Shown: positions 1-64,000 of the stretch, piece after piece
Layout: each line of letters opens with the position of its first letter
Numbering within the stretch: position 1 is the stretch's first letter
Source: an uncultured Tateyamaria sp.
Lineage (GTDB): Bacteria > Pseudomonadota > Alphaproteobacteria > Rhodobacterales > Rhodobacteraceae
Assembly: GCF_947503705.1 (NCBI RefSeq)
Contig: NZ_CANNES010000003.1
Span: forward strand, 1 to 64,000
DNA length: 64,000 bases
Reading direction: 5' to 3'
The notes under the pieces: generated by a model
What the model was told of the DNA's origin: nothing
Databases searched by the model: none
What the model saw: only the letters and a program-made list of their open reading frames with translations
Translations under genes and position numbers: made by a program

Positions 1-78
1 ATCGCCGACGGCGTCACCATCGCCCTCCTGGTCGCCTTCCCCGCAATCGTCCTGTGGCTCCCATCACTCGCAGGATAA
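1..78 (+). CDS. C-terminal fragment of a membrane protein, possibly a TRAP large permease
   Basis: An open frame enters from outside the window and stops at TAA after 25 codons. The visible residues form one hydrophobic segment ending FPAIVLWLPSL-AG. This resembles the usual ending of DctM-type TRAP large permeases (a last helix followed by LWLP), but 25 residues are too few for a firm call. Nothing further is visible between it and the MFS gene at 207. Confidence 0.4.
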   Translation: MADGVTIALLVAFPAIVLWLPSLAG

Positions 79-206
79 ACCAGCCAAGCAGACAAACGAT
101 CACGGGCCAATGCAGCGCCGGTAAGGGACGACGAGGAACCGGCTTGACCTGAACCCTACTTGAAGTCGTATCACAGTCTCGAATCATGTGCCTAAAGGAG
201 CATCGG

Positions 207-1481
207 ATGACAGACGCCCCGGCACATCACAAACCCGCCTTCCGGCGCTTTGCGGCGGCTGTGGGATTGGCCAACCTTGCCGACGGGATCGCGGTTGTGG
301 CCTGGGCCTGGACGGCGTCCTTGTTGACGCGGGATCCGCTCTGGATTGCGATCCTGCCTGCCACGTTGCGCCTGCCGTGGATCTTCTTTGCTCTTCCCTC
401 CGGCATCCTCGCTGATCGGGTCGACAGGCGACGGTTGATCATGCTGTGCGACCTGGTCCGCGCGCTGGCTTATTGCACTGCGGGTGTTGCCCTGTTGGTG
501 AACTTGCCGCTTGGCGCGCCCTCTGTGATGGGTGTGCAGAATGCAACGCTGTATGGCACTTTGCTGGGGCTTGGCGTTATGATCGGATGTGCCGAGGTGG
601 CCCGTGACAATGCAGCACAATCCATGTTGCCCGCGATTGTGCCCGGCCAAGAGCTTGAGCGTGCGAACGGGTTTTTGGGCAGTATCGAGACGGTCGGCAA
701 TGAAATGGCGGGCCCGGCTTTGGGTGCTTTTCTGATCGCACTTTTCCTGCCTGCCCCGTTTTTGATCATTGCTGTGGCGCTTTTGCTGGCAGCCCTGCTG
801 ACCACGACGATAACAGGTCAATTCAAGGCAGAGCCCGCCGTCGATACCGATGCGTCGCAAGGGTGGGTGTCGGCATGGGGCGAGGGATTTCGGTTCGTCA
901 TCGGGCATCCGATGTTGCGGACGCTGGCCCTGGTCACCGGCTTTTGGAACTTTTTTGCCGAGATGGCGCTGATCGCGCTGGTGCTGCATGTGCAAGAAAA
1001 CCTTGGCGCCGGGGCCACGACCTATGGGTTGATCCTGGCGGTTGGTGCGGTGGGCGGTGTGGTGGGCGGCATCGTCGTCACGCCGTTGTTGCGGCGGTTG
1101 TCTTCGGCCAAGCTTGCGCAGTGGATGACGGTGGCGTCGGCGCCCACCTTTGTGATGATCGCTCTGGCGCCCGGTCCGATGACGGTCGCAGCGGCGATGT
1201 TCGTGTTCTACCTGACCGGGATCGTCTGGAATACGATTTCGATCTCTTACCGTCAGCGGATCGTGCCCGACGATATCCGAGGTCGGGTCAACAGTGTGTA
1301 CCGGCTTTTTGCCTGGGGGATGATGCCGCTCGGCCTTGTGGCCTCTGGTGTGATCGTGAACGGGGCGGGGGCCATCTGGAGCCGCGAAACGGCTTTGACA
1401 GTGCCGTTCTTTGTGGCGGCGGGTGGTGTCGTGGTTTTGGCTGCATTGGCCTGGCGGCGGCTTGGCCGCGGATTTGACTAG
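207..1481 (+). CDS. MFS transporter (EntS/MFS_3-like exporter)
   Basis: A 424-residue polytopic inner-membrane protein of the major facilitator superfamily, probably an efflux carrier; the substrate cannot be told. About 12 hydrophobic segments are seen. The loop motif GILADRVDRRR at residues 66-76 is the MFS motif A between helices 2 and 3. Length and style match the EntS-like MFS_3 group. I place the start at 207 because AAAGGAG lies six bases upstream; an in-frame ATG at 186 has no ribosome-binding site. It stands alone, with 468 bp before the next gene. Confidence 0.85.
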   Translation: MTDAPAHHKPAFRRFAAAVGLANLADGIAVVAWAWTASLLTRDPLWIAILPATLRLPWIFFALPSGILADRVDRRRLIMLCDLVRALAYCTAGVALLVNLPLGAPSVMGVQNATLYGTLLGLGVMIGCAEVARDNAAQSMLPAIVPGQELERANGFLGSIETVGNEMAGPALGAFLIALFLPAPFLIIAVALLLAALLTTTITGQFKAEPAVDTDASQGWVSAWGEGFRFVIGHPMLRTLALVTGFWNFFAEMALIALVLHVQENLGAGATTYGLILAVGAVGGVVGGIVVTPLLRRLSSAKLAQWMTVASAPTFVMIALAPGPMTVAAAMFVFYLTGIVWNTISISYRQRIVPDDIRGRVNSVYRLFAWGMMPLGLVASGVIVNGAGAIWSRETALTVPFFVAAGGVVVLAALAWRRLGRGFD

Positions 1482-1949
1482 GCTTTGGTCTTGGCCGCCT
1501 GGGCGGTATTGGCCGAAGCCGTCGCTGGTGCGCGCATCTTGCTGTTTTTAAACAGCCTATTCCCTAAGCGTTCTCGTATCAAACACGTCAAAGTAGGCAT
1601 CAGGCGCGGTCTAACCGTAGAAAATGTAACGGTTTCACGACAAAAGTGTATTGTAAAATCAACTTATGAGGGATTATGCTTTACGTTAGGGTAAGGAGCT
1701 TTGTACCCGCGAAGTTGCAAGACCTGCGGTAACGCAGATGAGCTGGGGCGCGGGTTCAGTCTCTCAAGGATTTTGGGTCTGCGTCGGTTTGCGGCGCAGC
1801 ATGTCTGCGGAATTTGCGGGCAGATTTGGTGACGACTTCGTTTGGCGAAGTTTTGAGTTTTGCGACGGTATCGCTTTTTCGAATGTCTGACGCGTGTTTT
1901 TGGGTGCGCGGATGACCATATTGACCGCTTTTTTTAGCCAGGAATACTC
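1482..1949. other. Intergenic region upstream of pstS
   Basis: 468 bp with no convincing gene; a 69-codon frame at 1485-1694 lacks a ribosome-binding site and any recognisable sequence. A possible sigma-70 promoter is TTGTAA (1651-1656), 18 bp spacer, TATGCT (1675-1680), which would leave a leader of about 260 nt before pstS. I looked for a PhoB box (direct TGTCA-type repeats) and saw no clear one. Confidence 0.3.
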
Positions 1950-2774
1950 ATGACACGACCTTTGCGACCACTCACAACCGTTTTTGCAATCTGCCTCGCC
2001 TTTACATTCAATGCTGCGAACAAGGCGTCCGCCGAAGAGCGGTTGCGATTGACCGGGTCCAGCACTGTGGCCCCGGTGATGCAGGAAATCACCAAGATGT
2101 TCGAGGATGGGCGCGATGTGCGCACCTTTGTCGAGACCGGTGGTAGCAGCAAGGGGATCAACGATTTGCGCAAGGGCCTGTCCAATGTGGCGATGATTTC
2201 GCGCGCATTGGCGGAGAGCGAGACCGAGTTGACCGCGCATACCATCGCCCGTGACGGGATCGCGGCGCTGGCCCATTCGGATGTGCCCCTTGATGTGCTA
2301 AGCCCCGATCAACTGCGTGCGATTTTCACCGGGACGGTCGACAACTGGTCCGAACTGGGCGGGCCGGATCAGGCCGTTGTCGTCATCTCAAAAGGGGAGG
2401 GCAGCGCGACTTCGGTGGTATTCAACACGTTCCTTGGCCTGACTGCGGACAAGATCGAAGGCGATATCGTGGCTGCCGAAAACGCCCAGATGATCAAAAC
2501 CGTATCAGTGACACCGGGGAGCATTGGCTATGTGTCCATCGGGGCGGCCATCGTGGATATCGAGTTTGGCACACCCATCAAACTGCTGGCCCTGGGCGAT
2601 GTGCCAGCGACCCTCGAAAATGTGGCCAACGGGTCTTATCAGGCGACGCGTCCGCTGAGCCTTGTGACCATGGGCGAAATGTCTGCGGGCGTCGCCGATC
2701 TGATTGATTTCAGCAAATCAGCCGCCGTAAGCGAGATCATCACCGATCTGTCCTATACGCCGGTCACGCAATGA
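1950..2774 (+). CDS. pstS: Phosphate-type ABC transporter substrate-binding protein
   Basis: Periplasmic binding protein of the PstS family, 274 residues, expected to capture phosphate for PstCA. A signal peptide covers residues 1-28 (cleavage after KASA). The mature protein opens with the anion-binding signature TGSSTVAP (about 35-42), followed by GGSSKGI and later KGEGSATS, matching the Ser/Thr-rich loops that hold oxyanions in this fold. It is shorter than the classical PstS of roughly 340 residues, so another oxyanion is possible. First gene of pstSCAB; its stop overlaps the pstC start (ATGA). Confidence 0.88.
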   Translation: MTRPLRPLTTVFAICLAFTFNAANKASAEERLRLTGSSTVAPVMQEITKMFEDGRDVRTFVETGGSSKGINDLRKGLSNVAMISRALAESETELTAHTIARDGIAALAHSDVPLDVLSPDQLRAIFTGTVDNWSELGGPDQAVVVISKGEGSATSVVFNTFLGLTADKIEGDIVAAENAQMIKTVSVTPGSIGYVSIGAAIVDIEFGTPIKLLALGDVPATLENVANGSYQATRPLSLVTMGEMSAGVADLIDFSKSAAVSEIITDLSYTPVTQ

Positions 2775-3691
2775 CCAACCCGCAGGTCAGTGCTGCACCG
2801 GCCTTGAGCAGGGCACATCGGCCCCTCGGGTCCGGCGTGACCTTTGACGGGGTGCTGCGCGTGGCGCTGGCGATTGCCTTTGGTTTTGCCTGTATCATCG
2901 TATTGGTCGTCGCCTTTGTCATTTTGCAGGGCGCGGCCCCGGCCCTGGCCCAGATTTCCTGGGCCCGCTTTCTGACCGACCCGGATTGGCATCCCATGGT
3001 CGAGATGTACAACATGACCCCGATGCTGGTGGGCAGTGTGCTGACCTCGATCGGAGCGCTGGTCTTGGCCACGCCGGTGAGCCTCGCCATTGCGGCGGCG
3101 TGCAATTTCTACCTCAATCCTCTGGCGGCTTCGATTTATCGCCGCATCCTGTTTGTGATGGCGGCCATGCCGACTGTAATCTTTGGCTTTTGGGGGCTGA
3201 CCGAGGTTGTTCCCTTTCTGGGCCAGATCAAGGCACCGGGCGTGTCGCTTTTGGCCGGTGTACTGATCCTCGCACTGATGATCATCCCCACCACCGCGTT
3301 GCTGATTGACGTGGCCTTTTCCAAACTGCCGCGCCAATTGCTCAACGGGGCCTACGCGCTGGGGGCCAGCCGGGCGCAGACCTGTTTCACCATGGCCTGC
3401 GTGGTGGTGCGACGCGCGATATTCTCGGCCGCCCTTTTGGGGTTGGGCCGGGCCTTGGGCGAAACCATCGTGGTGGTCATGGTGACGGGCAACAAGGCCG
3501 CCCTTCCCACCAGCATATTTGACCCCATTCGCACGCTGACGGCCAATGTCACGCTTGAGATCGGCTATGCCGCACCGTTGCACACCGCGACCCTGTTTCT
3601 GAGCATCCTGATCCTGTTCATGATTGCGACGGGCCTTGCGCTCTTGGTCTACAAGCTCAATTTCAACGACAATACGCAGGTGGATGTTTGA
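2771..3691 (+). CDS. pstC: Phosphate ABC transporter permease PstC
   Basis: 306-residue inner-membrane permease with about six helices. The cytoplasmic coupling loop (ALGASRAQT, followed by GLGRALGET) is the EAA-type contact to the ATPase and is typical of PstC/PstA. It begins inside the pstS stop codon (4-bp overlap) and its own stop overlaps the pstA start, so the operon is translationally coupled. It lacks the long extra N-terminal region of the large PstC forms found in some Alphaproteobacteria. Confidence 0.88.
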   Translation: MTNPQVSAAPALSRAHRPLGSGVTFDGVLRVALAIAFGFACIIVLVVAFVILQGAAPALAQISWARFLTDPDWHPMVEMYNMTPMLVGSVLTSIGALVLATPVSLAIAAACNFYLNPLAASIYRRILFVMAAMPTVIFGFWGLTEVVPFLGQIKAPGVSLLAGVLILALMIIPTTALLIDVAFSKLPRQLLNGAYALGASRAQTCFTMACVVVRRAIFSAALLGLGRALGETIVVVMVTGNKAALPTSIFDPIRTLTANVTLEIGYAAPLHTATLFLSILILFMIATGLALLVYKLNFNDNTQVDV

Positions 3692-4545
3692 TGGGCTATG
3701 GGGCGCGGATCACCCGCGAACGGATGTCGGGAACAGATATTATTGTCTACGGTATTCTGTTGGCGGCGCTTGCATTGGTCTTTCTGACCTATGGCAAGAT
3801 CGTCTTTGATATCGTGATGAAGGGCATTGGCTTTGTTGATTGGGGATACCTGACCGAGGATCCGCGCATGTCAGGTCGGGCAGGCGGCGTGTTTCCCATT
3901 ATCGTGTCGACCCTTTGGGTGCTGTCCATCGCGGTCGTTGTGGCGGTGCCGATCAGTCTGGCCATTGCGATTTTCGTGACTGAATATTTGTCGCCATTCT
4001 CGACTTTGTCGCGCATTTTTCGGCTGAGCATGCTGATCCTCGCCAGCGTTCCGTCGATTGCCTTTGGCCTTTTTGGGGCGACGTTCTTTGCGCAGTATCT
4101 GGGTTTTGGCACGTCGATCCTGACGGGGGGGCTGACGCTTGCGATCATGGTGATCCCGATCTGTGCCTTTGCCTTTGAAGAAGTGTTTCGCCTGCTGCCC
4201 ACGGGCTACCGCAACGGGGCGTTTGCCTTGGGTGCGCGCAAGGCACGGTTCATCTTTTTCATTCTGATCCCCGCAAGTGCGACCGACATCATCACGGTCG
4301 TTTTGCTGGGCACCGGACGGGCCTTGGCCGAGACGGCCGCGCTGCTTTTCACCAGCGGCTATTCCGACCGGATGCCAGAGAGCATTTTTGACCCCGGGCG
4401 CGTCCTGTCGATCCACATTTATGACCTGTCGATGGGTATTCCGGGCGGGGACCGCATGGCCTCTGCTTCGGCCATATTATTGATCGGGCTGTTTTTGATC
4501 ATCAGTTCGGTTGGCATTTTCTTTTCCAGAAAAGCAAAAACCTAA
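3691..4545 (+). CDS. pstA: Phosphate ABC transporter permease PstA
   Basis: 284-residue partner permease of PstC, with about six membrane segments and the coupling loop ALGARKARF followed by GTGRALAETAALL. ATG at 3691 shares its A with the pstC stop (TGATG); a TTG codon directly upstream at 3688 is an alternative. The end of the gene lies 15 bp before pstB. PstC and PstA together form the membrane channel. Confidence 0.87.
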   Translation: MGYGARITRERMSGTDIIVYGILLAALALVFLTYGKIVFDIVMKGIGFVDWGYLTEDPRMSGRAGGVFPIIVSTLWVLSIAVVVAVPISLAIAIFVTEYLSPFSTLSRIFRLSMLILASVPSIAFGLFGATFFAQYLGFGTSILTGGLTLAIMVIPICAFAFEEVFRLLPTGYRNGAFALGARKARFIFFILIPASATDIITVVLLGTGRALAETAALLFTSGYSDRMPESIFDPGRVLSIHIYDLSMGIPGGDRMASASAILLIGLFLIISSVGIFFSRKAKT

Positions 4546-4560
4546 AGGGAGTTTCGTACC

Positions 4561-5385
4561 ATGTTGGTTGAACGCACCATTACCGAACAGATGTCTGAAC
4601 CGGCGACGGCGCGTCCCGATCCGGCATTGCAAGCCAATGGGATCACCGTCAGCCTGAATGGTCGCAAGCTGCTCAGAGACGTGAGCCTGTCGGTGCAACC
4701 CAATGAGATCATGGCCATCATCGGCCCCTCGGGCTGTGGCAAGACGACATTTTTGACCACACTGAACCGGATGATCCACCACACCTTGCCTGCGGCCACA
4801 GTCGAGGGCGATATCGTCCTGAATGGGCGGCGGGTCTTTCCATCGGATGAAAACCCGGCCGATCTGCGCTGCAGGATCGCGATGATTTTCCAGCGCCCCA
4901 ATCCTTTCCCCTTTTCGATCCGCATGAACATGGAATTTGCCCTCAAGGCCGCTGGCGATCGCGACAAGGCCAGTTATCCCGACAAGATCGAGAAGAACCT
5001 GAGGGCGGTGAACCTGTGGGATGCCTTGAAGGATCGTTTGAACGACACGGCGACCAGCCTGTCGGGGGGCGAGCAGCAACGCCTGTGCATCGCGCGCGCC
5101 CTGTTGTCGGGTCCCGATGTGGTCCTGTTTGACGAGCCATGCAGTGCGCTGGACCCGATTTCCTCCACCGCAGTCGAAGAGCTGATTTCAGAGCTGAAAA
5201 CGGAACGCTCTATCGTGATTGTGACGCATAACCTGGCTCAGGCGGCCCGAATTTCAGATCACTGTGCTTTTTTCTTCTCCGAAGACGGCTCGGGCAGGTT
5301 GATGGAACTCGGGCCGACTGACCAGATCATGAACCATCCCCGGCAAGAGACGACACGCGCCTATGTGAATGGCGAGGTGTGTTGA
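4561..5385 (+). CDS. pstB: Phosphate ABC transporter ATP-binding protein PstB
   Basis: 274-residue ATPase that drives PstCA. Walker A GPSGCGKTT is at residues 55-63. The Q-loop (FQRPNPFP) is the characteristic PstB form, followed by the signature LSGGEQQRL, Walker B VVLFDEP and the H-loop THN. A sequence AGGGAG lies upstream of the ATG. The operon ends here: no phoU, phoB or phoR follows, unlike many pst operons. Confidence 0.92.
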   Translation: MLVERTITEQMSEPATARPDPALQANGITVSLNGRKLLRDVSLSVQPNEIMAIIGPSGCGKTTFLTTLNRMIHHTLPAATVEGDIVLNGRRVFPSDENPADLRCRIAMIFQRPNPFPFSIRMNMEFALKAAGDRDKASYPDKIEKNLRAVNLWDALKDRLNDTATSLSGGEQQRLCIARALLSGPDVVLFDEPCSALDPISSTAVEELISELKTERSIVIVTHNLAQAARISDHCAFFFSEDGSGRLMELGPTDQIMNHPRQETTRAYVNGEVC

Positions 5386-5547
5386 GCCCAGCTTCCATAC
5401 GGACCTGAATGGGGCGTTATCTGGTTTGACGTGGCGTCCCGGGCGCATCACGGTGCTGCGGACGCTGCGTAAAGTCATGCAGGCATTTCCCACAGCGCAA
5501 CTGTCAGATACGATTTCCGCTGACTTGTGCAAAAAAAGGGGAGGCGC

Positions 5548-7272
5548 ATGGCACATCCTGATCGTCCGTGGACGGCTTACTACGGACCCGAGGTGCGCGC
5601 GCAGTTTGACGCGCCGTCTTATCGTAATCTGCCAGAACTGATCCGTTCCGTCGCCGAGACCTATAAGGGCGGCAAGGCATTTACCTGTTGTTTGCCCAAC
5701 GGCATGAATGGCACGCTGACCTTCACCCAGGTGGACGAGATGTCGGACGCCTTTGCTGCTTACCTGCGCGAGGTGGCTGGCCTGAATGCGGGCGACCGTG
5801 TGGCCGTGCAAATGCCCAATTGCCTCAGCTTTCCCGTCGTCGCATTTGGTGTGTTCAAGGCAGGCTGTACGCTGGTCAATGTGAACCCGCTTTATACTGC
5901 GGACGAGATGGCCAAGCAATTCGAGGACGCGGAGCCGCACGCCCTGGTCATCATCGACATGTTCGCCGACAAGATCCCCGCTGCGACCAAGGGCCACCCG
6001 ATCCCGAATGTGATCGTAACCCGCGTGGCCGAGTTCTTGCCTGCCATGCCACGCGGCATTGTGGGTCTGGTCCAGAAGTATTGGGACAAGTCCGTCAAAT
6101 CCGTTGAAGTTCCACATATCCGTCTGCCTGCCGCCCTTGACGCCGGGCGCAGCCATATTGGCAAGGATCATGTGGAGGTTGACGCCTACCACCAGAACAT
6201 CGGCGCCGACGACGTGGCCGTGCTGCAATATACCGGCGGTACTACAGGTGTGGCCAAAGGCGCGATGCTGACCCATGGCAACCTGATCATGAACATGGAA
6301 CAGGCCATGGGTATGTTGGCCACTAATCTGAACAAGGGCGAAGAGGTCGTTTTGACGGCCCTGCCACTTTATCACATCTTTGCGTTCACAGTGAACATGC
6401 TGTCCTTTTACTGGATGGGGGCCCGCAACATCCTGATCCCGAACCCGCGCCCCCTGTCCAACGTCAAGCGCGCCTTTGAGAACTACAAGATCACCTGGAT
6501 GAGTGGTGTGAACACGTTGTTTAACGGGCTGTGCAATGAACAATGGTTCCTCGATAGCCCACCCAAGCACATGAAATTTGCAGGTGCCGGCGGCATGGCC
6601 TTGCAGTCCTCTGTTGCGGCACGTTGGCGCGAGATCACCGGAACTGAAGTGATCCAGGGCTATGGCCTGACCGAAACCTCGCCTGCGCTGACATTCGAGC
6701 CGCCGGGCAAGACCCGCGAGGGCACCATCGGCATTCCGCTGCCGGGCACGGACGTGGCCTGCTTTGACGAGGAGGGCAAGCGCCTGCCCATCGGTGAAAC
6801 AGGAGAGATCGGTGCCCGAGGCCCGCAGATCATGAAGGGCTATTGGAAAAAGCCAGATGCGACCGCCGAGGTCATGATCGACGATTGGTTCCTCACCGGC
6901 GATATCGGCGTAATGGAGCCGGACGGCTATGTCCGTATTGTGGACCGCAAGAAGGACATGGTCGTTGTGTCAGGGTTTAACGTCTATCCCAACGAGATCG
7001 AGGACGTGCTGGCCGCCCATCCTGCGGTGGTCGAGGCGGCCGTGATCGGCGTGCCGGATGGCGCCACGGGAGAAGCCGTCAAGGCGTTTATCGTGACCGC
7101 AGATACGGGCCTGACGGCAGAAGCGCTGCGCGCGTATTGCAAGGAACACCTGACCAGCTACAAGGTGCCCAAACGCGTGGAATTCCGCGATGAGCTGCCG
7201 AAATCCAATGTCGGTAAAATCCTCAGAAAAGATCTGCGCGCCGAAGAGCTTGCGCAGATCGCAGCGGAGTAG
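5548..7272 (+). CDS. Acyl-CoA synthetase (long-chain fatty acid/aryl-CoA ligase family)
   Basis: 574-residue AMP-forming ligase that activates a carboxylate to its CoA thioester. The ATP-binding loop YTGGTTGVAKGA is at about residue 228, the adenylation motif GYGLTETSP follows, then WFLTGDIG, the hinge DRKKDMV, and the C-terminal lysine in PKSNVGKILRK. The ATG at 5548 is preceded by AGGGGAGG; a GTG at 5527 is less likely. Only 5 bp separate it from the BASS-type symporter gene, so the two are probably co-transcribed and the ligase may act on the imported acid. FadD-like, exact substrate unknown. Confidence 0.88.
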   Translation: MAHPDRPWTAYYGPEVRAQFDAPSYRNLPELIRSVAETYKGGKAFTCCLPNGMNGTLTFTQVDEMSDAFAAYLREVAGLNAGDRVAVQMPNCLSFPVVAFGVFKAGCTLVNVNPLYTADEMAKQFEDAEPHALVIIDMFADKIPAATKGHPIPNVIVTRVAEFLPAMPRGIVGLVQKYWDKSVKSVEVPHIRLPAALDAGRSHIGKDHVEVDAYHQNIGADDVAVLQYTGGTTGVAKGAMLTHGNLIMNMEQAMGMLATNLNKGEEVVLTALPLYHIFAFTVNMLSFYWMGARNILIPNPRPLSNVKRAFENYKITWMSGVNTLFNGLCNEQWFLDSPPKHMKFAGAGGMALQSSVAARWREITGTEVIQGYGLTETSPALTFEPPGKTREGTIGIPLPGTDVACFDEEGKRLPIGETGEIGARGPQIMKGYWKKPDATAEVMIDDWFLTGDIGVMEPDGYVRIVDRKKDMVVVSGFNVYPNEIEDVLAAHPAVVEAAVIGVPDGATGEAVKAFIVTADTGLTAEALRAYCKEHLTSYKVPKRVEFRDELPKSNVGKILRKDLRAEELAQIAAE

Positions 7273-7277
7273 AGCGC

Positions 7278-8159
7278 ATGGTTGATGAGTTCACACAGAC
7301 GCTCTTGGGCGTTATGGTCGCGATCATCATGCTGGGCATGGGAGCTTCGCTTACACCCCGCGACTTCTACCTTGCGCTGCGCCGCCCTTACGGGTTGGCC
7401 ATCGGGGTGGTCAGCCAATATGGCATCATGCCCTTGCTTGGTTTTTTGCTCGCGATGTTCCTGGCGGTGCCCGAAACCATTGCCATTGGCATTCTGATCA
7501 TGGCCTGTATGCCGGGCGGCACGACCTCGAACATTTTTACCTATTTCTCCAAGGGGAACCTGGCGTTGTCGGTGCTGATGACGGTCACCTCGACCGTGTT
7601 CGGCGTGATCCTGATCCCGCTGATCCTGCTGGTCTATGCGGCCGCTCTTGATCTGGAGATTCCGCGCGAAGATATCATTGCGGTTCTGATCGTCCTCTTG
7701 GTCCCCGTGGCCATCGGGATGACTCTGCGCAAGTTGAACCCCAATGTGGGTGCGGTGATGGAGTTTCTGGGCTCGATCCTTGGCGCGTTTTTCATCGTGT
7801 TCATCGCGGTCACTTGGGTGCCGCAGAACTGGCAGTTCCTGCTGTCCACCAGCGGGTCGACCTATGTGGCGGCCATCGGTCTGGGGGTCGTGGGGATTAC
7901 CATCGGCTACTTCTTTGCCACCACGCTCAAGTTGCACCCGCGCAATGCGCGCACTGTGGCGCTTGAGACGGGCATCCAGAACGGGCCGCTCGCGATTGCC
8001 ATCGTGGTGTTCACGTTCCCGGCCGAGCAGCAGCAGGCCATCATGGCGGTGCCAGCACTCTATTCGCTGTTCATCGTGATGACGTCGACGCTGGTCACCT
8101 TTGTGTTCCGGCGCGCCAACACGGCGGCTGAACAGAAGATGCCGGACGGCTTGCTGTAA
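7278..8159 (+). CDS. Bile acid:Na+ symporter family (BASS/SBF) transporter
   Basis: 293-residue inner-membrane protein with about nine hydrophobic segments. The conserved stretch MACMPGGTTSNIF in the middle and ETGIQNGPLA near the C-terminus are the two crossover regions that bind sodium and substrate in the BASS fold. It is predicted to import an organic acid with sodium. The gene follows the acyl-CoA ligase by 5 bp and is followed by a strong terminator. Confidence 0.88.
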   Translation: MVDEFTQTLLGVMVAIIMLGMGASLTPRDFYLALRRPYGLAIGVVSQYGIMPLLGFLLAMFLAVPETIAIGILIMACMPGGTTSNIFTYFSKGNLALSVLMTVTSTVFGVILIPLILLVYAAALDLEIPREDIIAVLIVLLVPVAIGMTLRKLNPNVGAVMEFLGSILGAFFIVFIAVTWVPQNWQFLLSTSGSTYVAAIGLGVVGITIGYFFATTLKLHPRNARTVALETGIQNGPLAIAIVVFTFPAEQQQAIMAVPALYSLFIVMTSTLVTFVFRRANTAAEQKMPDGLL

Positions 8160-8180
8160 CGCATCCGCGAGGCACGCAAG

Positions 8181-8210
8181 AAGGGGCCTGCCAAAACGCG
8201 GGCCCCTTTG
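8181..8210. terminator. Rho-independent terminator between convergent genes
   Basis: Inverted repeat AAGGGGCC (8181-8188) and GGCCCCTT (8201-8208) with a 12-nt loop, followed by T-rich sequence. It lies between the plus-strand symporter gene and the minus-strand gene ending at 8224 and can serve both. Confidence 0.75.
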
Positions 8211-8223
8211 TCGTTTTACGGGA

Positions 8224-8658
8224 TCAGTCGCTGAGTTTGCGCACTGTCGGTTCTGCCTCCAGCGACACCTGTGGTTCACCAAAGCAATCGCCCGTTGTCA
8301 TGGTAAATGCGGATGGAAATGTCTTTTTGTCCCACACGACGACGGCCCGGCCCCATTTGGTGCCGCTATAGCCGCCCGGATGGCTAAGCGTGGCCTTGCA
8401 GTCCAGACCATCCTCGCCGATCCAATAGCCTTGGTTTGTGCCCCGGTCATCAAGCTGAGAGGCAAACCCTTCGATGATCAGGTTGGCCTTGGCTCCGTTG
8501 TAGGAGGTAAAGCTGAACACAGCATCGCCGAAGCTGTCGACCTCATAGATGATGAGGCCTGTGGCGCTGTCCCAAATCTCGTCAGCGGATGCAAACTGGC
8601 CCGTGGTTGCCGTCAAGAAGGCCGTTGCGGCGGCCAGAATAGGTTTGGAGTATTTCAT
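8224..8658 (-). CDS. Secreted protein of unknown function
   Basis: 144 residues. A clear signal peptide (MKYSKPILAAATAFLT, cleavage after FASA at about residue 26) marks it as periplasmic or secreted. The mature part is about 118 residues, has two cysteines (DGLDCKA and GDCFGE) that could form a disulfide, and is rich in Trp/Gly. I do not recognise the family. I chose the ATG at 8658 because it directly begins the signal peptide and AGGACC lies upstream; an upstream in-frame ATG at 8709 would add 17 residues before it. It is the only gene in its unit. Confidence 0.7.
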   Translation of the reverse strand: MKYSKPILAAATAFLTATTGQFASADEIWDSATGLIIYEVDSFGDAVFSFTSYNGAKANLIIEGFASQLDDRGTNQGYWIGEDGLDCKATLSHPGGYSGTKWGRAVVVWDKKTFPSAFTMTTGDCFGEPQVSLEAEPTVRKLSD

Positions 8659-9072
8659 TGATAGGTCCTGTGTTCTTGTCTTGAAATTCAACTCAGCCAA
8701 TGGATGCAATGGAGTGTCCGCTGAATAAAATGTCGGAGGTGCAGCGTGCCGGTGAAATCCGTTTCAAACAAGCCTCTATTCTGTGGCGGTTGCGCGGAGC
8801 CGTTTCAGGGCCGTTAGACCGGCTTGGCTTTATGATTCTTGCATTTATGACGCAATATGCAGGGAAAGCCGTGCTGTCTTGCATTGCTTTCATTTTGCGC
8901 AACGCCGTTCATGCCGATGCTTTCCGGCTGTTCTCGCGTCGGTTCAGATCGGTGTTTCCGGGTCTAGCCCCCTGAAAACGCGTTAGGAATCTGCAGAAAG
9001 CTGCATGAAATTGCACAAATCCTTATGCCCTTTACTGCATCCTGAACGGGGTGTGTGGCCATTCCAGCAATG
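8659..9072. other. Non-coding region between the secreted-protein gene and the puc promoter
   Basis: About 410 bp with no gene I can support. A plus-strand frame at 8700-8975 has no ribosome-binding site and no recognisable protein. The region must carry the minus-strand promoter of the secreted-protein gene and the upstream part of the puc regulatory region. Nothing else is visible. Confidence 0.4.
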
Positions 9073-9090
9073 TGTCAGATAATATTTACA
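9073..9090. promoter_or_regulatory. PpsR/CrtJ-type operator, distal half
   Basis: TGTCAGATAATATTTACA fits TGT-N12-ACA, the consensus bound by the redox/light repressor PpsR (CrtJ). It lies 131 bp before pucB and 8 bp from a second copy, the paired arrangement bound by the tetramer. Confidence 0.8.
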
Positions 9091-9098
9091 CTTGAGAT

Positions 9099-9116
9099 TG
9101 TCAGTAAAAGCTGACA
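9099..9116. promoter_or_regulatory. PpsR/CrtJ-type operator, proximal half
   Basis: TGTCAGTAAAAGCTGACA is a full TGTC-N10-GACA palindrome, the optimal PpsR site. Together with the site at 9073-9090 it predicts repression of pucBA in oxygen or strong light. I could not identify convincing -35/-10 elements next to it. Confidence 0.85.
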
Positions 9117-9203
9117 CATTTTCGAGACAGTGCGCTTATCGTGTTGGCCAGACGTGGCATGAAGTCTGGACACTATCATGTACGTCAAAACGGAGGACCG
9201 AAT

Positions 9204-9359
9204 ATGGCGGACGACGAGGCAAAGGTCTGGCCAACAGGCTTGACTCTGGAAGAGGCCGAAGAGGTGCACAGCTATCTCATCGACGGAACACGCGTGTTTG
9301 GCGCGATCGCGCTTTTGGCGCACCTGCTGGTCGCAGCATCGACCCCGTGGCTTGGATAA
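9204..9359 (+). CDS. pucB: Light-harvesting LH2 beta chain
   Basis: 51-residue single-helix antenna polypeptide in the photosynthetic membrane. His40 (in LLAHLLVA) is the expected axial ligand of the B850 bacteriochlorophyll and His22 is the conserved N-terminal His. The soluble N-terminus has the [13 protein letters not shown] pattern of LH2 beta chains. Start at 9204 with GGAGG seven bases upstream. It pairs with PucA, whose gene starts 12 bp downstream, and is controlled by the two PpsR palindromes upstream. Confidence 0.95.
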
Positions 9360-9371
9360 AGGAGGCACATC

Positions 9372-9719
9372 ATGAACAATGCAAAGATGTGGCTTGTTGT
9401 TAAGCCAACCGTGGGCGTCCCGCTTTTTCTGAGCGCGGTGGCTGTTGGATCATTCGCGGTCCATGTGGCCGTTCTCAGCAACACCTCGTGGGTGTCTGAT
9501 TTCCTGTCCGGCAAAGAGCTGGGATCGGGCGATGAGATGGCCGCGACGCAGCTGCTGGACAACCCACAGACGGCCAAGGCATCCTATGTGATGCCGTCGA
9601 CAGACGGCGCGCGCGAAGTGACCATCATCATGTCGGACGGAACGCCCGTAAAGGCGATCCTGCAGCCGTCAGAGGTGCATGCCAGCGCAACCGAGACCTA
9701 CTCGGTCATCACACAATAG
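9372..9719 (+). CDS. pucA: Light-harvesting LH2 alpha chain with long C-terminal extension
   Basis: 115 residues, about twice the usual 50-60 of LH2 alpha. Residues 1-45 align without gaps to known alpha chains: MNNAKMWLVVKPTVGVP, then His31 as B850 ligand and Trp40. Positions 44-45, which are Tyr-Tyr or Tyr-Trp in B800-850 complexes and hydrogen-bond to B850, are Phe-Leu here, as in low-light B800-820 complexes; a blue-shifted absorption is therefore expected (inference). Residues from about 52 to 115 form an extra hydrophilic domain on the periplasmic side, with no recognisable motif. The gene has GGAGG upstream and ends at a strong terminator. Confidence 0.93.
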   Translation: MNNAKMWLVVKPTVGVPLFLSAVAVGSFAVHVAVLSNTSWVSDFLSGKELGSGDEMAATQLLDNPQTAKASYVMPSTDGAREVTIIMSDGTPVKAILQPSEVHASATETYSVITQ

Positions 9720-9725
9720 AAAAAC

Positions 9726-9755
9726 GGGCCCGCGGACGAGTTTGCGGGCCCTTTT
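9726..9755 (+). terminator. Terminator/attenuator after pucA
   Basis: GGGCCCGC (9726-9733) pairs with GCGGGCCC (9744-9751) and is followed by TTTT. It would end most pucBA transcripts, with some readthrough into pucC; this gives the excess of antenna mRNA typical of puc operons. Confidence 0.85.
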
Positions 9756-9816
9756 CTCCTTCACCGCAGGCGGGCCGCGTTTGATCTCGTGGTGTCGCCC
9801 AAAGATGGCGTGAGAC

Positions 9817-11277
9817 ATGTTCAACTACCGCGCATTTGCAACGCAGAAACTGTCAGGCCTTGGCCCGGAGTACCTGCCATTCGCAGATGTGGCGAGCGAT
9901 GACGTGCCCTTGTCGCGCCTTTTGCGGCTTTCCCTGTTTCAAATCACGGTCGGTATGGCGCTTGTCCTATTGGTGGGCATTCTCAACCGCGTGATGATTG
10001 TCGAGCTGTCGGTGCCTGCGACCCTTGTGGCGGGCATGTTGGCGTTGCCGTTGCTCTTTGCGCCGTTTCGCACGCTGATCGGGTTCAAATCGGATGTGCA
10101 TGTCTCGGCCCTAGGTCTGCGCCGTGTCCCCTACATCTGGAAGGGCACGCTTTATCAATTCGGTGGCTTTGCCATCATGCCTTTTGCCCTGCTGGTTCTG
10201 TCTGGTTATGGCGAGGCAAAGGATGCACCGATCTGGCTGGGCTATGGCTCTGCCGCCTTGTCCTTTCTCTTGGTTGGCGCCGGTGTGCACATCGTGCAAA
10301 CGGTTGGCCTGGCCTTGGCCACGGATCTGGTGGAGCAAGAGGACCAGCCCAAGGTTGTTGGTCTGATGTATGTCATGCTGCTGCTTGGCATGGTGTTCAG
10401 CGCGCTGGTTTTTGGCACCTTGCTGGAAAACTATACGCCGGGCCGCCTGATCCAGGTTATTCAAGGTGCTGCGGTGATCACCGTCACTCTGAACATGGTT
10501 GCCATGTGGCAGCAAGAGGCACGCAGCCGCGACCGCGCCCGCGCGATGAAAGCGGCCCGTCCAATGCAGTTTTCAGAGGCCTGGACGTCACTGGTACAGC
10601 GCCCCGGAATGCTGCGCCTGTTGATCGTCATCGGCTTGGGCACCTTCGGATATGGCATGGCCGATGTCCTGCTTGAACCCTATGGTGGCCAGGTGCTGGG
10701 CCTGTCGGTGGCCAGCACGACCAAGCTGACGGCCCTGTTCGCCCTTGGCACGCTGGTGGGCTTTGGCCTGGCCTCGAAGGTCTTGGGGCAGGGAGCTTCG
10801 CCGGTACGCTATGCGATTATCGGAGCGGCCATCGGTATGCCCGGTTTTCTCGCGATTATCCTGTCCTCGCTGTCCATTGGCATCGCCCTGTTCCTGATTG
10901 GCACCCTTGCCATTGGTGTGGGCACGGGCCTTTTTGGGCATGCGACGCTCACGGCCACCATTCGGGCGGCCCCCGCCAACCAGATCGGCCTGGCTCTGGG
11001 TGCCTGGGGTGCTGTGCAGGCTACCGCGGCAGGTATTGGCGTGGCCCTTGCAGGCATCGTGCGCGATATCATCGTTGGGCTTGGCCATCTGACTGGAAAT
11101 GCCCCGCAAACGCCCTACAATTTTGTGTTCTCGGTCGAGATCGTGTTTCTGGCGCTGGCCTTGCTTGCGACTTTGCCGTTTCTCACCGGCCGAAACAAAA
11201 CACCCGATCCGTCCGTGGCGGAAACCCCTAGAATGAACGCGCCAGAGCCTCATTCAAACCCGATGGAGGTATCATGA
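9817..11277 (+). CDS. pucC: PucC, LH2 assembly factor of the BCH/MFS family
   Basis: 486-residue protein with 12 predicted membrane segments, required in purple bacteria for LH2 assembly or pigment delivery. It shows the family's FKSDVHVSALGLRRVPYIW block (about residues 90-108), the duplicated MFS-like layout and the GxG-rich helices. It begins 62 bp after the pucA terminator, and its stop overlaps the start of the repeat protein (ATGA), so the two are translationally coupled. Confidence 0.92.
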   Translation: MFNYRAFATQKLSGLGPEYLPFADVASDDVPLSRLLRLSLFQITVGMALVLLVGILNRVMIVELSVPATLVAGMLALPLLFAPFRTLIGFKSDVHVSALGLRRVPYIWKGTLYQFGGFAIMPFALLVLSGYGEAKDAPIWLGYGSAALSFLLVGAGVHIVQTVGLALATDLVEQEDQPKVVGLMYVMLLLGMVFSALVFGTLLENYTPGRLIQVIQGAAVITVTLNMVAMWQQEARSRDRARAMKAARPMQFSEAWTSLVQRPGMLRLLIVIGLGTFGYGMADVLLEPYGGQVLGLSVASTTKLTALFALGTLVGFGLASKVLGQGASPVRYAIIGAAIGMPGFLAIILSSLSIGIALFLIGTLAIGVGTGLFGHATLTATIRAAPANQIGLALGAWGAVQATAAGIGVALAGIVRDIIVGLGHLTGNAPQTPYNFVFSVEIVFLALALLATLPFLTGRNKTPDPSVAETPRMNAPEPHSNPMEVS

Positions 11278-12311
11278 CCCAAGTCATCACGCGATATTTT
11301 GAAAGCGAAACCAAGGCGTATACGGTCAAGCGGACGCTCCAGTTTGCAGGGTTTCCGCGCAAGGATTTGATGATTTTCACAGGCCCTGACGGTTTGGAGG
11401 CGGCACTTGAGGCAGAGCACGTGGAGCCCGCAACCGCTGCCGCCTATGAAAAGCGTCTGTCAGAGGGTGGTGCCGTTTTGGTGGCAAAAGCCACCTACAA
11501 ACCCCTTGGCGTGGCGCGTCTGACCCGCGAGGTGGCCGCGGACATGGGTGCCGTGGACATGGGCGACCTGGTCGAAGAGGTCACGGTTCCTTTCCAGCCG
11601 CGCGAAGCGCGCAGCATCTTGCCTGATCATCCCCTGTTCCTGAGCAGGGCCCGGGATTATTCGTCGGCCGGCAACTACATGGCGGATTGGCCCATTCCTC
11701 TGCTCAGCCGTCGCAAGCCGGTGGATGCGTTTGCTATTCCGCGCCACGGTCGGATGGCCAATTTCCCCATTCCCCTGATCAGTCGCCGCAAGCCGCGCGA
11801 CAAATTCGCCTTTCCACGGCACGCGCGCATGGCCAATTTCCCGATTGGACTGATTTCCAGGCGCAAGCCGTCGGACAAGTTTGCCTTTCCACGCCACGCG
11901 CGCATGGCCAATTTCCCGATCGGCCTGATTTCGCGGCGCAAGCCCTTTACCGGAACGCTGATTGGCAAGCACAACCACATGGCCAACTGGCCCTTCCCCC
12001 ATCTCATTGATGGCGAGGCCGGTACGAATGCGTTGATCCCGGGCGGCCCCCGCATGGCCAACTTCCCGATCAGCCTGCTGAGCAAGCGCAAGCCCAAGGA
12101 CAAGTTCGCCTTTCCGCGTCACGCGCGCATGGCCAATTTCCCCATTTCGCTTCTGAGCAAACGCAAGCCCTTCACAGGCTCCATCGTGCCGCGCCATGGA
12201 CGGATGGCAAACGCGATCCTGCCGCTTGTCATCAAGCATGGCGAGAGCAAGGGCGGCGAGGGTTTCTCGTTCTCAGGCATGTTCGGGCTGCCGACGCTGA
12301 AACGGCGCTGA
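11274..12311 (+). CDS. Repeat protein coupled to pucC: YflT-like domain plus eight 25-residue repeats
   Basis: 345 residues, no signal peptide or membrane helix. Residues 1-105 resemble the YflT/GSP-17M-type stress domain (YFESETKAYTVKRTLQFAGFPRKD, later EGGAVLVAKA). From residue 135 a 25-residue unit repeats eight times (starts at 135, 160, 185, 210, 235, 260, 285 and 310). Its core is RMANFPI-LISRRKP followed by DKFAFPRHA; unit 5 is diverged and unit 8 partial. The repeats are very basic and their starts keep the MAN(F/W)P motif. It is the last gene of the puc operon, in the place where other species have accessory LH2 genes such as pucE. I do not know this family's function; a role in binding or assembling LH2 is inference from position. 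Confidence 0.8.
   Translation: MTQVITRYFESETKAYTVKRTLQFAGFPRKDLMIFTGPDGLEAALEAEHVEPATAAAYEKRLSEGGAVLVAKATYKPLGVARLTREVAADMGAVDMGDLVEEVTVPFQPREARSILPDHPLFLSRARDYSSAGNYMADWPIPLLSRRKPVDAFAIPRHGRMANFPIPLISRRKPRDKFAFPRHARMANFPIGLISRRKPSDKFAFPRHARMANFPIGLISRRKPFTGTLIGKHNHMANWPFPHLIDGEAGTNALIPGGPRMANFPISLLSKRKPKDKFAFPRHARMANFPISLLSKRKPFTGSIVPRHGRMANAILPLVIKHGESKGGEGFSFSGMFGLPTLKRR
11676..12275 (+). repeat. Eight in-frame 75-bp coding repeats
   Basis: Tandem 75-bp units encode the 25-residue repeats of the pucC-coupled protein. Units 2, 3 and 6 are the most alike, which suggests recent duplication or gene conversion. These are coding repeats, not CRISPR: there are no unique spacers and the frame is kept. 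Confidence 0.9.
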
Positions 12312-12334
12312 GAACCTGTAAGTAGATTGAGATT

Positions 12335-12364
12335 GGGCCGGAGCGGACGTTCCGGCCCTTTTTT
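12335..12364 (+). terminator. Terminator of the puc operon
   Basis: GGGCCGGA (12335-12342) pairs with TCCGGCCC (12351-12358), followed by six T. It lies between the repeat-protein gene and the convergent dehydrogenase gene. Confidence 0.9.
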
Positions 12365-12369
12365 GAGGC

Positions 12370-13329
12370 CTAAAGCAGGTCGCCAGGGGTTTCCCCGGCA
12401 AAGAACGCGTCGAGATTGTCGAGCGCCCGGAAGCCCATCGCATCCCGCGTTTTGCGCGTTGCACTGCCGATATGGGGCAACATAAAGATGTTGTCATGGG
12501 CAGCGAATGCGGGGTTTCCGCCCGGTTCCACCTGAAAGCAATCGAGGCCTGCGGCTGCGATCTGATCGCTTTCAAGCGCGCCGAGCAGGGCGTCTTCGTC
12601 CACCAAAGCGCCGCGTGCGGAGTTCACGATCACGGCCCCTTTGGGCAGCATCGCAAAGCGTTCGGCATTCATTAGGTTCAGTGTTTCCGGCGTGGCCGGA
12701 CAATGCAGCGACAGGAAATCCGCCACACCCAGCAGGCTCTCCACACTGCTGTGATAGGTCGCGCCATGAGCCTTGTCGGCCGACAGTTCGGATCGGTTGA
12801 AATAGTGGACGTCCATGTCGAACCCGCGCGCCTTGGCGGCAAAGGCCTGGCCCACGCGGCCCATGCCAATTATCCCCAGCCGCGCGCCAGTCACCTGTTT
12901 GCCCACCATGAAAGCCGGCGACCAGCTGTCCCATTTGCCGCTGCGAACGATCCGGTCGCCTGTGACGGCGTGGCGGGCGGCGCCCAGCATCAGCAGCATG
13001 GCCAATTCGGCGGTGGCGTCTGAAAGCACGTCAGGGGTGTTGGTCACCGCAATGCCACGCGCCTTGAGGGCAGGCAGGTCACAGTGATCGACGCCAACGG
13101 AATGGTTGGCCACGATGCGCAGGCGGGGGGCCAGTTGAGCCACCACCTCGGCGCTGAAATGTTCGGAATGGCAGGGGATGATCGCGTCAAAATCCGCACT
13201 GGCGGCGATGATCTCGTCCGCGGTGCCGGGCGTGTCGGCGTGGTTGATCACCACGTCATAGTCCCGCGCCGCACGTTCCAGCGTGGCGTCAGACAGGCGG
13301 CGGGTGATCCAGAGGCGCGGTTTCGTCAT
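12370..13329 (-). CDS. D-isomer 2-hydroxyacid dehydrogenase (glyoxylate/hydroxypyruvate reductase type)
   Basis: 319-residue NAD(P)H-dependent cytosolic oxidoreductase that reduces a 2-keto acid to a D-2-hydroxyacid. The nucleotide-binding motif GIIGMGRVGQ is at about residues 145-154. The catalytic pair is seen in NSARGALVDEDAL (Arg) and MLPHIGSAT (His). ATG at 13329 overlaps the stop of the preceding small membrane gene (ATGA); five extra upstream codons from 13344 are less likely. Last gene of the TRAP/amidase operon, so it probably processes the imported or hydrolysed compound. Confidence 0.88.
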   Translation of the reverse strand: MTKPRLWITRRLSDATLERAARDYDVVINHADTPGTADEIIAASADFDAIIPCHSEHFSAEVVAQLAPRLRIVANHSVGVDHCDLPALKARGIAVTNTPDVLSDATAELAMLLMLGAARHAVTGDRIVRSGKWDSWSPAFMVGKQVTGARLGIIGMGRVGQAFAAKARGFDMDVHYFNRSELSADKAHGATYHSSVESLLGVADFLSLHCPATPETLNLMNAERFAMLPKGAVIVNSARGALVDEDALLGALESDQIAAAGLDCFQVEPGGNPAFAAHDNIFMLPHIGSATRKTRDAMGFRALDNLDAFFAGETPGDLL

Positions 13330-13520
13330 TTCTTGCGAATGCACTCGTCGAAATAGTCATAGAGCGCCAGACCGCAGACGATGATCGCGATGACCATGAA
13401 GGGCGCGCCGCCGGAAAAGCCTGCAAAGCCGGTGGAGATGCTGTGCGATAACCCACCGACAAATCCGATCAGCAGGCCGGTTCCGATCAGCCCCATGATG
13501 GCTTTGGTCAGGTAACCCAT
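13326..13520 (-). CDS. Small two-helix membrane protein
   Basis: 64 residues with two hydrophobic segments (about 8-25 and 38-55) separated by a Gly/Ser-rich loop, ending in a charged tail. Family not recognised. It sits between the amidase (15 bp upstream) and the dehydrogenase (4-bp overlap), so it is very probably expressed with the TRAP operon. Confidence 0.65.
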   Translation of the reverse strand: MGYLTKAIMGLIGTGLLIGFVGGLSHSISTGFAGFSGGAPFMVIAIIVCGLALYDYFDECIRKK

Positions 13521-13535
13521 TATGTTTCCTTCCTG

Positions 13536-14876
13536 TTATTCCGTCGCCGAAGCGAGGTGTGTTTGTAGCCAGCGCGCGGTGCGCAGCAAGCGGTCGTCTT
13601 TTTCAGCGGGGCCAATCAACTGCACCCCGATGGGCAGGCCGGTATCGCCCACCAGAAGGGGCAGCGTCACGCAAGGCAGGCCAGCAAGCGTCCAGAGCGT
13701 GCAAAAGATCGGGTCTCCGGTGCCATTGCCGAACTTGGGTGCCTCGCCCGCCGCCGAGGGTGCGACGATGGCATCAAACTCGACAAAGAAGTCGGCAAAG
13801 AAGGCTTCTGCCGACGCTTTGACGGCCAGCGCGTCCTCGTATTCGGCGCGTGTGATCTGGCGACCCCGTTCAACGACGGGTTTCAGCGTGTCGCTAATCT
13901 TGTCCCAATGCTGGTCAAACACCTCTGCCTGATGCTGGCAAATCTCGTATTCGTGGATCCGCGCCTGGACCGCCACCAGATTGGACAGGGTGTCGGCAGG
14001 CTCCATCCGGGTGACCTGATCGCCCAGGATGTCCAGCACCGCATCCAGCCCATCCTTAGCCGCATCCGAAAGCCGGTCGTTGAAAGGCAGGTCAAACCAC
14101 GCCAGGTCGGGGGTCACCGGCGCATCTGCGGTGGCCCCTGCCGACATGTCGGGGCGGGGCCGGGCAAAACTGGTGGCGTCGTGCTGGTCATAGCTGCCGA
14201 TGGCATCGGTCAGCAGTGCAACGTCGGCCAATGTCCGACCAAAGCAGCCGACTTGATCGAGCGACACGGAGGTTTGCAACAGACCTTTACGAGAGATTAC
14301 CCCGCGCGTCGGTTTGAACCCGAACGTGCCACAAAAAGACGCGGGCCGGATCACTGACCCGTTCGTTTGCGTCCCCACCGCCAATGGCACGTGCATCGCG
14401 GCCACCGCAGCGGCCGACCCGCTGGACGACCCACCGGGGCTGTGATCCGGGTTGTGGGGGTTGCGCGTCTCGTTCGCATGCACAAAGGCCAGTTCGGTTG
14501 TGACCGTTTTGCCCATGATCACCGCGCCCGCCTCGCGCAGATGTTCGACCAGGCGGGCAACATCCTTGGTTTGGCGGCCGGCAAAGACGGGCGAGCCCCG
14601 CTCGGTCGGCATTTTGGCGGTGTCGATGATGTCTTTGAGGCCCACGGGAATGCCGTGGAGCGGCCCGAGCGCCATGCCTGCTTTGCGCAGCCGGTCGCAT
14701 TCGCCGGCCTGCGCAAGGGCCGCGTCCGGGTCCAGAAAGGCCCAGGCCTTGATCGCACCATCGGTCGCCTTGATCTGGTCCAGACAGGATTGCACCAGTT
14801 GAACAGATGTCAAACGACCCGAGGCCATGGCGGCCAAAGCCTCGGTCGCGCTGAGTTTAAAGGCGTCTTTGATCAC
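13536..14876 (-). CDS. Amidase of the amidase-signature family
   Basis: 446-residue Ser-cisSer-Lys hydrolase. The catalytic Lys is in PVGLKDIIDT (about residue 79), and the glycine/serine-rich signature GGSSSGSAAAVA carries the cis-Ser; the nucleophile Ser lies in TNGSVIRPA. It hydrolyses an amide (GatA/AtzF/mandelamidase type); the substrate is unknown. Its start overlaps the stop of dctM (4 bp), so amide hydrolysis is coupled to uptake by the TRAP system. Confidence 0.87.
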   Translation of the reverse strand: MIKDAFKLSATEALAAMASGRLTSVQLVQSCLDQIKATDGAIKAWAFLDPDAALAQAGECDRLRKAGMALGPLHGIPVGLKDIIDTAKMPTERGSPVFAGRQTKDVARLVEHLREAGAVIMGKTVTTELAFVHANETRNPHNPDHSPGGSSSGSAAAVAAMHVPLAVGTQTNGSVIRPASFCGTFGFKPTRGVISRKGLLQTSVSLDQVGCFGRTLADVALLTDAIGSYDQHDATSFARPRPDMSAGATADAPVTPDLAWFDLPFNDRLSDAAKDGLDAVLDILGDQVTRMEPADTLSNLVAVQARIHEYEICQHQAEVFDQHWDKISDTLKPVVERGRQITRAEYEDALAVKASAEAFFADFFVEFDAIVAPSAAGEAPKFGNGTGDPIFCTLWTLAGLPCVTLPLLVGDTGLPIGVQLIGPAEKDDRLLRTARWLQTHLASATE

Positions 14877-16240
14877 GGGATGTAAGGTCCAAAGAGGTAG
14901 TCAGGGAACCACAGGGCGATCCCCGGGAACATGTACATCAGGAACATGGTAAAGATCACGATACCAAGATAGGGCATGATCCCCCGGAAGATTTCCATCA
15001 GCTCGATCTGTTTCTTGAGCACGCCTTTTAGGTAATAGGCCGACATGGCCATGGGCGGGGTCAGGAACGAGGTTTGCAAGTTCAGCGCCACCAGCATCGC
15101 AAAAAAGTAGGGGTTCACGCCGAAAGGTTCGAGCAAAGGCAGGAAGATCGGCACAAAGATGATCAGGATCTCTGACCATTCCAGCGGCCATCCCAGCACA
15201 AAGATTATGAGCTGTGCCATGATAAGGAACTGAATCGTGGTCAGGTTCATCCCGATGACCCAGTCGCTGATCAGGTCGTGACCGCCGAGGTAGGAGAACA
15301 CCGATGCAAACGTCCATGACCCGACAAAGAGCCAGCATACCATGGCCGTGGCCTTGGCCGTCAGAAACACGCTTTCCTTGAGCTTGGTCCAGGTCATCGA
15401 GCGGTAGAGCACCGCCAGGATCATACCACCAAGCGCACCCATGGCCGCCGCCTCGGCCGGGGTTGCCAGCCCGCCCAGGATGGAGCCGAGCACCAGCGCG
15501 ATCAGCACCGTGAGGGGCACAAAGCTGACCAGCAGGTTCCAGTAGATCTGGCGTGGGGGTGGGACGTCGTCCATCTGCGGTTTTGGGGCCAACGCCGGAT
15601 TGAACCAGACGCGCACGATCACATAAACGATATAGAGGCCCGCCAGCAGAATGCCGGGGAACACCGCCGCCGCATAGAGGCGCAGGGGCGACAGGTCCGC
15701 AATGGCGGAATAGACGATCAGCATGATTGAGGGCGGGATCAGAATGCCCAGCGTGCCGCCGGCACATATCACGCCCGAGGCAAAGCTTTTATTGTAGTTT
15801 GCATTGGCCATCGCCGGAAAGGCCAAGAGGCCCATCAGCGTCACAACCGCGCCCACGATGCCCGAGGCGGTCGAAAAAACGGCACAGGTCAACAGGGCCG
15901 CAATGGCCAGCGAGCCGGGCAGATTGCGCGCAGCCTGATAGAGCGAAAAGAACAGCTTGTCGACGATATTGGCCCGCTCAACCACGTAGCCCATAAAGAG
16001 GAACAGCGGGATGGCGACCAGCGTCGGGTTCTCCATCACCGAATAGGTGTTCTGGTTCAGCAGGTAGAAGATGTTGTTGTTCAGGATGTCGCTGAAACTG
16101 TCGATCGGGCCGCCCTGGTGATAGGCGTAATAGCCAAAGGCCACACCCATCGCGAGCAAGGTAAAGGCAATGGGAAAGCCCAGCAAAACCAGGACAATGA
16201 ACAGCCCAAGCATCAGCAGGGCGACTTCGGGATTTGTCAT
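14873..16240 (-). CDS. TRAP transporter large permease (DctM family)
   Basis: 455-residue inner-membrane protein with about 12-14 hydrophobic segments, the sodium-coupled transport subunit of a tripartite ATP-independent periplasmic transporter. Family hallmarks are FLFMGYVVERANIVDKLF near residues 80-97, GTLGILIPPSIMLIVY in the middle, and the ending IALWFPDYLFG. It follows dctQ by 30 bp and overlaps the amidase gene. The residues MSAYYLKGV are typical of DctM proteins serving organic acids. Confidence 0.93.
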   Translation of the reverse strand: MTNPEVALLMLGLFIVLVLLGFPIAFTLLAMGVAFGYYAYHQGGPIDSFSDILNNNIFYLLNQNTYSVMENPTLVAIPLFLFMGYVVERANIVDKLFFSLYQAARNLPGSLAIAALLTCAVFSTASGIVGAVVTLMGLLAFPAMANANYNKSFASGVICAGGTLGILIPPSIMLIVYSAIADLSPLRLYAAAVFPGILLAGLYIVYVIVRVWFNPALAPKPQMDDVPPPRQIYWNLLVSFVPLTVLIALVLGSILGGLATPAEAAAMGALGGMILAVLYRSMTWTKLKESVFLTAKATAMVCWLFVGSWTFASVFSYLGGHDLISDWVIGMNLTTIQFLIMAQLIIFVLGWPLEWSEILIIFVPIFLPLLEPFGVNPYFFAMLVALNLQTSFLTPPMAMSAYYLKGVLKKQIELMEIFRGIMPYLGIVIFTMFLMYMFPGIALWFPDYLFGPYIP

Positions 16241-16270
16241 CTTGTATTCTTTCTTGCTGCTGGCTGGGCG

Positions 16271-16861
16271 TCAGGAATTACCGGGGTGGATGGACCGGAT
16301 TTCGCTCAGATCCGCTTCGCTCAACAGGTCTTCGGTCTCTTTCACGTCAGCGAGCCGTTCGGGCCAGACGCCGGTGCGAAACGCCATGACGCAGCGCACC
16401 AGTTCGGCCAGCCCCTGGATCATCAATAGCGATCCCGCGATGGGGATCAGCGACTTGAAGAAATAGACCTGAATGCTGGCGGGGCTGTTAAAGCTGACCT
16501 CTTTCCAGCGCCAGCTGTCGGAGGCGATTTCATAGCCAAACCAGACCATTGCGGCGATGCCGGGAAAGAAAAACAGGAAATACAGCAGGAAATCCAGGGC
16601 CGCCTGCGCCCGGACGGGAAACAGGCGATAAAGCACGTCGGCGCGCACATGGGTGTCCTGGGCCAGCGCATAGGCGCCGCACATCAGGAACAATGCGCCA
16701 TACATCTGAACCATCATGTCAAAGGCCCAGACAGTTGGCGCGTTCAGCACATAGCGGACAAAAACCTCGTAGGACACTGACAGCGTCAGGATCAGGATGC
16801 ACCACCCAAAGGCGCGTCCGACCCAAAGGCTGAGTCCTTCGATGGCGTGAACGAATTTCAT
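16271..16861 (-). CDS. TRAP transporter small permease (DctQ family)
   Basis: 196 residues with four hydrophobic segments, the small membrane partner of DctM. The FVRYVLNAPTVWAFDM region after helix 1 is typical. A charged C-terminal tail of about 40 residues follows the last helix. No strong ribosome-binding site is visible at the ATG. Confidence 0.88.
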   Translation of the reverse strand: MKFVHAIEGLSLWVGRAFGWCILILTLSVSYEVFVRYVLNAPTVWAFDMMVQMYGALFLMCGAYALAQDTHVRADVLYRLFPVRAQAALDFLLYFLFFFPGIAAMVWFGYEIASDSWRWKEVSFNSPASIQVYFFKSLIPIAGSLLMIQGLAELVRCVMAFRTGVWPERLADVKETEDLLSEADLSEIRSIHPGNS

Positions 16862-16923
16862 GTGACCAGTGTCCCCCCTGATGGCGCCGGGATGTCTGAG
16901 TGCTTTCCCTTTTTGGCGCAGGT

Positions 16924-16948
16924 GCCCGGGCGCAGCGTGCGCCCGGGC
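16924..16948 (-). other. Intra-operon hairpin between dctP and dctQ
   Basis: A perfect 11-bp stem (GCCCGGGCGCA and its complement) with a 3-nt loop lies just after the dctP stop. No T tract follows, so it is more likely an mRNA stabiliser or partial attenuator that keeps the binding protein in excess over the permease. Confidence 0.75.
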
Positions 16949-16969
16949 TGATGTCTTACCTTGCCACTA

Positions 16970-18064
16970 TCAACCGAAGTAGTGGTTGTATGCCAGCTTA
17001 TAGTCAGGCTGGTTCAGGTTCAGATAGTTCATCACGTCTTTGGCATAGGCCTTTTGCGATTCCATCACCTTGGCAAAGAAGGGGTCATCCTCGGCGATGC
17101 GCGCGGTGACCTTGTCCCAGGCTTCAAGTTGGGCCGCCATCACGCTGTCAGGCGTGCGGTACACATTCACGCCATCCGATTCCTGCAGTTTCAGCAGGTC
17201 GTCGGAATAGCGCTTGGTGTTGCCCCAGTAAAAGCCGGAGTTTTCGGCCATGGACGCGTTCTTGATGATTGCCTTGTGTTCGTCCGACAGAGCGTTGAAC
17301 TTGTCCTTGTTGATCGTGACCTCAAAGAATTCCTGGCTCTGGTGATAGGAGGCCAAGTGGTAATGCTTGGACACGTCCTGCATACCAAAGTCGCGGTCAG
17401 AGGTTGGGTTGTTGAACTCGGCCGCGTCGATCAGGCCCGATTTCATCGCGGGCTGAATTTCGCCACCGGGCAGCTGCACAACCGACATGCCCATTTCCAG
17501 CAGAACGTCAGCAGCCAGACCAACAGTCCGGTACTTCAGGCCGTCCATCTGGCTTGCATCCGTGATCTGTTCCTGGAACCAGCCCAGAGGCTGCGCAGGC
17601 ATGGGCGAGTTGAAGAAGGACACGACGTTCAGGCGCAGTTCGCTCATTAGCTCGTCAAAAAGCTCCTGACCGCCGCCCGCGTGGACCCAACCCAGCACTT
17701 CCTGGCTCGACCAGCCAAAGCAGGGGCCAGTGCCAAAGAGCGAAGCCGCCTTGGATTTGCCGTACCAGTAAGCAGGCACATAGTGAGCGGCGTCCAGAAC
17801 GCCGCGGTGAACCGCGTCTTGCATCTGGCTGGTTTTCACAACCGCGTCGACCGAAAGCACTTCGATGGTCAGCGAACCGCCCGACATCTCGTTGACGCGT
17901 GCAGCAAAGGATTGTGCGTTCTCCAGAAAGATACCGCCGCCCCAGGCCGCTTGCATCTTGAGGGTTGTGCCGTGGCCGTCTGCAATTGCAGGCGTGGCCA
18001 GGGCGGCCGCGCCGACAACGGCGGAACCGCGCAGAAACTTTCTGCGGTTGAGTGTGTCTGTCAT
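16970..18064 (-). CDS. TRAP transporter substrate-binding protein (DctP family), Tat-exported
   Basis: 364-residue periplasmic receptor. The N-terminus carries a twin-arginine signal (NRRKFLRGSAVVGAAALATPAIA). The later block LKYRTVGLAADVLLEMGMSVV holds the conserved DctP arginine that binds a substrate carboxylate. GGGAGG lies four bases from the ATG at 18064; an upstream ATG at 18106 would bury the Tat motif. First gene of the minus-strand operon dctPQM-amidase-membrane protein-dehydrogenase. Substrate unknown, expected to be an organic acid or acyl amide. Confidence 0.92.
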   Translation of the reverse strand: MTDTLNRRKFLRGSAVVGAAALATPAIADGHGTTLKMQAAWGGGIFLENAQSFAARVNEMSGGSLTIEVLSVDAVVKTSQMQDAVHRGVLDAAHYVPAYWYGKSKAASLFGTGPCFGWSSQEVLGWVHAGGGQELFDELMSELRLNVVSFFNSPMPAQPLGWFQEQITDASQMDGLKYRTVGLAADVLLEMGMSVVQLPGGEIQPAMKSGLIDAAEFNNPTSDRDFGMQDVSKHYHLASYHQSQEFFEVTINKDKFNALSDEHKAIIKNASMAENSGFYWGNTKRYSDDLLKLQESDGVNVYRTPDSVMAAQLEAWDKVTARIAEDDPFFAKVMESQKAYAKDVMNYLNLNQPDYKLAYNHYFG

Positions 18065-18621
18065 GTTTCCTCCCAAGGAATTCGTGCGTTGAGCGCCAAA
18101 AGTCACGCCCAGCCGTTCGTTTTGTTTGGGTTCTGGTGCCAGGTTTCTGCATCATCTCGCGTCATTGACGCATACATTCATACAGTTACCGACACGTAAC
18201 CCAATCAAATCGTAGGATGCGGGATAGCACTGGCAAGAGGAACAAAAGGGGTGCCCTTTATGCGTGTATGGCCCAACGCGGCGATACATCATTGACCGGC
18301 AACGGTAATGACGATTTTCCGGGTGCCCGAAAAAGCAGCGTGAAAAACTCTAATGTGCTGAATCCGATTGCAAAAAGTAGATGAGGGGGTGCGCAATATC
18401 CCAACGCACAAGGTGGGCACAGGGGAAATTTTTGTTCGCTGTTAGCGCCATCAGGCTAAGAAAATTATTTTTGCAAAAAACGGGAAAAACACCCCAGCGG
18501 GTTGGATTTGCGCCCGATGTGCCATTTGCAGGTCGGTGTTCCGCCCTTGGTTTTCGCCCCAGATGCCGAATTTGAAAGGCGTAGAACGCGCCGGGACCGA
18601 TTGTCGATCGCCCAAACGAGC
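18065..18621. other. Long intergenic region between dctP and the LacI gene
   Basis: 557 bp without a gene. The part near 18160-18220 must contain the promoter of the TRAP operon. The stretch 18320-18490 is distinctly AT-richer than the flanks. I see no RNA gene, clear operator or terminator. Confidence 0.3.
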
Positions 18622-19644
18622 CTATTGCGCGCGGATCGTGGCCCCCGGCACAAACTCAACGGGCAAGGTCACCAGGCGGGGCACGTCAATCCGGTTGATC
18701 CGGGCAAGAAGGTGGCGGGCACCCGTTGTTCCGATCAGTTTGCGCGGGGTGCGTACCGTGGTCAGGGGCGTGGGCAGAACGGTGGTCAGGTCAAGCGCGT
18801 TGAAACCGATCACCCCGATATCATCTGGCACCGAAAGCCCCGCTGCCACACAGGCCGACAGACCGCCAAAGGCCTGGTGATCCGTCACGTAGAACAGCAC
18901 ATCGGGCTGGTGGCAGGCCAGCATCTCAGCCGTGCCATCGCGCCCGGCAACAAAGCTGTTGGGGTCGCCGGAGCGGGTCAGACAAAGGGGGGCCGCGTCC
19001 GACACCTCGGCAAAGGCTGCTTGAAAGCCTGCCATTCTTCCCTCGGCCCGGGGGTCGCGCCCCTCGCTCACGCCGACAAAGCCGGGGCGACGGTACCCGA
19101 GCGCGATGCACCGCTCTGCGACCAGACGGCCGGCAGCCACGTGATCGATTCCGACGCACACGTCAATGGGATCGTCGGTTACATCCCACATCTGAAGTGT
19201 CGGGATTTCAGAACGGCGCAGGGTCTGGCTTAGCTTGGGGTGGTGTTTTGTCCCGGTCAGAATGAAACCGGCAGGGCGCCAGGACAACAGCCGCTCGGCC
19301 CAGGCAAGTTCGACTTCGAGGCTGTATTCCGTCGTGTCCACGACGCTGGAAAAGCCCGCCATGTCAAAGGTACGGCGCATGCCGGCCAACATCTCGGCAA
19401 AAACGTCGTTGAACAGGTTGGGCACGGAGATCCCCAACAGGTCAGAGTTCATGGTGACCAGCGACCGCGCACTGCTGTTGGGGGTATATTTGAGGCGGCG
19501 GGCGATGCGCAGAATCTCGTGCCTCTTGGCCTCTGACACGCCTTCGACGCCGCGCAATGCGCGCGAAGCTGTCATGATACTGACGCCTGCGGCCACTGCG
19601 ATATCCTTCAGGACGGGGCCAGAGTCGGATTGGCGTTTGCGCAT
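18622..19644 (-). CDS. LacI-family transcriptional regulator
   Basis: 340-residue DNA-binding repressor. The helix-turn-helix with hinge helix is at residues 11-60 (LKDIAVAAGVSIMTASRALR, then YTPNSSARSL), followed by a periplasmic-binding-protein-like effector domain with NLFNDVFAEML and PDDIGVIGFNALD. It is divergent from the sugar ABC operon and separated from it by 180 bp that contain a palindromic operator. It probably represses that operon until a sugar or sugar acid binds; the overall look is GntR/GluR-like among LacI proteins. Confidence 0.9.
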   Translation of the reverse strand: MRKRQSDSGPVLKDIAVAAGVSIMTASRALRGVEGVSEAKRHEILRIARRLKYTPNSSARSLVTMNSDLLGISVPNLFNDVFAEMLAGMRRTFDMAGFSSVVDTTEYSLEVELAWAERLLSWRPAGFILTGTKHHPKLSQTLRRSEIPTLQMWDVTDDPIDVCVGIDHVAAGRLVAERCIALGYRRPGFVGVSEGRDPRAEGRMAGFQAAFAEVSDAAPLCLTRSGDPNSFVAGRDGTAEMLACHQPDVLFYVTDHQAFGGLSACVAAGLSVPDDIGVIGFNALDLTTVLPTPLTTVRTPRKLIGTTGARHLLARINRIDVPRLVTLPVEFVPGATIRAQ

Positions 19645-19703
19645 GAGAATGGCCCCAATGGTCGAAAAAGCATGTTTATTTTCATGCGTTTGCTGGTTTG
19701 CAT

Positions 19704-19720
19704 ACGTTAACGTTAACGTT
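19704..19720. promoter_or_regulatory. Probable operator of the LacI-family regulator
   Basis: ACGTTAACGTTAACGTT contains overlapping palindromes: ACGTTAACGT (19704-19713) and AACGTTAACGTT (19709-19720). It lies in the divergent region between the lacI-type gene and the ABC operon, 106 bp before the ATPase gene. LacI-family operators are typically such CG-centred or TTAA-containing palindromes. Assignment is inference from location and symmetry. Confidence 0.65.
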
Positions 19721-19825
19721 GAATTGGCGCAAGCGGCCTTTGTCGATCACGTTTCGCATGCAAAGCTTTCTGGACACGAATGCGTGCAATCGCGTCGCGA
19801 ACGCCAAGTTCTGGGGAGGACTTCT

Positions 19826-20905
19826 GTGCCAGAAATCGTCTTTGACGGTGTCGAAAAGAGTTATGGCTCGGTTCGGGTGCTGCCGCCGCTTGATCTTACG
19901 CTGCATGACGGGGAATTCACCGTGCTGGTGGGCCCGTCCGGTTGCGGCAAATCCACGACCTTGCGCATTCTCGCGGGCCTCGAAACCCTGTCGGGCGGAG
20001 AGATCTATTTCGACGGCAAACCCATTAGCGCGCTCGAACCCAAAGAGCGCGACATCGCAATGGTGTTTCAGGACTACGCGCTTTATCCACATATGAACAT
20101 CGCTCGCAACATGTCCTTTGCCCTAAGGCTGGCCAAGACCCCCAAGGCCGAGATTGATGCAAAGGTCCAGCGCGTCGCCGACATGCTGAACATCGGCCAT
20201 CTGCTCGCCCGCAAGCCTGCGGAACTGTCGGGGGGTCAACGCCAACGCGTTGCGATGGGCCGCGCCCTCGTCCGCGATGCGGGCACGTTCCTGTTTGATG
20301 AACCCCTGTCGAACCTTGATGCCAAACTGCGCGGCAAGATGCGCACCGAACTGGCCGAGATGCGCGACAGTATCGAAAAGAACATGGTCTACGTGACCCA
20401 TGACCAGGTCGAGGCGATGACGCTGGGCGACCGGATTGTGGTGATGAACGAAGGCGTTGTGCAACAGCAGGGCACACCCGAGGAACTCTTCAAGGAACCC
20501 CGCAACCTGTTTGTAGCCGGGTTCATAGGCAGCCCTTCGATGAATTTCATGGAGGGTGCTCTGGTCGATATCGGCGGTGAGATGCACGTGCAGGGTGCGG
20601 GCTTTGACCTGCCGCTGGACGCTACGACGCGCACCCGTCTGGATACGGCTACTGACCGCAATGTGACGGTGGGCATCCGCCCCTCGTCTTTCACCACAGA
20701 CACCAGCGGCGCCACGGTCGAGCTGCGGGTGATTGTGGCGGAGTATCTGGGCGCGCAATCGGTTCTGGTTACCAAACTGGGCAAGACCGAATTGCTGGTC
20801 GAAACCCAAAGTACAGCCCCATTCAAATCCGGCGTCACCCAAAGCTTTGGGGTGAACACCGACGAAATCATGCTGTTTGACCGGTCGACCGGTCTGCGGC
20901 TTTGA
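19826..20905 (+). CDS. Sugar ABC transporter ATP-binding protein (MalK/UgpC-type)
   Basis: 359-residue ATPase. Walker A GPSGCGKST is at residues 36-44, the signature LSGGQRQRVAMGRAL is at about 134-148, Walker B is FLFDEPLSNLD, and the H-loop is THDQVEAM. A C-terminal TOBE/MalK regulatory domain of about 120 residues follows. I chose GTG at 19826 because GGGGAGGA precedes it and the family start fits; the frame is open upstream but that part is unrelated sequence lying over the regulator gene. First gene of the operon. Confidence 0.92.
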   Translation: MPEIVFDGVEKSYGSVRVLPPLDLTLHDGEFTVLVGPSGCGKSTTLRILAGLETLSGGEIYFDGKPISALEPKERDIAMVFQDYALYPHMNIARNMSFALRLAKTPKAEIDAKVQRVADMLNIGHLLARKPAELSGGQRQRVAMGRALVRDAGTFLFDEPLSNLDAKLRGKMRTELAEMRDSIEKNMVYVTHDQVEAMTLGDRIVVMNEGVVQQQGTPEELFKEPRNLFVAGFIGSPSMNFMEGALVDIGGEMHVQGAGFDLPLDATTRTRLDTATDRNVTVGIRPSSFTTDTSGATVELRVIVAEYLGAQSVLVTKLGKTELLVETQSTAPFKSGVTQSFGVNTDEIMLFDRSTGLRL

Positions 20906-20933
20906 ACGACACGACAACAGGGAGGAAACTGTA

Positions 20934-22262
20934 ATGACATTTATGAAATATGGCCTGACGGGCGCGATTGCGGGGCTAGCCGTTTCGGCAACCGCGCTTT
21001 TGGCGAACCCTTATGCGGAATACGAAGGCACCACACTGATCGTGAACTTTCCGGCACATCCGCACTATAACGCGGCGATCAAGGCGCTGCCCGAGTTCAC
21101 CAAACAGACCGGCATCGAGGTTGAGGTGGACCAACTGCCCTACCTCAAAATGCGCGAGCGGCAGACACTGGAGCTGGCACAGGATGAGGGTGAATATGAC
21201 CTGATCTCCTACGTCGTGTTTTCCAAGGCGGACTATGTCTATGCCGATCAATTGGAAAACCTGGCCAAGTTCTTCATGAACCCCAAACTGGCCGACCCCA
21301 GCTATGATGCGGATGACCTGATCGACGGCTATGTCCAGAACATCGGCGTTGCGGGCGGCACCAAGGGGTATCTGCCTGGTCCCACGGGTTCGCTTTTTGG
21401 TATTCCCTTTGGCTCCGAGACGTCGGTTTTGGCCTACCGCAAGGACATCTTTGAAAAGCATGGTATTGCCGAGCCTGAGACATATGAGCAACTGCTGGAT
21501 GCGGCCTGCGCCATTCCAGAGCTTGAGCCCGGTATGGGCGGGATGGCCTCGCGCGCGGCCTCTGGCCACCAGGCCAGCCACGCGTTCCTGCTGCACCTTG
21601 CACCCTTGGGCGGTCGCGTCTTTGACGACGCATGGAACCCGATCATCAACAACGCCGCTGGCGTTGAGGCGGCCAATGCGCTGAAAACCATCGTGGACTG
21701 TGGCCCCGAAGGCTCGCTGTCCTTTGGTCCTTCCGAGGCGGCCAACGCGTTTTCCAACGGCGACGCGGCGATGTTCCTCGATAGTATCGCCTTTATGCCC
21801 GGCTTCGAGAATCCCGAGCGGTCGAGCGTTGTGGGCAAGGTTGGCTATGCCATGCACCCCATGGGCGTGCGTCGCGGCAGCCAAACGGGTGGTTTCGGTA
21901 TCGGCATCCCCAAGAACGCCGAGAACAAAGAGGCGGCGTTCCTTTTGATGCAGTGGCTGACCTCGAAAGAGGGTGACCTGATGGTGGCGATGAATGGCGG
22001 TAACCCGTCGCGCTTCTCGACCTATCAGGATGCGGGCCTGAACGAGAAATACCCCTTCTCGGCCACCTTTGGTGAAGCATTGAAATATGCCGATCCCGAC
22101 TGGCGCCCGATCATCCCCGTCTGGGGCAAGATCAACGCCGACATCGGCACCACAATGTCCAAGGTTCTGACCGAAGGGCTGGACATCCAGGAAGCGCTTG
22201 ATGGTGTCGCCGAACGCACCCGTGCCGTGATGGACGAAGCCGGGTACTACACCTGGCAGTAA
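20934..22262 (+). CDS. Sugar ABC transporter substrate-binding protein (family 1)
   Basis: 442 residues with an N-terminal signal peptide ending near ALLA-NPYA. The mature protein has the family 1 extracellular solute-binding layout: PEFTKQTGIEVEVDQLPY, a hinge, then GGFGIGIPKNAENKEAAFLLMQW, where gain-of-rigid-segment residues are typical. Aromatic residues are plentiful in the cleft region (LPYLKMR, YLPGPTGSLF), as expected for sugar stacking. ATG at 20934 has GGAGG nine bases upstream. Confidence 0.9.
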   Translation: MTFMKYGLTGAIAGLAVSATALLANPYAEYEGTTLIVNFPAHPHYNAAIKALPEFTKQTGIEVEVDQLPYLKMRERQTLELAQDEGEYDLISYVVFSKADYVYADQLENLAKFFMNPKLADPSYDADDLIDGYVQNIGVAGGTKGYLPGPTGSLFGIPFGSETSVLAYRKDIFEKHGIAEPETYEQLLDAACAIPELEPGMGGMASRAASGHQASHAFLLHLAPLGGRVFDDAWNPIINNAAGVEAANALKTIVDCGPEGSLSFGPSEAANAFSNGDAAMFLDSIAFMPGFENPERSSVVGKVGYAMHPMGVRRGSQTGGFGIGIPKNAENKEAAFLLMQWLTSKEGDLMVAMNGGNPSRFSTYQDAGLNEKYPFSATFGEALKYADPDWRPIIPVWGKINADIGTTMSKVLTEGLDIQEALDGVAERTRAVMDEAGYYTWQ

Positions 22263-22273
22263 GTCACCTCCCG

Positions 22274-22303
22274 AGGTCCGGCGCTGTTAGGTGCCGGGCC
22301 TCA
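22274..22303 (+). other. Intra-operon hairpin after the sugar-binding protein gene
   Basis: Twelve paired bases (two G-T) between 22274-22285 and 22292-22303 with a 6-nt loop; no T tract follows. It sits between the binding-protein and permease genes and probably protects the upstream mRNA or reduces permease expression. Confidence 0.7.
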
Positions 22304-22331
22304 CCAACCCTCAGATGAAAAGGTCGTCCCG

Positions 22332-23240
22332 GTGAAATCAACGCTCAATCGTTTGACGCCTTACGTCTTTTTCATGCCCGCGGCGGTGATTATGATCATC
22401 GCGCTCTTTTACCCGCTGCTTTACATGATCTGGGGCAGTTTTCGGCGCTGGTCGCCCAGCCAACAGATCGGCGAGACCGAGTTTGTGGGCCTGCGCAACT
22501 ACATCAGCCTGTGGAACGATCCCAATTTTGCCGAAAGCATGGGCGTCACCCTGAAATTCGCAGTCAGCGTCGTGACCATCGAAATGCTGCTGGGTGTGGG
22601 CCTGGCCTTGCTGCTCGACCGCAACATTCGTGGCATGTCCGTGCTGCGCACTCTCTTCATCCTACCGATGATGATCGCGCCCGTCGTCGTCGGCCTGATG
22701 TGGCGTTATATTTACCACCCGACCATCGGCACCTTTAACCGCTTTCTCGACACTATCGGCGTAGAAAGGGTGGACTGGCTGGGCCAGAACGCCCTGATGT
22801 CCGTCATCATCGCCGATATCTGGCAATGGACACCCTTTATCTTCATTCTGTCGCTGGCAGCCTTGCAATCGTTACCGCAATCCGCGCTGGAAGCGTCCCG
22901 CATTGATGGGGCCACCGGCTGGCAACAGATCTGGCACATCAAGATACCGCTGATGATGCCCGTGCTGATCGTGACATGCCTCTTGCGCCTGATTGACGCC
23001 TTCAAGGTCCTCGAAGTGATCCTGGTGATGACCGAAGGTGGGCCGGGTTTGTCGACCGAAATCCTGGCCTTGCGGATCAGCCGCACGGCAACCGAGTTCC
23101 GCGAACTTGGGGTGGCGGCGGCAATGTCAAACTACCTGTTGATCCTGCTTATGCTGCTGACAGCTGCAATGTTCACCTATACCAAACTGCAAGAGGCCCG
23201 CGCCAATCGGCTGCGTATGGCCGTAGAGGCGGACGACTGA
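22332..23240 (+). CDS. Sugar ABC transporter permease 1 (MalF/UgpA-type)
   Basis: 302-residue inner-membrane permease with six helices. The EAA loop EASRIDGATGWQQIWHIKIP (about residues 190-209) is diagnostic of carbohydrate ABC permeases. The start codon appears to be GTG at 22332, with AAAGG about ten bases upstream. Its stop overlaps the next permease gene by one base (TGATG). Confidence 0.88.
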   Translation: MKSTLNRLTPYVFFMPAAVIMIIALFYPLLYMIWGSFRRWSPSQQIGETEFVGLRNYISLWNDPNFAESMGVTLKFAVSVVTIEMLLGVGLALLLDRNIRGMSVLRTLFILPMMIAPVVVGLMWRYIYHPTIGTFNRFLDTIGVERVDWLGQNALMSVIIADIWQWTPFIFILSLAALQSLPQSALEASRIDGATGWQQIWHIKIPLMMPVLIVTCLLRLIDAFKVLEVILVMTEGGPGLSTEILALRISRTATEFRELGVAAAMSNYLLILLMLLTAAMFTYTKLQEARANRLRMAVEADD

Positions 23241-24178
23241 TGGCTGCACAAACCCATACCCGCCAGCACCCGGCCTTTTATGCCATTCTGGTGATGCTGA
23301 TTTTCATGGCCGTCGGACCGATTGTTCTGATGCTGATCAACTCGTTCAAGCTGGACGTGGATATTATTTCTGGCACGGGTGGGCTTTTGTTCCTGCCCAC
23401 GATTCAGAACTATGAAACGGCGCTTTGCGATGTGCTGCCTTACGAGCTGGATCACCTGGATTTCTGTGCTCTGAAATTCGGGGGCGCTTTTGTCAATTCG
23501 CTGATCATCGCGCTGGTTTCGACCCTGCTGACACTGATCATCGGCTGCATGGCCGCCTATGCGCTTGTGCGGTTCCGGTTCATGGGACGGGATGTGGCGT
23601 CGGTCAGCACGCTGATGCTGCGGATGGTGCCGCCCGCGGTGCTGCTCGTCCCTGTCTTTGGGCTGTGGAACAACGAGTTCTGTCTGGACCGCGATGGCCT
23701 TTTGGGTGGGGCGATCCGTGATACGTTTGGCGGGCGCGGGGACGTGTGCCTTGCGGGCACCCATTCGGGGATTATCCTGATCTATGTGGCGATGAACCTG
23801 CCCTTTGTGATCTGGATCCTGCAAAGCTTTATCGTTCAGGTTCCCCGCCAGCTTGAGGAAGCCGCGCGCATGGACGGGGCCGGGCCGTTTCAGGTCTTCT
23901 TCCTCGTGGTCTTGCCCCTGATCAAACCGGGCCTCGCGGCGGCGGCCATCTTTACCTTCCGCATTGCATGGAACGAATATCTGCTGGCCTCGGCCCTGTC
24001 GGATCGCGATACCAAAACCGTGCCGATCCTGATTGTGAACAACATGTCCGAGTTCAACGTCGAATGGGGGGTCATCATGGCCACCGGCATGTTGCTCGCC
24101 ATCCCGCCCATCGTCTTTACCCTGTTTGCGTCGCGCCAGATCATCACCGGCATGACCGCAGGCGCGGTCAAGGGCTAG
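23240..24178 (+). CDS. Sugar ABC transporter permease 2 (MalG/UgpE-type) with Cys-bearing loops
   Basis: 312-residue partner permease. The EAA loop EEAARMDGAGPFQVFFLVVLP is clear. Compared with ordinary MalG-type permeases of about 275 residues it has two insertions in extracytoplasmic loops, at about residues 58-75 (ALCDVLPYELDHLDFCALKF) and 150-175 (NNEFCLDRDGLLGG, then GDVCLAG). Each insertion carries two cysteines, so disulfides are likely. It ends 5 bp before the b561-like gene. Confidence 0.87.
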   Translation: MAAQTHTRQHPAFYAILVMLIFMAVGPIVLMLINSFKLDVDIISGTGGLLFLPTIQNYETALCDVLPYELDHLDFCALKFGGAFVNSLIIALVSTLLTLIIGCMAAYALVRFRFMGRDVASVSTLMLRMVPPAVLLVPVFGLWNNEFCLDRDGLLGGAIRDTFGGRGDVCLAGTHSGIILIYVAMNLPFVIWILQSFIVQVPRQLEEAARMDGAGPFQVFFLVVLPLIKPGLAAAAIFTFRIAWNEYLLASALSDRDTKTVPILIVNNMSEFNVEWGVIMATGMLLAIPPIVFTLFASRQIITGMTAGAVKG

Positions 24179-24183
24179 GCCCC

Positions 24184-24882
24184 ATGTGGGAGTGGCTGCT
24201 GTCGCCTGTTGATCCAAGCCGCGCCCATGAGGTCGGGTTTTACCTGTCATGGCATGCGCGGCTTATGGTGCTGGCCTGGATCGTCATGGTCCCCCTGGGC
24301 ATCCTTGCGGCACGGTATTTCAAGGTGGCCCCGGGTCAGGATTGGCCACGTGAGCTGGACAATCAAGCGTGGTGGGTCACGCACCGGGTCTGCCAATACG
24401 GGGCGGCAGTGCTGATGGTTGCGGGCTTGGGTCTGGTCCTGTCGGCCCCACCCTTGGTTGCGGTGCTGCCAGGGCCCCATGCATTGATGGGCTGGACGGT
24501 ACTGGCCATGGCGGGGGTGCAAATCCTGGGCGGTGTTCTGCGCGGGACCAAGGGCGGGCCGACGGATGTGCAATTGCGCGGAGATCACTATGACATGACG
24601 CCTCGGCGGCTTGCGTTTGAGTATCTGCACAAGGCCTTGGGCTATGTCGCGTGGCTCTTGGCCGTGGTCACGACCTTTAGCGGGCTTTGGCAGGCGAACG
24701 CGCCGGTCTGGATGTGGCTGGGCCTTGGGCTCTGGGTACTGAACCTGTGCGTGGCCTTTGTCTGGTTGCAACGGCAAGGCCGGACAGTGGACACCTATCA
24801 GGCGATCTGGGGCACTGACCCGAACCTGCCGGGCAACCGGCGCAAGCCTATTGGGCTGGGCGTGCGGACGGTTTCAAAGTGA
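24184..24882 (+). CDS. Cytochrome b561-domain membrane protein
   Basis: 232 residues with about six hydrophobic segments. Spaced histidines in helices (FYLSWHARL, WWVTHRVCQ, GPHALMGW, EYLHKALGY) match the b561/ferric-reductase-like haem-binding pattern of DOMON-type b561 proteins. It probably transfers electrons across the membrane. Only 5 bp separate it from permease 2, so it is in the sugar operon, which is an unexpected place. No DOMON domain is present. Confidence 0.75.
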   Translation: MWEWLLSPVDPSRAHEVGFYLSWHARLMVLAWIVMVPLGILAARYFKVAPGQDWPRELDNQAWWVTHRVCQYGAAVLMVAGLGLVLSAPPLVAVLPGPHALMGWTVLAMAGVQILGGVLRGTKGGPTDVQLRGDHYDMTPRRLAFEYLHKALGYVAWLLAVVTTFSGLWQANAPVWMWLGLGLWVLNLCVAFVWLQRQGRTVDTYQAIWGTDPNLPGNRRKPIGLGVRTVSK

Positions 24883-24893
24883 TGCCCGAGTCT

Positions 24894-25325
24894 TCAAAAT
24901 TCGGTCGCCGCCCCGATCGCCCGCAAAGCGGCCAAGCCCACTGCAACGTCCTGATCGCCGCTGCCAGAGCCGACCCCGATCCCACCGAGCAAAACGCCAC
25001 CGACTTTGATTGGCAATCCGCCGGGCAGGGCCGTCATCTCGCCCCCTGTCGCAGCGCCGATGGGCGCGCGCACCGCGTCGGGAATGGCCGTTGTCGGCGC
25101 TCCAATCGAGGCGGCAGTGCGTGCCTTGGACCGCGCGCTTTTGCGGCTGAGGTACTTTGCGCCGGTCATCCGCACCTCGCCCAAAAGCTCGCCCGAGCCG
25201 TCCACGATCACGATGCATTGTGGCTGGCCTGTGGCCTCGGCCTCCGCGATGGCGGCGGCCAACATCGCCATCACGCCCGCATGGGTCAAAACAGTGGTTT
25301 GATCGGTATGATCCATCATGTGCAT
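24894..25325 (-). CDS. GlcG/HbpS-type small protein
   Basis: 143 residues of the GlcG/HbpS (DUF336) family: AIAEAEATGQPQCIVIVDGSGELL at the N-terminus, the SRKSARSKARTA segment in the middle and the glycine-rich VGGVLLGGIGVGSGSGDQD at the end. Members bind haem or small ligands or accompany glycolate and diol oxidation genes. Starts at 25325, 25319 or 25316 are all possible; 25319 has the best-spaced AGG. It is convergent with the b561 gene and divergent from the gluconolactonase gene. Confidence 0.85.
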   Translation of the reverse strand: MHMMDHTDQTTVLTHAGVMAMLAAAIAEAEATGQPQCIVIVDGSGELLGEVRMTGAKYLSRKSARSKARTAASIGAPTTAIPDAVRAPIGAATGGEMTALPGGLPIKVGGVLLGGIGVGSGSGDQDVAVGLAALRAIGAATEF

Positions 25326-25395
25326 CCTATCCTAACGCTGGCGATGACGGTACCTTTGGGCCATGCGCAATGAAAGCTGAATAGCAGGGGACACC

Positions 25396-26295
25396 ATGTC
25401 GTTTTACCAAAGCTACGATCCCGTTTTTGACACCTACGTGCTGGGCAACGCGCCCGTGAAACAGCTGGCCACCGGTTTTGACTGGACCGAAGGACCGGTG
25501 TGGTTTGGGGACGCCAATTGCCTGCTTTTCTCGGACATTCCCAACAACCGGATCATGCGTTGGACGCCGGGGGAAGGCATATCGACGTACCGGTTGCCAT
25601 CCAATTTTGCCAACGGGCACACGCGCGACCGCGAGGGTCGGCTCATTTCGTGCGAACATGGGACGCGCCGGGTGACGCGCACGGAGCATGACGGCACAAT
25701 CACCGTCATTGCCGACAGCTTTGAGGGCAAGCGGTTGAATTCGCCCAATGATGTGGTGGTCAAATCCGATGGCACCATTTGGTTCACTGACCCCCATTAC
25801 GGGATCATGACGAATTACGAAGGGTTTCAGAGCGCGCAGGAACTGCCGTGCCACGTCTACCGTATAGACCCGAGCGATGGGGCGATGCAGGCGATGGTCA
25901 CGGATGGCAACTGCCCCAACGGGCTGGCCTTTACGCCAGATGAGACGCGGTTGATGATGGCTGATACGGGCCGGATGTTCAAAGGCGATCCCACCCATAT
26001 CCGCGCCTTTGACGTGGGCGTGGATGGCAGGTTGAGCGGCGGTGAGGTGTTTCACGAGATCAATCCCGGCATGGCCGACGGGTTCCGTTTCGACACCGAG
26101 GGCAACCTGTGGTCCTCGGCTGCGGATGGGGTGCATTGCATCGGGCCGGACGGCACGCTGCGGGGCAAGATCCTGGTGCCGGAACTGGTCTCGAACGTGT
26201 GTTTCGGGGGGCGGGGCAAGCATGTGCTTTATATCACTGCGACGACCAGTCTTTATGCCATTGCGCTGAACCGAAGCGGGGTGCAAACGCCCTGA
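25396..26295 (+). CDS. SMP-30/gluconolactonase family protein
   Basis: 299-residue six-bladed beta-propeller hydrolase, probably a lactonase for a sugar lactone. The motifs TEGPVWF (metal Glu, about residue 32), SPNDVVVKSDGTIWFTDP (about 118-135), CPNGLAFTPDETRL and ADGFRFDTEGNLWSSA are the usual metal-ligand and blade signatures. Its position next to the sugar ABC operon suggests it opens the lactone of the imported or oxidised sugar. GGGG lies upstream of the ATG. Confidence 0.88.
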   Translation: MSFYQSYDPVFDTYVLGNAPVKQLATGFDWTEGPVWFGDANCLLFSDIPNNRIMRWTPGEGISTYRLPSNFANGHTRDREGRLISCEHGTRRVTRTEHDGTITVIADSFEGKRLNSPNDVVVKSDGTIWFTDPHYGIMTNYEGFQSAQELPCHVYRIDPSDGAMQAMVTDGNCPNGLAFTPDETRLMMADTGRMFKGDPTHIRAFDVGVDGRLSGGEVFHEINPGMADGFRFDTEGNLWSSAADGVHCIGPDGTLRGKILVPELVSNVCFGGRGKHVLYITATTSLYAIALNRSGVQTP

Positions 26296-26354
26296 AACCG
26301 CGTGCTGTGGTCTTGACGCTGCCAGGGCGATGCCCTACCACACGGGTCCAGTGC

Positions 26355-26428
26355 GCGGGCGTTGTGTAGTGGTAAGACCTTAGCCTTCCAAGCTAATGAC
26401 GCGGGTTCGATTCCCGCCGCCCGCTCCA
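26355..26428 (+). tRNA. tRNA-Gly (anticodon TCC)
   Basis: The acceptor stem GCGGGCG pairs with CGCCCGC, followed by discriminator T and an encoded CCA. The D arm TGTAGTGGTAAGACC, the anticodon stem TTAGC/GCTAA with loop CTTCCAA (anticodon TCC) and the T arm CGGG-TTCGATT-CCCG are all complete. Confidence 0.97.
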
Positions 26429-26539
26429 CCTCTTTTCCCTTATTCTGAGACGTGAAAACGGGCGCGGGCAATCTGTCCTCTTGACGCTCTCGTCGGCTTG
26501 GGGCCATCTGCGGACCACAAGCAACCTGCCGGAGCCTGC

Positions 26540-28339
26540 ATGGCCGATCCAACACCCCCCAAATCCGCGAATGAAGAGCGGGCAAAATCCAAGAATATCG
26601 GGACGTTGCGTGCGCTGTGGCCTTTCGTGCTGCCGTACTGGAAGCTGATGATTGCGGCCATCGCGGCCCTGGTGGGAACGGCAATTGTTTCGCTGACTTT
26701 GCCTTTGGCCGTGCGCCGCGTCGTCGATAATTTCGAGACCGAAGATGCCGCGCTGCTGGATCTCTATTTCATCGCGGCCATCGGCGTTGCGGGCCTTTTG
26801 GCCATCGGCACGGCGCTGCGCTATGCGCTGGTCACCCGGCTGGGCGAACGGGTTGTGGCCGACATCCGCAAGGCGGTGTTCAACCGCGTGATCGGCATGT
26901 CGCCCAGCTTTTACGAAAACATCATGACCGGCGAAGTTCTCAGCCGGATCACAACCGACACGACCTTGATCCTCAGTGTGATCGGCTCATCCATCTCCAT
27001 CGCGCTCCGTAACGTTCTTATCTTTACCGGCGGGCTTGTTTTGATGCTGCTGACCTCGGCCAAGTTGACGGGTCTTGTCCTACTGATCGTGCCGGCCGTC
27101 GTCGTTCCGATCCTTGTTCTGGGCCGCAAGCTGCGGGTGCTGAGCCGCGAAAACCAGGACTGGATTGCCGCCTCTTCGGGCCGTGCGTCGGAACAGCTTT
27201 CTGCCGTGCAAACTGTCCAAGCCTTCACCCACGAAACTGCCAGTCGCTCGATGTTTTCGGACGTGACCGAGGCCAGCTATGGCTCTGCCAAACGGCGGAT
27301 CACGACGCGGGCGTTGATGACGGCCATCGTGATTTTTCTCGTTTTCGTGGGCATTGTCGGCGTGTTGTGGATCGGGGCCAACGATGTCCGCGCAGGCAAC
27401 ATGACCGTGGGCGCGCTGATCCAGTTTGTGATCTATGCGGTGATGGTCGCAGGGGGCGTGGCCGCCCTGTCAGAGATCATTGGTGAATTGCAGCGCGCCG
27501 CAGGTGCCACCGAACGTCTGGTCGAGTTGCTGCACACCATCGACACGGTGCAGGACGTGGCCGCCCCCGTGACGCTGCCCACCCCTGTGCGGGGGCGCAT
27601 TGGCTTTGAGGACGTGACTTTCGCCTATCCGAGCCGTCCTGACATACAGGCGCTCAACGGTGTTTCGTTGGACATCCAACCCGGTGAAACCGTGGCCTTT
27701 GTTGGCCCCTCGGGGGCAGGCAAGACGACGATCATCCAGATGATCCAACGCTTTTACGACCCGCAATCGGGGCGCATTACCCTAGACGGTGTGGACGTCG
27801 CCCAGATGGAGCGTGAAGCGTTCCGCCGCCATATCGCGCTCGTGCCCCAAGATCCGATGATCTTTGCCGCCTCGGCGGCAGAAAATATCGGCTTTGGCCG
27901 CCCGGAGGCCACCCAGGCTGAGATTGAGGAGGCTGCCCGCGCCGCCGCCGCTCATGATTTTATCATGGACTTGCCACAGGGCTATGACAGCCCGCTGGGC
28001 GAGCGGGGCGTGATGCTGTCTGGTGGCCAGAAACAGCGGATTGCCATTGCGCGCGCCATTCTTAGGGATGCGCCCGTGCTGCTCTTGGACGAGGCGACAA
28101 GTGCGCTGGATGCCGAGAGCGAGCGGTTCGTGCAGGATGCGGTTGACCGGCTGGCTGAAGGGCGCACGACGCTGATCGTGGCGCACCGTTTGGCTACCGT
28201 GAAAAAGGCGGATCGCATTGTGGTTCTGGATCAGGGCCGCGTCGTGGCCCAAGGCCCGCATGACACGCTGGTGGCGGAAGGTGGCCTTTATGCGCGCCTC
28301 GCTCGGCTGCAATTCACCGATGGCATCGCGGCGGAATAA
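26540..28339 (+). CDS. ABC exporter, fused membrane and ATPase domains (ABCB type)
   Basis: 599-residue half-transporter that would act as a homodimer. Six membrane helices are in residues 30-330. The nucleotide-binding domain follows: Walker A GPSGAGKTT at about 389, Q-loop VPQDPMIF, signature LSGGQKQRIAIARAI at about 494, Walker B LLLDEATSALD and H-loop AHRLAT. It is an MsbA/multidrug or lipid exporter type; the substrate is unknown. ATG at 26540 has GGAG upstream. It stands as a single gene after the tRNA. Confidence 0.9.
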   Translation: MADPTPPKSANEERAKSKNIGTLRALWPFVLPYWKLMIAAIAALVGTAIVSLTLPLAVRRVVDNFETEDAALLDLYFIAAIGVAGLLAIGTALRYALVTRLGERVVADIRKAVFNRVIGMSPSFYENIMTGEVLSRITTDTTLILSVIGSSISIALRNVLIFTGGLVLMLLTSAKLTGLVLLIVPAVVVPILVLGRKLRVLSRENQDWIAASSGRASEQLSAVQTVQAFTHETASRSMFSDVTEASYGSAKRRITTRALMTAIVIFLVFVGIVGVLWIGANDVRAGNMTVGALIQFVIYAVMVAGGVAALSEIIGELQRAAGATERLVELLHTIDTVQDVAAPVTLPTPVRGRIGFEDVTFAYPSRPDIQALNGVSLDIQPGETVAFVGPSGAGKTTIIQMIQRFYDPQSGRITLDGVDVAQMEREAFRRHIALVPQDPMIFAASAAENIGFGRPEATQAEIEEAARAAAAHDFIMDLPQGYDSPLGERGVMLSGGQKQRIAIARAILRDAPVLLLDEATSALDAESERFVQDAVDRLAEGRTTLIVAHRLATVKKADRIVVLDQGRVVAQGPHDTLVAEGGLYARLARLQFTDGIAAE

Positions 28340-28406
28340 TTCCCCTTAATCAACTGCATGACCGCATGCGACAACCACCCTAGGTTCATTTTTGAAAGGG
28401 ATGGTT

Positions 28407-28835
28407 ATGGGTTTGTGGAGTTTTGTGAAAGGCAAGGGCAAGAGCCTCTTGGGTGGTGGTGATGCGCCTGCGCTTAACAGTACCGCACTTGAGGACGAGA
28501 TCGCCGAACTGGGGCTGGATGCGTCAGGCATGCAGATCAGCGTCGAGGGCGATACCGTCAAGGTGGCCGGCGCGGCGGTCAGCCAAGAGATGAAGGAAAA
28601 GGTGATCCTGGCCGTGGGCAACGTCGAGGGCGTCGCTGCGGTTGAGGACGACGTTCCAAGTGCGACGGACCCCGTGTTTCACACCGTTGTGCCGGGTGAC
28701 ACGCTGTGGGGCATTTCGGCGGCGACGCTGGGAAATGGTGCGCGCTACGAGGAAATCTTTGAGGCCAACAAGCCCATGCTGAGCCATCCGGACAAGATCT
28801 ATCCGGGCCAGGTTCTGCGCATTCCCCAAGACTGA
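28407..28835 (+). CDS. BON-LysM protein (Kbp/YgaU-type)
   Basis: 142 residues. The start MGLWSFVKGKGKSLL matches the N-terminus of the potassium-binding protein Kbp (YgaU). A BON domain (about 35-85: QISVEGDTVKVAGAAVSQE) is followed by a LysM domain (about 93-141: HTVVPGDTLWGISAATLG, then KIYPGQVLRIP). There is no signal peptide, as in Kbp. I chose the ATG at 28407 (AAAGGG six bases upstream) over 28401 because of this match. Probably a cytoplasmic potassium-responsive stress protein. Confidence 0.85.
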   Translation: MGLWSFVKGKGKSLLGGGDAPALNSTALEDEIAELGLDASGMQISVEGDTVKVAGAAVSQEMKEKVILAVGNVEGVAAVEDDVPSATDPVFHTVVPGDTLWGISAATLGNGARYEEIFEANKPMLSHPDKIYPGQVLRIPQD

Positions 28836-28845
28836 AATCTACGCG

Positions 28846-28880
28846 CGGGCGGCATGGGTTTGACCGGTGCCGCCCGTCCC
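28846..28880 (+). terminator. Candidate terminator after the BON-LysM gene
   Basis: CGGGCGGCA (28846-28854) pairs with TGCCGCCCG (28868-28876); a 13-nt loop and only a weak T run (CCCGTTTG) follow. Confidence 0.5.
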
Positions 28881-29027
28881 GTTTGACAGCGTGCGGCGCT
28901 TGACGCCGCGTTCGCTGATGGCCGTAAAGGCCCGCAATGCTTGATCATTGCGACGATCCACCGCATCCTTCTGAGTAAAGGGAACAGCGCCCTCATAAAA
29001 ACCAAGGGCGCGTTAGGGAGGATTGTC

Positions 29028-30926
29028 ATGCCGTTTGCCGGAATCGCGGATTGCGTCGCATATGAGAACGAAATGCCGTGGGAGGATCGCGACGTCGCCA
29101 CGACCCTCTTTGGTATGCTGAGCGACACAGCGGAAAAGTATCCGACCCATAATGCGGTCAGTTTCCAGATGTTCTCTGCCCCAAGTTCAAAAGCGGAAAC
29201 GCTGACTTGGACAACCTTGCGCGAACGCACCGCACAGACGGCGAACATGTTTCGCGCCATGGGCATCGGCCCCAAGGATGTCGTGGCTTTTGTCCTGCCC
29301 AATTGTACGGAAACGGTTTTGACCCTGCTGGGCGGTGCGGTGGCGGGGATCGTGGCCCCGATCAACCCGCTGTTGGATCCGCAGCAGATCGGGTCGATCC
29401 TGCGCGAGGTGGATGCCAAGGTTGTCGTGACCCTGCGCCCGTTCCCCAAGACCGACGTGGCCCAGAAGATGGCCAAGGCGGTGAGCCTCGCGCCCAACGT
29501 CAAGACCGTGCTGGAGGTTGATCTGCTGACCCATGTGGGCGGGATCAAATCGTTGATCATTCCCCTTATCCGGCCCAAATCCGAACGGGCGCCTGGCGTC
29601 GCCTACAAGGCCTTTGGCGCGGAAGTTTCCAAACATTCCAAGAGCTTGGACTTTGAGGACGTGCAAGAAGATCGCGTCGCGTGCTACTTCCACACCGGCG
29701 GCACGACGGGCATGCCCAAGGTCGCGCAGCACAAGTATTCGGGCATCGTCTACAACGGCTGGCTCGGGGCGAACCTGCTCTTGTCGGCAGAGGACAATGT
29801 GCTGGCCCCGCTGCCCCTTTTTCACGTGATGGCGGCGCAGGTTCTGCTGATGGGATCGATTGCGTCAGGGGCGCATTGCGTCTTTCCCACGCCGCAGGGA
29901 TACCGGGGCGAGGGCGTGTTCGACAACATCTGGAAACTGACTGAGCGGTGGAAGATCACCTTTATCGCCTCCGTCCCCACGGCCATTGCCGCGATGATGC
30001 AGCGCGGGATTGATGCCGATATCAGCACTGTGAAATCAACGTTTTCCGGGTCGGCCCCGCTGCCTCAAGAGCTGTTCAAGCGATACGAAAAAGCGGCCGG
30101 AGTGGACATTATTGAAGGCTATGGCATGACCGAGGCCACGTGCCTTGTGTCCGGCAACCCGGTGGATGGGGAGAAGAAAATCGGCTCTGTCGGCATTCCG
30201 TTTCCCTATACTGAGGTCAAGATTTACAAGGGCACGCCCGAAGGCCCGGTCGAGGCCGGAACCGATGAGATCGGCGAGATTTGCGTCAGCAATCCGGGTG
30301 TCTGGCCGGGCAACACATATACCGAGGCCGAAAAGAATAAAGATCTGTATTATAAGGACAAATACCTGCGTACAGGTGACTTGGGCCGCTTTGACAGCGA
30401 CGGGTATCTGTGGATTACGGGCCGGGCCAAGGACCTGATCATTCGCGGGGGCCACAACATTGATCCGGCCGAGATCGAGGAGGCGCTGATGGGCCATCCG
30501 GCGGTGGCCTTTGCCGGTGCCATTGGCCAGCCCGACGCGCATTCAGGCGAGCTGCCTTGCGCCTATGTCGAGCTGGTCGAGGGCGCGTCGGTGACGCCCG
30601 ATGAGCTTTTGGCCCATTGCAAGGCGCATGTGCACGAGCGCGCGGCGCAACCCAAACACATGACCATTCTGGACGAACTGCCCAAGACGGCGGTGGGCAA
30701 AGTGTTCAAGCCCGACCTGCGCAAAGAGGCGATCACCCGCGTCTTTAACGCGGCCCTGTCAGCGGCCGAACTGGATGCGCGCGTGGTGTCTGTTGTGGAT
30801 GACAAAAAGCGCGGACTTGTCGCGCAGGTGGAACCAAACGGGACGGGTGATCAAGCGATCCAGACGGTGCTGGGCGATTTTGTCCGGCCCTGGGAAAAGG
30901 CCGATGCGGAAGCGGCAGCGGCTTAA
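29028..30926 (+). CDS. Acyl-CoA synthetase (FadD-like), second copy
   Basis: 632-residue AMP-forming ligase. The ATP loop HTGGTTGMPKVAQ is at about residue 223, followed by GYGMTEATC, LRTGDLGRF and the hinge GRAKDLIIRGG, which sets the C-terminal domain. The C-terminal lysine region is LPKTAVGKVFKPDL. It is longer than the enzyme at 5548, with an extra C-terminal tail of about 60 residues. GGGAGG precedes the ATG at 29028. It is followed by a strong terminator and is probably monocistronic. Confidence 0.87.
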   Translation: MPFAGIADCVAYENEMPWEDRDVATTLFGMLSDTAEKYPTHNAVSFQMFSAPSSKAETLTWTTLRERTAQTANMFRAMGIGPKDVVAFVLPNCTETVLTLLGGAVAGIVAPINPLLDPQQIGSILREVDAKVVVTLRPFPKTDVAQKMAKAVSLAPNVKTVLEVDLLTHVGGIKSLIIPLIRPKSERAPGVAYKAFGAEVSKHSKSLDFEDVQEDRVACYFHTGGTTGMPKVAQHKYSGIVYNGWLGANLLLSAEDNVLAPLPLFHVMAAQVLLMGSIASGAHCVFPTPQGYRGEGVFDNIWKLTERWKITFIASVPTAIAAMMQRGIDADISTVKSTFSGSAPLPQELFKRYEKAAGVDIIEGYGMTEATCLVSGNPVDGEKKIGSVGIPFPYTEVKIYKGTPEGPVEAGTDEIGEICVSNPGVWPGNTYTEAEKNKDLYYKDKYLRTGDLGRFDSDGYLWITGRAKDLIIRGGHNIDPAEIEEALMGHPAVAFAGAIGQPDAHSGELPCAYVELVEGASVTPDELLAHCKAHVHERAAQPKHMTILDELPKTAVGKVFKPDLRKEAITRVFNAALSAAELDARVVSVVDDKKRGLVAQVEPNGTGDQAIQTVLGDFVRPWEKADAEAAAA

Positions 30927-31240
30927 AGGTTAACGCAGCGCGCGCTGTGGATTGACGGAACAAGGCGGGCCAAAACGTACAGTTTGGCCCGCCTTTTGCA
31001 CGTTTTGAACCTGGTGAATTGGGCCCGATTTGGCCAGTTTTCGCAAAAATGAGCAGTTTCATGGGCAAACCGTACGTTTTGGAAGCTGCGCGATCATTAA
31101 CCTGTCGTTCAGGCTTGGGCAGGCGTTAACCTTTGACCGCCGCCGTTAACGAAACGTTCACAAAGTGATGACGGGATCGTGAGACCGACCCTTCCGATTG
31201 GCCGCTAGTGTCGGCGCATATCGGATAGCAGGAGGCGCGG
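30927..31240. other. Intergenic region with terminator and inverted element
   Basis: 314 bp without a gene. It begins with a strong terminator (30962-30997). The 14-base element AAAC(T/C)GTACGTTTT occurs twice in opposite orientation: its reverse complement AAAACGTACAGTTT at 30972-30985, inside the terminator loop, and AAACCGTACGTTTT at 31067-31080. The remainder leads to the promoter of the thioredoxin-like gene. Confidence 0.6.
30962..30997 (+). terminator. Strong rho-independent terminator
   Basis: AAGGCGGGCCAAA (30962-30974) pairs with TTTGGCCCGCCTT (30983-30995): 13 bp with an 8-nt loop, ending in TTTT. It terminates the acyl-CoA synthetase gene. Confidence 0.9.
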
Positions 31241-31708
31241 ATGCCCAAATCAAAGAAACGCGTAAAATCGTCGGCCAAACCGGCGGCGGGCCCCGGGATG
31301 TCGCGCCGGACCCTCTTGGGTGGGGGGGCTGCCGCCACCGCTGCGGTGGGTGGTCTGGGCCTTTGGGGCGTGGGATCGTTTCGCGCCTATGCAGCGGAAC
31401 ATGACCTGAGCAAGGTGGGCCAAGGCCATCCGACCATCGTGCAGATCCATGACCCGCAATGCCCCGTCTGCACCTCGTTGCAGCGGGAAACCCGTCAGGC
31501 CCTGAGCGATATGGACGATTGCGGGATGGTGTACCTCGTGGCCGATATCAAGACCGACAAAGGCGCGGCCTTTGCCCGGCAATATGCGGTGCCGCATGTG
31601 ACGCTGCTGCTGTTTGATGGGGCAGGGGAATTGCAGGAGACCGTGCGCGGCATGACGCAATCGGAGCAACTGGCAGGCATCTTTGCGACGCTGAAGGCGA
31701 CGGCCTAG
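31241..31708 (+). CDS. Tat-exported thioredoxin-like protein
   Basis: 155 residues. A Tat-type signal (SRRTLLGGGAAATAA at about 21-35) leads into a thioredoxin-like domain with the CPVC redox motif (DPQCPVCTSLQ at about 72-82) and the cis-proline loop VPHVTLLLFD. Probably a periplasmic thiol oxidoreductase or peroxiredoxin-like protein. GGAGG lies eight bases before the ATG. Its TAG stop overlaps the TAG stop of the convergent phosphodiesterase gene (CTAG). Confidence 0.82.
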   Translation: MPKSKKRVKSSAKPAAGPGMSRRTLLGGGAAATAAVGGLGLWGVGSFRAYAAEHDLSKVGQGHPTIVQIHDPQCPVCTSLQRETRQALSDMDDCGMVYLVADIKTDKGAAFARQYAVPHVTLLLFDGAGELQETVRGMTQSEQLAGIFATLKATA

Positions 31709-32541
31709 GTCAGAAACGGCTTGGCCTTCATCGTGTCGGGGATGGGCGCGCCAAGGCGGTGCAGGATGGTGGGGGCCAGTTGCAGCTGGTCAATGACCGT
31801 GTCTGCGTCGGGGCCTTGTGCGTCCCCGAAATAGTAAAGTGCTGCCTCTTGTTGCAGCGGGTCGCGCCCGCCGTGATGGCCGCGCGCGTCTTGGCCGTGA
31901 TCTGCTGTCACAATCACCTCATAGCCCATTTCCCGCCAGCGCGGAATGAAGGGGGCCAGCATTTCGTCCATGACGAAGCAGGCGTGGTCCATCTCCTGAC
32001 TTTCGTGGAAGAACCGGTGGCCCATGCTGTCGAGGGTGCAGGTGTGCAGCATCCCGTAGTTCAGTCCGAACCGCAGACAGAGGTTGGTGAGTGTTCCAAA
32101 GAGGTCCACGTCTGAGGGCGTCATCTGGTTGGTCTGGCCGTAGCCCGTCATGGTGTGAAAGCGGCCATGGTTGATGGTTTCGCTGCCGGGTTCGTCATAT
32201 TCGATGTCGCGCACGAAATCGAAGGGGTGGCGGTTGAAGAACTCGGACCAGAACGAATGGGCGACGGCCCCGGTGATGCCACCCGCGGCGCGGGTCTGGG
32301 AAAAGACATCCGGGTGGCTGAGGCGAAAGACGTTTCCGTTGCCGGTGCAGCCATGTTCGGCGGGGGTCACCCCGGTGTGGATGGACGCATAGCAGGAGGC
32401 CGAGATCGACGGCAGGACCGAGCGGATTTTCCAGATGCGGGCATCGCCGCTGTCGACCCACCCTTCGAGATTGCCGAAAAGGCGGCGCCAATTGCGGTAG
32501 GGCACGCCATCGAGGATGATCAGGAGGAGTTTGGTGTTCAT
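31705..32541 (-). CDS. Alkaline-phosphatase-superfamily phosphodiesterase/pyrophosphatase-like protein
   Basis: 278 residues. LLLIILDGVPYRNW at the start carries the metal-binding Asp; PSISASCYASIHTGVTPAEHG has the usual S/T nucleophile region; LHTCTLDSMGHRF and VIVTADHGQDARGHHGG carry the metal-binding Asp/His residues of the type I phosphodiesterase (PF01663-like) fold. No signal peptide. I place the start at 32541 because the family begins with the strand before LDG; an in-frame ATG 15 bases upstream is possible. Convergent with the thioredoxin-like gene. Confidence 0.82.
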   Translation of the reverse strand: MNTKLLLIILDGVPYRNWRRLFGNLEGWVDSGDARIWKIRSVLPSISASCYASIHTGVTPAEHGCTGNGNVFRLSHPDVFSQTRAAGGITGAVAHSFWSEFFNRHPFDFVRDIEYDEPGSETINHGRFHTMTGYGQTNQMTPSDVDLFGTLTNLCLRFGLNYGMLHTCTLDSMGHRFFHESQEMDHACFVMDEMLAPFIPRWREMGYEVIVTADHGQDARGHHGGRDPLQQEAALYYFGDAQGPDADTVIDQLQLAPTILHRLGAPIPDTMKAKPFLT

Positions 32542-32718
32542 AAGACTGATATCCATTTGGTCATGACACACATATCCAAGCCCGCGTATTTACGCGAGCC
32601 ATCATTTCCGCAACGAAGGTTTTACATTTGCTGGGCGCAGCGGTTGAGGGAGCGCCGCTTTCCGTGTCGGAAAGCAGCCGGACTTCGCGTCGAAGTCCGG
32701 ACCCGTTGGCCTTGGTGG

Positions 32719-32991
32719 TCAGGGGCGCATATCGCGCAGGATCGACCGGATTTCGCCATCTGTCAGGTTTGGATTGGCTGTCTTGAAACATGCCATTGTC
32801 GCGGTCCGCTCGCTGCGTGAGGGGCGCTTGCCTGCTGCCAAACTCGCGGGCAGGCAGCTTTGGGCTTCGGCCTGGGTGATATTCAGTGCGTTGGCCATTT
32901 TCGCCACATCGGGCGCGGTGTTTTGGGCAAATGCAAATGTGGGCAGGGCCACGAACGCGATCAGCGTCAGAGGTGTAAACCGTTGGGTCAT
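32719..32991 (-). CDS. Small secreted protein
   Basis: 90 residues with a signal peptide (MTQRFTPLTLIAFVALPTFAFA, cleaved before QNTA). The mature part of about 68 residues has two cysteines (AQSCLPA and MACFKTA) and the phrase NLTDGEIRSILRDMRP, reminiscent of small periplasmic helical proteins. No family recognised. ATG at 32991 has GGAG eight bases upstream. Longer upstream starts would hide the signal peptide. Confidence 0.65.
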   Translation of the reverse strand: MTQRFTPLTLIAFVALPTFAFAQNTAPDVAKMANALNITQAEAQSCLPASLAAGKRPSRSERTATMACFKTANPNLTDGEIRSILRDMRP

Positions 32992-33091
32992 CTGTTTGTC
33001 TCCGTTGTGAATGGAGACAGTTTTACGGACGGCCACGGGGTTTCGTCGCACAAATTTTGACATGCTCGAAACCTTGCCGATGGCTCGGCAA

Positions 33092-34726
33092 TCAGTTGCC
33101 GGCGCTTTCCATTTTGCGGTTTGCGATCACGTCTTCGAGCCAGCCCAGTTTCATCTCGGGCACGGAGCTGAGCAGCAAGTCGGTGTAGTCGTCAAAGGGC
33201 GGTGTGAGCACTTCGGATTTGGTGCCGTAGCGCTGGACCTTGCCCTGATACATCACCGCGATGCTGTCGGCGATGGCCCGGACCGTCGCCAGATCGTGCG
33301 TGATGAAGAGATAGGCCACATCTTCGATCTTTTGCAGGTTCAAGAGCAATTTGAGGATGCCGTCGGCAACCAGCGGGTCAAGCGCGCTTGTCACTTCGTC
33401 ACAGATGATCAGTTTGGGCTTGGCCGCCAGGGCCCGTGCGATACAGACCCGTTGTTTTTGCCCGCCCGACAGTTCCGCCGGATACCGATCCTGGAAGCCG
33501 GAACCCAGTTCAATCTCGTCCAGCAGTTCCTGTATCCGCTTTTGTTTTTCGTCCCCCTTGAGCCCGAAATAGAATTCGAGGGGCCGTCCGATGATCGTGC
33601 CCACGGTTTGGCGCGGGTTCATGGCCGTGTCGGCCATCTGGTAGATCATTTGCAGCTCGCGCAGGTCTTCGAGGCTGCGGCTGGGTTGATCGGGCGTTAA
33701 CGTGCGCCCGGCGAAGGTAATCGTGCCGTCACGGGGGGGCAGAAGGCCGGTGATCACCCGCGCCAGCGTGGATTTGCCAGAGCCGGATTCCCCCACCACA
33801 GCGAGCGTCTGCCCGGGGCTGAGGTCGACGGAGACATTGTGCAGCACGTCGAAATTGGTGCCCTTGTAGCGGGCGGTGATGTTCTCGACCCGCAGGACCG
33901 GTTCGGTGGGCTGCTTTTCCTCGTGCTCGATCGAGCGGACGGAGACGAGCGCCTTGGTGTAGTCCTCTTGCGGGTGGTTGATGATCGCGTCCGTGGTGCC
34001 GTATTCGACCATTTCGCCCATGCGCAGCACCATGATGTGGTCGCTGACCTGGGCCACCACGGCCAGGTCGTGGGTGATGTAGAGGGCGGCGACGCCGGTG
34101 TCTCGGATCGCGTCCTTGATCGCCTTGAGCACGTCGATCTGTGTGGTCACGTCGAGCGCTGTTGTCGGCTCGTCAAACACCACCAGATCGGGTTCGGGGC
34201 AAAGCGCCAGCGCCGTCATGCAGCGTTGCAGTTGGCCACCGGAGACCTGGTGGGGGTAGCGGTTGCCGATATTGTCGGGGTCGGGCAGGCCCAGCTTGGC
34301 AAAAAGGTCGCGGGCCCGTTGTTCGGCATCGGTTTTGTTGAATTTGCCTTGCAGCACCGCCGCCTCGATCACCTGTTCCATGATCTGTTTGGCCGGGTTG
34401 AACGACGCCGCTGCCGACTGGCTGACATAGGTGACCTCGGCGCCGCGCAGACGCCGCACGTCCCGCACGCTTGATTGCAGCACGTCACGCCCGTTGACGT
34501 GGACGGTGCCCCCCGTCAGTTCCACGCCGCCGCGCCCATAGGCCATGGCCGCAAGGCCGATGGTGGATTTGCCCGCCCCGGATTCGCCGATCAGCCCCAG
34601 CACCTTGCCCGCCTCGACGTCAAAATCGACGCCGTGCACGATTTCAATGTCGTGTGGCTTTTCACCCGGTGGGTAGACGGTGGCCCCGATCTTGAGGCCG
34701 CGCACTTGCAGGAGAGGTTTTGTCAT
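33092..34726 (-). CDS. Dipeptide/oligopeptide ABC transporter, fused ATP-binding subunits (DppD-DppF)
   Basis: 544-residue fusion of two ATPases. The first domain has Walker A GESGAGKST at 47-55 and signature VSGGQLQRCMTAL; the second has GESGSGKST at about 311 and signature LSGGQKQRVCIARAL. Both have Walker B (FDEPTTALD and CDEVTSALD) and H-loop (THDLA). It is the last gene of the peptide-type ABC operon. A GC-rich repeat lies between it and the preceding permease gene. Confidence 0.92.
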   Translation of the reverse strand: MTKPLLQVRGLKIGATVYPPGEKPHDIEIVHGVDFDVEAGKVLGLIGESGAGKSTIGLAAMAYGRGGVELTGGTVHVNGRDVLQSSVRDVRRLRGAEVTYVSQSAAASFNPAKQIMEQVIEAAVLQGKFNKTDAEQRARDLFAKLGLPDPDNIGNRYPHQVSGGQLQRCMTALALCPEPDLVVFDEPTTALDVTTQIDVLKAIKDAIRDTGVAALYITHDLAVVAQVSDHIMVLRMGEMVEYGTTDAIINHPQEDYTKALVSVRSIEHEEKQPTEPVLRVENITARYKGTNFDVLHNVSVDLSPGQTLAVVGESGSGKSTLARVITGLLPPRDGTITFAGRTLTPDQPSRSLEDLRELQMIYQMADTAMNPRQTVGTIIGRPLEFYFGLKGDEKQKRIQELLDEIELGSGFQDRYPAELSGGQKQRVCIARALAAKPKLIICDEVTSALDPLVADGILKLLLNLQKIEDVAYLFITHDLATVRAIADSIAVMYQGKVQRYGTKSEVLTPPFDDYTDLLLSSVPEMKLGWLEDVIANRKMESAGN

Positions 34727-34737
34727 TGGTGTCTACA

Positions 34738-34790
34738 CCCGGGGGCGCTGCCCCCGGACCCCCGGAGTATTTGGAAAGAGAAGAAGCAGG
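34738..34790. repeat. GC-rich repeat of the type common in Rhodobacteraceae
   Basis: CCCGGGGGCGCTGCCCCCGG (34738-34757) is a strong palindrome, followed by ACCCCCGGAGTATTTGG and AAGAGAAGAAG. The same layout appears in degenerate form at 40796-40855. Confidence 0.75.
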
Positions 34791-34799
34791 GCGTTGTCA

Positions 34800-35618
34800 T
34801 TATCCGCGTCCCCCTTTGAGTGAGGTGGTGCGGTTCAGGATCCAGTCGGCGATGAGGTTCACGCTGATCGCCAGTGTGGCGATGGCCACGGCAGGATAGA
34901 GCGCGGCCCCGATGCCGAAGTTGATCCCTTCCTTGTTCTCTTTCACGATCCCGCCCCAGTCGGCCAGTGGTGGCTGGACCCCGATGCCGAGGAAGGACAG
35001 CGTCGAGATGAAGAGCACCATGAAGATGAACCGCAGCCCCATTTCCGCAACAAGAGGGGAGAGCGCGTTGGGCAGAATCTCGCGGAAGATGATCCATTGC
35101 AGCTTTTCGCCCCGGAGCCGTGCGGCCTCCACGTAGTCCATCACGGTGATGTCCACGGCGACGGCGCGGGCCAGCCGGTAGACCCGGGTTGAATCGAGCA
35201 GTCCCATGATCACCACAAGTGTCACCACTGTCGCCTCGATGGAGCTGAGGATTACGAGCGCCAGGATCAGTGAGGGGATCGACATGAACAGGTCGACAAG
35301 GCGGCTCATGATCTGGTCGATCCAGCCCCCCGAGACGGCGGCGATGAAGCCCAGGACGGAGCCTGTCGCGAAGCTGAGGATGGTGGCCAGTGTGGCGATC
35401 AGGATCGTGGTTTGCCCGCCATAGATCATCCGCGTCAGCAGGTCCCGCCCGATCTGGTCGGTGCCGAGCCAGTGTTCGGATGAGGAGGGCTCCCACACGT
35501 CGCCCACGGCTTCGGCCATGCCGTAGGGGGCGATGACGTCAGCGAATATGGCGGCGAGGAAATAGGTGCCTGTGATGATCAGGCCGATGGCGGCGGAGAG
35601 GGGGATGTTTTTCAGCAT
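34800..35618 (-). CDS. Dipeptide/oligopeptide ABC permease (DppC-type)
   Basis: 272-residue inner-membrane permease with about six helices. The N-terminal HWLGTDQIGRDLLTRMIYGG block and the coupling loop DYVEAARLRGEKLQWIIFREILPNAL are diagnostic of DppC/OppC. In the minus-strand order it follows the orphan ORF at 35635-36078 by 16 bp. Confidence 0.9.
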   Translation of the reverse strand: MLKNIPLSAAIGLIITGTYFLAAIFADVIAPYGMAEAVGDVWEPSSSEHWLGTDQIGRDLLTRMIYGGQTTILIATLATILSFATGSVLGFIAAVSGGWIDQIMSRLVDLFMSIPSLILALVILSSIEATVVTLVVIMGLLDSTRVYRLARAVAVDITVMDYVEAARLRGEKLQWIIFREILPNALSPLVAEMGLRFIFMVLFISTLSFLGIGVQPPLADWGGIVKENKEGINFGIGAALYPAVAIATLAISVNLIADWILNRTTSLKGGRG

Positions 35619-35634
35619 TTTTTAAGTTCCCGCA

Positions 35635-36078
35635 CTACAGATTGCCAACCATTGGATGATGTTCGCCAAACACCCCAACGATCTCTCCATCACGTGTCGC
35701 CCATGCCGCACGTTCCACTTTCTTAAACAAGCTAAGGTAAGGGGTGGTTTTTCTGGCCGCGTGAAACCTGCAGTGTGGCTCTGGGCATGTCGAAACCAAG
35801 TGCTCTTTTGCCTTGAAGAAAACCACGGGTGTCAGGTTCAATCCATTGGGATGGTTCCACTTCGCGGCTTCTAGCGAAACCACATAGAAGCCCATTTTTT
35901 TGAATTTACTCATCAGTTCACTGTTGGGTGTTCCGATGAACTTTCGGTGCATGTTTTCAACGATAGATGTCTGAAGCCAGATCAAGATAGCCACGGGGGT
36001 TGCCACGAGTGTCATCACGGTGAGACCGCCCAGAAAACTGCCAACGTGTGAAAACAAGGGGCGCAGCTGATGTGTCAT
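35635..36078 (-). CDS. Orphan membrane protein between the permease genes
   Basis: 147 residues. One hydrophobic segment (about 14-36) is followed by a hydrophilic domain containing two close cysteines (STCPEPHCRFH). I recognise no family. It lies between dppB and dppC on the same strand and its ATG overlaps the dppB stop (ATGA), so it should be co-transcribed. Base composition is visibly lower in GC than the flanks. It could be an inserted gene or an accessory subunit; unclear. Confidence 0.55.
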   Translation of the reverse strand: MTHQLRPLFSHVGSFLGGLTVMTLVATPVAILIWLQTSIVENMHRKFIGTPNSELMSKFKKMGFYVVSLEAAKWNHPNGLNLTPVVFFKAKEHLVSTCPEPHCRFHAARKTTPYLSLFKKVERAAWATRDGEIVGVFGEHHPMVGNL

Positions 36079-37031
36079 TTTGGATGCCTCAAACGTGGGT
36101 TTGCCAGGATAGAGACGACATCGGCCACAATGTTCAGGATGATGTAGACGGCAGCAAAGATCACGCCGCAGGCCAGCACCACGGGCACGTCGCGTTTCAC
36201 AACCGCGTCCACCAGGTATTGTCCCATGCCGGGATAGGCAAAGACCACTTCGACCACCACGACGCCCACAACCAGATAGGCCAGGTTGATCATCACCACG
36301 TTCACGATGGGCGCGATGGCGTTGGGGAAGGCGTGTTTGCGGATCACCGAAAAGGCGTTCAGGCCCTTGAGTTCCGCCGTTTCAATATAGGCCGATTGCA
36401 TCACGTTGAGGATGGCGGCGCGGGTCATGCGCATCATGTGTGCCAGCACCACCAGCGTCAGCACCGCCACGGGCAGCGAGATCGCGTGCAGCTGTTCCAA
36501 CAGCGACATGCTGTCGTTGATCGAGGCAAAGGAGGGGGCCCAGAAGAGTTGCACCGCAAAGAAGAAGATCAGCAGATAGGCGATCATGAACTCGGGCAGA
36601 GAGATCGAGGCAAGGGTGATCCCCGAGATGATCTTGTCCGGCCAGCGGTTTTGGTAACGTACGGCGATGAGGCCGAGGATCAGCGCCAGCGGCACCGAGA
36701 TGATCGCGGCCCAGAAGGCCAGAAACAGCGTGTTGGACATGCGCGACGAGACCTGATCGGCGATCGGCAGCTTGTTTGTCAGCGCGTTGCCCAGATCGCC
36801 GGTAAAGATACCGCCCAACCATTCGACATAGCGCGTCAGCGCGGGCCGGTTCAGCCCCATTTCTTCGCGCAGGTTGGCAAGGCTTTCAGGGGTGGCGGAT
36901 TGCCCAAGGATGGCTTGGGCGGCGTCGCCGGGCAGCACTTCGGTCAGACCAAAGATCAGAGCGGAGGCTGCGAGGAGGAGAAGGGCGCCCAGCGCTAAGC
37001 GCTGAGCCACCAGTTTTACAACGGGATGCAT
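36075..37031 (-). CDS. Dipeptide/oligopeptide ABC permease (DppB-type)
   Basis: 318-residue permease. It has the N-terminal GDAAQAILGQSATPESLANLREEMGLNRP domain of DppB/OppB, here in shortened quotation GDAAQAILG and MGLNRPAL, and the coupling loop TAELKGLNAFSVIRKHAFPNA. It starts 9 bp after the binding-protein gene, and its stop overlaps the start of the orphan ORF by 4 bp. Confidence 0.9.
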   Translation of the reverse strand: MHPVVKLVAQRLALGALLLLAASALIFGLTEVLPGDAAQAILGQSATPESLANLREEMGLNRPALTRYVEWLGGIFTGDLGNALTNKLPIADQVSSRMSNTLFLAFWAAIISVPLALILGLIAVRYQNRWPDKIISGITLASISLPEFMIAYLLIFFFAVQLFWAPSFASINDSMSLLEQLHAISLPVAVLTLVVLAHMMRMTRAAILNVMQSAYIETAELKGLNAFSVIRKHAFPNAIAPIVNVVMINLAYLVVGVVVVEVVFAYPGMGQYLVDAVVKRDVPVVLACGVIFAAVYIILNIVADVVSILANPRLRHPK

Positions 37032-37040
37032 GATCCTGTC

Positions 37041-38636
37041 TTACGCTTTCCAGGTCTTCTTGAAGGCGTACCAGTTCATTTGCGGCCCGTTTGGATCGCT
37101 GGTCCAGCCTTTGACCTTGGTGGAGACCGCGTCGACGAAGTCGTTGAACATGGGCACCATCAGGCCACCCTCTTCGTTCAGCATACGACCCATTTTCGAG
37201 TAGATTTCCTTGCGCTTGGCCTCGTCCAATTCGGCACGCGCCGCCAGCAGCATCTCGTCGAACTCGGGCCGTTTCCAGCGCGTGTCGTTCCAGTCCGCGG
37301 TCGAGAGGTAGGCCGTGGTGTACATCTGGTCCTGCACCGGACGACCACCCCAATAGGAGCAGCAGAAAGGTTGCACGTTCCAGACTTCGGACCAGTAGCC
37401 ATCGTTGGGCTCACGCTTGATTTCCAGTGGAATACCAGCGGCTTGGGCTGATTGCTGGAAGAGCGCCGCGGCATCGACCGCACCGGGGAAGGCGCCATCG
37501 GCTGTCCGCAGGATGATGGGCGAGCCATCGTGGCCGGATTTCTTGTAGTGCTCGGCCGCTTTTTCCAGATCGAAGTCCCGCTGGGGGATCGTGTCGTCAA
37601 AGAGCGGATAGGCCGCGTTGATCGGCATGTCGTTCCCGATGGACCCATAGCCCTGCAGGATTTTCTCGACCATTTCCTCGCGGTTGAGCGCGTGTTTCAG
37701 CGCGAGCCGCAATTCGTTGTTGTCAAACGGGGCCGTGTCGATATGCGCGATGAACACATAGTGGCCCCGGCCAGCCGTCGACAGCACGTCGATGGTGGGG
37801 GCGCGGTCGAGCAGTTTGGCGATCTTGGGTTCAACCCGGTTGATCGTGTCGACCTGGCCCGATTGCAGGGCTGCGGTCCGGGCCGTCGCGTCGTTCAGAA
37901 CGATAACCTCGACCGTGTCATAGTGGGCTGTGACCGTCTGGTCGCCGCCCCAATAGTCGCTGCGGCGCTTGCCGACCATGCGCACGCCGGGCTCGTCCGT
38001 TTCGAGCGTGTAGGCACCGGTGCCGATGGCTGCGGCCGGGTCGTCAAAGCCGCCATTTGGCTGGATCATCAGGTGGTAGTCGGCCATCAGGTAGGGCAGG
38101 TCGGCGTTGCCGACGCCCAGTGTAACCTCGAACACGTCGCCATCGGTGCGCATGCTTTCGATCCCTTGGACGATGCCCAGGGCGCCGGATTTGGAATCTT
38201 CGTTCGAGTGGCGCGCCATGGTCTGCATGACGTCTTCGGAGGTGACGGTCTTGCCGTTGGAGAATGTGATCCCCTGGCGGATCTTGAAGCGCCAAGTCTT
38301 GGCGTCTGAAGAGCCTTCCCAGCTTTCGGCGACAAGGCCGGTCAGCGAGCCGTCGGCTTCGACCTCAACGAGGCCTTCGCCCCAGAGCTGGCCGCCGGCA
38401 ATCGGCACGTCGGAGGCCCATGTGGCGGGGTCCTGGCTGTTGGTGGATTCGCCACCCTGGACGCCCATCTTGAAGGTGCCGCCCGCCACGGGTGTGTCGG
38501 CCCGTGCCGCATCGGCAAAGATCGACGAGGCCACAGCGGCGCTGACGCCGAGGGCTGCGGCGCGGCTCATGAACTCGCGGCGCGTCAGGTTACCAGCCGC
38601 CACTTCCGACGACAGTTTTTGAAGTTGTTTAGACAT
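37041..38636 (-). CDS. Dipeptide/oligopeptide ABC substrate-binding protein, Tat-exported
   Basis: 531-residue periplasmic receptor of family 5. A Tat signal (TRREFMSRAAALGVSAAVAS, residues 18-37) ends near AARA. The mature protein shows WGEGLVEVEADGSLTGLVAESW and KTWRFKIRQGITFSNGKTVTSEDV, the SBP_bac_5 hallmarks. It is the first transport gene of the operon, followed by dppB after 9 bp. The ligand may be a peptide or another amide; the co-located X-Pro-type hydrolase supports a peptide or ester. Confidence 0.92.
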   Translation of the reverse strand: MSKQLQKLSSEVAAGNLTRREFMSRAAALGVSAAVASSIFADAARADTPVAGGTFKMGVQGGESTNSQDPATWASDVPIAGGQLWGEGLVEVEADGSLTGLVAESWEGSSDAKTWRFKIRQGITFSNGKTVTSEDVMQTMARHSNEDSKSGALGIVQGIESMRTDGDVFEVTLGVGNADLPYLMADYHLMIQPNGGFDDPAAAIGTGAYTLETDEPGVRMVGKRRSDYWGGDQTVTAHYDTVEVIVLNDATARTAALQSGQVDTINRVEPKIAKLLDRAPTIDVLSTAGRGHYVFIAHIDTAPFDNNELRLALKHALNREEMVEKILQGYGSIGNDMPINAAYPLFDDTIPQRDFDLEKAAEHYKKSGHDGSPIILRTADGAFPGAVDAAALFQQSAQAAGIPLEIKREPNDGYWSEVWNVQPFCCSYWGGRPVQDQMYTTAYLSTADWNDTRWKRPEFDEMLLAARAELDEAKRKEIYSKMGRMLNEEGGLMVPMFNDFVDAVSTKVKGWTSDPNGPQMNWYAFKKTWKA

Positions 38637-38657
38637 TGAAGTCTCCCGGTTGAAAAT

Positions 38658-38676
38658 CCCGCGTCTTTTGCGCGGG
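38658..38676 (-). other. Leader hairpin before the peptide-binding protein gene
   Basis: CCCGCG (38658-38663) and CGCGGG (38671-38676) enclose a 7-nt loop; read on the minus strand it is followed by ATTTTC. It could be the terminator of the upstream hydrolase gene or a leader structure of the transporter mRNA. Confidence 0.5.
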
Positions 38677-38766
38677 TAGATATGTTGACTGGTTCAAGCC
38701 TAAGCATTTGAAGTGGCCCCGCAAGGGGTAATGCCGTTTTCAAAGCGTCGGTTTTGGGCGGTTTTG

Positions 38767-40752
38767 CTACATTTCGTTTCTTGGAATTGTATCGGTGATC
38801 GTCCGGTGATGGACCTGCACGTCATTCTCGAAGGCCTCGATGCTCGCGCTGAGGTGGAAATGGGTGGCGTCGGCCCACATGGCACAGTGGGTTTCGGTGC
38901 GCAGGCTGATGTCGTCGCGTTCAAGCTCGTCCGTCCAATGGCAGGTGCCCCGGGCCGACAGGGGATCGTCCGGGTGGATGTCCCAGCGTTCGCGGGCGAC
39001 AGAGCCGTTGATCAGCCCGTGATCGGCATCGCGGACCTTGCCAAAATCATCCTCGATCACCAGCGAGGTGAGGCCGGTGACCTGATCAACCTCCTGGCGG
39101 CGGATGTGGTTTTCTGGGCGCAGCTCTTCGGTCTCCCAGGCGGCGGCAGCGGCGGGCGGCTCAAAGCGGACCGCGCCGGTGACGGGGCCGGGATGGGGCA
39201 GGGCGAGGCGGCCTTTGGTCACGGTCAATTGAACGGGCGACGGCGCGGGCCAGATCAGCGGCCAATAGGCAGTGCTGATGGCGACGCGAATCCGGTGACC
39301 CTTGGGCACGGTGTAGCCTGCGTGATCGAGGACGATGCTGATCTCTTCGGGGGTGCCGGGTGTCATGGGCGTGGGGTCGGATGCCGAATGGCGGTGTGAA
39401 AGGTTCAGCACGCCAAAGGTGATCCGCGTGCTGGCCCCGTCGGGATGGACATGGTTGAGGCGCACGGCAATCTGACCCTGCGGCTGATCCGTGATCCCCG
39501 TGAGGTGTACCTGTGGTGCGCCCGAGATTTCGGTGTCGTTGGCCAGCGGGGCGCTTGTCCAGCAGGCAGAGAGCGCATCATCGCGGCGCTGATCACCGGG
39601 CAATTCGGGGCCCAGCCAGATAGCGCAATACTCGCCCGCATCGGCACCGGTGTCGGCGGGGGAGGCGACAGTGACATGGGTGTCCGCCGCCTCAAGGCTC
39701 AGAGTGCCTGCGCCCATATGATAGACACTGTGATCTCCGCCCCGGTGCAGATCACCTGCCTTTTGACCAATCCAGTGGCCGGGCCGGTCGCTGTACCAGG
39801 TGGCGGGGCGCACCCCATCCATGAGATATGTGCGCAGGTCTGGGTCTTCCTCCACCCCTGTCTCGACGCATTTGAGCCAGCGATCCCACCAACGCAGCGC
39901 CTCTTGCAGAAAGCCGATGCGCGGTTCGGGCACGGCAAAGTGCGGGTATTTGTGGACCCAGGGCCCGATGATCCCCTTGGCGCCGGGCAGCGCGTCGACC
40001 AGTTGCGGCACCGCGTTCTTGTAGGCGTCGCCCCAGCCGCCAACGGCCAGGACCTTGGCCTTGATCGTGTCATAGCTTTCGATGACCGAGCCGTGTTTCC
40101 AGTATGCGTCGCGGGTCTGGTGGCGCAGCCATGTGGCGGGCAGGAAGGGCTCATTCTCGAGACGGTCCATCCATATCTCGCGCCAGTCAGGGCGCAGGGC
40201 CGGGTCGGGCGCGCGAGAGGAATAGGACCACATGGTCGCCCCCCAGCCCAGATTTTCGTTCAGCAGGCATCCGCCCTTGTAATGGATGTCGTCGGCAAAG
40301 CGATCCACGGTCGAGCAGAGCGTGATCACCGCCTTGAGCGGATCAGGCGTCATCGCGGCCACCTGCAACCCGTTGAAGCCGCCCCAGCTTATCCCCATCA
40401 TGCCGACCGTGCCGCTGCACCAGGGTTGGGAGGCGGCCCAGTCGATCACCTCGACCGCATCGTCGAGTTCCTGTTGGGTGTATTCGTCTTCCATCAGCCC
40501 GTGGCTGTCGCCATTGCCGCGCATGTCCACCCGCAGGCAGGCATAGCCCCGTTCGGCAAAGTAAGGATGGGTGAGCGCGTCGCGCGCGCAGGTGCCGTCG
40601 CGTTTGCGGTAAGGAAGGTATTCCAGGATCACCGGCACCGGATCGCTGCTGGCGTCGGTGGGCCGCCAGACCCGCGCCGAGAGGCGCGTGCCGTCGCTGA
40701 GCGTGATCCCGAGGTCGGGCAGTTCTTCAATGTCGCGGAGTGTGTTTTTCAT
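38767..40752 (-). CDS. CocE/NonD family hydrolase (X-Pro dipeptidyl-peptidase-like)
   Basis: 661-residue alpha/beta hydrolase. The N-terminal domain has the nucleophile elbow GISWGG (at about residue 120) after ACLRVDMRGNGDSHG, and the C-terminal jelly-roll begins around VTVASPADTGA and ends with the GTCHWTDELERD region typical of PepX_C. It hydrolyses an ester or X-Pro peptide. No signal peptide, so it acts in the cytoplasm, perhaps on the compound imported by the adjacent ABC transporter. Confidence 0.87.
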   Translation of the reverse strand: MKNTLRDIEELPDLGITLSDGTRLSARVWRPTDASSDPVPVILEYLPYRKRDGTCARDALTHPYFAERGYACLRVDMRGNGDSHGLMEDEYTQQELDDAVEVIDWAASQPWCSGTVGMMGISWGGFNGLQVAAMTPDPLKAVITLCSTVDRFADDIHYKGGCLLNENLGWGATMWSYSSRAPDPALRPDWREIWMDRLENEPFLPATWLRHQTRDAYWKHGSVIESYDTIKAKVLAVGGWGDAYKNAVPQLVDALPGAKGIIGPWVHKYPHFAVPEPRIGFLQEALRWWDRWLKCVETGVEEDPDLRTYLMDGVRPATWYSDRPGHWIGQKAGDLHRGGDHSVYHMGAGTLSLEAADTHVTVASPADTGADAGEYCAIWLGPELPGDQRRDDALSACWTSAPLANDTEISGAPQVHLTGITDQPQGQIAVRLNHVHPDGASTRITFGVLNLSHRHSASDPTPMTPGTPEEISIVLDHAGYTVPKGHRIRVAISTAYWPLIWPAPSPVQLTVTKGRLALPHPGPVTGAVRFEPPAAAAAWETEELRPENHIRRQEVDQVTGLTSLVIEDDFGKVRDADHGLINGSVARERWDIHPDDPLSARGTCHWTDELERDDISLRTETHCAMWADATHFHLSASIEAFENDVQVHHRTITDTIPRNEM

Positions 40753-40795
40753 AGCGCCACGGTTGGGGCTGTGGCGCGGTCTGTCAAGCGGGGAA

Positions 40796-40855
40796 AGGGG
40801 GGCGGCCCCCTCGGCATTTCGGCCTCACACCCGGGAGTTTTTGGAACAGAGAATG
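40796..40855. repeat. Degenerate copy of the GC-rich repeat
   Basis: GGGGGGCGGCCCCC, later CCCGGGAGTTTTTGGAACAGAGAA, laid out like the repeat at 34738-34790: palindromic GC arm followed by CCGGAGTATTTGG(A) and a purine-rich tail. It occupies the intergenic space between the hydrolase and glycerate kinase genes. Confidence 0.6.
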
Positions 40856-40883
40856 CAAGTGGCCCACAGGCGGGCCCTGGCGC

Positions 40884-41981
40884 TCAGGTTTTGTGCGCAA
40901 TCAGCAGGTCCATGACATTGGTGCCGGTGGGGCCGGTGATCACCAGCGCGTCGCGGGCGGCGAGCCATGGGTAGGCGTTGGCGGTGTCGAGGGCGGTTTG
41001 CCCATCCGGCGTCCAGGTGCTGCCATCCACGATGGCGCCCGCGCCGTCGGTGGGCCCATCCGTCCCGTCCGTGCCTGCCACCAGAATGCGCAGCCCCTGC
41101 GTCCCCGCGATTTCGCGCGCCAGCGTCAGCGCCAGCGCCATGTTTCGCCCACCTTTGCCCGGGTTTTCGGGCAGATGCACCACAGGTTCTCCGCCGAGGA
41201 TGTGTAGCCCCGGTTGGGCACCCTTGAGCTGTTCCGCGATCCGGGGGGCCAGTGTTGTGACGTTGTCGTAGAGCGTTTCGGCATTGGTCCGGATCGGCAC
41301 GGGGCTCGCCTTGGCGACGGCGGCGCGGGCGATGGCATTGCTCGCCACGATATGGGCGGTAAAGTCGAAGCTGCGTTCGTCTGGGGCGTCGCCGATGCCC
41401 GAGCCAATGGTGGCCAGCGCGTCCCCCTCGACATCCGAGAGGGCCAGCGTTGTGACCTGAGCGCCCCCGAACCCGGCGAGCAGCTTGCCCCCCTTGATCT
41501 GGGACCGGCCCGTGCGGTGCACGTTCATGGCACCAATATCCGCGCCAGAGGCCAGAAGCGCGTTTGTCTCGTCCCGCAGCCCTGCGAGGTCGAGGCCCTC
41601 CGCCGGCACTTCGGCCAAGGCGGAGGCCCCGCCCGAAACCAGCACCAGAAGATGGGTCTCGGGCCCGCAATCCGCGATGGCCTTTTGCATGGCACGCCCG
41701 GCCTTGAGAGAGGCATCATCGGGCACCGGATGGGCCGCCTCGATCACTTCCGCATGGGTCGGAACCCCGTCGATATGGTCGTATTTCGTCACGATCAGGC
41801 AGGGCACATCCGGCCAGCGTGCGGCGGCCGGTGCGGCCATGGCCGCAGCCGCCTTTCCCACCGCGACAATCCGGTCAGGCCGCGCAATTGCGTGCGTTTT
41901 CAACGCGGTCTCGACCGCAGTTGACCCGCCAACAGCCGCGACACCGGCCTGCCACAAGCCCAAAAGTGCGTCTTTGTTCAT
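40884..41981 (-). CDS. MOFRL-type glycerate kinase/hydroxypyruvate reductase (TtuD family)
   Basis: 365 residues. The N-terminal part shows RIVAVGKAAAAMAAPAAA and LLVLVSGGASALAEVPAEGL; the C-terminal MOFRL part shows GGEPVVHLPENPGKGGRNMALAL and AGTDGTDGPTDGAGAIVDG. This is a type 2 glycerate kinase, here shorter than the usual 400-430 residues. I place the start at 41981 (AGGA upstream); in-frame ATGs at 42026 and 42035 would add 15-18 poorly supported residues. First gene of the minus-strand unit that leads into the hydrolase and ABC transporter. Confidence 0.83.
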   Translation of the reverse strand: MNKDALLGLWQAGVAAVGGSTAVETALKTHAIARPDRIVAVGKAAAAMAAPAAARWPDVPCLIVTKYDHIDGVPTHAEVIEAAHPVPDDASLKAGRAMQKAIADCGPETHLLVLVSGGASALAEVPAEGLDLAGLRDETNALLASGADIGAMNVHRTGRSQIKGGKLLAGFGGAQVTTLALSDVEGDALATIGSGIGDAPDERSFDFTAHIVASNAIARAAVAKASPVPIRTNAETLYDNVTTLAPRIAEQLKGAQPGLHILGGEPVVHLPENPGKGGRNMALALTLAREIAGTQGLRILVAGTDGTDGPTDGAGAIVDGSTWTPDGQTALDTANAYPWLAARDALVITGPTGTNVMDLLIAHKT

Positions 41982-42177
41982 TCTGTTCGGGTCCTTTTCG
42001 GCCTGTTTTGTCGTAAATTGAGTCATTTTGGGCACAATACCTACCTGTGGTTGCTGGAAATAGTATTTCGGAGCAAAAAAGACTCTATCCCTTGATTCGC
42101 GTTTGGATTACCTTAGGCCCGTAGAGTTTGGTCAGCACGGCGAATAATGCCGGCGACACGGTAAACGTATAAACAAA

Positions 42178-42199
42178 GGGAGCCGCAGATAAGCGGCCC
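42178..42199 (+). other. 5' leader hairpin of the adhesin gene
   Basis: GG-A-GCCGC (42179-42186) and GCGGC-CC (42193-42199) enclose AGATAA. It ends about 20 bp before the adhesin ATG and could control its translation. Confidence 0.4.
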
Positions 42200-42220
42200 T
42201 GAGGCGAGAGTGGTGGTGTT

Positions 42221-45200
42221 ATGAAGGCGATTGATTTCGTCGTCCGCAATGATGCGGGCGCATTGCAGCGTGGAGTCGTGCCCGAAGAGGGCAACACGAC
42301 GGTCACGCTTTCTTCTGGACAAGAAATTTCCCTGAATGTGCGGCAGACGGATTTGTCGTCTCAGAACCGCAGCGGTGACGATCTGATCCTCACCCTGGTG
42401 GATGGTCGCACGATCACCCTGGAAAACTATTTCAATGATGTGGGAGAGGCGAACCGCCTCTTTATCTCGTCTGATGGCTATCTCAACGAGGTGGCCTTTG
42501 TTGAGACCACCGAGGGCGAGCTTTATGCCCAGTTCGGCCCGACCGAACAGTGGGGCAAGTGGAGCCCTTCGGATGACCTGATTTACCTGGGACGCACCGA
42601 GGTGGCCCAAGCCGCCACCGGCGCGGATGAAGAAGTGTCGATGCTGGGTGCTGCCATTCTGGGCGGCGGGAGCCTGTTGGGCCTGGGCGGTGCGGCGGCT
42701 GTTGTCGGCGGTGTGACACTGCTGGACGATGGCGGCGGCGGCACCCCGGCAGTGCCGACCGTCGATGATCCTGATACCACGAGCGACATCGGCGGCGACG
42801 ATGTCAGCACCCATGTGATCACTGTGACCGGCACCGGCGAGACCGGCGATACGGTCGAAGTGACGGTTGGCACCTCTGTGGTCACCACCGTGATCGGCGA
42901 GGATGGCACCTGGGGTGTGACCCTTGAGGGTGACACCTTCCCCGATGATGGCACGTATGAAAGCGTTGTCGTTGTGACCCATCCCGATGGGGAAACAACC
43001 ACCCTGGATGGCCCGGGCGTCGTTATCGACACGGTTGGCCCCGAGGTTGCCTTTACCAGCGGCACGGACAGCTTTGGTCATGTCGTGGGCGGCACCGAGT
43101 TGGAAGGGGGCCTGACCCTGACCGGCACGGGCGAAGTGGGCGCGACCCTTGAGATCACCATCGAAGGCATCACCCGCACCACAACCGTGGGCGAGGACGG
43201 CACCTGGACCGCCACATGGCAGCCGGGCACCCTGGCCGAGGGCGAATATTCATCGACCGTGACGATTGTGGCTTCGGACAGCTTTGGCAACACGACCACT
43301 GTCACCGACACCGTTGTCATCGACACCGTCGTGGACGTGACCATCAACACCAGCACCGTGGAAATCGACGGCATCATCAATGGCGAAGAGGCCAGCGATG
43401 GCGTGACCCTGACCGGGACGGCGCAGGCCGGATCGACCGTTGTTGTCACCCTGGCTGGCGTCACCCATGACGCGGTTGTGGATGCCGATGGCAACTGGAG
43501 CGTGGATTTCGCGGCCAGCGAGATTGCGGCGGGCGAATATGACGCCGAAGTGACGGCTGTGGCCACCGATGCGGCAGGCAACACGACCACCGCGACCGGC
43601 ACCGTGACCGTCGACACCTTTGTGAATGCCCTTGAGATCACATCGACCTCGGGCGGCAGCGACGGCATCATCAGCAGCGCGGAAATCACCGACGGTCTGG
43701 TTGTCACTGGCCTGGCCGAAGCGGGATCGACCGTTGTTGTCACTATGGGCGGGGCCACAACCACCGCAACCGTGGCCGCCGATGGCAGCTGGAGCGCCAC
43801 CTTTGCCGCAAGCGACATCGCGGCGGGCACCTATTCCACCGAGATCGTGGCCACTGCCACCGATGCGGCGGGCAACACCCTGTCCACCACTCAAACAGTG
43901 GACGTGGACACCGATGCGAATGTGTCGATCAACACCGACACCGTTGAAACCGATGGTGTGATCAATGGGGCCGAGGCCGCCGATGGCGTGACCCTCACCG
44001 GTTCTGCCGATCCCGGATCGAGTGTCATGGTCACCTTTGGCACGGTCACCCATGCGGCAACCGTGGCTGCGGATGGATCGTGGAGCGTGACCTTCCTCGC
44101 CTCGGAACTTCCATCGGGTGAATATGATGCGACCGTGACCGCCACGGCGACAGATGTCGCGGGCAATACCTCGACCGCCACCGGCACTGTCGAAGTGGAC
44201 ACATTGGTCAATGCGCTGGGCTTTACCTCGTCTGCGGGCGGCGTGGACGGCACCATCAACCAAGGCGAACAAGCCGCAGGTCTGGTTGTGACCGGCGTGG
44301 TTGAGCCCGGATCGAGCGTGCTTGTGCAACTGGGCGGGGCCACAGCGATGGCCACAGTCGCCGCCGACGGGTCGTGGACGGCGACCTTTGCGGGCGATCA
44401 GATCCCATCGGGCACCTATGCCACTGACATGGTGGCCACGGCGACGGACGCTGCGGGCAACACCAGCAGCGTGACCCAATCGGTCAGCGTCGACACCCAG
44501 GCCAGCATCCTGACCATCAATGGCCCCATCGAGGGCGACGACCTGATCAACGCCGAAGAGGCGGCGGATGGTGTCCTGTTGTCGGGCAATGCCGATCCCG
44601 GCGCCCTGGTCAGCGTGACCATGGGCGGCGTAACCCATCAGGCCGTGGCCAATTCGGCCGGTGTCTGGCAGGCCTTTTACAGCGCCAATGAGATTGCGCC
44701 CGGCACCTATCAGGCCGATATCGTGGCCACGACGACCGATGCCGCAGGCAACACGGCCACGGCCACTGACACGGTGATGGTCGACACCCATGTGGACAAC
44801 CTTTCGGTTTCTGCCGATATCATTGAAGGCGACAACGTCATTTCGGGGGCCGAGGCCACCGATGGCGTGATTGTCACAGGCACGACCGAACCCGGTTCGA
44901 CCGTCTTTGTCACCCTGGGCGGTGTCACGGTGCAGGCCATCGTGGATGCCAATGGCAACTGGCAGGCCCCATACACGCCCGAACAGGTGCCGGGCGGCGA
45001 ATACATGACCGAAGTGTCGGTCACTGCCACCGATTTGGCAGGCAATGTGGCCACTGTCACCGACACGGTGCAGGTCGATACGCTGGTCAACCAGCTCGAC
45101 ATTGCCGAGACCGCAAGCGATGGCGTAGCCAATGCCGCCGAGGCCCGCGAGGGCATCAATCTGGGCGGTCAGGTCGAGGCGGGTTCGACCGTGATGGTCG

Positions 45201-45949
45201 ATTTCAACGGCACGGTTCTGGCGGCTGTGGTGGATGCGAGCGGCAACTGGTCGCTGGATATTCCGCCGACCCTGATCCCGGATGGCACCTATGACGCGGA
45301 AATCACCGTCATGGCCACCGACGCCGTCGGCAACACCGAAACCATCAGCGACACGCTGAGCATTGACACCGAGGCCCCCGAAGGCCCCGTCATTGCCAGC
45401 TATACCCGCGATGGCGACGGCGTGCGCGGCATCTCGACCGAGCAGAGCGATGGCGAGTTGAGCGTGTCGCAGGTCAATGCCGATGGCTCTATCACCGAAG
45501 TGCTGGGCACCCAGGTCGAGATTGATGCGCTGGGCGAAACCAACTTTGCCTTCCAGACCGATGTGCCGGATGGGTCGCACCTGATCGTGACGGCCGAGGA
45601 TGCAGCGGGCAACAGCCGTGGCACCTATGTGGTTCTGGACGACGAGAGCGCCAATTCCACCATCGATTTGGGCAATGCGGGCCTTGGCAATTACAATATC
45701 GACACCGTCGATCTGCAATTCGCCGAAGAGGCCAACCTGACAATCACCCAAGCCGAGCTGGTGGCCTTGTCGGATGACAGCAACACCCTGACCATCCACG
45801 GCGGCAGTGACGATACGGTGACCATCGCCGGTGCCATCCAGACGGGCAGCACCACGGTCGACGGCCAGACCTATGACATCTACAGCCTCGGCACCGAGGG
45901 TGTCGTGGTGTTGGATGATGACATCGTCGTTAACACGGCCATCGGCTAA
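42221..45949 (+). CDS. Large type I-secreted repeat adhesin (BapA-like)
   Basis: 1242 residues, no classical signal peptide. Residues 1-130 form a BapA-prefix-like head, followed by a Gly/Ala-rich hydrophobic stretch (140-167). Nine Ig-like repeats of about 97 residues follow, each ending in a (V/I)DT motif at about 270, 368, 465, 563, 660, 758, 855, 953 and 1049; within each the pattern ATDAAGNT or similar recurs. A tenth repeat is diverged. The C-terminal 100 residues hold the secretion signal expected for type I export. It is strongly acidic. Its secretion genes are directly downstream. Confidence 0.9.
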   Translation: MKAIDFVVRNDAGALQRGVVPEEGNTTVTLSSGQEISLNVRQTDLSSQNRSGDDLILTLVDGRTITLENYFNDVGEANRLFISSDGYLNEVAFVETTEGELYAQFGPTEQWGKWSPSDDLIYLGRTEVAQAATGADEEVSMLGAAILGGGSLLGLGGAAAVVGGVTLLDDGGGGTPAVPTVDDPDTTSDIGGDDVSTHVITVTGTGETGDTVEVTVGTSVVTTVIGEDGTWGVTLEGDTFPDDGTYESVVVVTHPDGETTTLDGPGVVIDTVGPEVAFTSGTDSFGHVVGGTELEGGLTLTGTGEVGATLEITIEGITRTTTVGEDGTWTATWQPGTLAEGEYSSTVTIVASDSFGNTTTVTDTVVIDTVVDVTINTSTVEIDGIINGEEASDGVTLTGTAQAGSTVVVTLAGVTHDAVVDADGNWSVDFAASEIAAGEYDAEVTAVATDAAGNTTTATGTVTVDTFVNALEITSTSGGSDGIISSAEITDGLVVTGLAEAGSTVVVTMGGATTTATVAADGSWSATFAASDIAAGTYSTEIVATATDAAGNTLSTTQTVDVDTDANVSINTDTVETDGVINGAEAADGVTLTGSADPGSSVMVTFGTVTHAATVAADGSWSVTFLASELPSGEYDATVTATATDVAGNTSTATGTVEVDTLVNALGFTSSAGGVDGTINQGEQAAGLVVTGVVEPGSSVLVQLGGATAMATVAADGSWTATFAGDQIPSGTYATDMVATATDAAGNTSSVTQSVSVDTQASILTINGPIEGDDLINAEEAADGVLLSGNADPGALVSVTMGGVTHQAVANSAGVWQAFYSANEIAPGTYQADIVATTTDAAGNTATATDTVMVDTHVDNLSVSADIIEGDNVISGAEATDGVIVTGTTEPGSTVFVTLGGVTVQAIVDANGNWQAPYTPEQVPGGEYMTEVSVTATDLAGNVATVTDTVQVDTLVNQLDIAETASDGVANAAEAREGINLGGQVEAGSTVMVDFNGTVLAAVVDASGNWSLDIPPTLIPDGTYDAEITVMATDAVGNTETISDTLSIDTEAPEGPVIASYTRDGDGVRGISTEQSDGELSVSQVNADGSITEVLGTQVEIDALGETNFAFQTDVPDGSHLIVTAEDAAGNSRGTYVVLDDESANSTIDLGNAGLGNYNIDTVDLQFAEEANLTITQAELVALSDDSNTLTIHGGSDDTVTIAGAIQTGSTTVDGQTYDIYSLGTEGVVVLDDDIVVNTAIG
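42758..45370 (+). repeat. Nine tandem Ig-like coding repeats of about 292 bp
   Basis: In-frame repeats in the adhesin gene. Units 3 to 8 are the most alike (shared phrases ATDAAGN and DPGS/EAGST), indicating duplication or gene conversion. Confidence 0.85.
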
Positions 45950-46090
45950 CAGGCTGAATAAAAACGAAACAATCACTGGGCAAGACCAACAACAAAAACA
46001 ATCGAGCATATACCAGAAGGATTGAGGCGCGGACCGGATACCCGCAACCGCGCCCACACCAAAAACGATAACCCGAAACGGGAACGGACT

Positions 46091-47419
46091 ATGGGGCAAG
46101 GCGGTTACAAGGTTGCGACACTGTGCGTCGCGGTGACATTTCAGGCGGGATGTCTGGCGGATCTGGGCGAACGCGGCGTCGTCGCGCGCATGAACACAGG
46201 CATCAATGCCGATCTGGGCGGACCCGCATTGTCGGCGCAGCCCACATCAAACGATATCGAATTGAACGCGCAGAGCCCGGTCATTCAGGGCCTGTTGGCC
46301 CGCCGCTCTGTCCTGCCGGAAGGCAGCGCTTATGATGAGGTGGCCACCGCCGTGCTGGCGGCCAATGCCCGTTCGGCAGAGACCGAGTTGCGCGCCGCCC
46401 GACTGCGGGCGGAGGCTGCCTCGAAAAACTGGTTGCCGACCATCGGCCCCAGCATCTCATTGAATTCATTGGGCGATATCATCTCGCAGATCGTTGTGGA
46501 TCAGGTGATCTATGACAACGGCCGCAAAAAGGGTGAACGTGCTTTTGCCAAGGCCGATGTCGAAGTGGCCGCCGTGGCCCTGGCCGAGGACACCAATGAC
46601 CGGGCCGCGACGGGCCTTGATCTGTATCTGACTGCCGCCGAAGGCCGCGAAACCCGCCGCCTGCACCGCGCGACCCTGCGCGACATGGAGCATTTCGCCT
46701 ATATCATGGGCGAGCGCGTAAAGGGTGGCGTGTCGGACATGTCCGACCTCAACGTGATCAACCAAAAGCTGGCCGAAATTCGTGCTGCCGTTGCGGCCAG
46801 CACCGAGATGGAGCAGACGGCCCTGGCCGAGTTGAATGCCATGTCCATTGCCCCTCTGGACGATGTGCGCGGTCTTGAAACCCTGGCCATCAGCGCCTCT
46901 GCCGCCCAGCCCCTGACCGTGTCCCGGGCGGAGGCGGAGAAAGAGCGCACCATCGCGCAGGCGCAGATTTCGCGCGCCAGCCAGTTGCCCGGCATCAGCG
47001 CCCAGGCCACCATCGGTGAAAATGGCGGTGCGGGGCTGACCGCCGGTGGTCCTGGCCTTGGCCTTGGCACCCGGGCACAGTTGCAATCCATTGAGGCCGC
47101 CAAGGAAGTCGCAGGCCGCAACGTGGCCCAGGCGAATGAGGATGCGAACCGGACCCTGCGCAAGCTGGAGGGCCAGGTGGCCGCCAAAGGCCGTCAGGCG
47201 GCAGAAGCGCGCGGCATGACCCAGCAGGCCAAGGCGAACCTGGACCTGTTTCAGGAACAATATGATGCGGGCCGCCGTCAGGTGATGGATGTGGTCGGCG
47301 TCTACGAGACCTTTGCCGCCCGCCAAGAGGCTGAAACGACACTGAAATTTGAGGCATTGCGTTTGCAGGTGGAATTGGCCCGCGTGCAGGGCGTGCTGGC
47401 GGATGGAGATCAGATTTGA
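46091..47419 (+). CDS. TolC-family outer-membrane component of type I secretion
   Basis: 442 residues. The N-terminus MGQGGYKVATLCVAVTFQAGCLAD looks like a signal ending in a lipobox-like AGC, though residue -3 is Gln rather than Leu. The body is alpha-helical with TolC-type phrases (VVDQVIYDNGRKKGERAFAKADVE; AKANLDLFQEQYDAGRRQVMDVV). It forms the outer-membrane tunnel for the adhesin. The start is set at 46091; an upstream TTG at 46022 is less plausible. Its stop overlaps the TTG start of the ABC gene. Confidence 0.88.
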   Translation: MGQGGYKVATLCVAVTFQAGCLADLGERGVVARMNTGINADLGGPALSAQPTSNDIELNAQSPVIQGLLARRSVLPEGSAYDEVATAVLAANARSAETELRAARLRAEAASKNWLPTIGPSISLNSLGDIISQIVVDQVIYDNGRKKGERAFAKADVEVAAVALAEDTNDRAATGLDLYLTAAEGRETRRLHRATLRDMEHFAYIMGERVKGGVSDMSDLNVINQKLAEIRAAVAASTEMEQTALAELNAMSIAPLDDVRGLETLAISASAAQPLTVSRAEAEKERTIAQAQISRASQLPGISAQATIGENGGAGLTAGGPGLGLGTRAQLQSIEAAKEVAGRNVAQANEDANRTLRKLEGQVAAKGRQAAEARGMTQQAKANLDLFQEQYDAGRRQVMDVVGVYETFAARQEAETTLKFEALRLQVELARVQGVLADGDQI

Positions 47420-49659
47420 CCCAGAAACGCCCCTTTACCCTGACCATCACCAACGGCAATCGCGCCCAGATCACTGCCGCGACCGTCAAGGACACGCCGA
47501 CGGCGGACAACTCGAACCTCTTTGAGGACCGCCTGCGCGCCCGCGCCGATCTGTCGGTGACCTATGCGGGCATTCTGGGGGTGGAGACCGCGCGGACGGA
47601 CATTTTCGACACTCTGCACGGAGCCACCAGCAAAGGTGCCAGCAACGCGGTTGAGGCAAATGCCATTGCGTCGGGCCTCAAGGCGCAGGGCCTGTTGGCC
47701 GAGGTCACCCATGTGCCCCATCTGACCCCCGATCTGTGGCCCGCCCTGGCCTATATGACCAGTGGGCAGGTGGTTTTGGTGCTGGACCAGTCGCGCGGCG
47801 ATCTGGTGATTTACGACAAGACCTGCACGGACAACCGCGCCCATGTGTCTGTGCAGGAATTCGCGCCCTTCTTTGCGGGTCTTGTGGTGCAGGCGGAGGC
47901 CCCTTTGGCGCGTGTGGCCGAGACGCACAAGACCGAGAGCAAACCGGCCCACTGGTTCTGGGGCGAGTTTTACCGTTTTCGCCGGGCCTTGGGCGAGATT
48001 GCGTTGGGCTCGTTCGTGGCCAACTTGCTGGCCGTCGCCGTGGCCCTGTTTTCCTTGCAGGTCTATGACCGCGTGATCCCGCATCAGTCAGAAGCGACCC
48101 TTTGGGTTCTGGCCGCAGGCGCCTGCCTGGCGCTGTTGATGGAGGCGTTCCTCAAGATCGCGCGCGCCCGTCTGATGGACGGGGCCGGGCGACAGGTCGA
48201 GTTGTCGGTGCTGTCGCTGTTGATGCAACGCGTAATCGGGATGCGCAGCGATTTGCGGGGGCATTCGCCCTCGATGACGTTCTCGGCCATGCGCGAATTT
48301 GGGTCGGTCCGCGAATTTTTCACCGCCTCGACCATCGGGACCATTGCCGACATTCCGTTTATCTTTGTCTTCCTGTTGCTGGTGGCGTCCATTGCCGGGC
48401 CTGTGGTCTGGGTGTTGATCCTGGGCGGTATTCTGATGCTGGTGCCGGGGTTCTTTTTGCAAAAGAAGATGTTGCGCCTGACGCAGGAAACCCAAGGGGC
48501 GTCGGCCAAGTCCTCGCGCTTGCTGCATGAGGCGATATTTGAGCGTGACACCGTGAAAACCCAGCGCGCCGAGGACCGGGTGATGCGCCTGTGGCAAGAG
48601 TTGACCACCCTGTCGGCAATGAAGTCGTCAGAGCAGCGGCGGCTGGCCTCTGTCCTGACCTTCTGGTCGCAGGGGATGCAGCAGATGACCTATGTGGCGG
48701 CGGTGATCGCGGGCACATACCTTGTTTTTGCCGGGCAGTTCACCGTGGGGTCGATCATTGCCGTGGGTATTCTGACCTCGCGCACCCTGGCACCGCTGAC
48801 CCAGTTGGCGGGCACGATGGCGCGGTGGGGGAACGTCAAGGCGGCGCTGGATGGCCTGGATGCGGTGGCCCTTGCCCCGCAGGATGTTGAGGCGGGTCGT
48901 ACCTATTTGCGCCGCGAAAAGCTGGAAGGGCATTTCGAGCTGCGCGAGGTGCAGTTTCAATATGATGAGGACGGCGCGCCGACGCTGGATATTCCTGCCG
49001 TGCAGATCATGCCCGGCCAGCGCGTTGCGGTTCTGGGGGCGAACGGGGCGGGCAAATCCTCGCTGCTCAAGCTGCTGTCGGGCGTCTATGCGCCGACCAA
49101 GGGGCGCATCCTGATTGACGGCACCGAGATGAGCCAGATCGAACCGCGCGACCTGCGCCGCCTTGTCGGTTATCTGGGCCAGGATGTGCGCCTCTTTTCG
49201 GGCACGCTGCGCGACAACCTGAACCTGACGATGCTGGAGCGGGATGATGACCGCCTTTATGCCGCGCTGGATTTTGCGGGGCTGGGGCCGTTTGTGAAAG
49301 GGCATCACAAGGGCCTTGATCTGGACATTCTGGATGGCGGTCAAGGGTTGAGCATCGGCCAGCGTCAATCCATTGGCTGGGCGCGGCTGTGGCTGCAAGA
49401 CCCCAAGATCTGCCTTTTGGATGAACCGACCGCGGCGTTGGACCAGACGCTGGAAAGCACGCTGGTCAGCCGTTTACAGACCTGGATGGAGGGCCGCACG
49501 GCCATCATTGCCACCCACCGCGTGCCGATCCTGTCGCTGACCAACCGCACGCTGATCCTGCAAAACGGGCGCATGACCATTGACGGCCCCCGCGACGAGG
49601 TTCTGGCCCATATCGGCAAGACCGGCGCGCCTGTGCCCGTGCGCGGTAAAATCGCATGA
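47416..49659 (+). CDS. Type I secretion ABC transporter with degenerate C39-like domain
   Basis: 747 residues, starting with TTG that overlaps the tolC stop. Residues 1-165 are a C39 peptidase-like fold without the catalytic Cys (AVEANAIASGLKAQGLLAEV), which recognises the substrate without cutting it. Six membrane helices follow, then the ATPase: Walker A GANGAGKSS at about 541, signature LSIGQRQSI (unusual Ile in place of Gly), Walker B CLLDEPTAALD and H-loop ATHR. It resembles LapB/LssB-type transporters. Confidence 0.92.
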   Translation: MTQKRPFTLTITNGNRAQITAATVKDTPTADNSNLFEDRLRARADLSVTYAGILGVETARTDIFDTLHGATSKGASNAVEANAIASGLKAQGLLAEVTHVPHLTPDLWPALAYMTSGQVVLVLDQSRGDLVIYDKTCTDNRAHVSVQEFAPFFAGLVVQAEAPLARVAETHKTESKPAHWFWGEFYRFRRALGEIALGSFVANLLAVAVALFSLQVYDRVIPHQSEATLWVLAAGACLALLMEAFLKIARARLMDGAGRQVELSVLSLLMQRVIGMRSDLRGHSPSMTFSAMREFGSVREFFTASTIGTIADIPFIFVFLLLVASIAGPVVWVLILGGILMLVPGFFLQKKMLRLTQETQGASAKSSRLLHEAIFERDTVKTQRAEDRVMRLWQELTTLSAMKSSEQRRLASVLTFWSQGMQQMTYVAAVIAGTYLVFAGQFTVGSIIAVGILTSRTLAPLTQLAGTMARWGNVKAALDGLDAVALAPQDVEAGRTYLRREKLEGHFELREVQFQYDEDGAPTLDIPAVQIMPGQRVAVLGANGAGKSSLLKLLSGVYAPTKGRILIDGTEMSQIEPRDLRRLVGYLGQDVRLFSGTLRDNLNLTMLERDDDRLYAALDFAGLGPFVKGHHKGLDLDILDGGQGLSIGQRQSIGWARLWLQDPKICLLDEPTAALDQTLESTLVSRLQTWMEGRTAIIATHRVPILSLTNRTLILQNGRMTIDGPRDEVLAHIGKTGAPVPVRGKIA

Positions 49660-50843
49660 GCGTGGCCCCCACCAATCTGGGTGCCCAGCTTGAAGGTGAA
49701 ATGCGCGGCCCGTCCTGGGTCATTTGGTTGAGCGTCGGTGCGGTGTTTGTCTTTGTCCTTTGGGCGGCCTTTGCCTGGGTGGACGAGATTGTGCGCGCGC
49801 AAGGCGAGATGATTTCGTCGTCGCGCCCGCAGATCATTCAGAACCTTGAGGGCGGCATTCTGGCCGAACTGGCCGTGGCCGAAGGCGACGTGGTCGAGCA
49901 GGGGGCCGTGTTGGCCCGCCTGCATGACACGAAATTCCAGAGCCAGGTCGACGATTTGCAGGACCAGATCACCGCGCTGGCCGTGCGCCAATTGCGCCTT
50001 GAGGCGGAACTGGCCGGGCAGTTTGATTTTGCCGTGCCGCAGGGCTTGGTGGGCCGTTTGGGCGGTCTGGTGGCCAGCGAACGGGCGCTGTTGCAGGCCC
50101 GTCAGTTGGATTTCGTGAGCCGCCGCGAAGGCGCGCAGCGGGTTCTGGATCAGGCGGCCAAGGAAAAGGACCTGTTGGAGGACCTTTTGGATCGCAAGAT
50201 CGTGGCCCTCATCGAAGTGACCCGCGCCCGCAAGGCCCATGCGGATGCGCGCATCAAGCTGGACGAGATCATCACCCAGACGGAACTGGAGCGCGCGCAG
50301 GCGTATTCAGACACACTCAAAGAATTGGGCACCCTTCGCCAGAATTTCAAAGCCGCGCAGGACCAGTTGCGGCGGACTGTGCTGTTGAGCCCCATGCGCG
50401 GGATCGTGAACAACCTGAGCGTGACGACCATTGGCGGCGTTGTGCGCCCGGGTGAAGAGATATTGCAGATCATCCCGCTGGATGAGGAACTGTTTGTAGA
50501 GGCGCGCGTGGCCCCCAAGGACATTGCCGGCGTGCGCGCGGGCCAGGAGGCGACCATCAAGCTGAGCGCTTATGATTATACGATCTATGGCTCGTTGAAG
50601 GGCCAGGTGCGGTTGATTTCGGCGGACACGTTCAAAGACGAGCGGGCCCGGGCGGCGGATGGCGATCCGCATTACAAGGTGACGCTGAGCGTGGACCGGT
50701 CGAACCTGACCGAGCGCCAGCGCGATGTGGCTTTCCGCCCCGGGATGCAGGCGGAGGTGGAGTTGCACACCGGCGAAAAGACGGTGTTGCAGTACCTGAT
50801 GAAGCCGCTGAACAAGTCGCGCGAGGCGTTCCGGGAGCCTTAG
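49656..50843 (+). CDS. HlyD-family membrane fusion protein of type I secretion
   Basis: 395 residues. A single inner-membrane helix lies near residues 25-45, followed by a long coiled-coil hairpin (50-260) and a beta-barrel with the HlyD signature (RAQGEMISSSRPQIIQNLEGG at about 50-70). It joins the ABC transporter to the TolC-like protein. Its ATG overlaps the ABC stop (ATGA). It completes the adhesin-TolC-ABC-HlyD operon. Confidence 0.92.
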   Translation: MSVAPTNLGAQLEGEMRGPSWVIWLSVGAVFVFVLWAAFAWVDEIVRAQGEMISSSRPQIIQNLEGGILAELAVAEGDVVEQGAVLARLHDTKFQSQVDDLQDQITALAVRQLRLEAELAGQFDFAVPQGLVGRLGGLVASERALLQARQLDFVSRREGAQRVLDQAAKEKDLLEDLLDRKIVALIEVTRARKAHADARIKLDEIITQTELERAQAYSDTLKELGTLRQNFKAAQDQLRRTVLLSPMRGIVNNLSVTTIGGVVRPGEEILQIIPLDEELFVEARVAPKDIAGVRAGQEATIKLSAYDYTIYGSLKGQVRLISADTFKDERARAADGDPHYKVTLSVDRSNLTERQRDVAFRPGMQAEVELHTGEKTVLQYLMKPLNKSREAFREP

Positions 50844-50891
50844 GGACGGATTAGGGCTATGACTGGAATGAGCCCGAGGCGGTCATTGCGA

Positions 50892-50921
50892 TTTTGTGCT
50901 GCGCGCGCACGCAGCACAAAA
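50892..50921. repeat. Perfect 12-bp inverted repeat at the island boundary
   Basis: TTTTGTGCTGCG (50892-50903) and CGCAGCACAAAA (50910-50921) enclose 6 nt. It lies in the convergent gap after the HlyD gene, at the edge of the AT-richer patch. No T run follows the stem, so it is not a typical terminator; an attachment-like or bidirectional stop role is possible. Confidence 0.75.
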
Positions 50922-50958
50922 ATTTCTGTAAGTGCTCAGTCTGGGACGCCGTTAATCT

Positions 50959-51276
50959 CTATCTTGAAAATATACGCACGACCATCGATGCGATGGAGAG
51001 GCTGCCGCAAATAGCTATGGTCAGGGTTGCCATACTAAGGTCAGTTTCCGCCCCGGTCTCAAAGACAGATGAAGCGTCCAGTCCAAGGATCGTTACAGAC
51101 AAGCGAACAAGTGTTCCCTGGCCGAAAGATGCAATGGCAACATATCCAGCAAACTCGGCAAATAACAGCGCAAGCGTGAAACACTTGTCTTTGCGCAGCA
51201 AAAAGATGGTTAGGAAGACGAACAAAAATAATAGCAAAGTTGTGATGCCAACGTAGTAGGCAAGTATCTGCTCCAT
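50959..51276 (-). CDS. Small membrane protein of the AT-rich patch
   Basis: 105 residues with about three hydrophobic segments (YYVGITTLLLFLFVFLTIF near the start; TLALLFAEFAGYVAIA; STA-rich end). Not recognised. Its ATG (MEQILAYY) lies 1 bp after the stop of the upstream gene, so the two are one unit; it could also start at 51312. Confidence 0.5.
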   Translation of the reverse strand: MEQILAYYVGITTLLLFLFVFLTIFLLRKDKCFTLALLFAEFAGYVAIASFGQGTLVRLSVTILGLDASSVFETGAETDLSMATLTIAICGSLSIASMVVRIFSR

Positions 51277-51277
51277 C

Positions 51278-51835
51278 TTAGTCGTCCCCAAAGAGCCATA
51301 TTGCTCCGACAAACAGGGTAACAGCTGATGATCCCAATGCGATATACGCAGGAATGTTTGTCATTGAAATGTTTGCGGTGATCGAAATGGGTTCAAACTG
51401 AACGAATTTTGCAAAGGCGATGCATCCAATAGCCACCAGCGCTAGCAGCGCAGAAGGTACAATAAAAGTAAGTAAATCATCTAACAAATAGCTAGTGCGC
51501 GATACAAAAGAGAAAGACTGCCTCGGAAAGAGTCTGGCTGCCGAACGCTCGTATTTTTCTTGTTCCCGTAGGCTGTTCTGGGCTTCAAATATCGTTTGCT
51601 TTATTAGATGTTCAACAAGCTCAGGCTCGAGTACCGCAACCTGTTTTAGGTAATTTTCAAATCGTTTGTCGACTTGGCTTGCAAGCGATGTCGGGTCACT
51701 AGAACGTGCAAAGCGTTCCAACAGCTTAACTTCCAGTCTTGCCTCTACCAGTTTTGTCAACAAGTCGCGGTCTCGTTCGTCTAGTAGGTCGTTTTCATGA
51801 AGGAGAAGACGAGCCTTGATTAATTCAATGTCCAT
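51278..51835 (-). CDS. Membrane protein with coiled-coil head
   Basis: 185 residues. Charged, helical N-terminal part (LLLHENDLLDERDRDLLTKL and EARLEVKLLERFAR), then two hydrophobic segments near the C-terminus (DDLLTFIVPSALLALVAIG and IPAYIALGSSAVTLFVGAIW). Family not recognised. GGGGG-AAG precedes the ATG at 51835. It overlaps the end of a short upstream frame (51825-52070). Confidence 0.5.
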   Translation of the reverse strand: MDIELIKARLLLHENDLLDERDRDLLTKLVEARLEVKLLERFARSSDPTSLASQVDKRFENYLKQVAVLEPELVEHLIKQTIFEAQNSLREQEKYERSAARLFPRQSFSFVSRTSYLLDDLLTFIVPSALLALVAIGCIAFAKFVQFEPISITANISMTNIPAYIALGSSAVTLFVGAIWLFGDD

Positions 51836-52070
51836 GCTTCCCCCTTTGGCCATTTGCCTTTGCATACTTACCTATCTTCACTGCAATAGACGAAGCTATA
51901 GCGATGGACCAACCCAAAATGCTCCTTTCAATGGCCTGATGCAAGACCTCGCAGACTACGCTGAAAGCAACTCCATTTGATTGAATATCTGCTTCAGGTT
52001 CGCCGTTGCTTTCATGGTATACCAACCCCCGACGGCACCGATGTGGGAAGGTGGGTCTGCGATGATCCAC
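51825..52070 (-). CDS. Possible small membrane protein
   Basis: A frame of up to 81 codons ending 11 bp inside the next gene. Its C-terminal half (VLHQAIERSILGWSIAIASS) is hydrophobic, then charged. The first ATG is unlikely as start and no ribosome-binding site is clear, so the gene is uncertain. Confidence 0.25.
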   Translation of the reverse strand: MDHRRPTFPHRCRRGLVYHESNGEPEADIQSNGVAFSVVCEVLHQAIERSILGWSIAIASSIAVKIGKYAKANGQRGKHGH

Positions 52071-52248
52071 AGAGGAGGACGGTCATCTCAGAGATTGTCA
52101 CGGCTGGCTCTGTCTGGCGAAGAGCGTGTTTTAAGGTACAGGGTTCAAATGCTGACCGTCGAGCAGTGTTGCGCGTGTACACCTTTCGTTTGGAAAATTG
52201 CTGCGTCAGCACAATGTCGGCAAAGTCCGCAAAGCCGACAGTCTTGCC
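52071..52248. other. Non-coding gap at the right edge of the AT-rich patch
   Basis: About 180 bp between the island and dtd without a gene. A segment resembling a tRNA T-arm (GGTTCAAATG) is present but no acceptor stem pairs with it. Confidence 0.3.
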
Positions 52249-52695
52249 TCAAACTCGATCCGTATCCAGCCAGATCGTGACGGGGCCTTCGTTTGTAAGG
52301 CTCACTGCCATCTCCGCGCCGAACGTGCCCGTTTGGGTGGGGATGTTCAGGTTCTTGAGGGCGGCTGCGAAGTGTTCGTAGAGGTGCTTGGCCTCGTCCG
52401 GTTTGGCGGCACCCGAGAAGCCGGGACGGTTGCCGCGTGATGTGTCGGCGGCGAGTGTGAATTGGCTGACGACCAGCGCCTCGCCCTCCGTTTGCGCGAG
52501 GCTGAGGTTCATTTTGCCCTGCCCGTCTTTGAAGAGCCGAAGTTTGGAGATTTTGAGGGCGAGGGCCTCGGCCGTGCCCTCGTCATCGCCGGGCATGGCG
52601 CAGACGAGGATCAGGAGGCCGGGGCCGCATTGGCCGACGACCTTGCCCTCGACCGAGACGGAGGCTTGCGTCACCCGTTGCAAGAGCGCCCTCAT
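52249..52695 (-). CDS. dtd: D-aminoacyl-tRNA deacylase
   Basis: 148-residue homodimeric enzyme that removes D-amino acids (and Gly from tRNA-Ala) from tRNA. The two active-site motifs are present: SQFTL (at about 76-80) and NEGPVT (at about 136-141, NxGPVT). Length matches the family. Its ATG overlaps the stop of the nitroreductase gene. Confidence 0.95.
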
Positions 52696-53357
52696 GACCG
52701 CCAGTCCATCACGTCATCGACTTTTGCCCGCGCGGTGCGGAAGCTGTTGGCCGGATGGTCATTGTCTGCGTAACCAAAGGAGATCGCGCAGAGGATCAGC
52801 CGGTCGCTGGGGATGTCGAAATGCGCGCGCACGAACGGGGCCTGGGCCGCAATGGCCGCCTGGGGGATTGTGGCCACGCCGTGGGAGGCCGCAGCCAGGC
52901 AAAAGGCGGTGACAAAGCCGCCGGTGTCCATGGCGCCGTAAGCCCCCAGATCAGCAGGCGAGGTGACGATGGCCACGTGCGGTGCGCCGAAGAGACGGTA
53001 GTTTTCCATCATCTGCGCGGCGCCCGCGGCGCGGTCACCCTTGCCCACGCCCACGGCGTCATAAAGCTGAAAGCCGCAGGCGCGGCGGCGGCTGCCGTAT
53101 ACGCCCGGATAGCCCTTGGGCCATTCAAGATCGGGCGCGGGTGGCGTGGTGCTGGCGACGTCATACAGAGCGTCACGAAAGCGGTCCGTCTCGGCCCCTG
53201 CCGTCACGATCAGTTGCCAGGGTTGGGCGTTGCACCAACTGGGCACCTTTTGGGCGGTGGTGACGATCTGGGCCACGGTGGTCTGGGGCACGGGGTTTGC
53301 CAAAAACGCGCGGCAGGAAAAGCGGGCGTCAAGGAGCGCATCAAGGTCCTGCGTCAT
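52692..53357 (-). CDS. Nitroreductase family protein
   Basis: 221-residue FMN-dependent reductase. [20 protein letters not shown] at the start holds the Arg-rich FMN-binding motif; [15 protein letters not shown] and [17 protein letters not shown] are family signatures. It probably reduces quinones or nitro compounds with NAD(P)H. It starts inside the stop of the zinc-ribbon gene (ATGA); longer upstream readings are unrelated sequence. Confidence 0.9.
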
Positions 53358-54466
53358 TGCTGTGTTGCCATGACAAAGCCGATGGCGGCAGCGATGATCA
53401 GGCTCACAAGGACGGCGATGGCGATCTTGGCCTTGGAATAGGGGCGTTCGCCCTGAACCCGGCCGGTGCGCCCGTTGACCACAAAGCGGTAGGTATCGCC
53501 CCGGTATTTGTAGGCGGCGAGCCAAACCGGCAGCAGCACGTGTTTGAAGGTGATGGCCCCCAGTTGTGTGTCGACGCTGTGAATGCGCTGGCGGTCGCCG
53601 CCGATGTCGAACTTGATGTCGCGGGCGATGATACGGTCCATATAGCTGCGCGCCTCTTTGAAGCCGTCTTCAAGCTCGACCGCGTAGCCTTCGGCCCGGA
53701 AACCGGCGAGGAATTCGGGGGTGTAGGGCTCCATCTCGCTGAGGTCCCACGGCTCCAACGCGTCGGTGAACCGTTTGGGCAGCGAGGTGGAAGCCAGCAC
53801 CAGCACATCATCAAAAAAACGCGCGACCTTGCCCCGTGTACTGCGCCAGCGAACTTTTGGCACCTGGACGGTTTGGCGTTTGCCGTCGCGCATGACGGTG
53901 AGCGTTTCATAGTAAACCGTGCCGCGTTCGCCGGTATAGGCGCTGCGCGTGTCGGCATCGAATGTCCAGTAGGGCACGTAAATCCCCTGCATGGCGCGAC
54001 CCTTTCGGGCATAATCCTGTAGCCCGTTTGGTGCAAACCACAGGCTGCCTAGCCATTTGGTCATGGCGTCGCGCGCTTCAGGTTCGGCCAGTGCGAAAGG
54101 CAAAACGCCGCGCGGTTTGATATGCCGGTGCGCGCCGGTATCCGTGACCACGGGCGTGGCGCAGAACGGGCATTCGGTGGCGTGCACGTCTTTGTCAAAC
54201 TCCACCTGGGCTGCGCAATTGGGGCATTTGGAGACGCGGGTTTCCTCGATCTCGGATTGGGGCAGTTCGGCGTTAAGAGCGGTGCGAAAGTCCAGCTCGG
54301 CAATGCCGCGCACCGGGGCGGGGCCGGTGCCCTCAAGCGTGCCGGTGTTGCCGCAATGGTCGCAGACCAGCCCGCCCTGGCCCGGGTCGAACCGGAAATC
54401 CGCCCCGCAGTTGTCGCAAGGAAAGCGGTGTTCGGCGATGGGCGGTGGTGCGGTTTGGTCGCTCAT
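53354..54466 (-). CDS. Double zinc-ribbon membrane protein (YdjG-like)
   Basis: 370 residues. Two zinc ribbons: CDNCG...CDHCG (at about 17-39) and CPNC...CPFC (at about 82-104). They are followed by KPRGVLPFALAEPEARDAMTKWL and the IYVPYWTFDADTRSAYTGE block, and the protein ends in one hydrophobic helix (IAIAVLVSLIIAAAIGFVM). This arrangement is like the B. subtilis YdjG family, linked to membrane stress. The start at 54466 overlaps the stop of the first b561-like gene (ATGA). No enzyme motif is seen. Confidence 0.83.
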   Translation of the reverse strand: MSDQTAPPPIAEHRFPCDNCGADFRFDPGQGGLVCDHCGNTGTLEGTGPAPVRGIAELDFRTALNAELPQSEIEETRVSKCPNCAAQVEFDKDVHATECPFCATPVVTDTGAHRHIKPRGVLPFALAEPEARDAMTKWLGSLWFAPNGLQDYARKGRAMQGIYVPYWTFDADTRSAYTGERGTVYYETLTVMRDGKRQTVQVPKVRWRSTRGKVARFFDDVLVLASTSLPKRFTDALEPWDLSEMEPYTPEFLAGFRAEGYAVELEDGFKEARSYMDRIIARDIKFDIGGDRQRIHSVDTQLGAITFKHVLLPVWLAAYKYRGDTYRFVVNGRTGRVQGERPYSKAKIAIAVLVSLIIAAAIGFVMATQQ

Positions 54467-54882
54467 AACATCCCGTGCATGGATTTCGGCGTGATCCGGC
54501 GCAGCGCGCCGTCCCCCAGCGCCGTGTGGCGCCACAGGTGAAAGATGCCGTGCAGGGCCGAGGCGGACAAGAGGTAAAAGTACAGCTCGGGCAATGTGGG
54601 GCCGGGGGCCGTGTATCCCAGTAGCTGCGCGAGCGTGGCGGCAGAGACGATGCCGAGCGCCAGATACATCGCCCGCGACATCCACGGGTGGGCGTTGCGC
54701 AGCGTGCCCGTGAGCTTGGGGCCGGGCCCGTTCATCAGTCCCATGGCCAGTGCCATGGCGCATTGTGCCAGTCCCGCCAGTGCAAAGGCCCAGGCGAGGA
54801 TGGGCGTCGGACCACCGGCGATCAGCAAGAGCAGCAGGACAAGCGTGAGCCAGTGCAATGTGATCGTGATGGTCCGGCGCAT
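54463..54882 (-). CDS. Cytochrome b561-like membrane protein, shortest copy
   Basis: 139 residues, about four hydrophobic segments. First helix His (ITITLHWLTL) and the C-terminal LHGIFHLWRHTALGDGALRRITPKSM are shared with the next two genes, but the second-helix His of the other copies is missing (LAWAFALAGLAQC), and so is the internal NLHE-type His. Haem binding may be incomplete. Third b561 gene of the run, overlapping the zinc-ribbon gene. Confidence 0.75.
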   Translation of the reverse strand: MRRTITITLHWLTLVLLLLLIAGGPTPILAWAFALAGLAQCAMALAMGLMNGPGPKLTGTLRNAHPWMSRAMYLALGIVSAATLAQLLGYTAPGPTLPELYFYLLSASALHGIFHLWRHTALGDGALRRITPKSMHGML

Positions 54883-54891
54883 GTCGCCTCC

Positions 54892-55419
54892 TTACAGGTA
54901 TTTGTGCAGCGCCTTGGGGGCCATGATCCGCAGCGCGTTGTCGCGCAGACCATAGTGCCGCCAGAGGTGAAAGGCGACATGTGCGCCAAGGGCGATGAGC
55001 AATCCGTTAAAGGCGACCTCGTGCAGGTTGGTCAGCAGGTCGTGAATCCCCTCTGCTCCGATCCCGGGAAAGAGGGGGATCACCCCAAAGGCGCTGATCG
55101 CATAAGGGGCGGCAAAGCCAGCCAGCGCGCCAGACAGCACCATGGCGGGCAAGCCCCACATCATGACTTTGTGCAAAACGGGATGTGCCCACTTGGCCCA
55201 CGCGGGCAGTTTGGGGCCGGGGCGGCTGGCCAGTCCTTTGCGCAGGTACATCGTGATCCAGCCCGTCGTCAGAAGGGCCAGCAGCGTCCCCATGCCTGCA
55301 TGTGTGGCAAGGGCCGCGCCGCCGAGGCCCTCGACGTCTTGTGGTTCGACCAGTCCCAGATAGGCGATGAGCAGAAAACTGAGCCAGTGCAAGGCTTTGA
55401 GTGTGGTGCGGCGTGTCAT
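54892..55419 (-). CDS. Cytochrome b561-like membrane protein, middle copy
   Basis: 175 residues, about four helices. Histidines: KALHWLSF (helix 1), ATHAGMG (helix 2), WAHPVLHKV, LLTNLHEVAFNG and AHVAFHLWRHYG (helix 4), as in bacterial b561 di-haem proteins. The C-terminus LRDNALRIMAPKALHKYL closely resembles that of the next gene. It is probably a membrane electron carrier. Confidence 0.82.
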   Translation of the reverse strand: MTRRTTLKALHWLSFLLIAYLGLVEPQDVEGLGGAALATHAGMGTLLALLTTGWITMYLRKGLASRPGPKLPAWAKWAHPVLHKVMMWGLPAMVLSGALAGFAAPYAISAFGVIPLFPGIGAEGIHDLLTNLHEVAFNGLLIALGAHVAFHLWRHYGLRDNALRIMAPKALHKYL

Positions 55420-55488
55420 GATCCATCCTTTGGCTTGGGTGGTGGATCACGTAGCCATGGACGGTCCGTGCCGCTATAAACCTTTGGC

Positions 55489-56037
55489 CTAAAGGTACTT
55501 ATGCAGTCGTTTTGGCACCATTATGCGCAGCGCATTGTCCTTGAGCCGGTAGTGTCGCCAGATGTGAAACACTGCGTGCCCGCCCGCGACGACGCCGAGT
55601 GCGTAGAACTCGATGATGTGGATCTGGCCCACGATCTCGTTGGCGTGTCGCCAGCCCATGGGCGGCGCGATGGGCAAAAAGCCCCCGGCCTTGAGCAGCA
55701 CCGCCGAGGTCAGTCCCAAGAGGAACCCCGTGAGCGCCACGAAGAACAGCCCCCAGATCAGCGTGAGGTGCAGCCAGCGGTGCAGGGGACGGAGTTTGCC
55801 CTTGAGCTTGGGACCGGGTTTGCTGGCCAGCCCGCGCCGCATCAGGTCGGCAAACCATGCAAGGCTGAGCGAGACGAAGATCAGGGCGAGGATCGAGTGG
55901 ATTTGGAAGGCCGTTGGTCCGAAGGGCGTCACGTCCTTTGGTTGGACCAGCAGGAACCAGACAAACAGCGGGACCATGATCCAGTGCAGCCACTTGAGGG
56001 CGGTCCGGCGATTGGGAAGGCGGTCGTTCAGGCGCAT
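55489..56037 (-). CDS. Cytochrome b561-like membrane protein, first copy
   Basis: 182 residues, four helices. Histidines ALKWLHWIM, FQIHSILAL, LHRWLHLTLIW, GQIHIIEFY and AGGHAVFHIWRHYR match the middle copy; the tail LKDNALRIMVPKRLHKYL is nearly the same. The three copies arose by tandem duplication. It is read first after the ferric-reductase-like gene. Confidence 0.82.
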   Translation of the reverse strand: MRLNDRLPNRRTALKWLHWIMVPLFVWFLLVQPKDVTPFGPTAFQIHSILALIFVSLSLAWFADLMRRGLASKPGPKLKGKLRPLHRWLHLTLIWGLFFVALTGFLLGLTSAVLLKAGGFLPIAPPMGWRHANEIVGQIHIIEFYALGVVAGGHAVFHIWRHYRLKDNALRIMVPKRLHKYL

Positions 56038-56073
56038 GGCTGGGAGAGTGGTGTGATCGGTGATGCTGTCAAG

Positions 56074-56664
56074 TCAACCGCGTTTGAGGATGGCAAAAAC
56101 GCGGAGATCCCTGAGCACTTTGGCGGTGACGATGAGGACGAGGGCGCAAAGAATGGTCTTGGACCAGGTGCCCATCGTCCCTTCAATCAGCAGGGCATGG
56201 GCGATTGTGCCAAGGACCGTGATAAGCGCGAGTATACCGTGCAAAGCGCGCCAGAGCGGGAGGCGCAGTTTTTTGCGGAATATCGCGAGGACTGCGGCGG
56301 CAAAGACGGCCCACATGGCAATCACGCCCCAGGCCGAAAACGGCGTAGGCGAGGTGAAAGTGAGCGCGTCGATCACATCGCCGGGGCTGGTGATCCAGAG
56401 CCCGCCGACATGTACGAGGACCGCCGCAACAAGAGTGGCACCGACCCAGCGGTGGATTTTTCGCGCCCTGCGTGGATTGGGGCCGGGAAGGTGCCCCGCG
56501 GCCAAGAGCGGTTGGATGAGGAGCAAGGCCAGCGCAATCACCCCGGCAAAGCCAGCCGCGATATAGATGGGCTGCCGCCAGGCCAGAAGCGGGCTGGTGG
56601 CGGCCACGGCCAGTGGCACGGCAATGGCCGTGATCAATGCAGCCCAGGTGAGAAGGGCCCGCAT
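56074..56664 (-). CDS. Ferric-reductase-like haem membrane protein
   Basis: 196 residues with six hydrophobic segments. Two His pairs, each spaced 14 residues: HRWVGATLVAAVLVH and HGILALITVLGTIAH, which is the bis-haem pattern of the ferric-reductase/MsrQ-type transmembrane domain. No FAD/NAD domain is attached. The gene lies 36 bp before the b561 run and 9 bp after the Tat-exported gene. Confidence 0.82.
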   Translation of the reverse strand: MRALLTWAALITAIAVPLAVAATSPLLAWRQPIYIAAGFAGVIALALLLIQPLLAAGHLPGPNPRRARKIHRWVGATLVAAVLVHVGGLWITSPGDVIDALTFTSPTPFSAWGVIAMWAVFAAAVLAIFRKKLRLPLWRALHGILALITVLGTIAHALLIEGTMGTWSKTILCALVLIVTAKVLRDLRVFAILKRG

Positions 56665-56673
56665 CGGCGCCCT

Positions 56674-57162
56674 CTAGGCCGGTTGCAGGACGAAATGCGC
56701 CTCCAGCGTCGTGTCGCTGGAGCGGGCCATGACCGGGCGCAGGAACACGGTGTCGAACGCGTCGTCATCATAGGCCAGATGCCCGTGAGCCTGGCCAAAG
56801 GCGGGGACGATTTGCGGCATTTCCAGCCGGAATGCGCCATTGGCGTCGGTGAGCGTGGCGCCGTGGCTGCGCGCGTCGCGCTCGTGCCCCTCGGTCGTGT
56901 GGGCCCAGATCTGGATGCGTTGGCCGGGCAGGGGCGCGCCGTCGCCCGCGCGCCGCACGGTGCCGGTCATCCAAAAGCCGCCGCCGCCGATGCGGTCAAC
57001 GATGGGCGCGCCGGGCCGGTAGTTGTTGGAGCCGCCCCGCATGGATGGCGTGGGGGCCAGCCCAGCGGCCCGTGCGGGCAGTTTGAGCCCCGTCACACCG
57101 GTGACAAGGCCCGCGCCGGTTGCGGCCAAAAGAGTGCGCCGAGTGAACGTTTTATCCGTCAT
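56674..57162 (-). CDS. Tat-exported intradiol-dioxygenase-like protein
   Basis: 162 residues. The Tat signal TRRTLLAATGAGLVTG ends near residue 33. The mature part is a beta-sandwich like the C-terminal domain of intradiol ring-cleaving dioxygenases: NNYRPGAP, RIQIWAHTTEGHER, and AFGQAHGHLAYDD with the HxH metal pair. The second metal Tyr (GRY in normal enzymes) is replaced by GHE, so iron binding and catalysis may be altered. It is upstream of the haem genes. Confidence 0.72.
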   Translation of the reverse strand: MTDKTFTRRTLLAATGAGLVTGVTGLKLPARAAGLAPTPSMRGGSNNYRPGAPIVDRIGGGGFWMTGTVRRAGDGAPLPGQRIQIWAHTTEGHERDARSHGATLTDANGAFRLEMPQIVPAFGQAHGHLAYDDDAFDTVFLRPVMARSSDTTLEAHFVLQPA

Positions 57163-57251
57163 GGTAACCTCTTTGCTTGCAAGGGACGTTGCATTGAAAG
57201 ATGGGGCGCAGGCGCGGGCGGGCAAAGCCGCCTCACGCTTTCGTGTCCCGC

Positions 57252-58361
57252 TCAGATCCCAGGGGGTGGCGGTGGTGGCAGGATGGTAAAAAGTTGCGCC
57301 AGTTCGGTGACGTCTTCGGCCATTTTCCAGCCGTCTTGCCCGGCGGTCCAGACATAGCTGTCGCGGCTCAATTCGCCCGTGGCGGCCATGCGGCCCAGTT
57401 GCGCCTTGGAAAACGGGCCAGTGGTTTCGCCGTTTTTGGCCACGTGCCAGACGTGTTCGACGGGCGGGGGCGGCGGGGCTGCGGCCGCGCGGGCCGGTTG
57501 CGCGCCCCAAGGGCCTGCATTGCCCGCCTGTTGCCCGATTTGCAGACCCATGGCGGCCCCAAGACCCGCCTGCATCGCGTCACCTGCACCGCCACCTTCG
57601 CGGCCAAGAGCTTCGGCAGCCTGGAACTGCATATATTCGCCCAGATTTCCAATCACTCCCATCGACGACCGCTTGTCCATCACCGCCTCGACCGCAGGGG
57701 GCAGGGAGATGTTTTCGATGTAAAGCTCGGGGATCGACAGACCGTATTCAGCGATCTGCGCGCTGATTTCCTTGGCCACAAGCTGGCCCAATTCGCGGGT
57801 GTTGGCGGCCATGTCGAGGACGGGAATGCCCGATTTGGCCAAGGAGCGCGACATTTCCTGCACGATGATGTTGCGGATCTGAAAGCTGATCTCGTCCATG
57901 GTGAATTCACCATCGGTGCCCACGATCTCCACGAGGAAGCGGGCCGGGTCCACGACCCGAACGCTGTAGGTGCCAAAGGCGCGCAGGCGCACGGGGCCGA
58001 ATTCAGGGTCGCGGCAGATGATCGGGTTCTTGGTGCCCCATTTCAGATCGTTGAACCGGGTGGTGTTGACGAAATAGACCTCGGATTTGAACGGGCTTTT
58101 GAAGCCGTGATCCCAGTGCTGCAATGTCGTCATGATCGGCATGTTGTTGGTCTCGAGCATATAGAGACCGGGGGTAAAGACGTCGGCCAACTGCCCCTCG
58201 TGCACAAAGACGGCGGCCTGCCCCTCGCGAACCGTCAGCTTGGCCCCGTATTTGATTTCGTGGCCTTCACGTTCGAACCGCCAGACCATGGTGTCGCGGC
58301 TGTCGTCCACCCAGTGGATGACATCGATGAATTCACCGGAGAGGAAGTCGAAAATACCCAT
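57252..58361 (-). CDS. SPFH-GYF protein (YdjI/virion core-like)
   Basis: 369 residues. The SPFH-like domain (residues 30-240) includes SQIAEYGLSIPELYIENISLP and is preceded by the typical MGIFDFLSGEFIDVI membrane-associated start. A Gly/Ala-rich linker is followed by a GYF_2 domain (about 305-355: GETTGPFSKAQLGRMAATGEL, WTAGQDGWK) and a poly-Pro end. This matches YdjI-like proteins of the PspA-associated operon in B. subtilis. It is likely a cytoplasmic-face membrane scaffold. Confidence 0.85.
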   Translation of the reverse strand: MGIFDFLSGEFIDVIHWVDDSRDTMVWRFEREGHEIKYGAKLTVREGQAAVFVHEGQLADVFTPGLYMLETNNMPIMTTLQHWDHGFKSPFKSEVYFVNTTRFNDLKWGTKNPIICRDPEFGPVRLRAFGTYSVRVVDPARFLVEIVGTDGEFTMDEISFQIRNIIVQEMSRSLAKSGIPVLDMAANTRELGQLVAKEISAQIAEYGLSIPELYIENISLPPAVEAVMDKRSSMGVIGNLGEYMQFQAAEALGREGGGAGDAMQAGLGAAMGLQIGQQAGNAGPWGAQPARAAAAPPPPPVEHVWHVAKNGETTGPFSKAQLGRMAATGELSRDSYVWTAGQDGWKMAEDVTELAQLFTILPPPPPPGI

Positions 58362-58432
58362 TTGGGGTCTCCTTGTTTGCAGTCTGTCGGGGCGGTGCCC
58401 CCACGCATAATTTCAAAACCGAAGTCGCACCT

Positions 58433-59398
58433 TCAGGACGGCCCGGCTTGCCCCAATGCCTTCAGCGCCAATTGGTTGACCGTGTTGCGCGCCTCGGCAA
58501 GTGACAGGCCCGGTTGCAGGCTGGGGTCATAGAGCATGCCCAAAAGCGCCTCGTCATGGTTGGTCAGCAGGGCAAATTCGTCATCATCGTTAAAGATCGA
58601 AGGCCGCGCGTTGGGGCTGTCATTGGCCAGACCCAGGCCCTGGGCCAGTTCCTCGTGGATGCAGGACAGGCGCAAGAGGTCGGGGTTTTCGGCGCGGATC
58701 ACGGCCACGGCGGCGGTATAAACACTGCGGCTGGAGCCGCTGGCATAGGCGGCCACGGCGCAATAGGCGTCATCGGGCAGATTGCGCACAGCGCCCAGAT
58801 TGGCGGCACTCACACCGGGCAGGCGGGTGGCAGCGCTGGCGATGGTGGCGGCGCGTTCATCCTCGTTCACGAAAAAGACCAGGAAGTTGGGATTGCTGGA
58901 GACGCTGATCGGATGCCCCGTGGCGCGCGCCAGCCTGTTGGCATAGCGCGCCACGTCGGCGCGGTCGCGGGCCTGTTGGCTGGGCGGCACGGACGCGCCA
59001 AAGACGATGCCGATGCGCACGGGTGTCTGCCAGCGCCGCAGCTCGCCCGGCACGCCGGTGCGCACGCCGCTGCTGTTGTATTCGTTGAAAAAGACGATCT
59101 GTTCAAAGTTGCGCGCCAGCATGTTGGCCGTAAAGGGCGTGTCTGGTCCGCCGCCATCGCGGCGCAACAGCCCTTGGGTCAACTGGCTGGATTGGACTTG
59201 GGTCAGATAGCTGCGCAGCGCAGCACTTCGTTCAGACGTGGGCTGTGGTTTGGGTTCCGGCGGGACCAGCCCGGCGGGCCTGCCGCGCGGCGTCAACACC
59301 GGTTCCACCGGCATAAAGAGGTCGCAGGCCGCGACAAGGCCGAGGGTCGCGATTGCGCCCCATTGGCCTGCCTTGCGAAGTACCTGCGTCCCCTTCAC
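58433..59398 (-). CDS. DUF2927 lipoprotein
   Basis: 321 residues. The signal ends in LVAAC (lipobox) with the lipidated Cys at about residue 25. The body has the CIHEELAQGLGLANDSP motif typical of the DUF2927 family, whose HEE-x-x-G-L layout is protease-like. GTG at 59398 is preferred: AAGAGGCGA lies upstream and it gives the lipoprotein signal. Located between telA and the SPFH gene. Confidence 0.82.
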   Translation of the reverse strand: MKGTQVLRKAGQWGAIATLGLVAACDLFMPVEPVLTPRGRPAGLVPPEPKPQPTSERSAALRSYLTQVQSSQLTQGLLRRDGGGPDTPFTANMLARNFEQIVFFNEYNSSGVRTGVPGELRRWQTPVRIGIVFGASVPPSQQARDRADVARYANRLARATGHPISVSSNPNFLVFFVNEDERAATIASAATRLPGVSAANLGAVRNLPDDAYCAVAAYASGSSRSVYTAAVAVIRAENPDLLRLSCIHEELAQGLGLANDSPNARPSIFNDDDEFALLTNHDEALLGMLYDPSLQPGLSLAEARNTVNQLALKALGQAGPS

Positions 59399-59408
59399 CT
59401 GTCGCCTC

Positions 59409-60605
59409 TTAGCTGGGCACGGCGGTGCCGGCAGTGTCGCCCACCCCGTCTTTGCGCGCCTTGGCCGAGGCCAGCGTGTCGCGCAGTTCGGCCTCCATCT
59501 TCTTGAGGTCTTCCTCGGCGGCGGCGCGTTTGGCTTTGCCTTCGTCGGCGATGCGCAAGCTGTCCTCGATGGTGCCGATGAGGTCCGCATTGGCCTTCTT
59601 GACCGCTTCGATGTCGAAGACGCCCCGCTCCATTTCGGTGCGGATGGCCTTGTTGCTTTCGCGCAGGTTGGCGGCGTTGGCTGTGAGCAGTTCGTTGGTC
59701 AGGTCATTGGCGTCGCGCACGGCGGCGGCGGCTTCGGCAGAGCGCTGGATGGTGACGGCCTGGGCCAGTTGGGTTTCCCAAAGCGGCACGGTGTTGACCA
59801 GTGTGGAGTTGATTTTGGTGACCAGCGACTTGTCGTTCTCCTGCACCAAGCGGATTGAGGGCAGCGATTGCATCGTCACCTGGCGGGTCAGTTTCAGATC
59901 GTGAACCCGGCGTTCCAGATCGTCGCGCGCCGCACGCAGATCGCGCAATTCCTGGGCGACCATGACCTTGTCATTCTCTGCGGCGGCCTCAACGGCGGCT
60001 TCCTTTGCGGGAATGTCGTTGGCGTCGAGTTCGGCGATTTTCTCTTCGCCCGCCGCGATATAGAGCGCCAGTTCGTCATAGAATTGCAGCGTTTTCTCAT
60101 AAAGCAGGTCGAGCGATTTGATGTCCTTGAGCAGGGTATGCTCGTGGCTCAGCAGGTTGTCGGTGATCTTGTCGATCTGGTCCTGGACCTTTTCGAACTT
60201 GGCTGTGAACTTGGCAAAGGGTGCGGCGCGGCCCAGCAGCTTTTCCCACCACGACCGGTCGCGGCGCACATCAAGTTCCGAGATCGAGAAGCCCCGGATC
60301 GTGGTTACGATGCCGCGCAGGCTGTCGCCCGCAGGGCCCACATCCTTGTTGCGCACGTCATTGAGCATCGCCTGGCTGATTTCCTGCAACTCGGCCTGGG
60401 CGGCGGAACCGAAGGAGACGATGGACTGGGTGTCGCCCATGTCGATCTCGTCCATGCGGGCGCGAATTTCGGCGCCGACGGGGGCGTCGGCTTCGGCCAG
60501 CGGCACGATGGCATTTGCGTCGGTCGGTTCGGCCAGCACGACGGCGGTCACTTCCTCGACCTGGGCGAGGGCGGATTCGGCCTTTTGGCGGATGGTCTCA
60601 GACAT
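59409..60605 (-). CDS. TelA family (toxic anion resistance) protein
   Basis: 398 residues, almost entirely helical, with repeated coiled-coil stretches. Diagnostic phrases include SARKKL-like GRAAPFAKFTAKFEKVQDQID, DILNLLSHEHTLLKD-like NLLSHEHTLLKDIKSLD and RLVQENDKSLVTKINSTLVNTVPLWETQLA. TelA proteins give tellurite and general membrane stress resistance. The gene follows XpaC by 19 bp, as in many genomes. Confidence 0.9.
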   Translation of the reverse strand: MSETIRQKAESALAQVEEVTAVVLAEPTDANAIVPLAEADAPVGAEIRARMDEIDMGDTQSIVSFGSAAQAELQEISQAMLNDVRNKDVGPAGDSLRGIVTTIRGFSISELDVRRDRSWWEKLLGRAAPFAKFTAKFEKVQDQIDKITDNLLSHEHTLLKDIKSLDLLYEKTLQFYDELALYIAAGEEKIAELDANDIPAKEAAVEAAAENDKVMVAQELRDLRAARDDLERRVHDLKLTRQVTMQSLPSIRLVQENDKSLVTKINSTLVNTVPLWETQLAQAVTIQRSAEAAAAVRDANDLTNELLTANAANLRESNKAIRTEMERGVFDIEAVKKANADLIGTIEDSLRIADEGKAKRAAAEEDLKKMEAELRDTLASAKARKDGVGDTAGTAVPS

Positions 60606-60624
60606 ATTGGGTCACCTTACTGTT

Positions 60625-61527
60625 TTACGTGTTGTCGTCGGGCGCAAGCCGCACCCCTTCGCGCTGCAAGCGATCACGCAGCACGTCAATTTCGATGTTC
60701 AGGTCGCTGCGGTCCTCGACCAGCAATTTCCGGGTGCGGGCGGCAAAGTTCTGATCCAGGTCATCAAGCAGCGTGGCATAGTCCGTGCGCGCCTGGGCGT
60801 CGCGGGTCCGGCTGTAGATGTCGGCAAACTTGACCGTCGCGTCGCGGGCCCCCATCAGATAGACGCCCAGGTATTTCCGCGCTGCCGTCAGATCGCGGGG
60901 GTCTTCCTCGACCGTGCGGATGAGGTCACGGGCGGTTGTCTGAAATTTTTCCAGGCGCAGTTCCATTTTCCGGTCAGAGGCGCGCAGCATCGCGTCGGAC
61001 ATATCCTTGAGATACGCTTCGGCATTGTCCACGACGCGGGCGACGCGGTCTTGTTGGAAGGTGTCCACGCCCTCCATCCCTTTGGATTTCAGCGGGTCGA
61101 TGCCAAAGGCCGCGATGTGCAGCCCTGCGGTGGCGATGCCAAAGAGGATCGGGGCGACAAGACCGGGTTCGGACCGGTAGGCAGCCAGTGCGATGCCGAT
61201 GCCGATGAGGGCGGCGGAAAACAGTTTGCGGGGGATCGCAGGGCGGCGGGCCACCTTGCGGCTGTTATAGGCCGCCTCGGCCTGTAGGCCGCCTCGCAAG
61301 AGCCATGCCCCAAGCGTCAGGATCGCCGCCGACACCAACCCCAGCATGAGACCGATGGCCCCATCATTGAGAGCCAGAAACACCATTGGGACGGCAGGCA
61401 GGAACATGAGGTTGGCGCGTGCGCCGACCGGGTCCACCTTGGCCCCGTCGTAATGACCCCGCTCGGGCGTATCGCCGGGCAGGTCGTCGGCCTGATTGCT
61501 GTATTTGCCGCCGAACCGTTTTGCCAT
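60625..61527 (-). CDS. XpaC-like protein (TelA partner)
   Basis: 300 residues. Three or four hydrophobic segments at the N-terminus (FLPAVPMVFLALNDG...; AAILTLGAWLL; LFSAALIGIGIALAAY; PILFGIATAG) are followed by a helical cytoplasmic part (YLKDMSDAMLRASDRKMELRL; FAARTRKLLVEDRSDLNIEIDVL) of the XpaC family. It starts at 61527 with GGAGGG eight bases upstream, just after a possible tiny membrane ORF. Confidence 0.82.
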   Translation of the reverse strand: MAKRFGGKYSNQADDLPGDTPERGHYDGAKVDPVGARANLMFLPAVPMVFLALNDGAIGLMLGLVSAAILTLGAWLLRGGLQAEAAYNSRKVARRPAIPRKLFSAALIGIGIALAAYRSEPGLVAPILFGIATAGLHIAAFGIDPLKSKGMEGVDTFQQDRVARVVDNAEAYLKDMSDAMLRASDRKMELRLEKFQTTARDLIRTVEEDPRDLTAARKYLGVYLMGARDATVKFADIYSRTRDAQARTDYATLLDDLDQNFAARTRKLLVEDRSDLNIEIDVLRDRLQREGVRLAPDDNT

Positions 61528-61530
61528 CTC

Positions 61531-61680
61531 TCAGAGCCCTCCCAGCAGGCCGGTGGTGACACCGAACATCAGGGCGATCAGCACCGCGAAGGCGATCTTT
61601 TGAAAGGCAGTGGATTGCATCATGTACTCGATCTGGGGCCGTTGGATACCGCGTTTATAGGCGGTTTGCAGGTGCAGCAC
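61531..61680 (-). CDS. Possible tiny membrane protein before XpaC
   Basis: A frame ending 4 bp before xpaC. Its C-terminal 30 codons read MMQSTAFQKIAFAVLIALMF then GVTTGLLGGL: one membrane helix. GTG at 61680 gives 49 residues; no good ribosome-binding site is seen. The spacing suggests translational coupling, but this is not certain to be a gene. Confidence 0.35.
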   Translation of the reverse strand: MLHLQTAYKRGIQRPQIEYMMQSTAFQKIAFAVLIALMFGVTTGLLGGL

Positions 61681-61683
61681 TAG

Positions 61684-62185
61684 TGCTGTGCGCGGCGGCC
61701 TTGTTTGGCCGGGGCCGGTTGTACCTCGTCAATGGATCATCCCCCGATGCGCGCAGCGTGGCTGGGTGCCTCTGCGCGATCCAAGATCGGTATGGCGGGG
61801 CCAAAGGACAAGGGGGAAAAACCGATGGATTGCGCCAGAATCGCGGCGGATGACAACGCTTTGCCTGCGCGTCTTCCGGGACGGTTTGGACCCTCAGAAC
61901 GACAGCGGTGTCAGCGCGGTTTGTGGGGCTGGAAGCTGTGAAAAGGCGCGAAATGCGCCGCTTGTATACCCCAGGTTGCAGTCAAGTGCTTCCCAAAAGG
62001 CACAGATGCGCCATGCATATCTAAATATTTGATTTTTCGCCGTTATCACGCGGAAGTGACTATGCAGCTTGAATCTGTTCGGTCATGCCGGACGGACTGC
62101 TTTCAACTACGGTCATTTTGCGCGCGTCAAGACGCGCCGTGCAGAGCGACTTTGGCTCACGAATTCAATCAAGAGGCTTTCTGAC
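61684..62185. other. Divergent intergenic region
   Basis: About 500 bp without a supported gene. It must hold the promoter of the minus-strand cluster and that of the Hint-domain gene. The stretch 62010-62060 is AT-rich. Two plus-strand frames here have no ribosome-binding site or recognisable sequence. Confidence 0.3.
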
Positions 62186-63454
62186 ATGGCGCTTACCCCT
62201 GGCGATATTCTTTTTACGGCACATATTTCCGATCCGCTGGCAAGCGGCGGTTCGGATTCGTTTTCGTTTATTGCAACGAAGGACATTCCGGCCGGAGAGG
62301 TCATTACGATTTATGATGGTGCCGCCAGCGTCAATTTCACGGTGGGAGCCGGCGGCCTGAGCGCCTTTGAGCGGGTCACGATCATCGAGTCTGCGACGAC
62401 GGCGAATACGTTTTCGATCCCGACCGGAAATGGAACACTCGGAGCATGGACGCCTGCTGGCGGCGTCAGCAATTTCAGCACGTCCGGCTCGTCCACTCTG
62501 ATCGCGACCTCTGGCACGACCGTGCTTGCCGCGATCGTAAACTCCACCGACGGCAGCTATGCGACCACGCTGGCAGGCATTTCAACCAATACCGGTGGCG
62601 CGATCACGCTTGATGATACGGCGTTGCAGGCTCTTGCCGCTGACATGGACCCAAATACGCCCAACCCCCTTATCGACGGTCTGTTTCCCAACACCCAGGA
62701 CAATGACAACGTCATGTTTGTCGGCGGCAATATTTCGGGGATCGACAACCCGGCGAATTGGGTTGCCGAAGAAGATGACGTTGATCCGAGTAATCCCAAC
62801 ATTTCCGGCACGACTTATGCGACGCAGGATGCGACAATCTTTTGCTTTGCAGCAGGTACCCGAATTGCAACGCCTGCAGGTGAGGTCACAGTTGAGGCGC
62901 TGGCCATTGACGATATGATCCGCACGGCAGATGGTCGCGGCGTGGCCGTGAAGTGGGTGGGCGTTCAGACGCTCCGCTCTGCGTCGCCGGGTTTGGGCTC
63001 AGAGGTTGTGCGCATAGCTGCCGGTGCCCTTGGCCCGGATATGCCCAACCGAGATCTGGTGGTGACCAGCGATCATGGCATGATCATCGACGATATGGTG
63101 ATCAACGCCAGCGCTTTGGTCAACGGAAGCACCATTGACTGGGTTTCCACGGCCCAGGTGCAAGGCGGTTTCAAGGTCTACCATATCGAGACGGAAGGCC
63201 ACGAGGTGATTTTGGCCAATGGCGCGCCCAGCGAGACCTTTATTGATTGTGCGGGCCGTGCCGCCTTTGAAAATTATGGTGAGTACATTGAGCTTTACGG
63301 CTACGAGCGGTTGATCCCCGAAATGCCGCGCATCCGCATCGCGGCGCAGCGTATGGTGCCCGCAGACATTCGCGAACGTCTTGGCATCCCGACCTATGGC
63401 GATTTTCTTGACGGTGCATTTGATACGGTGCCGCAAGGCGTTGACGCGGCCTGA
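62186..63454 (+). CDS. Hint-domain secreted protein
   Basis: 422 residues. The N-terminal part (5-230) starts with GDILFTAHISDP and carries DIPAGEVITIYDGA, an ExeM/lamin-tail-like surface domain. At about residue 235 a Hint (hedgehog/intein) domain begins: ATIFCFAAGTRIATPAGEV, then NRDLVVTSDHGMIID and KVYHIETEGHEVILANGAPSETFID. The start Cys is present, but the splice-junction His-Asn of true inteins is not obvious. ATG at 62186 has AAGAGG about nine bases upstream. Such proteins are frequent in Rhodobacterales and are thought to be exported without a classical signal. Confidence 0.85.
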   Translation: MALTPGDILFTAHISDPLASGGSDSFSFIATKDIPAGEVITIYDGAASVNFTVGAGGLSAFERVTIIESATTANTFSIPTGNGTLGAWTPAGGVSNFSTSGSSTLIATSGTTVLAAIVNSTDGSYATTLAGISTNTGGAITLDDTALQALAADMDPNTPNPLIDGLFPNTQDNDNVMFVGGNISGIDNPANWVAEEDDVDPSNPNISGTTYATQDATIFCFAAGTRIATPAGEVTVEALAIDDMIRTADGRGVAVKWVGVQTLRSASPGLGSEVVRIAAGALGPDMPNRDLVVTSDHGMIIDDMVINASALVNGSTIDWVSTAQVQGGFKVYHIETEGHEVILANGAPSETFIDCAGRAAFENYGEYIELYGYERLIPEMPRIRIAAQRMVPADIRERLGIPTYGDFLDGAFDTVPQGVDAA

Positions 63455-63541
63455 CCTTGCGAAACCTGCCTTGAAAAGAGCCGTCCGGCCTTGCGACCTG
63501 CGGGGCGCGGCTGGGCTGCGCGTCTGTTTATAGATGCGCCG

Positions 63542-64000
63542 CTACCTTGGTTTGCGCGTGGGGCGCCCTTTTGACTTGGGCTGGGCTTTGGCCTGACGCC
63601 GTTCCTGCGGACCGGGACGAGGCGCGCTTGGTTTGGCGGCCGGTTTGCGGGGGCCGCGGCTGATCTTGGGGGACTTGCGGGCGGTGCCGGTGATCTCTTC
63701 TTCGGGCTCCAGCCCCAATTGGTCGCGCAGGATGCGGCGGCGGACCTCTTCGACAGCGCCCGGTTTCAGGTCGCCCAACTGGAAGGGGCCATAACTGACG
63801 CGGATCAGCCGGTTGACCACCAAGCCGATGCTTTCCATGGCACGGCGGATCTCGCGGTTCTTGCCCTCGCGCAGACCCACGGTGAGCCAGGCGTTGGCCC
63901 CTTGCTGGCGGTCCAGCGTCACTTGCATCGGTTGAAAGCGCTCGCCCTCGATCGTCACGCCCTTGCGCAAAGGCTCCAATGTCGCCTCTGTCGGGCGGCC
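63542..64000 (-). CDS. 23S/16S rRNA pseudouridine synthase, RsuA/RluB family (5' end cut)
   Basis: C-terminal 152 residues; the frame continues past the window edge. The visible part has the RsuA-family ending VGLREGKNREIRRAMESIGL and SYGPFQLGDLKPGAVEEV, followed by a long basic tail of about 60 residues rich in Lys, Arg and Pro. Most like RluB, but the catalytic Asp region is outside the window. Confidence 0.88.
   Translation of the reverse strand, partial: GRPTEATLEPLRKGVTIEGERFQPMQVTLDRQQGANAWLTVGLREGKNREIRRAMESIGLVVNRLIRVSYGPFQLGDLKPGAVEEVRRRILRDQLGLEPEEEITGTARKSPKISRGPRKPAAKPSAPRPGPQERRQAKAQPKSKGRPTRKPR

Follow-up and report, generated by a model that had tools for sequence, protein, structure and literature searches.

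The light-harvesting complex LH2 is a textbook antenna that has been studied mainly in a few species. In Rps. palustris, LH2 contains an additional subunit, gamma, whose repeats form a ribbon close to the cytoplasmic side around six of the nine alpha-beta units, and the serine of each of its six repeats binds one BChl (PMC9618040). Gamma is described by its authors as confined to Rhodopseudomonas, and the LH2 of Rba. sphaeroides is stated to lack it (PMC9618040). The Rhodobacter puc cluster is given as pucBACDE (PMC9231093), pucDE are named in Rb. capsulatus (PMC4634722), and PucC is described as an assembly factor (PMC4949548).

The puc operon in the window, i.e. the whole stretch of 64,000 nucleotides of Tateyamaria DNA that was analysed, has the order pucB, pucA, pucC and a fourth gene for a protein with a repeat tail, followed by a terminator-like hairpin. 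This agrees with the original prediction, which had placed the repeat gene last among the puc genes and coupled it to pucC: its ATG at 11274 lies inside the pucC stop codon (ATGA). The source genome has one copy of the gene. The following features were annotated, all on the forward strand.

9073..9116, forward: two tandem TGTN12ACA sites, PpsR-type, upstream of pucB (motif scan)
9204..9359, forward: pucB, LH2 beta (PF00556, E 5.1e-10)
9372..9719, forward: pucA, LH2 alpha, 115 aa including a long extension at the C terminus (PF00556, E 7.4e-13)
9726..9751, forward: hairpin between pucA and pucC, 11 pairs, T-rich tail (terminator-like scan)
9817..11277, forward: pucC, LH2 assembly factor (PF03209, E 3.8e-146)
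11274..12311, forward: repeat protein gene, 345 aa, ATGA overlap with pucC (ORF and homologs)
11274..11588, forward: N-terminal domain, residues 1-105, predicted ferredoxin-like topology, weakly YflT-like, acidic (pI 5) (AlphaFold2; weak YflT profile matches in relatives)
11589..11675, forward: linker, residues 106-134, lowest conservation of all parts (mean identity of 42 homologs to the window protein, 33%)
11676..12275, forward: eight 25-aa modules of 75 nt each, module n starting at 11676 + 75 x (n-1) (motif, spacing and self-similarity; module identities from alignment A3)
11976-12050, forward: module 5, distinct NGK/GTN type (alignment A3)
12201-12275, forward: module 8, ILPLV type (alignment A3)
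12276..12308, forward: C-terminal tail GMFGLPTLKRR (similar end in most long-type homologs)
12335..12358, forward: terminator-like hairpin with T6 tail, 3' of the repeat gene (terminator-like scan)

TGTN12ACA, which we take to be the PpsR motif, matches eight times across the whole window versus 9.87 expected, so that position and tandem layout are what single out the pair upstream of pucB; these candidate sites possibly place the puc operon under shared control. The terminator-like scan likewise gave 4 sites in the region versus 4.7 expected, and strength and place are all that speak for both hairpins. The one between pucA and pucC is a possible attenuator, through which pucC and the repeat gene may be expressed less than pucBA.

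The repeats themselves are exact in spacing. MA[DN] module starts are found at residues 136, 161, 186, 211, 236, 261, 286 and 311, giving seven intervals of exactly 25 aa (75 nt, also the period returned by a nucleotide repeat search), in line with the eight 25-residue repeats predicted originally. The motif MA[DNS][FWY][PI][IFL] matches the protein seven times (maximum in 2000 shuffles, 0), and self-similarity peaks at lag 25 with a score of 1.71 (maximum over 300 shuffles, -0.33); together these tests rule out chance or low complexity as the origin of the repeats. The repeat core proposed at first (RMANFPI-LISRRKP plus DKFAFPRHA) describes most modules but not module 5, which is of an NGE-GTNALIPGGP type, or module 8, which ends in FSFS directly ahead of the C-terminal tail. 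By eye, this tail resembles an SSxFGxPTLS motif of distant relatives. The repeat region is strongly basic (charge +28.5 over 186 aa, pI 12), and the N-terminal domain carries a charge of -4.4.

An AlphaFold2 model built from a 37-sequence input reaches a pLDDT of at least 90 at 93 residues of the whole chain, nearly all of them in the N-terminal domain, whose modelled order over residues 1-105 is strand-helix-strand-helix-helix-strand-helix-strand. The repeats have a pLDDT of about 40-50 and almost no secondary structure in the models of both a long and a short member, the chains being folded without a partner and the bound form lying outside what such models can reveal, and the short-type relative gives the same picture of a confident N-terminal domain and an unstructured tail. 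No family in Pfam (E up to 1) or NCBIfam describes the window protein, and the Pfam matches of the protein and its relatives include nothing that points to a catalytic or sensor domain. The repeat protein has no match in PHROGs or to the Pfam model of PucC (PF03209), plasmid searches with the repeat family gave no match, and Foldseek returned nothing at E 0.001 or better for the model, the best hits (E 0.03) being generic alpha-beta folds. The YflT-like character proposed for the N-terminal domain is thus only weakly upheld: the small alpha-beta domain is modelled with confidence and 5 of 37 relatives match PF11181 (YflT; best E 0.0029), but the window protein itself has no match at E up to 1, and the scores listed for relatives (14.0 bits for L076, 13.5 bits for L153) stay below the curated cut-off of 26.2 bits.

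Homologs of the protein fall into subfamilies with different periods. All nine 8-repeat members have their best self-similarity lag at 25 aa. Of the 24 short members, 14 peak at 25 or 26, and 12 of these exceed the 95% level of shuffles. The best lag is 15 aa in L040-L042, and in five of ten distant relatives (L156, L158, L191, L192 and L193) it is 16 or 32; the remaining distant and short members have another period or no clear one. Among the complete named homologs longer than 300 aa, 42 of 53 align to the eight modules of the window protein, the other 11 falling outside the 8-repeat filter, and 36 of the 42 do so without any indel over 186 aa. Mean identity of these 42 to the window protein is 71% in the repeats, 52% in the N-terminal domain and 33% in the linker, i.e. 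in the 8-repeat subfamily it is the repeats and not the folded domain that are more conserved. In alignment A3, the distinct type of module 5 recurs in the same position in each of the nine members. L118 (273 aa) and L123, of which 194 aa remain at a contig start, fell short of the 300-aa limit, and alignments A1-A3 exclude L039, L044 and L068, which are fragments or frameshifted. L136 and L137 stop early, and L124, L131, L134 and L135 run off their contigs.

Judging from these alignments, eight is the module number held within one subfamily. The original prediction had gone further and noted how close eight is to the 8-9 subunit symmetry of LH2 rings. The eight modules kept in 42 of 53 homologs and the precedent of the gamma ribbon favour this idea; against it, counts by eye give about 14 modules for the subfamily with the 15-aa period and 2 to 4 for the short type. 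With 2 to about 14 modules across subfamilies in LH2-bearing genomes, a rule that repeat number equals ring size was rejected, and one module per subunit cannot hold everywhere.

The coupling to pucC is widely kept. A contig scan of named homologs gave 61 loci, including those of Roseobacter, Marivita, Tateyamaria, Cognatishimia, Yoonia and Thalassobacter stenotrophicus. By script, pucC lies directly upstream in 48 of them, 39 with the 4-bp overlap, and the listed coordinates add L131 as the 49th. In our census of Rhodobacteraceae (see below), 18 of 36 gene copies overlap pucC by 4 bases and 15 more start within 100 bp of its stop; the last three comprise two copies without pucC in the stretch examined and the downstream member of a tandem pair. 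One puc locus (L033, G235) holds an 8-repeat copy followed by a short-type copy. The puc operon of D. shibae is given as Dshi_2897-2900, with raised expression in a ppsR mutant (PMC10890935), and we infer that this range holds four genes, one of them the repeat gene.

Besides L131, which is linked, and L123, which is cut at a contig start, the 13 named loci unlinked by script comprise 11 without a puc gene nearby. Two of these belong to genomes (G001, G185) that have LH2 and a second, puc-linked copy. All nine further genomes have LHC genes, LH2-type in eight as judged by match shape (LH1-type and LH2-type pairs were told apart by match span, ORF length and neighbours, with no dedicated model): seven have two pairs, G681 has an LH2-like pair only, and G680 has an LH1-like pair only. 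Five of the nine also have a short copy close to LH2 genes, and for G676, G679 and G681 no copy besides the unlinked one was found. The draft genome G680, with an 8-repeat copy (L111) and one LH1-like pair found, is possibly incomplete or else a carrier without LH2, the one possible case of this kind.

In a census of 295 Rhodobacteraceae genomes, drawn evenly from a larger group, the repeat family was found in 35 genomes by protein search and in 36 by profile, and antenna genes (PF00556) were found in 121. The additional genome, G058, was not counted as a carrier, as its two proteins match the N-terminal domain only (one DUF2382, E 1.5e-21; one weak YflT, E 0.074). Among genomes with at least four LHC genes, 33 of 37 have the family; with one to three such genes, 2 of 84 have it, and with none, 0 of 174 (Fisher p 7e-37 overall and 7e-23 among phototrophs only, kinship being ignored). 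The co-occurrence with LH2 genes that had been predicted was therefore found, and the LHC-free genomes yielded no members in non-phototrophs away from puc genes. A general stress protein that happens to lie near puc was rejected on the same zero count, the matches of G058 being confined to the N-terminal domain. The window protein, with its N-terminal domain and repeat tail in a genome with LH2 genes, belongs to this LH2-linked family.

The two carriers with one to three LHC genes are G098 and G126. G098 is 84% complete, and its only LHC pair is the pucBA beside the repeat gene. G126 (L044/L159) has a decaying puc locus in which pucC and the repeat gene are both frameshifted; no pucBA was found in the 12 kb read, and one LHC pair lies elsewhere in the genome. 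In G240, a genome of the same genus as the window, one LHC pair and a fragment of pucC are present but the repeat gene is not. G126 and G240 show joint decay of puc genes and repeat gene and are counted for the LH2 association. Four Rhodobacteraceae LH2 genomes (G051, G091, G111 and G252) yielded no member when searched as a whole, nor did the ORFs around their pucC, so LH2 can be built without the repeat protein; we take the PucB of G051 (L073) to match that of Rba. sphaeroides. PucA has about 95-120 aa in most Rhodobacteraceae carriers (shorter in L066) versus about 54-70 aa in the four non-carriers. As the profile searches scored only the best first-look candidates per genome (10 in Rhodobacteraceae, 5 in the wider alphaproteobacterial set), absences are not absolute.

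In a wider set of 385 alphaproteobacterial genomes, the profile matched in 17: the source genome, six by puc genes and ten over part of the N-terminal domain only, eight of which were inspected and all read by eye as stress-type proteins. LHC genes were present in 25 of 347 genomes of an even draw overlapping the 385, and 11 genomes outside the Rhodobacteraceae have an LH2-type puc locus, ten of them with at least four LHC genes; the eleventh, G392, is 84% complete and has one pair. G438, with one odd LHC pair (L195), was left out of this tally. A relative with N-terminal domain and repeats accompanies the puc genes in 10 of the 11 LH2 loci. Its place is between pucA and pucC or else flanked by two pucBA pairs (L153-L156, L190, L192, L193), between pucA and a more distant pucC (L191), or beside pucBA on the opposite strand (L157, L158). 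L190-L193 had been missed by the 385-genome search; a profile into which the first six puc-linked relatives had been taken picked them up. In L154 (G441) and L155 (G618), with the order pucB-pucA-X-pucB-pucA-pucC, two LH2 pairs flank the repeat gene. The exception is G421, with no relative within its 18-kb puc stretch. A beta-chain residue was considered as a carrier marker, with IDG in the carriers examined and ILG, VLG or IAG in the four Rhodobacteraceae non-carriers, but was dropped because G421 has IDG yet no repeat gene near puc.

The association of the repeat family with LH2 is strongly supported, and a role of the protein in LH2, as ribbon or scaffold, is very likely. By analogy, we give an even chance to the reading that it is an accessory ribbon subunit of LH2 working like gamma of Rps. 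palustris, a mode suggested by the unstructured, basic repeats and by the 16-aa period that half of the distant relatives share with gamma. The protein would stay on the cytoplasmic side, where its repeats, stretched out into a ribbon, would follow the outer rim of the ring as gamma does; each module would touch one alpha-beta unit, or part of one, through its hydrophobic PIPLIS-type core, and basic residues of the modules would contact the acidic N terminus of PucB. Coupling to pucC would let the protein bind while the ring is assembled, and pigment binding by the modules is possible, through Ser or through the His that is conserved in the 8-repeat type. Evidence against the ribbon comes from the five of ten distant relatives whose best lag is neither 16 nor 32, and a strict tie to LH2 and puc is countered by the 11 of 61 named loci unlinked to puc (L123 uncounted) and by G680 with its LH1-like pair only.

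The main rival is a PucC-linked assembly scaffold, in which the repeats would serve as a multivalent tether, bringing together several alpha-beta units or PucC molecules at insertion and leaving the finished ring. We consider this somewhat unlikely, even though the 4-base overlap with pucC (18 of 36 census copies, 39 of 48 named loci), a neighbour described as an assembly factor (PMC4949548) and a basic tail opposite acidic PucB N termini would all suit it, and a variable module number is easier to accommodate in a tether than in a ring liner. It is at odds with the gene order outside the Rhodobacteraceae, where the gene follows pucA or adjoins pucBA on the other strand and does not follow pucC, and eight modules held in 42 homologs, 36 of them without an indel, are stricter than a loose tether needs. 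The conservation pattern also bears on a stress or light-response regulator whose YflT-like domain would sense a condition while the basic tail docks on the antenna membrane and protects or remodels LH2. The N-terminal domain is distantly related to the YflT stress domain, as such a regulator would have it, but the repeats are the most conserved part in the 8-repeat subfamily, the Pfam matches give no hint of catalysis or sensing and Foldseek returned only generic folds (best E 0.03), making this reading improbable. Lower still do we rate an antenna-array or membrane organiser with repeats that join neighbouring LH2 rings or bind phospholipid and so shape the membrane: the charge (+28.5 over 186 aa) and the hydrophobic PIPLI cores would be fitting for a peptide at the membrane interface, but our results give this role no direct support and do not separate binding within a ring from binding between rings.

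Returning to the accessory ribbon, we tentatively propose that most alphaproteobacterial LH2 may have a third, ribbon-like, possibly pigment-binding subunit encoded alongside puc genes and overlooked since the model LH2 of Rba. sphaeroides lacks it; gamma would then be an offshoot of a design general to LH2, or a parallel to it. Should an extra repeat subunit indeed be encoded in most LH2 operons of alphaproteobacteria, the two-polypeptide picture of LH2 stems from unusual members, and the repeat gene offers a direct handle on the setting of ring size, on extra pigments and on assembly.

The architecture of N-terminal domain and repeats has no counterpart among the puc proteins described in the literature searched, as originally predicted: the texts consulted on puc accessory genes, pucE/pucDE, gamma subunits, YflT with puc, Roseobacter pucC and D. 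shibae locus tags, some seen in part and mostly excluding subscription papers, do not describe the protein. With YflT (PF11181) the repeat family shares an N-terminal alpha-beta domain and weak profile matches, but its domain goes with puc genes and is followed by repeats. PucC is an operon neighbour and LH2 assembly factor, but a transporter-like membrane protein, and the repeat protein does not match its model PF03209. PucD and PucE of Rb. capsulatus, compared by description only, are encoded after pucC, as is the repeat gene; we take PucE to be a 14-kDa LH2-associated polypeptide and pucD and pucE to be two small genes, versus the one repeat gene here.

The closest comparison is with gamma. 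Homology to it was put to the test and not demonstrated by either motif score or PDB sequence search: the similarity of the repeat motif to gamma is not significant, as high a score being reached by 1369 of 20000 shuffled units, and the gamma chain is not among the matches of PDB sequence searches with the repeat family, the best matches in one such search being three designed TIM barrels (E 1e-4 to 0.01), each summing 3-4 weak sub-matches. Membership in the gamma family is thus not claimed, and the likeness may be convergent or a false lead. The motif test is blunt, however, since the family's own other repeat types also score poorly against the distant-relative motif (626, 1359 and 6699 of 20000 shuffles). 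The gamma chain (PDB 7zcu chain S) differs in that its 97 aa leave no room for an N-terminal domain like that of the repeat family. The likeness would lie in the LH2 partner, shown for gamma and proposed for the repeat family; in repeats without regular secondary structure, for which the monomer models of the repeat family (pLDDT about 40-50) are compatible with an extended chain but no proof of one; in part in the period, gamma having a self-similarity lag of 16, which 5 of 10 distant relatives match with a best lag of 16 or 32, versus 25 in the window protein and the other 8-repeat members and 15 in L040-L042; and in a hydrophobic PL-type core in every repeat.
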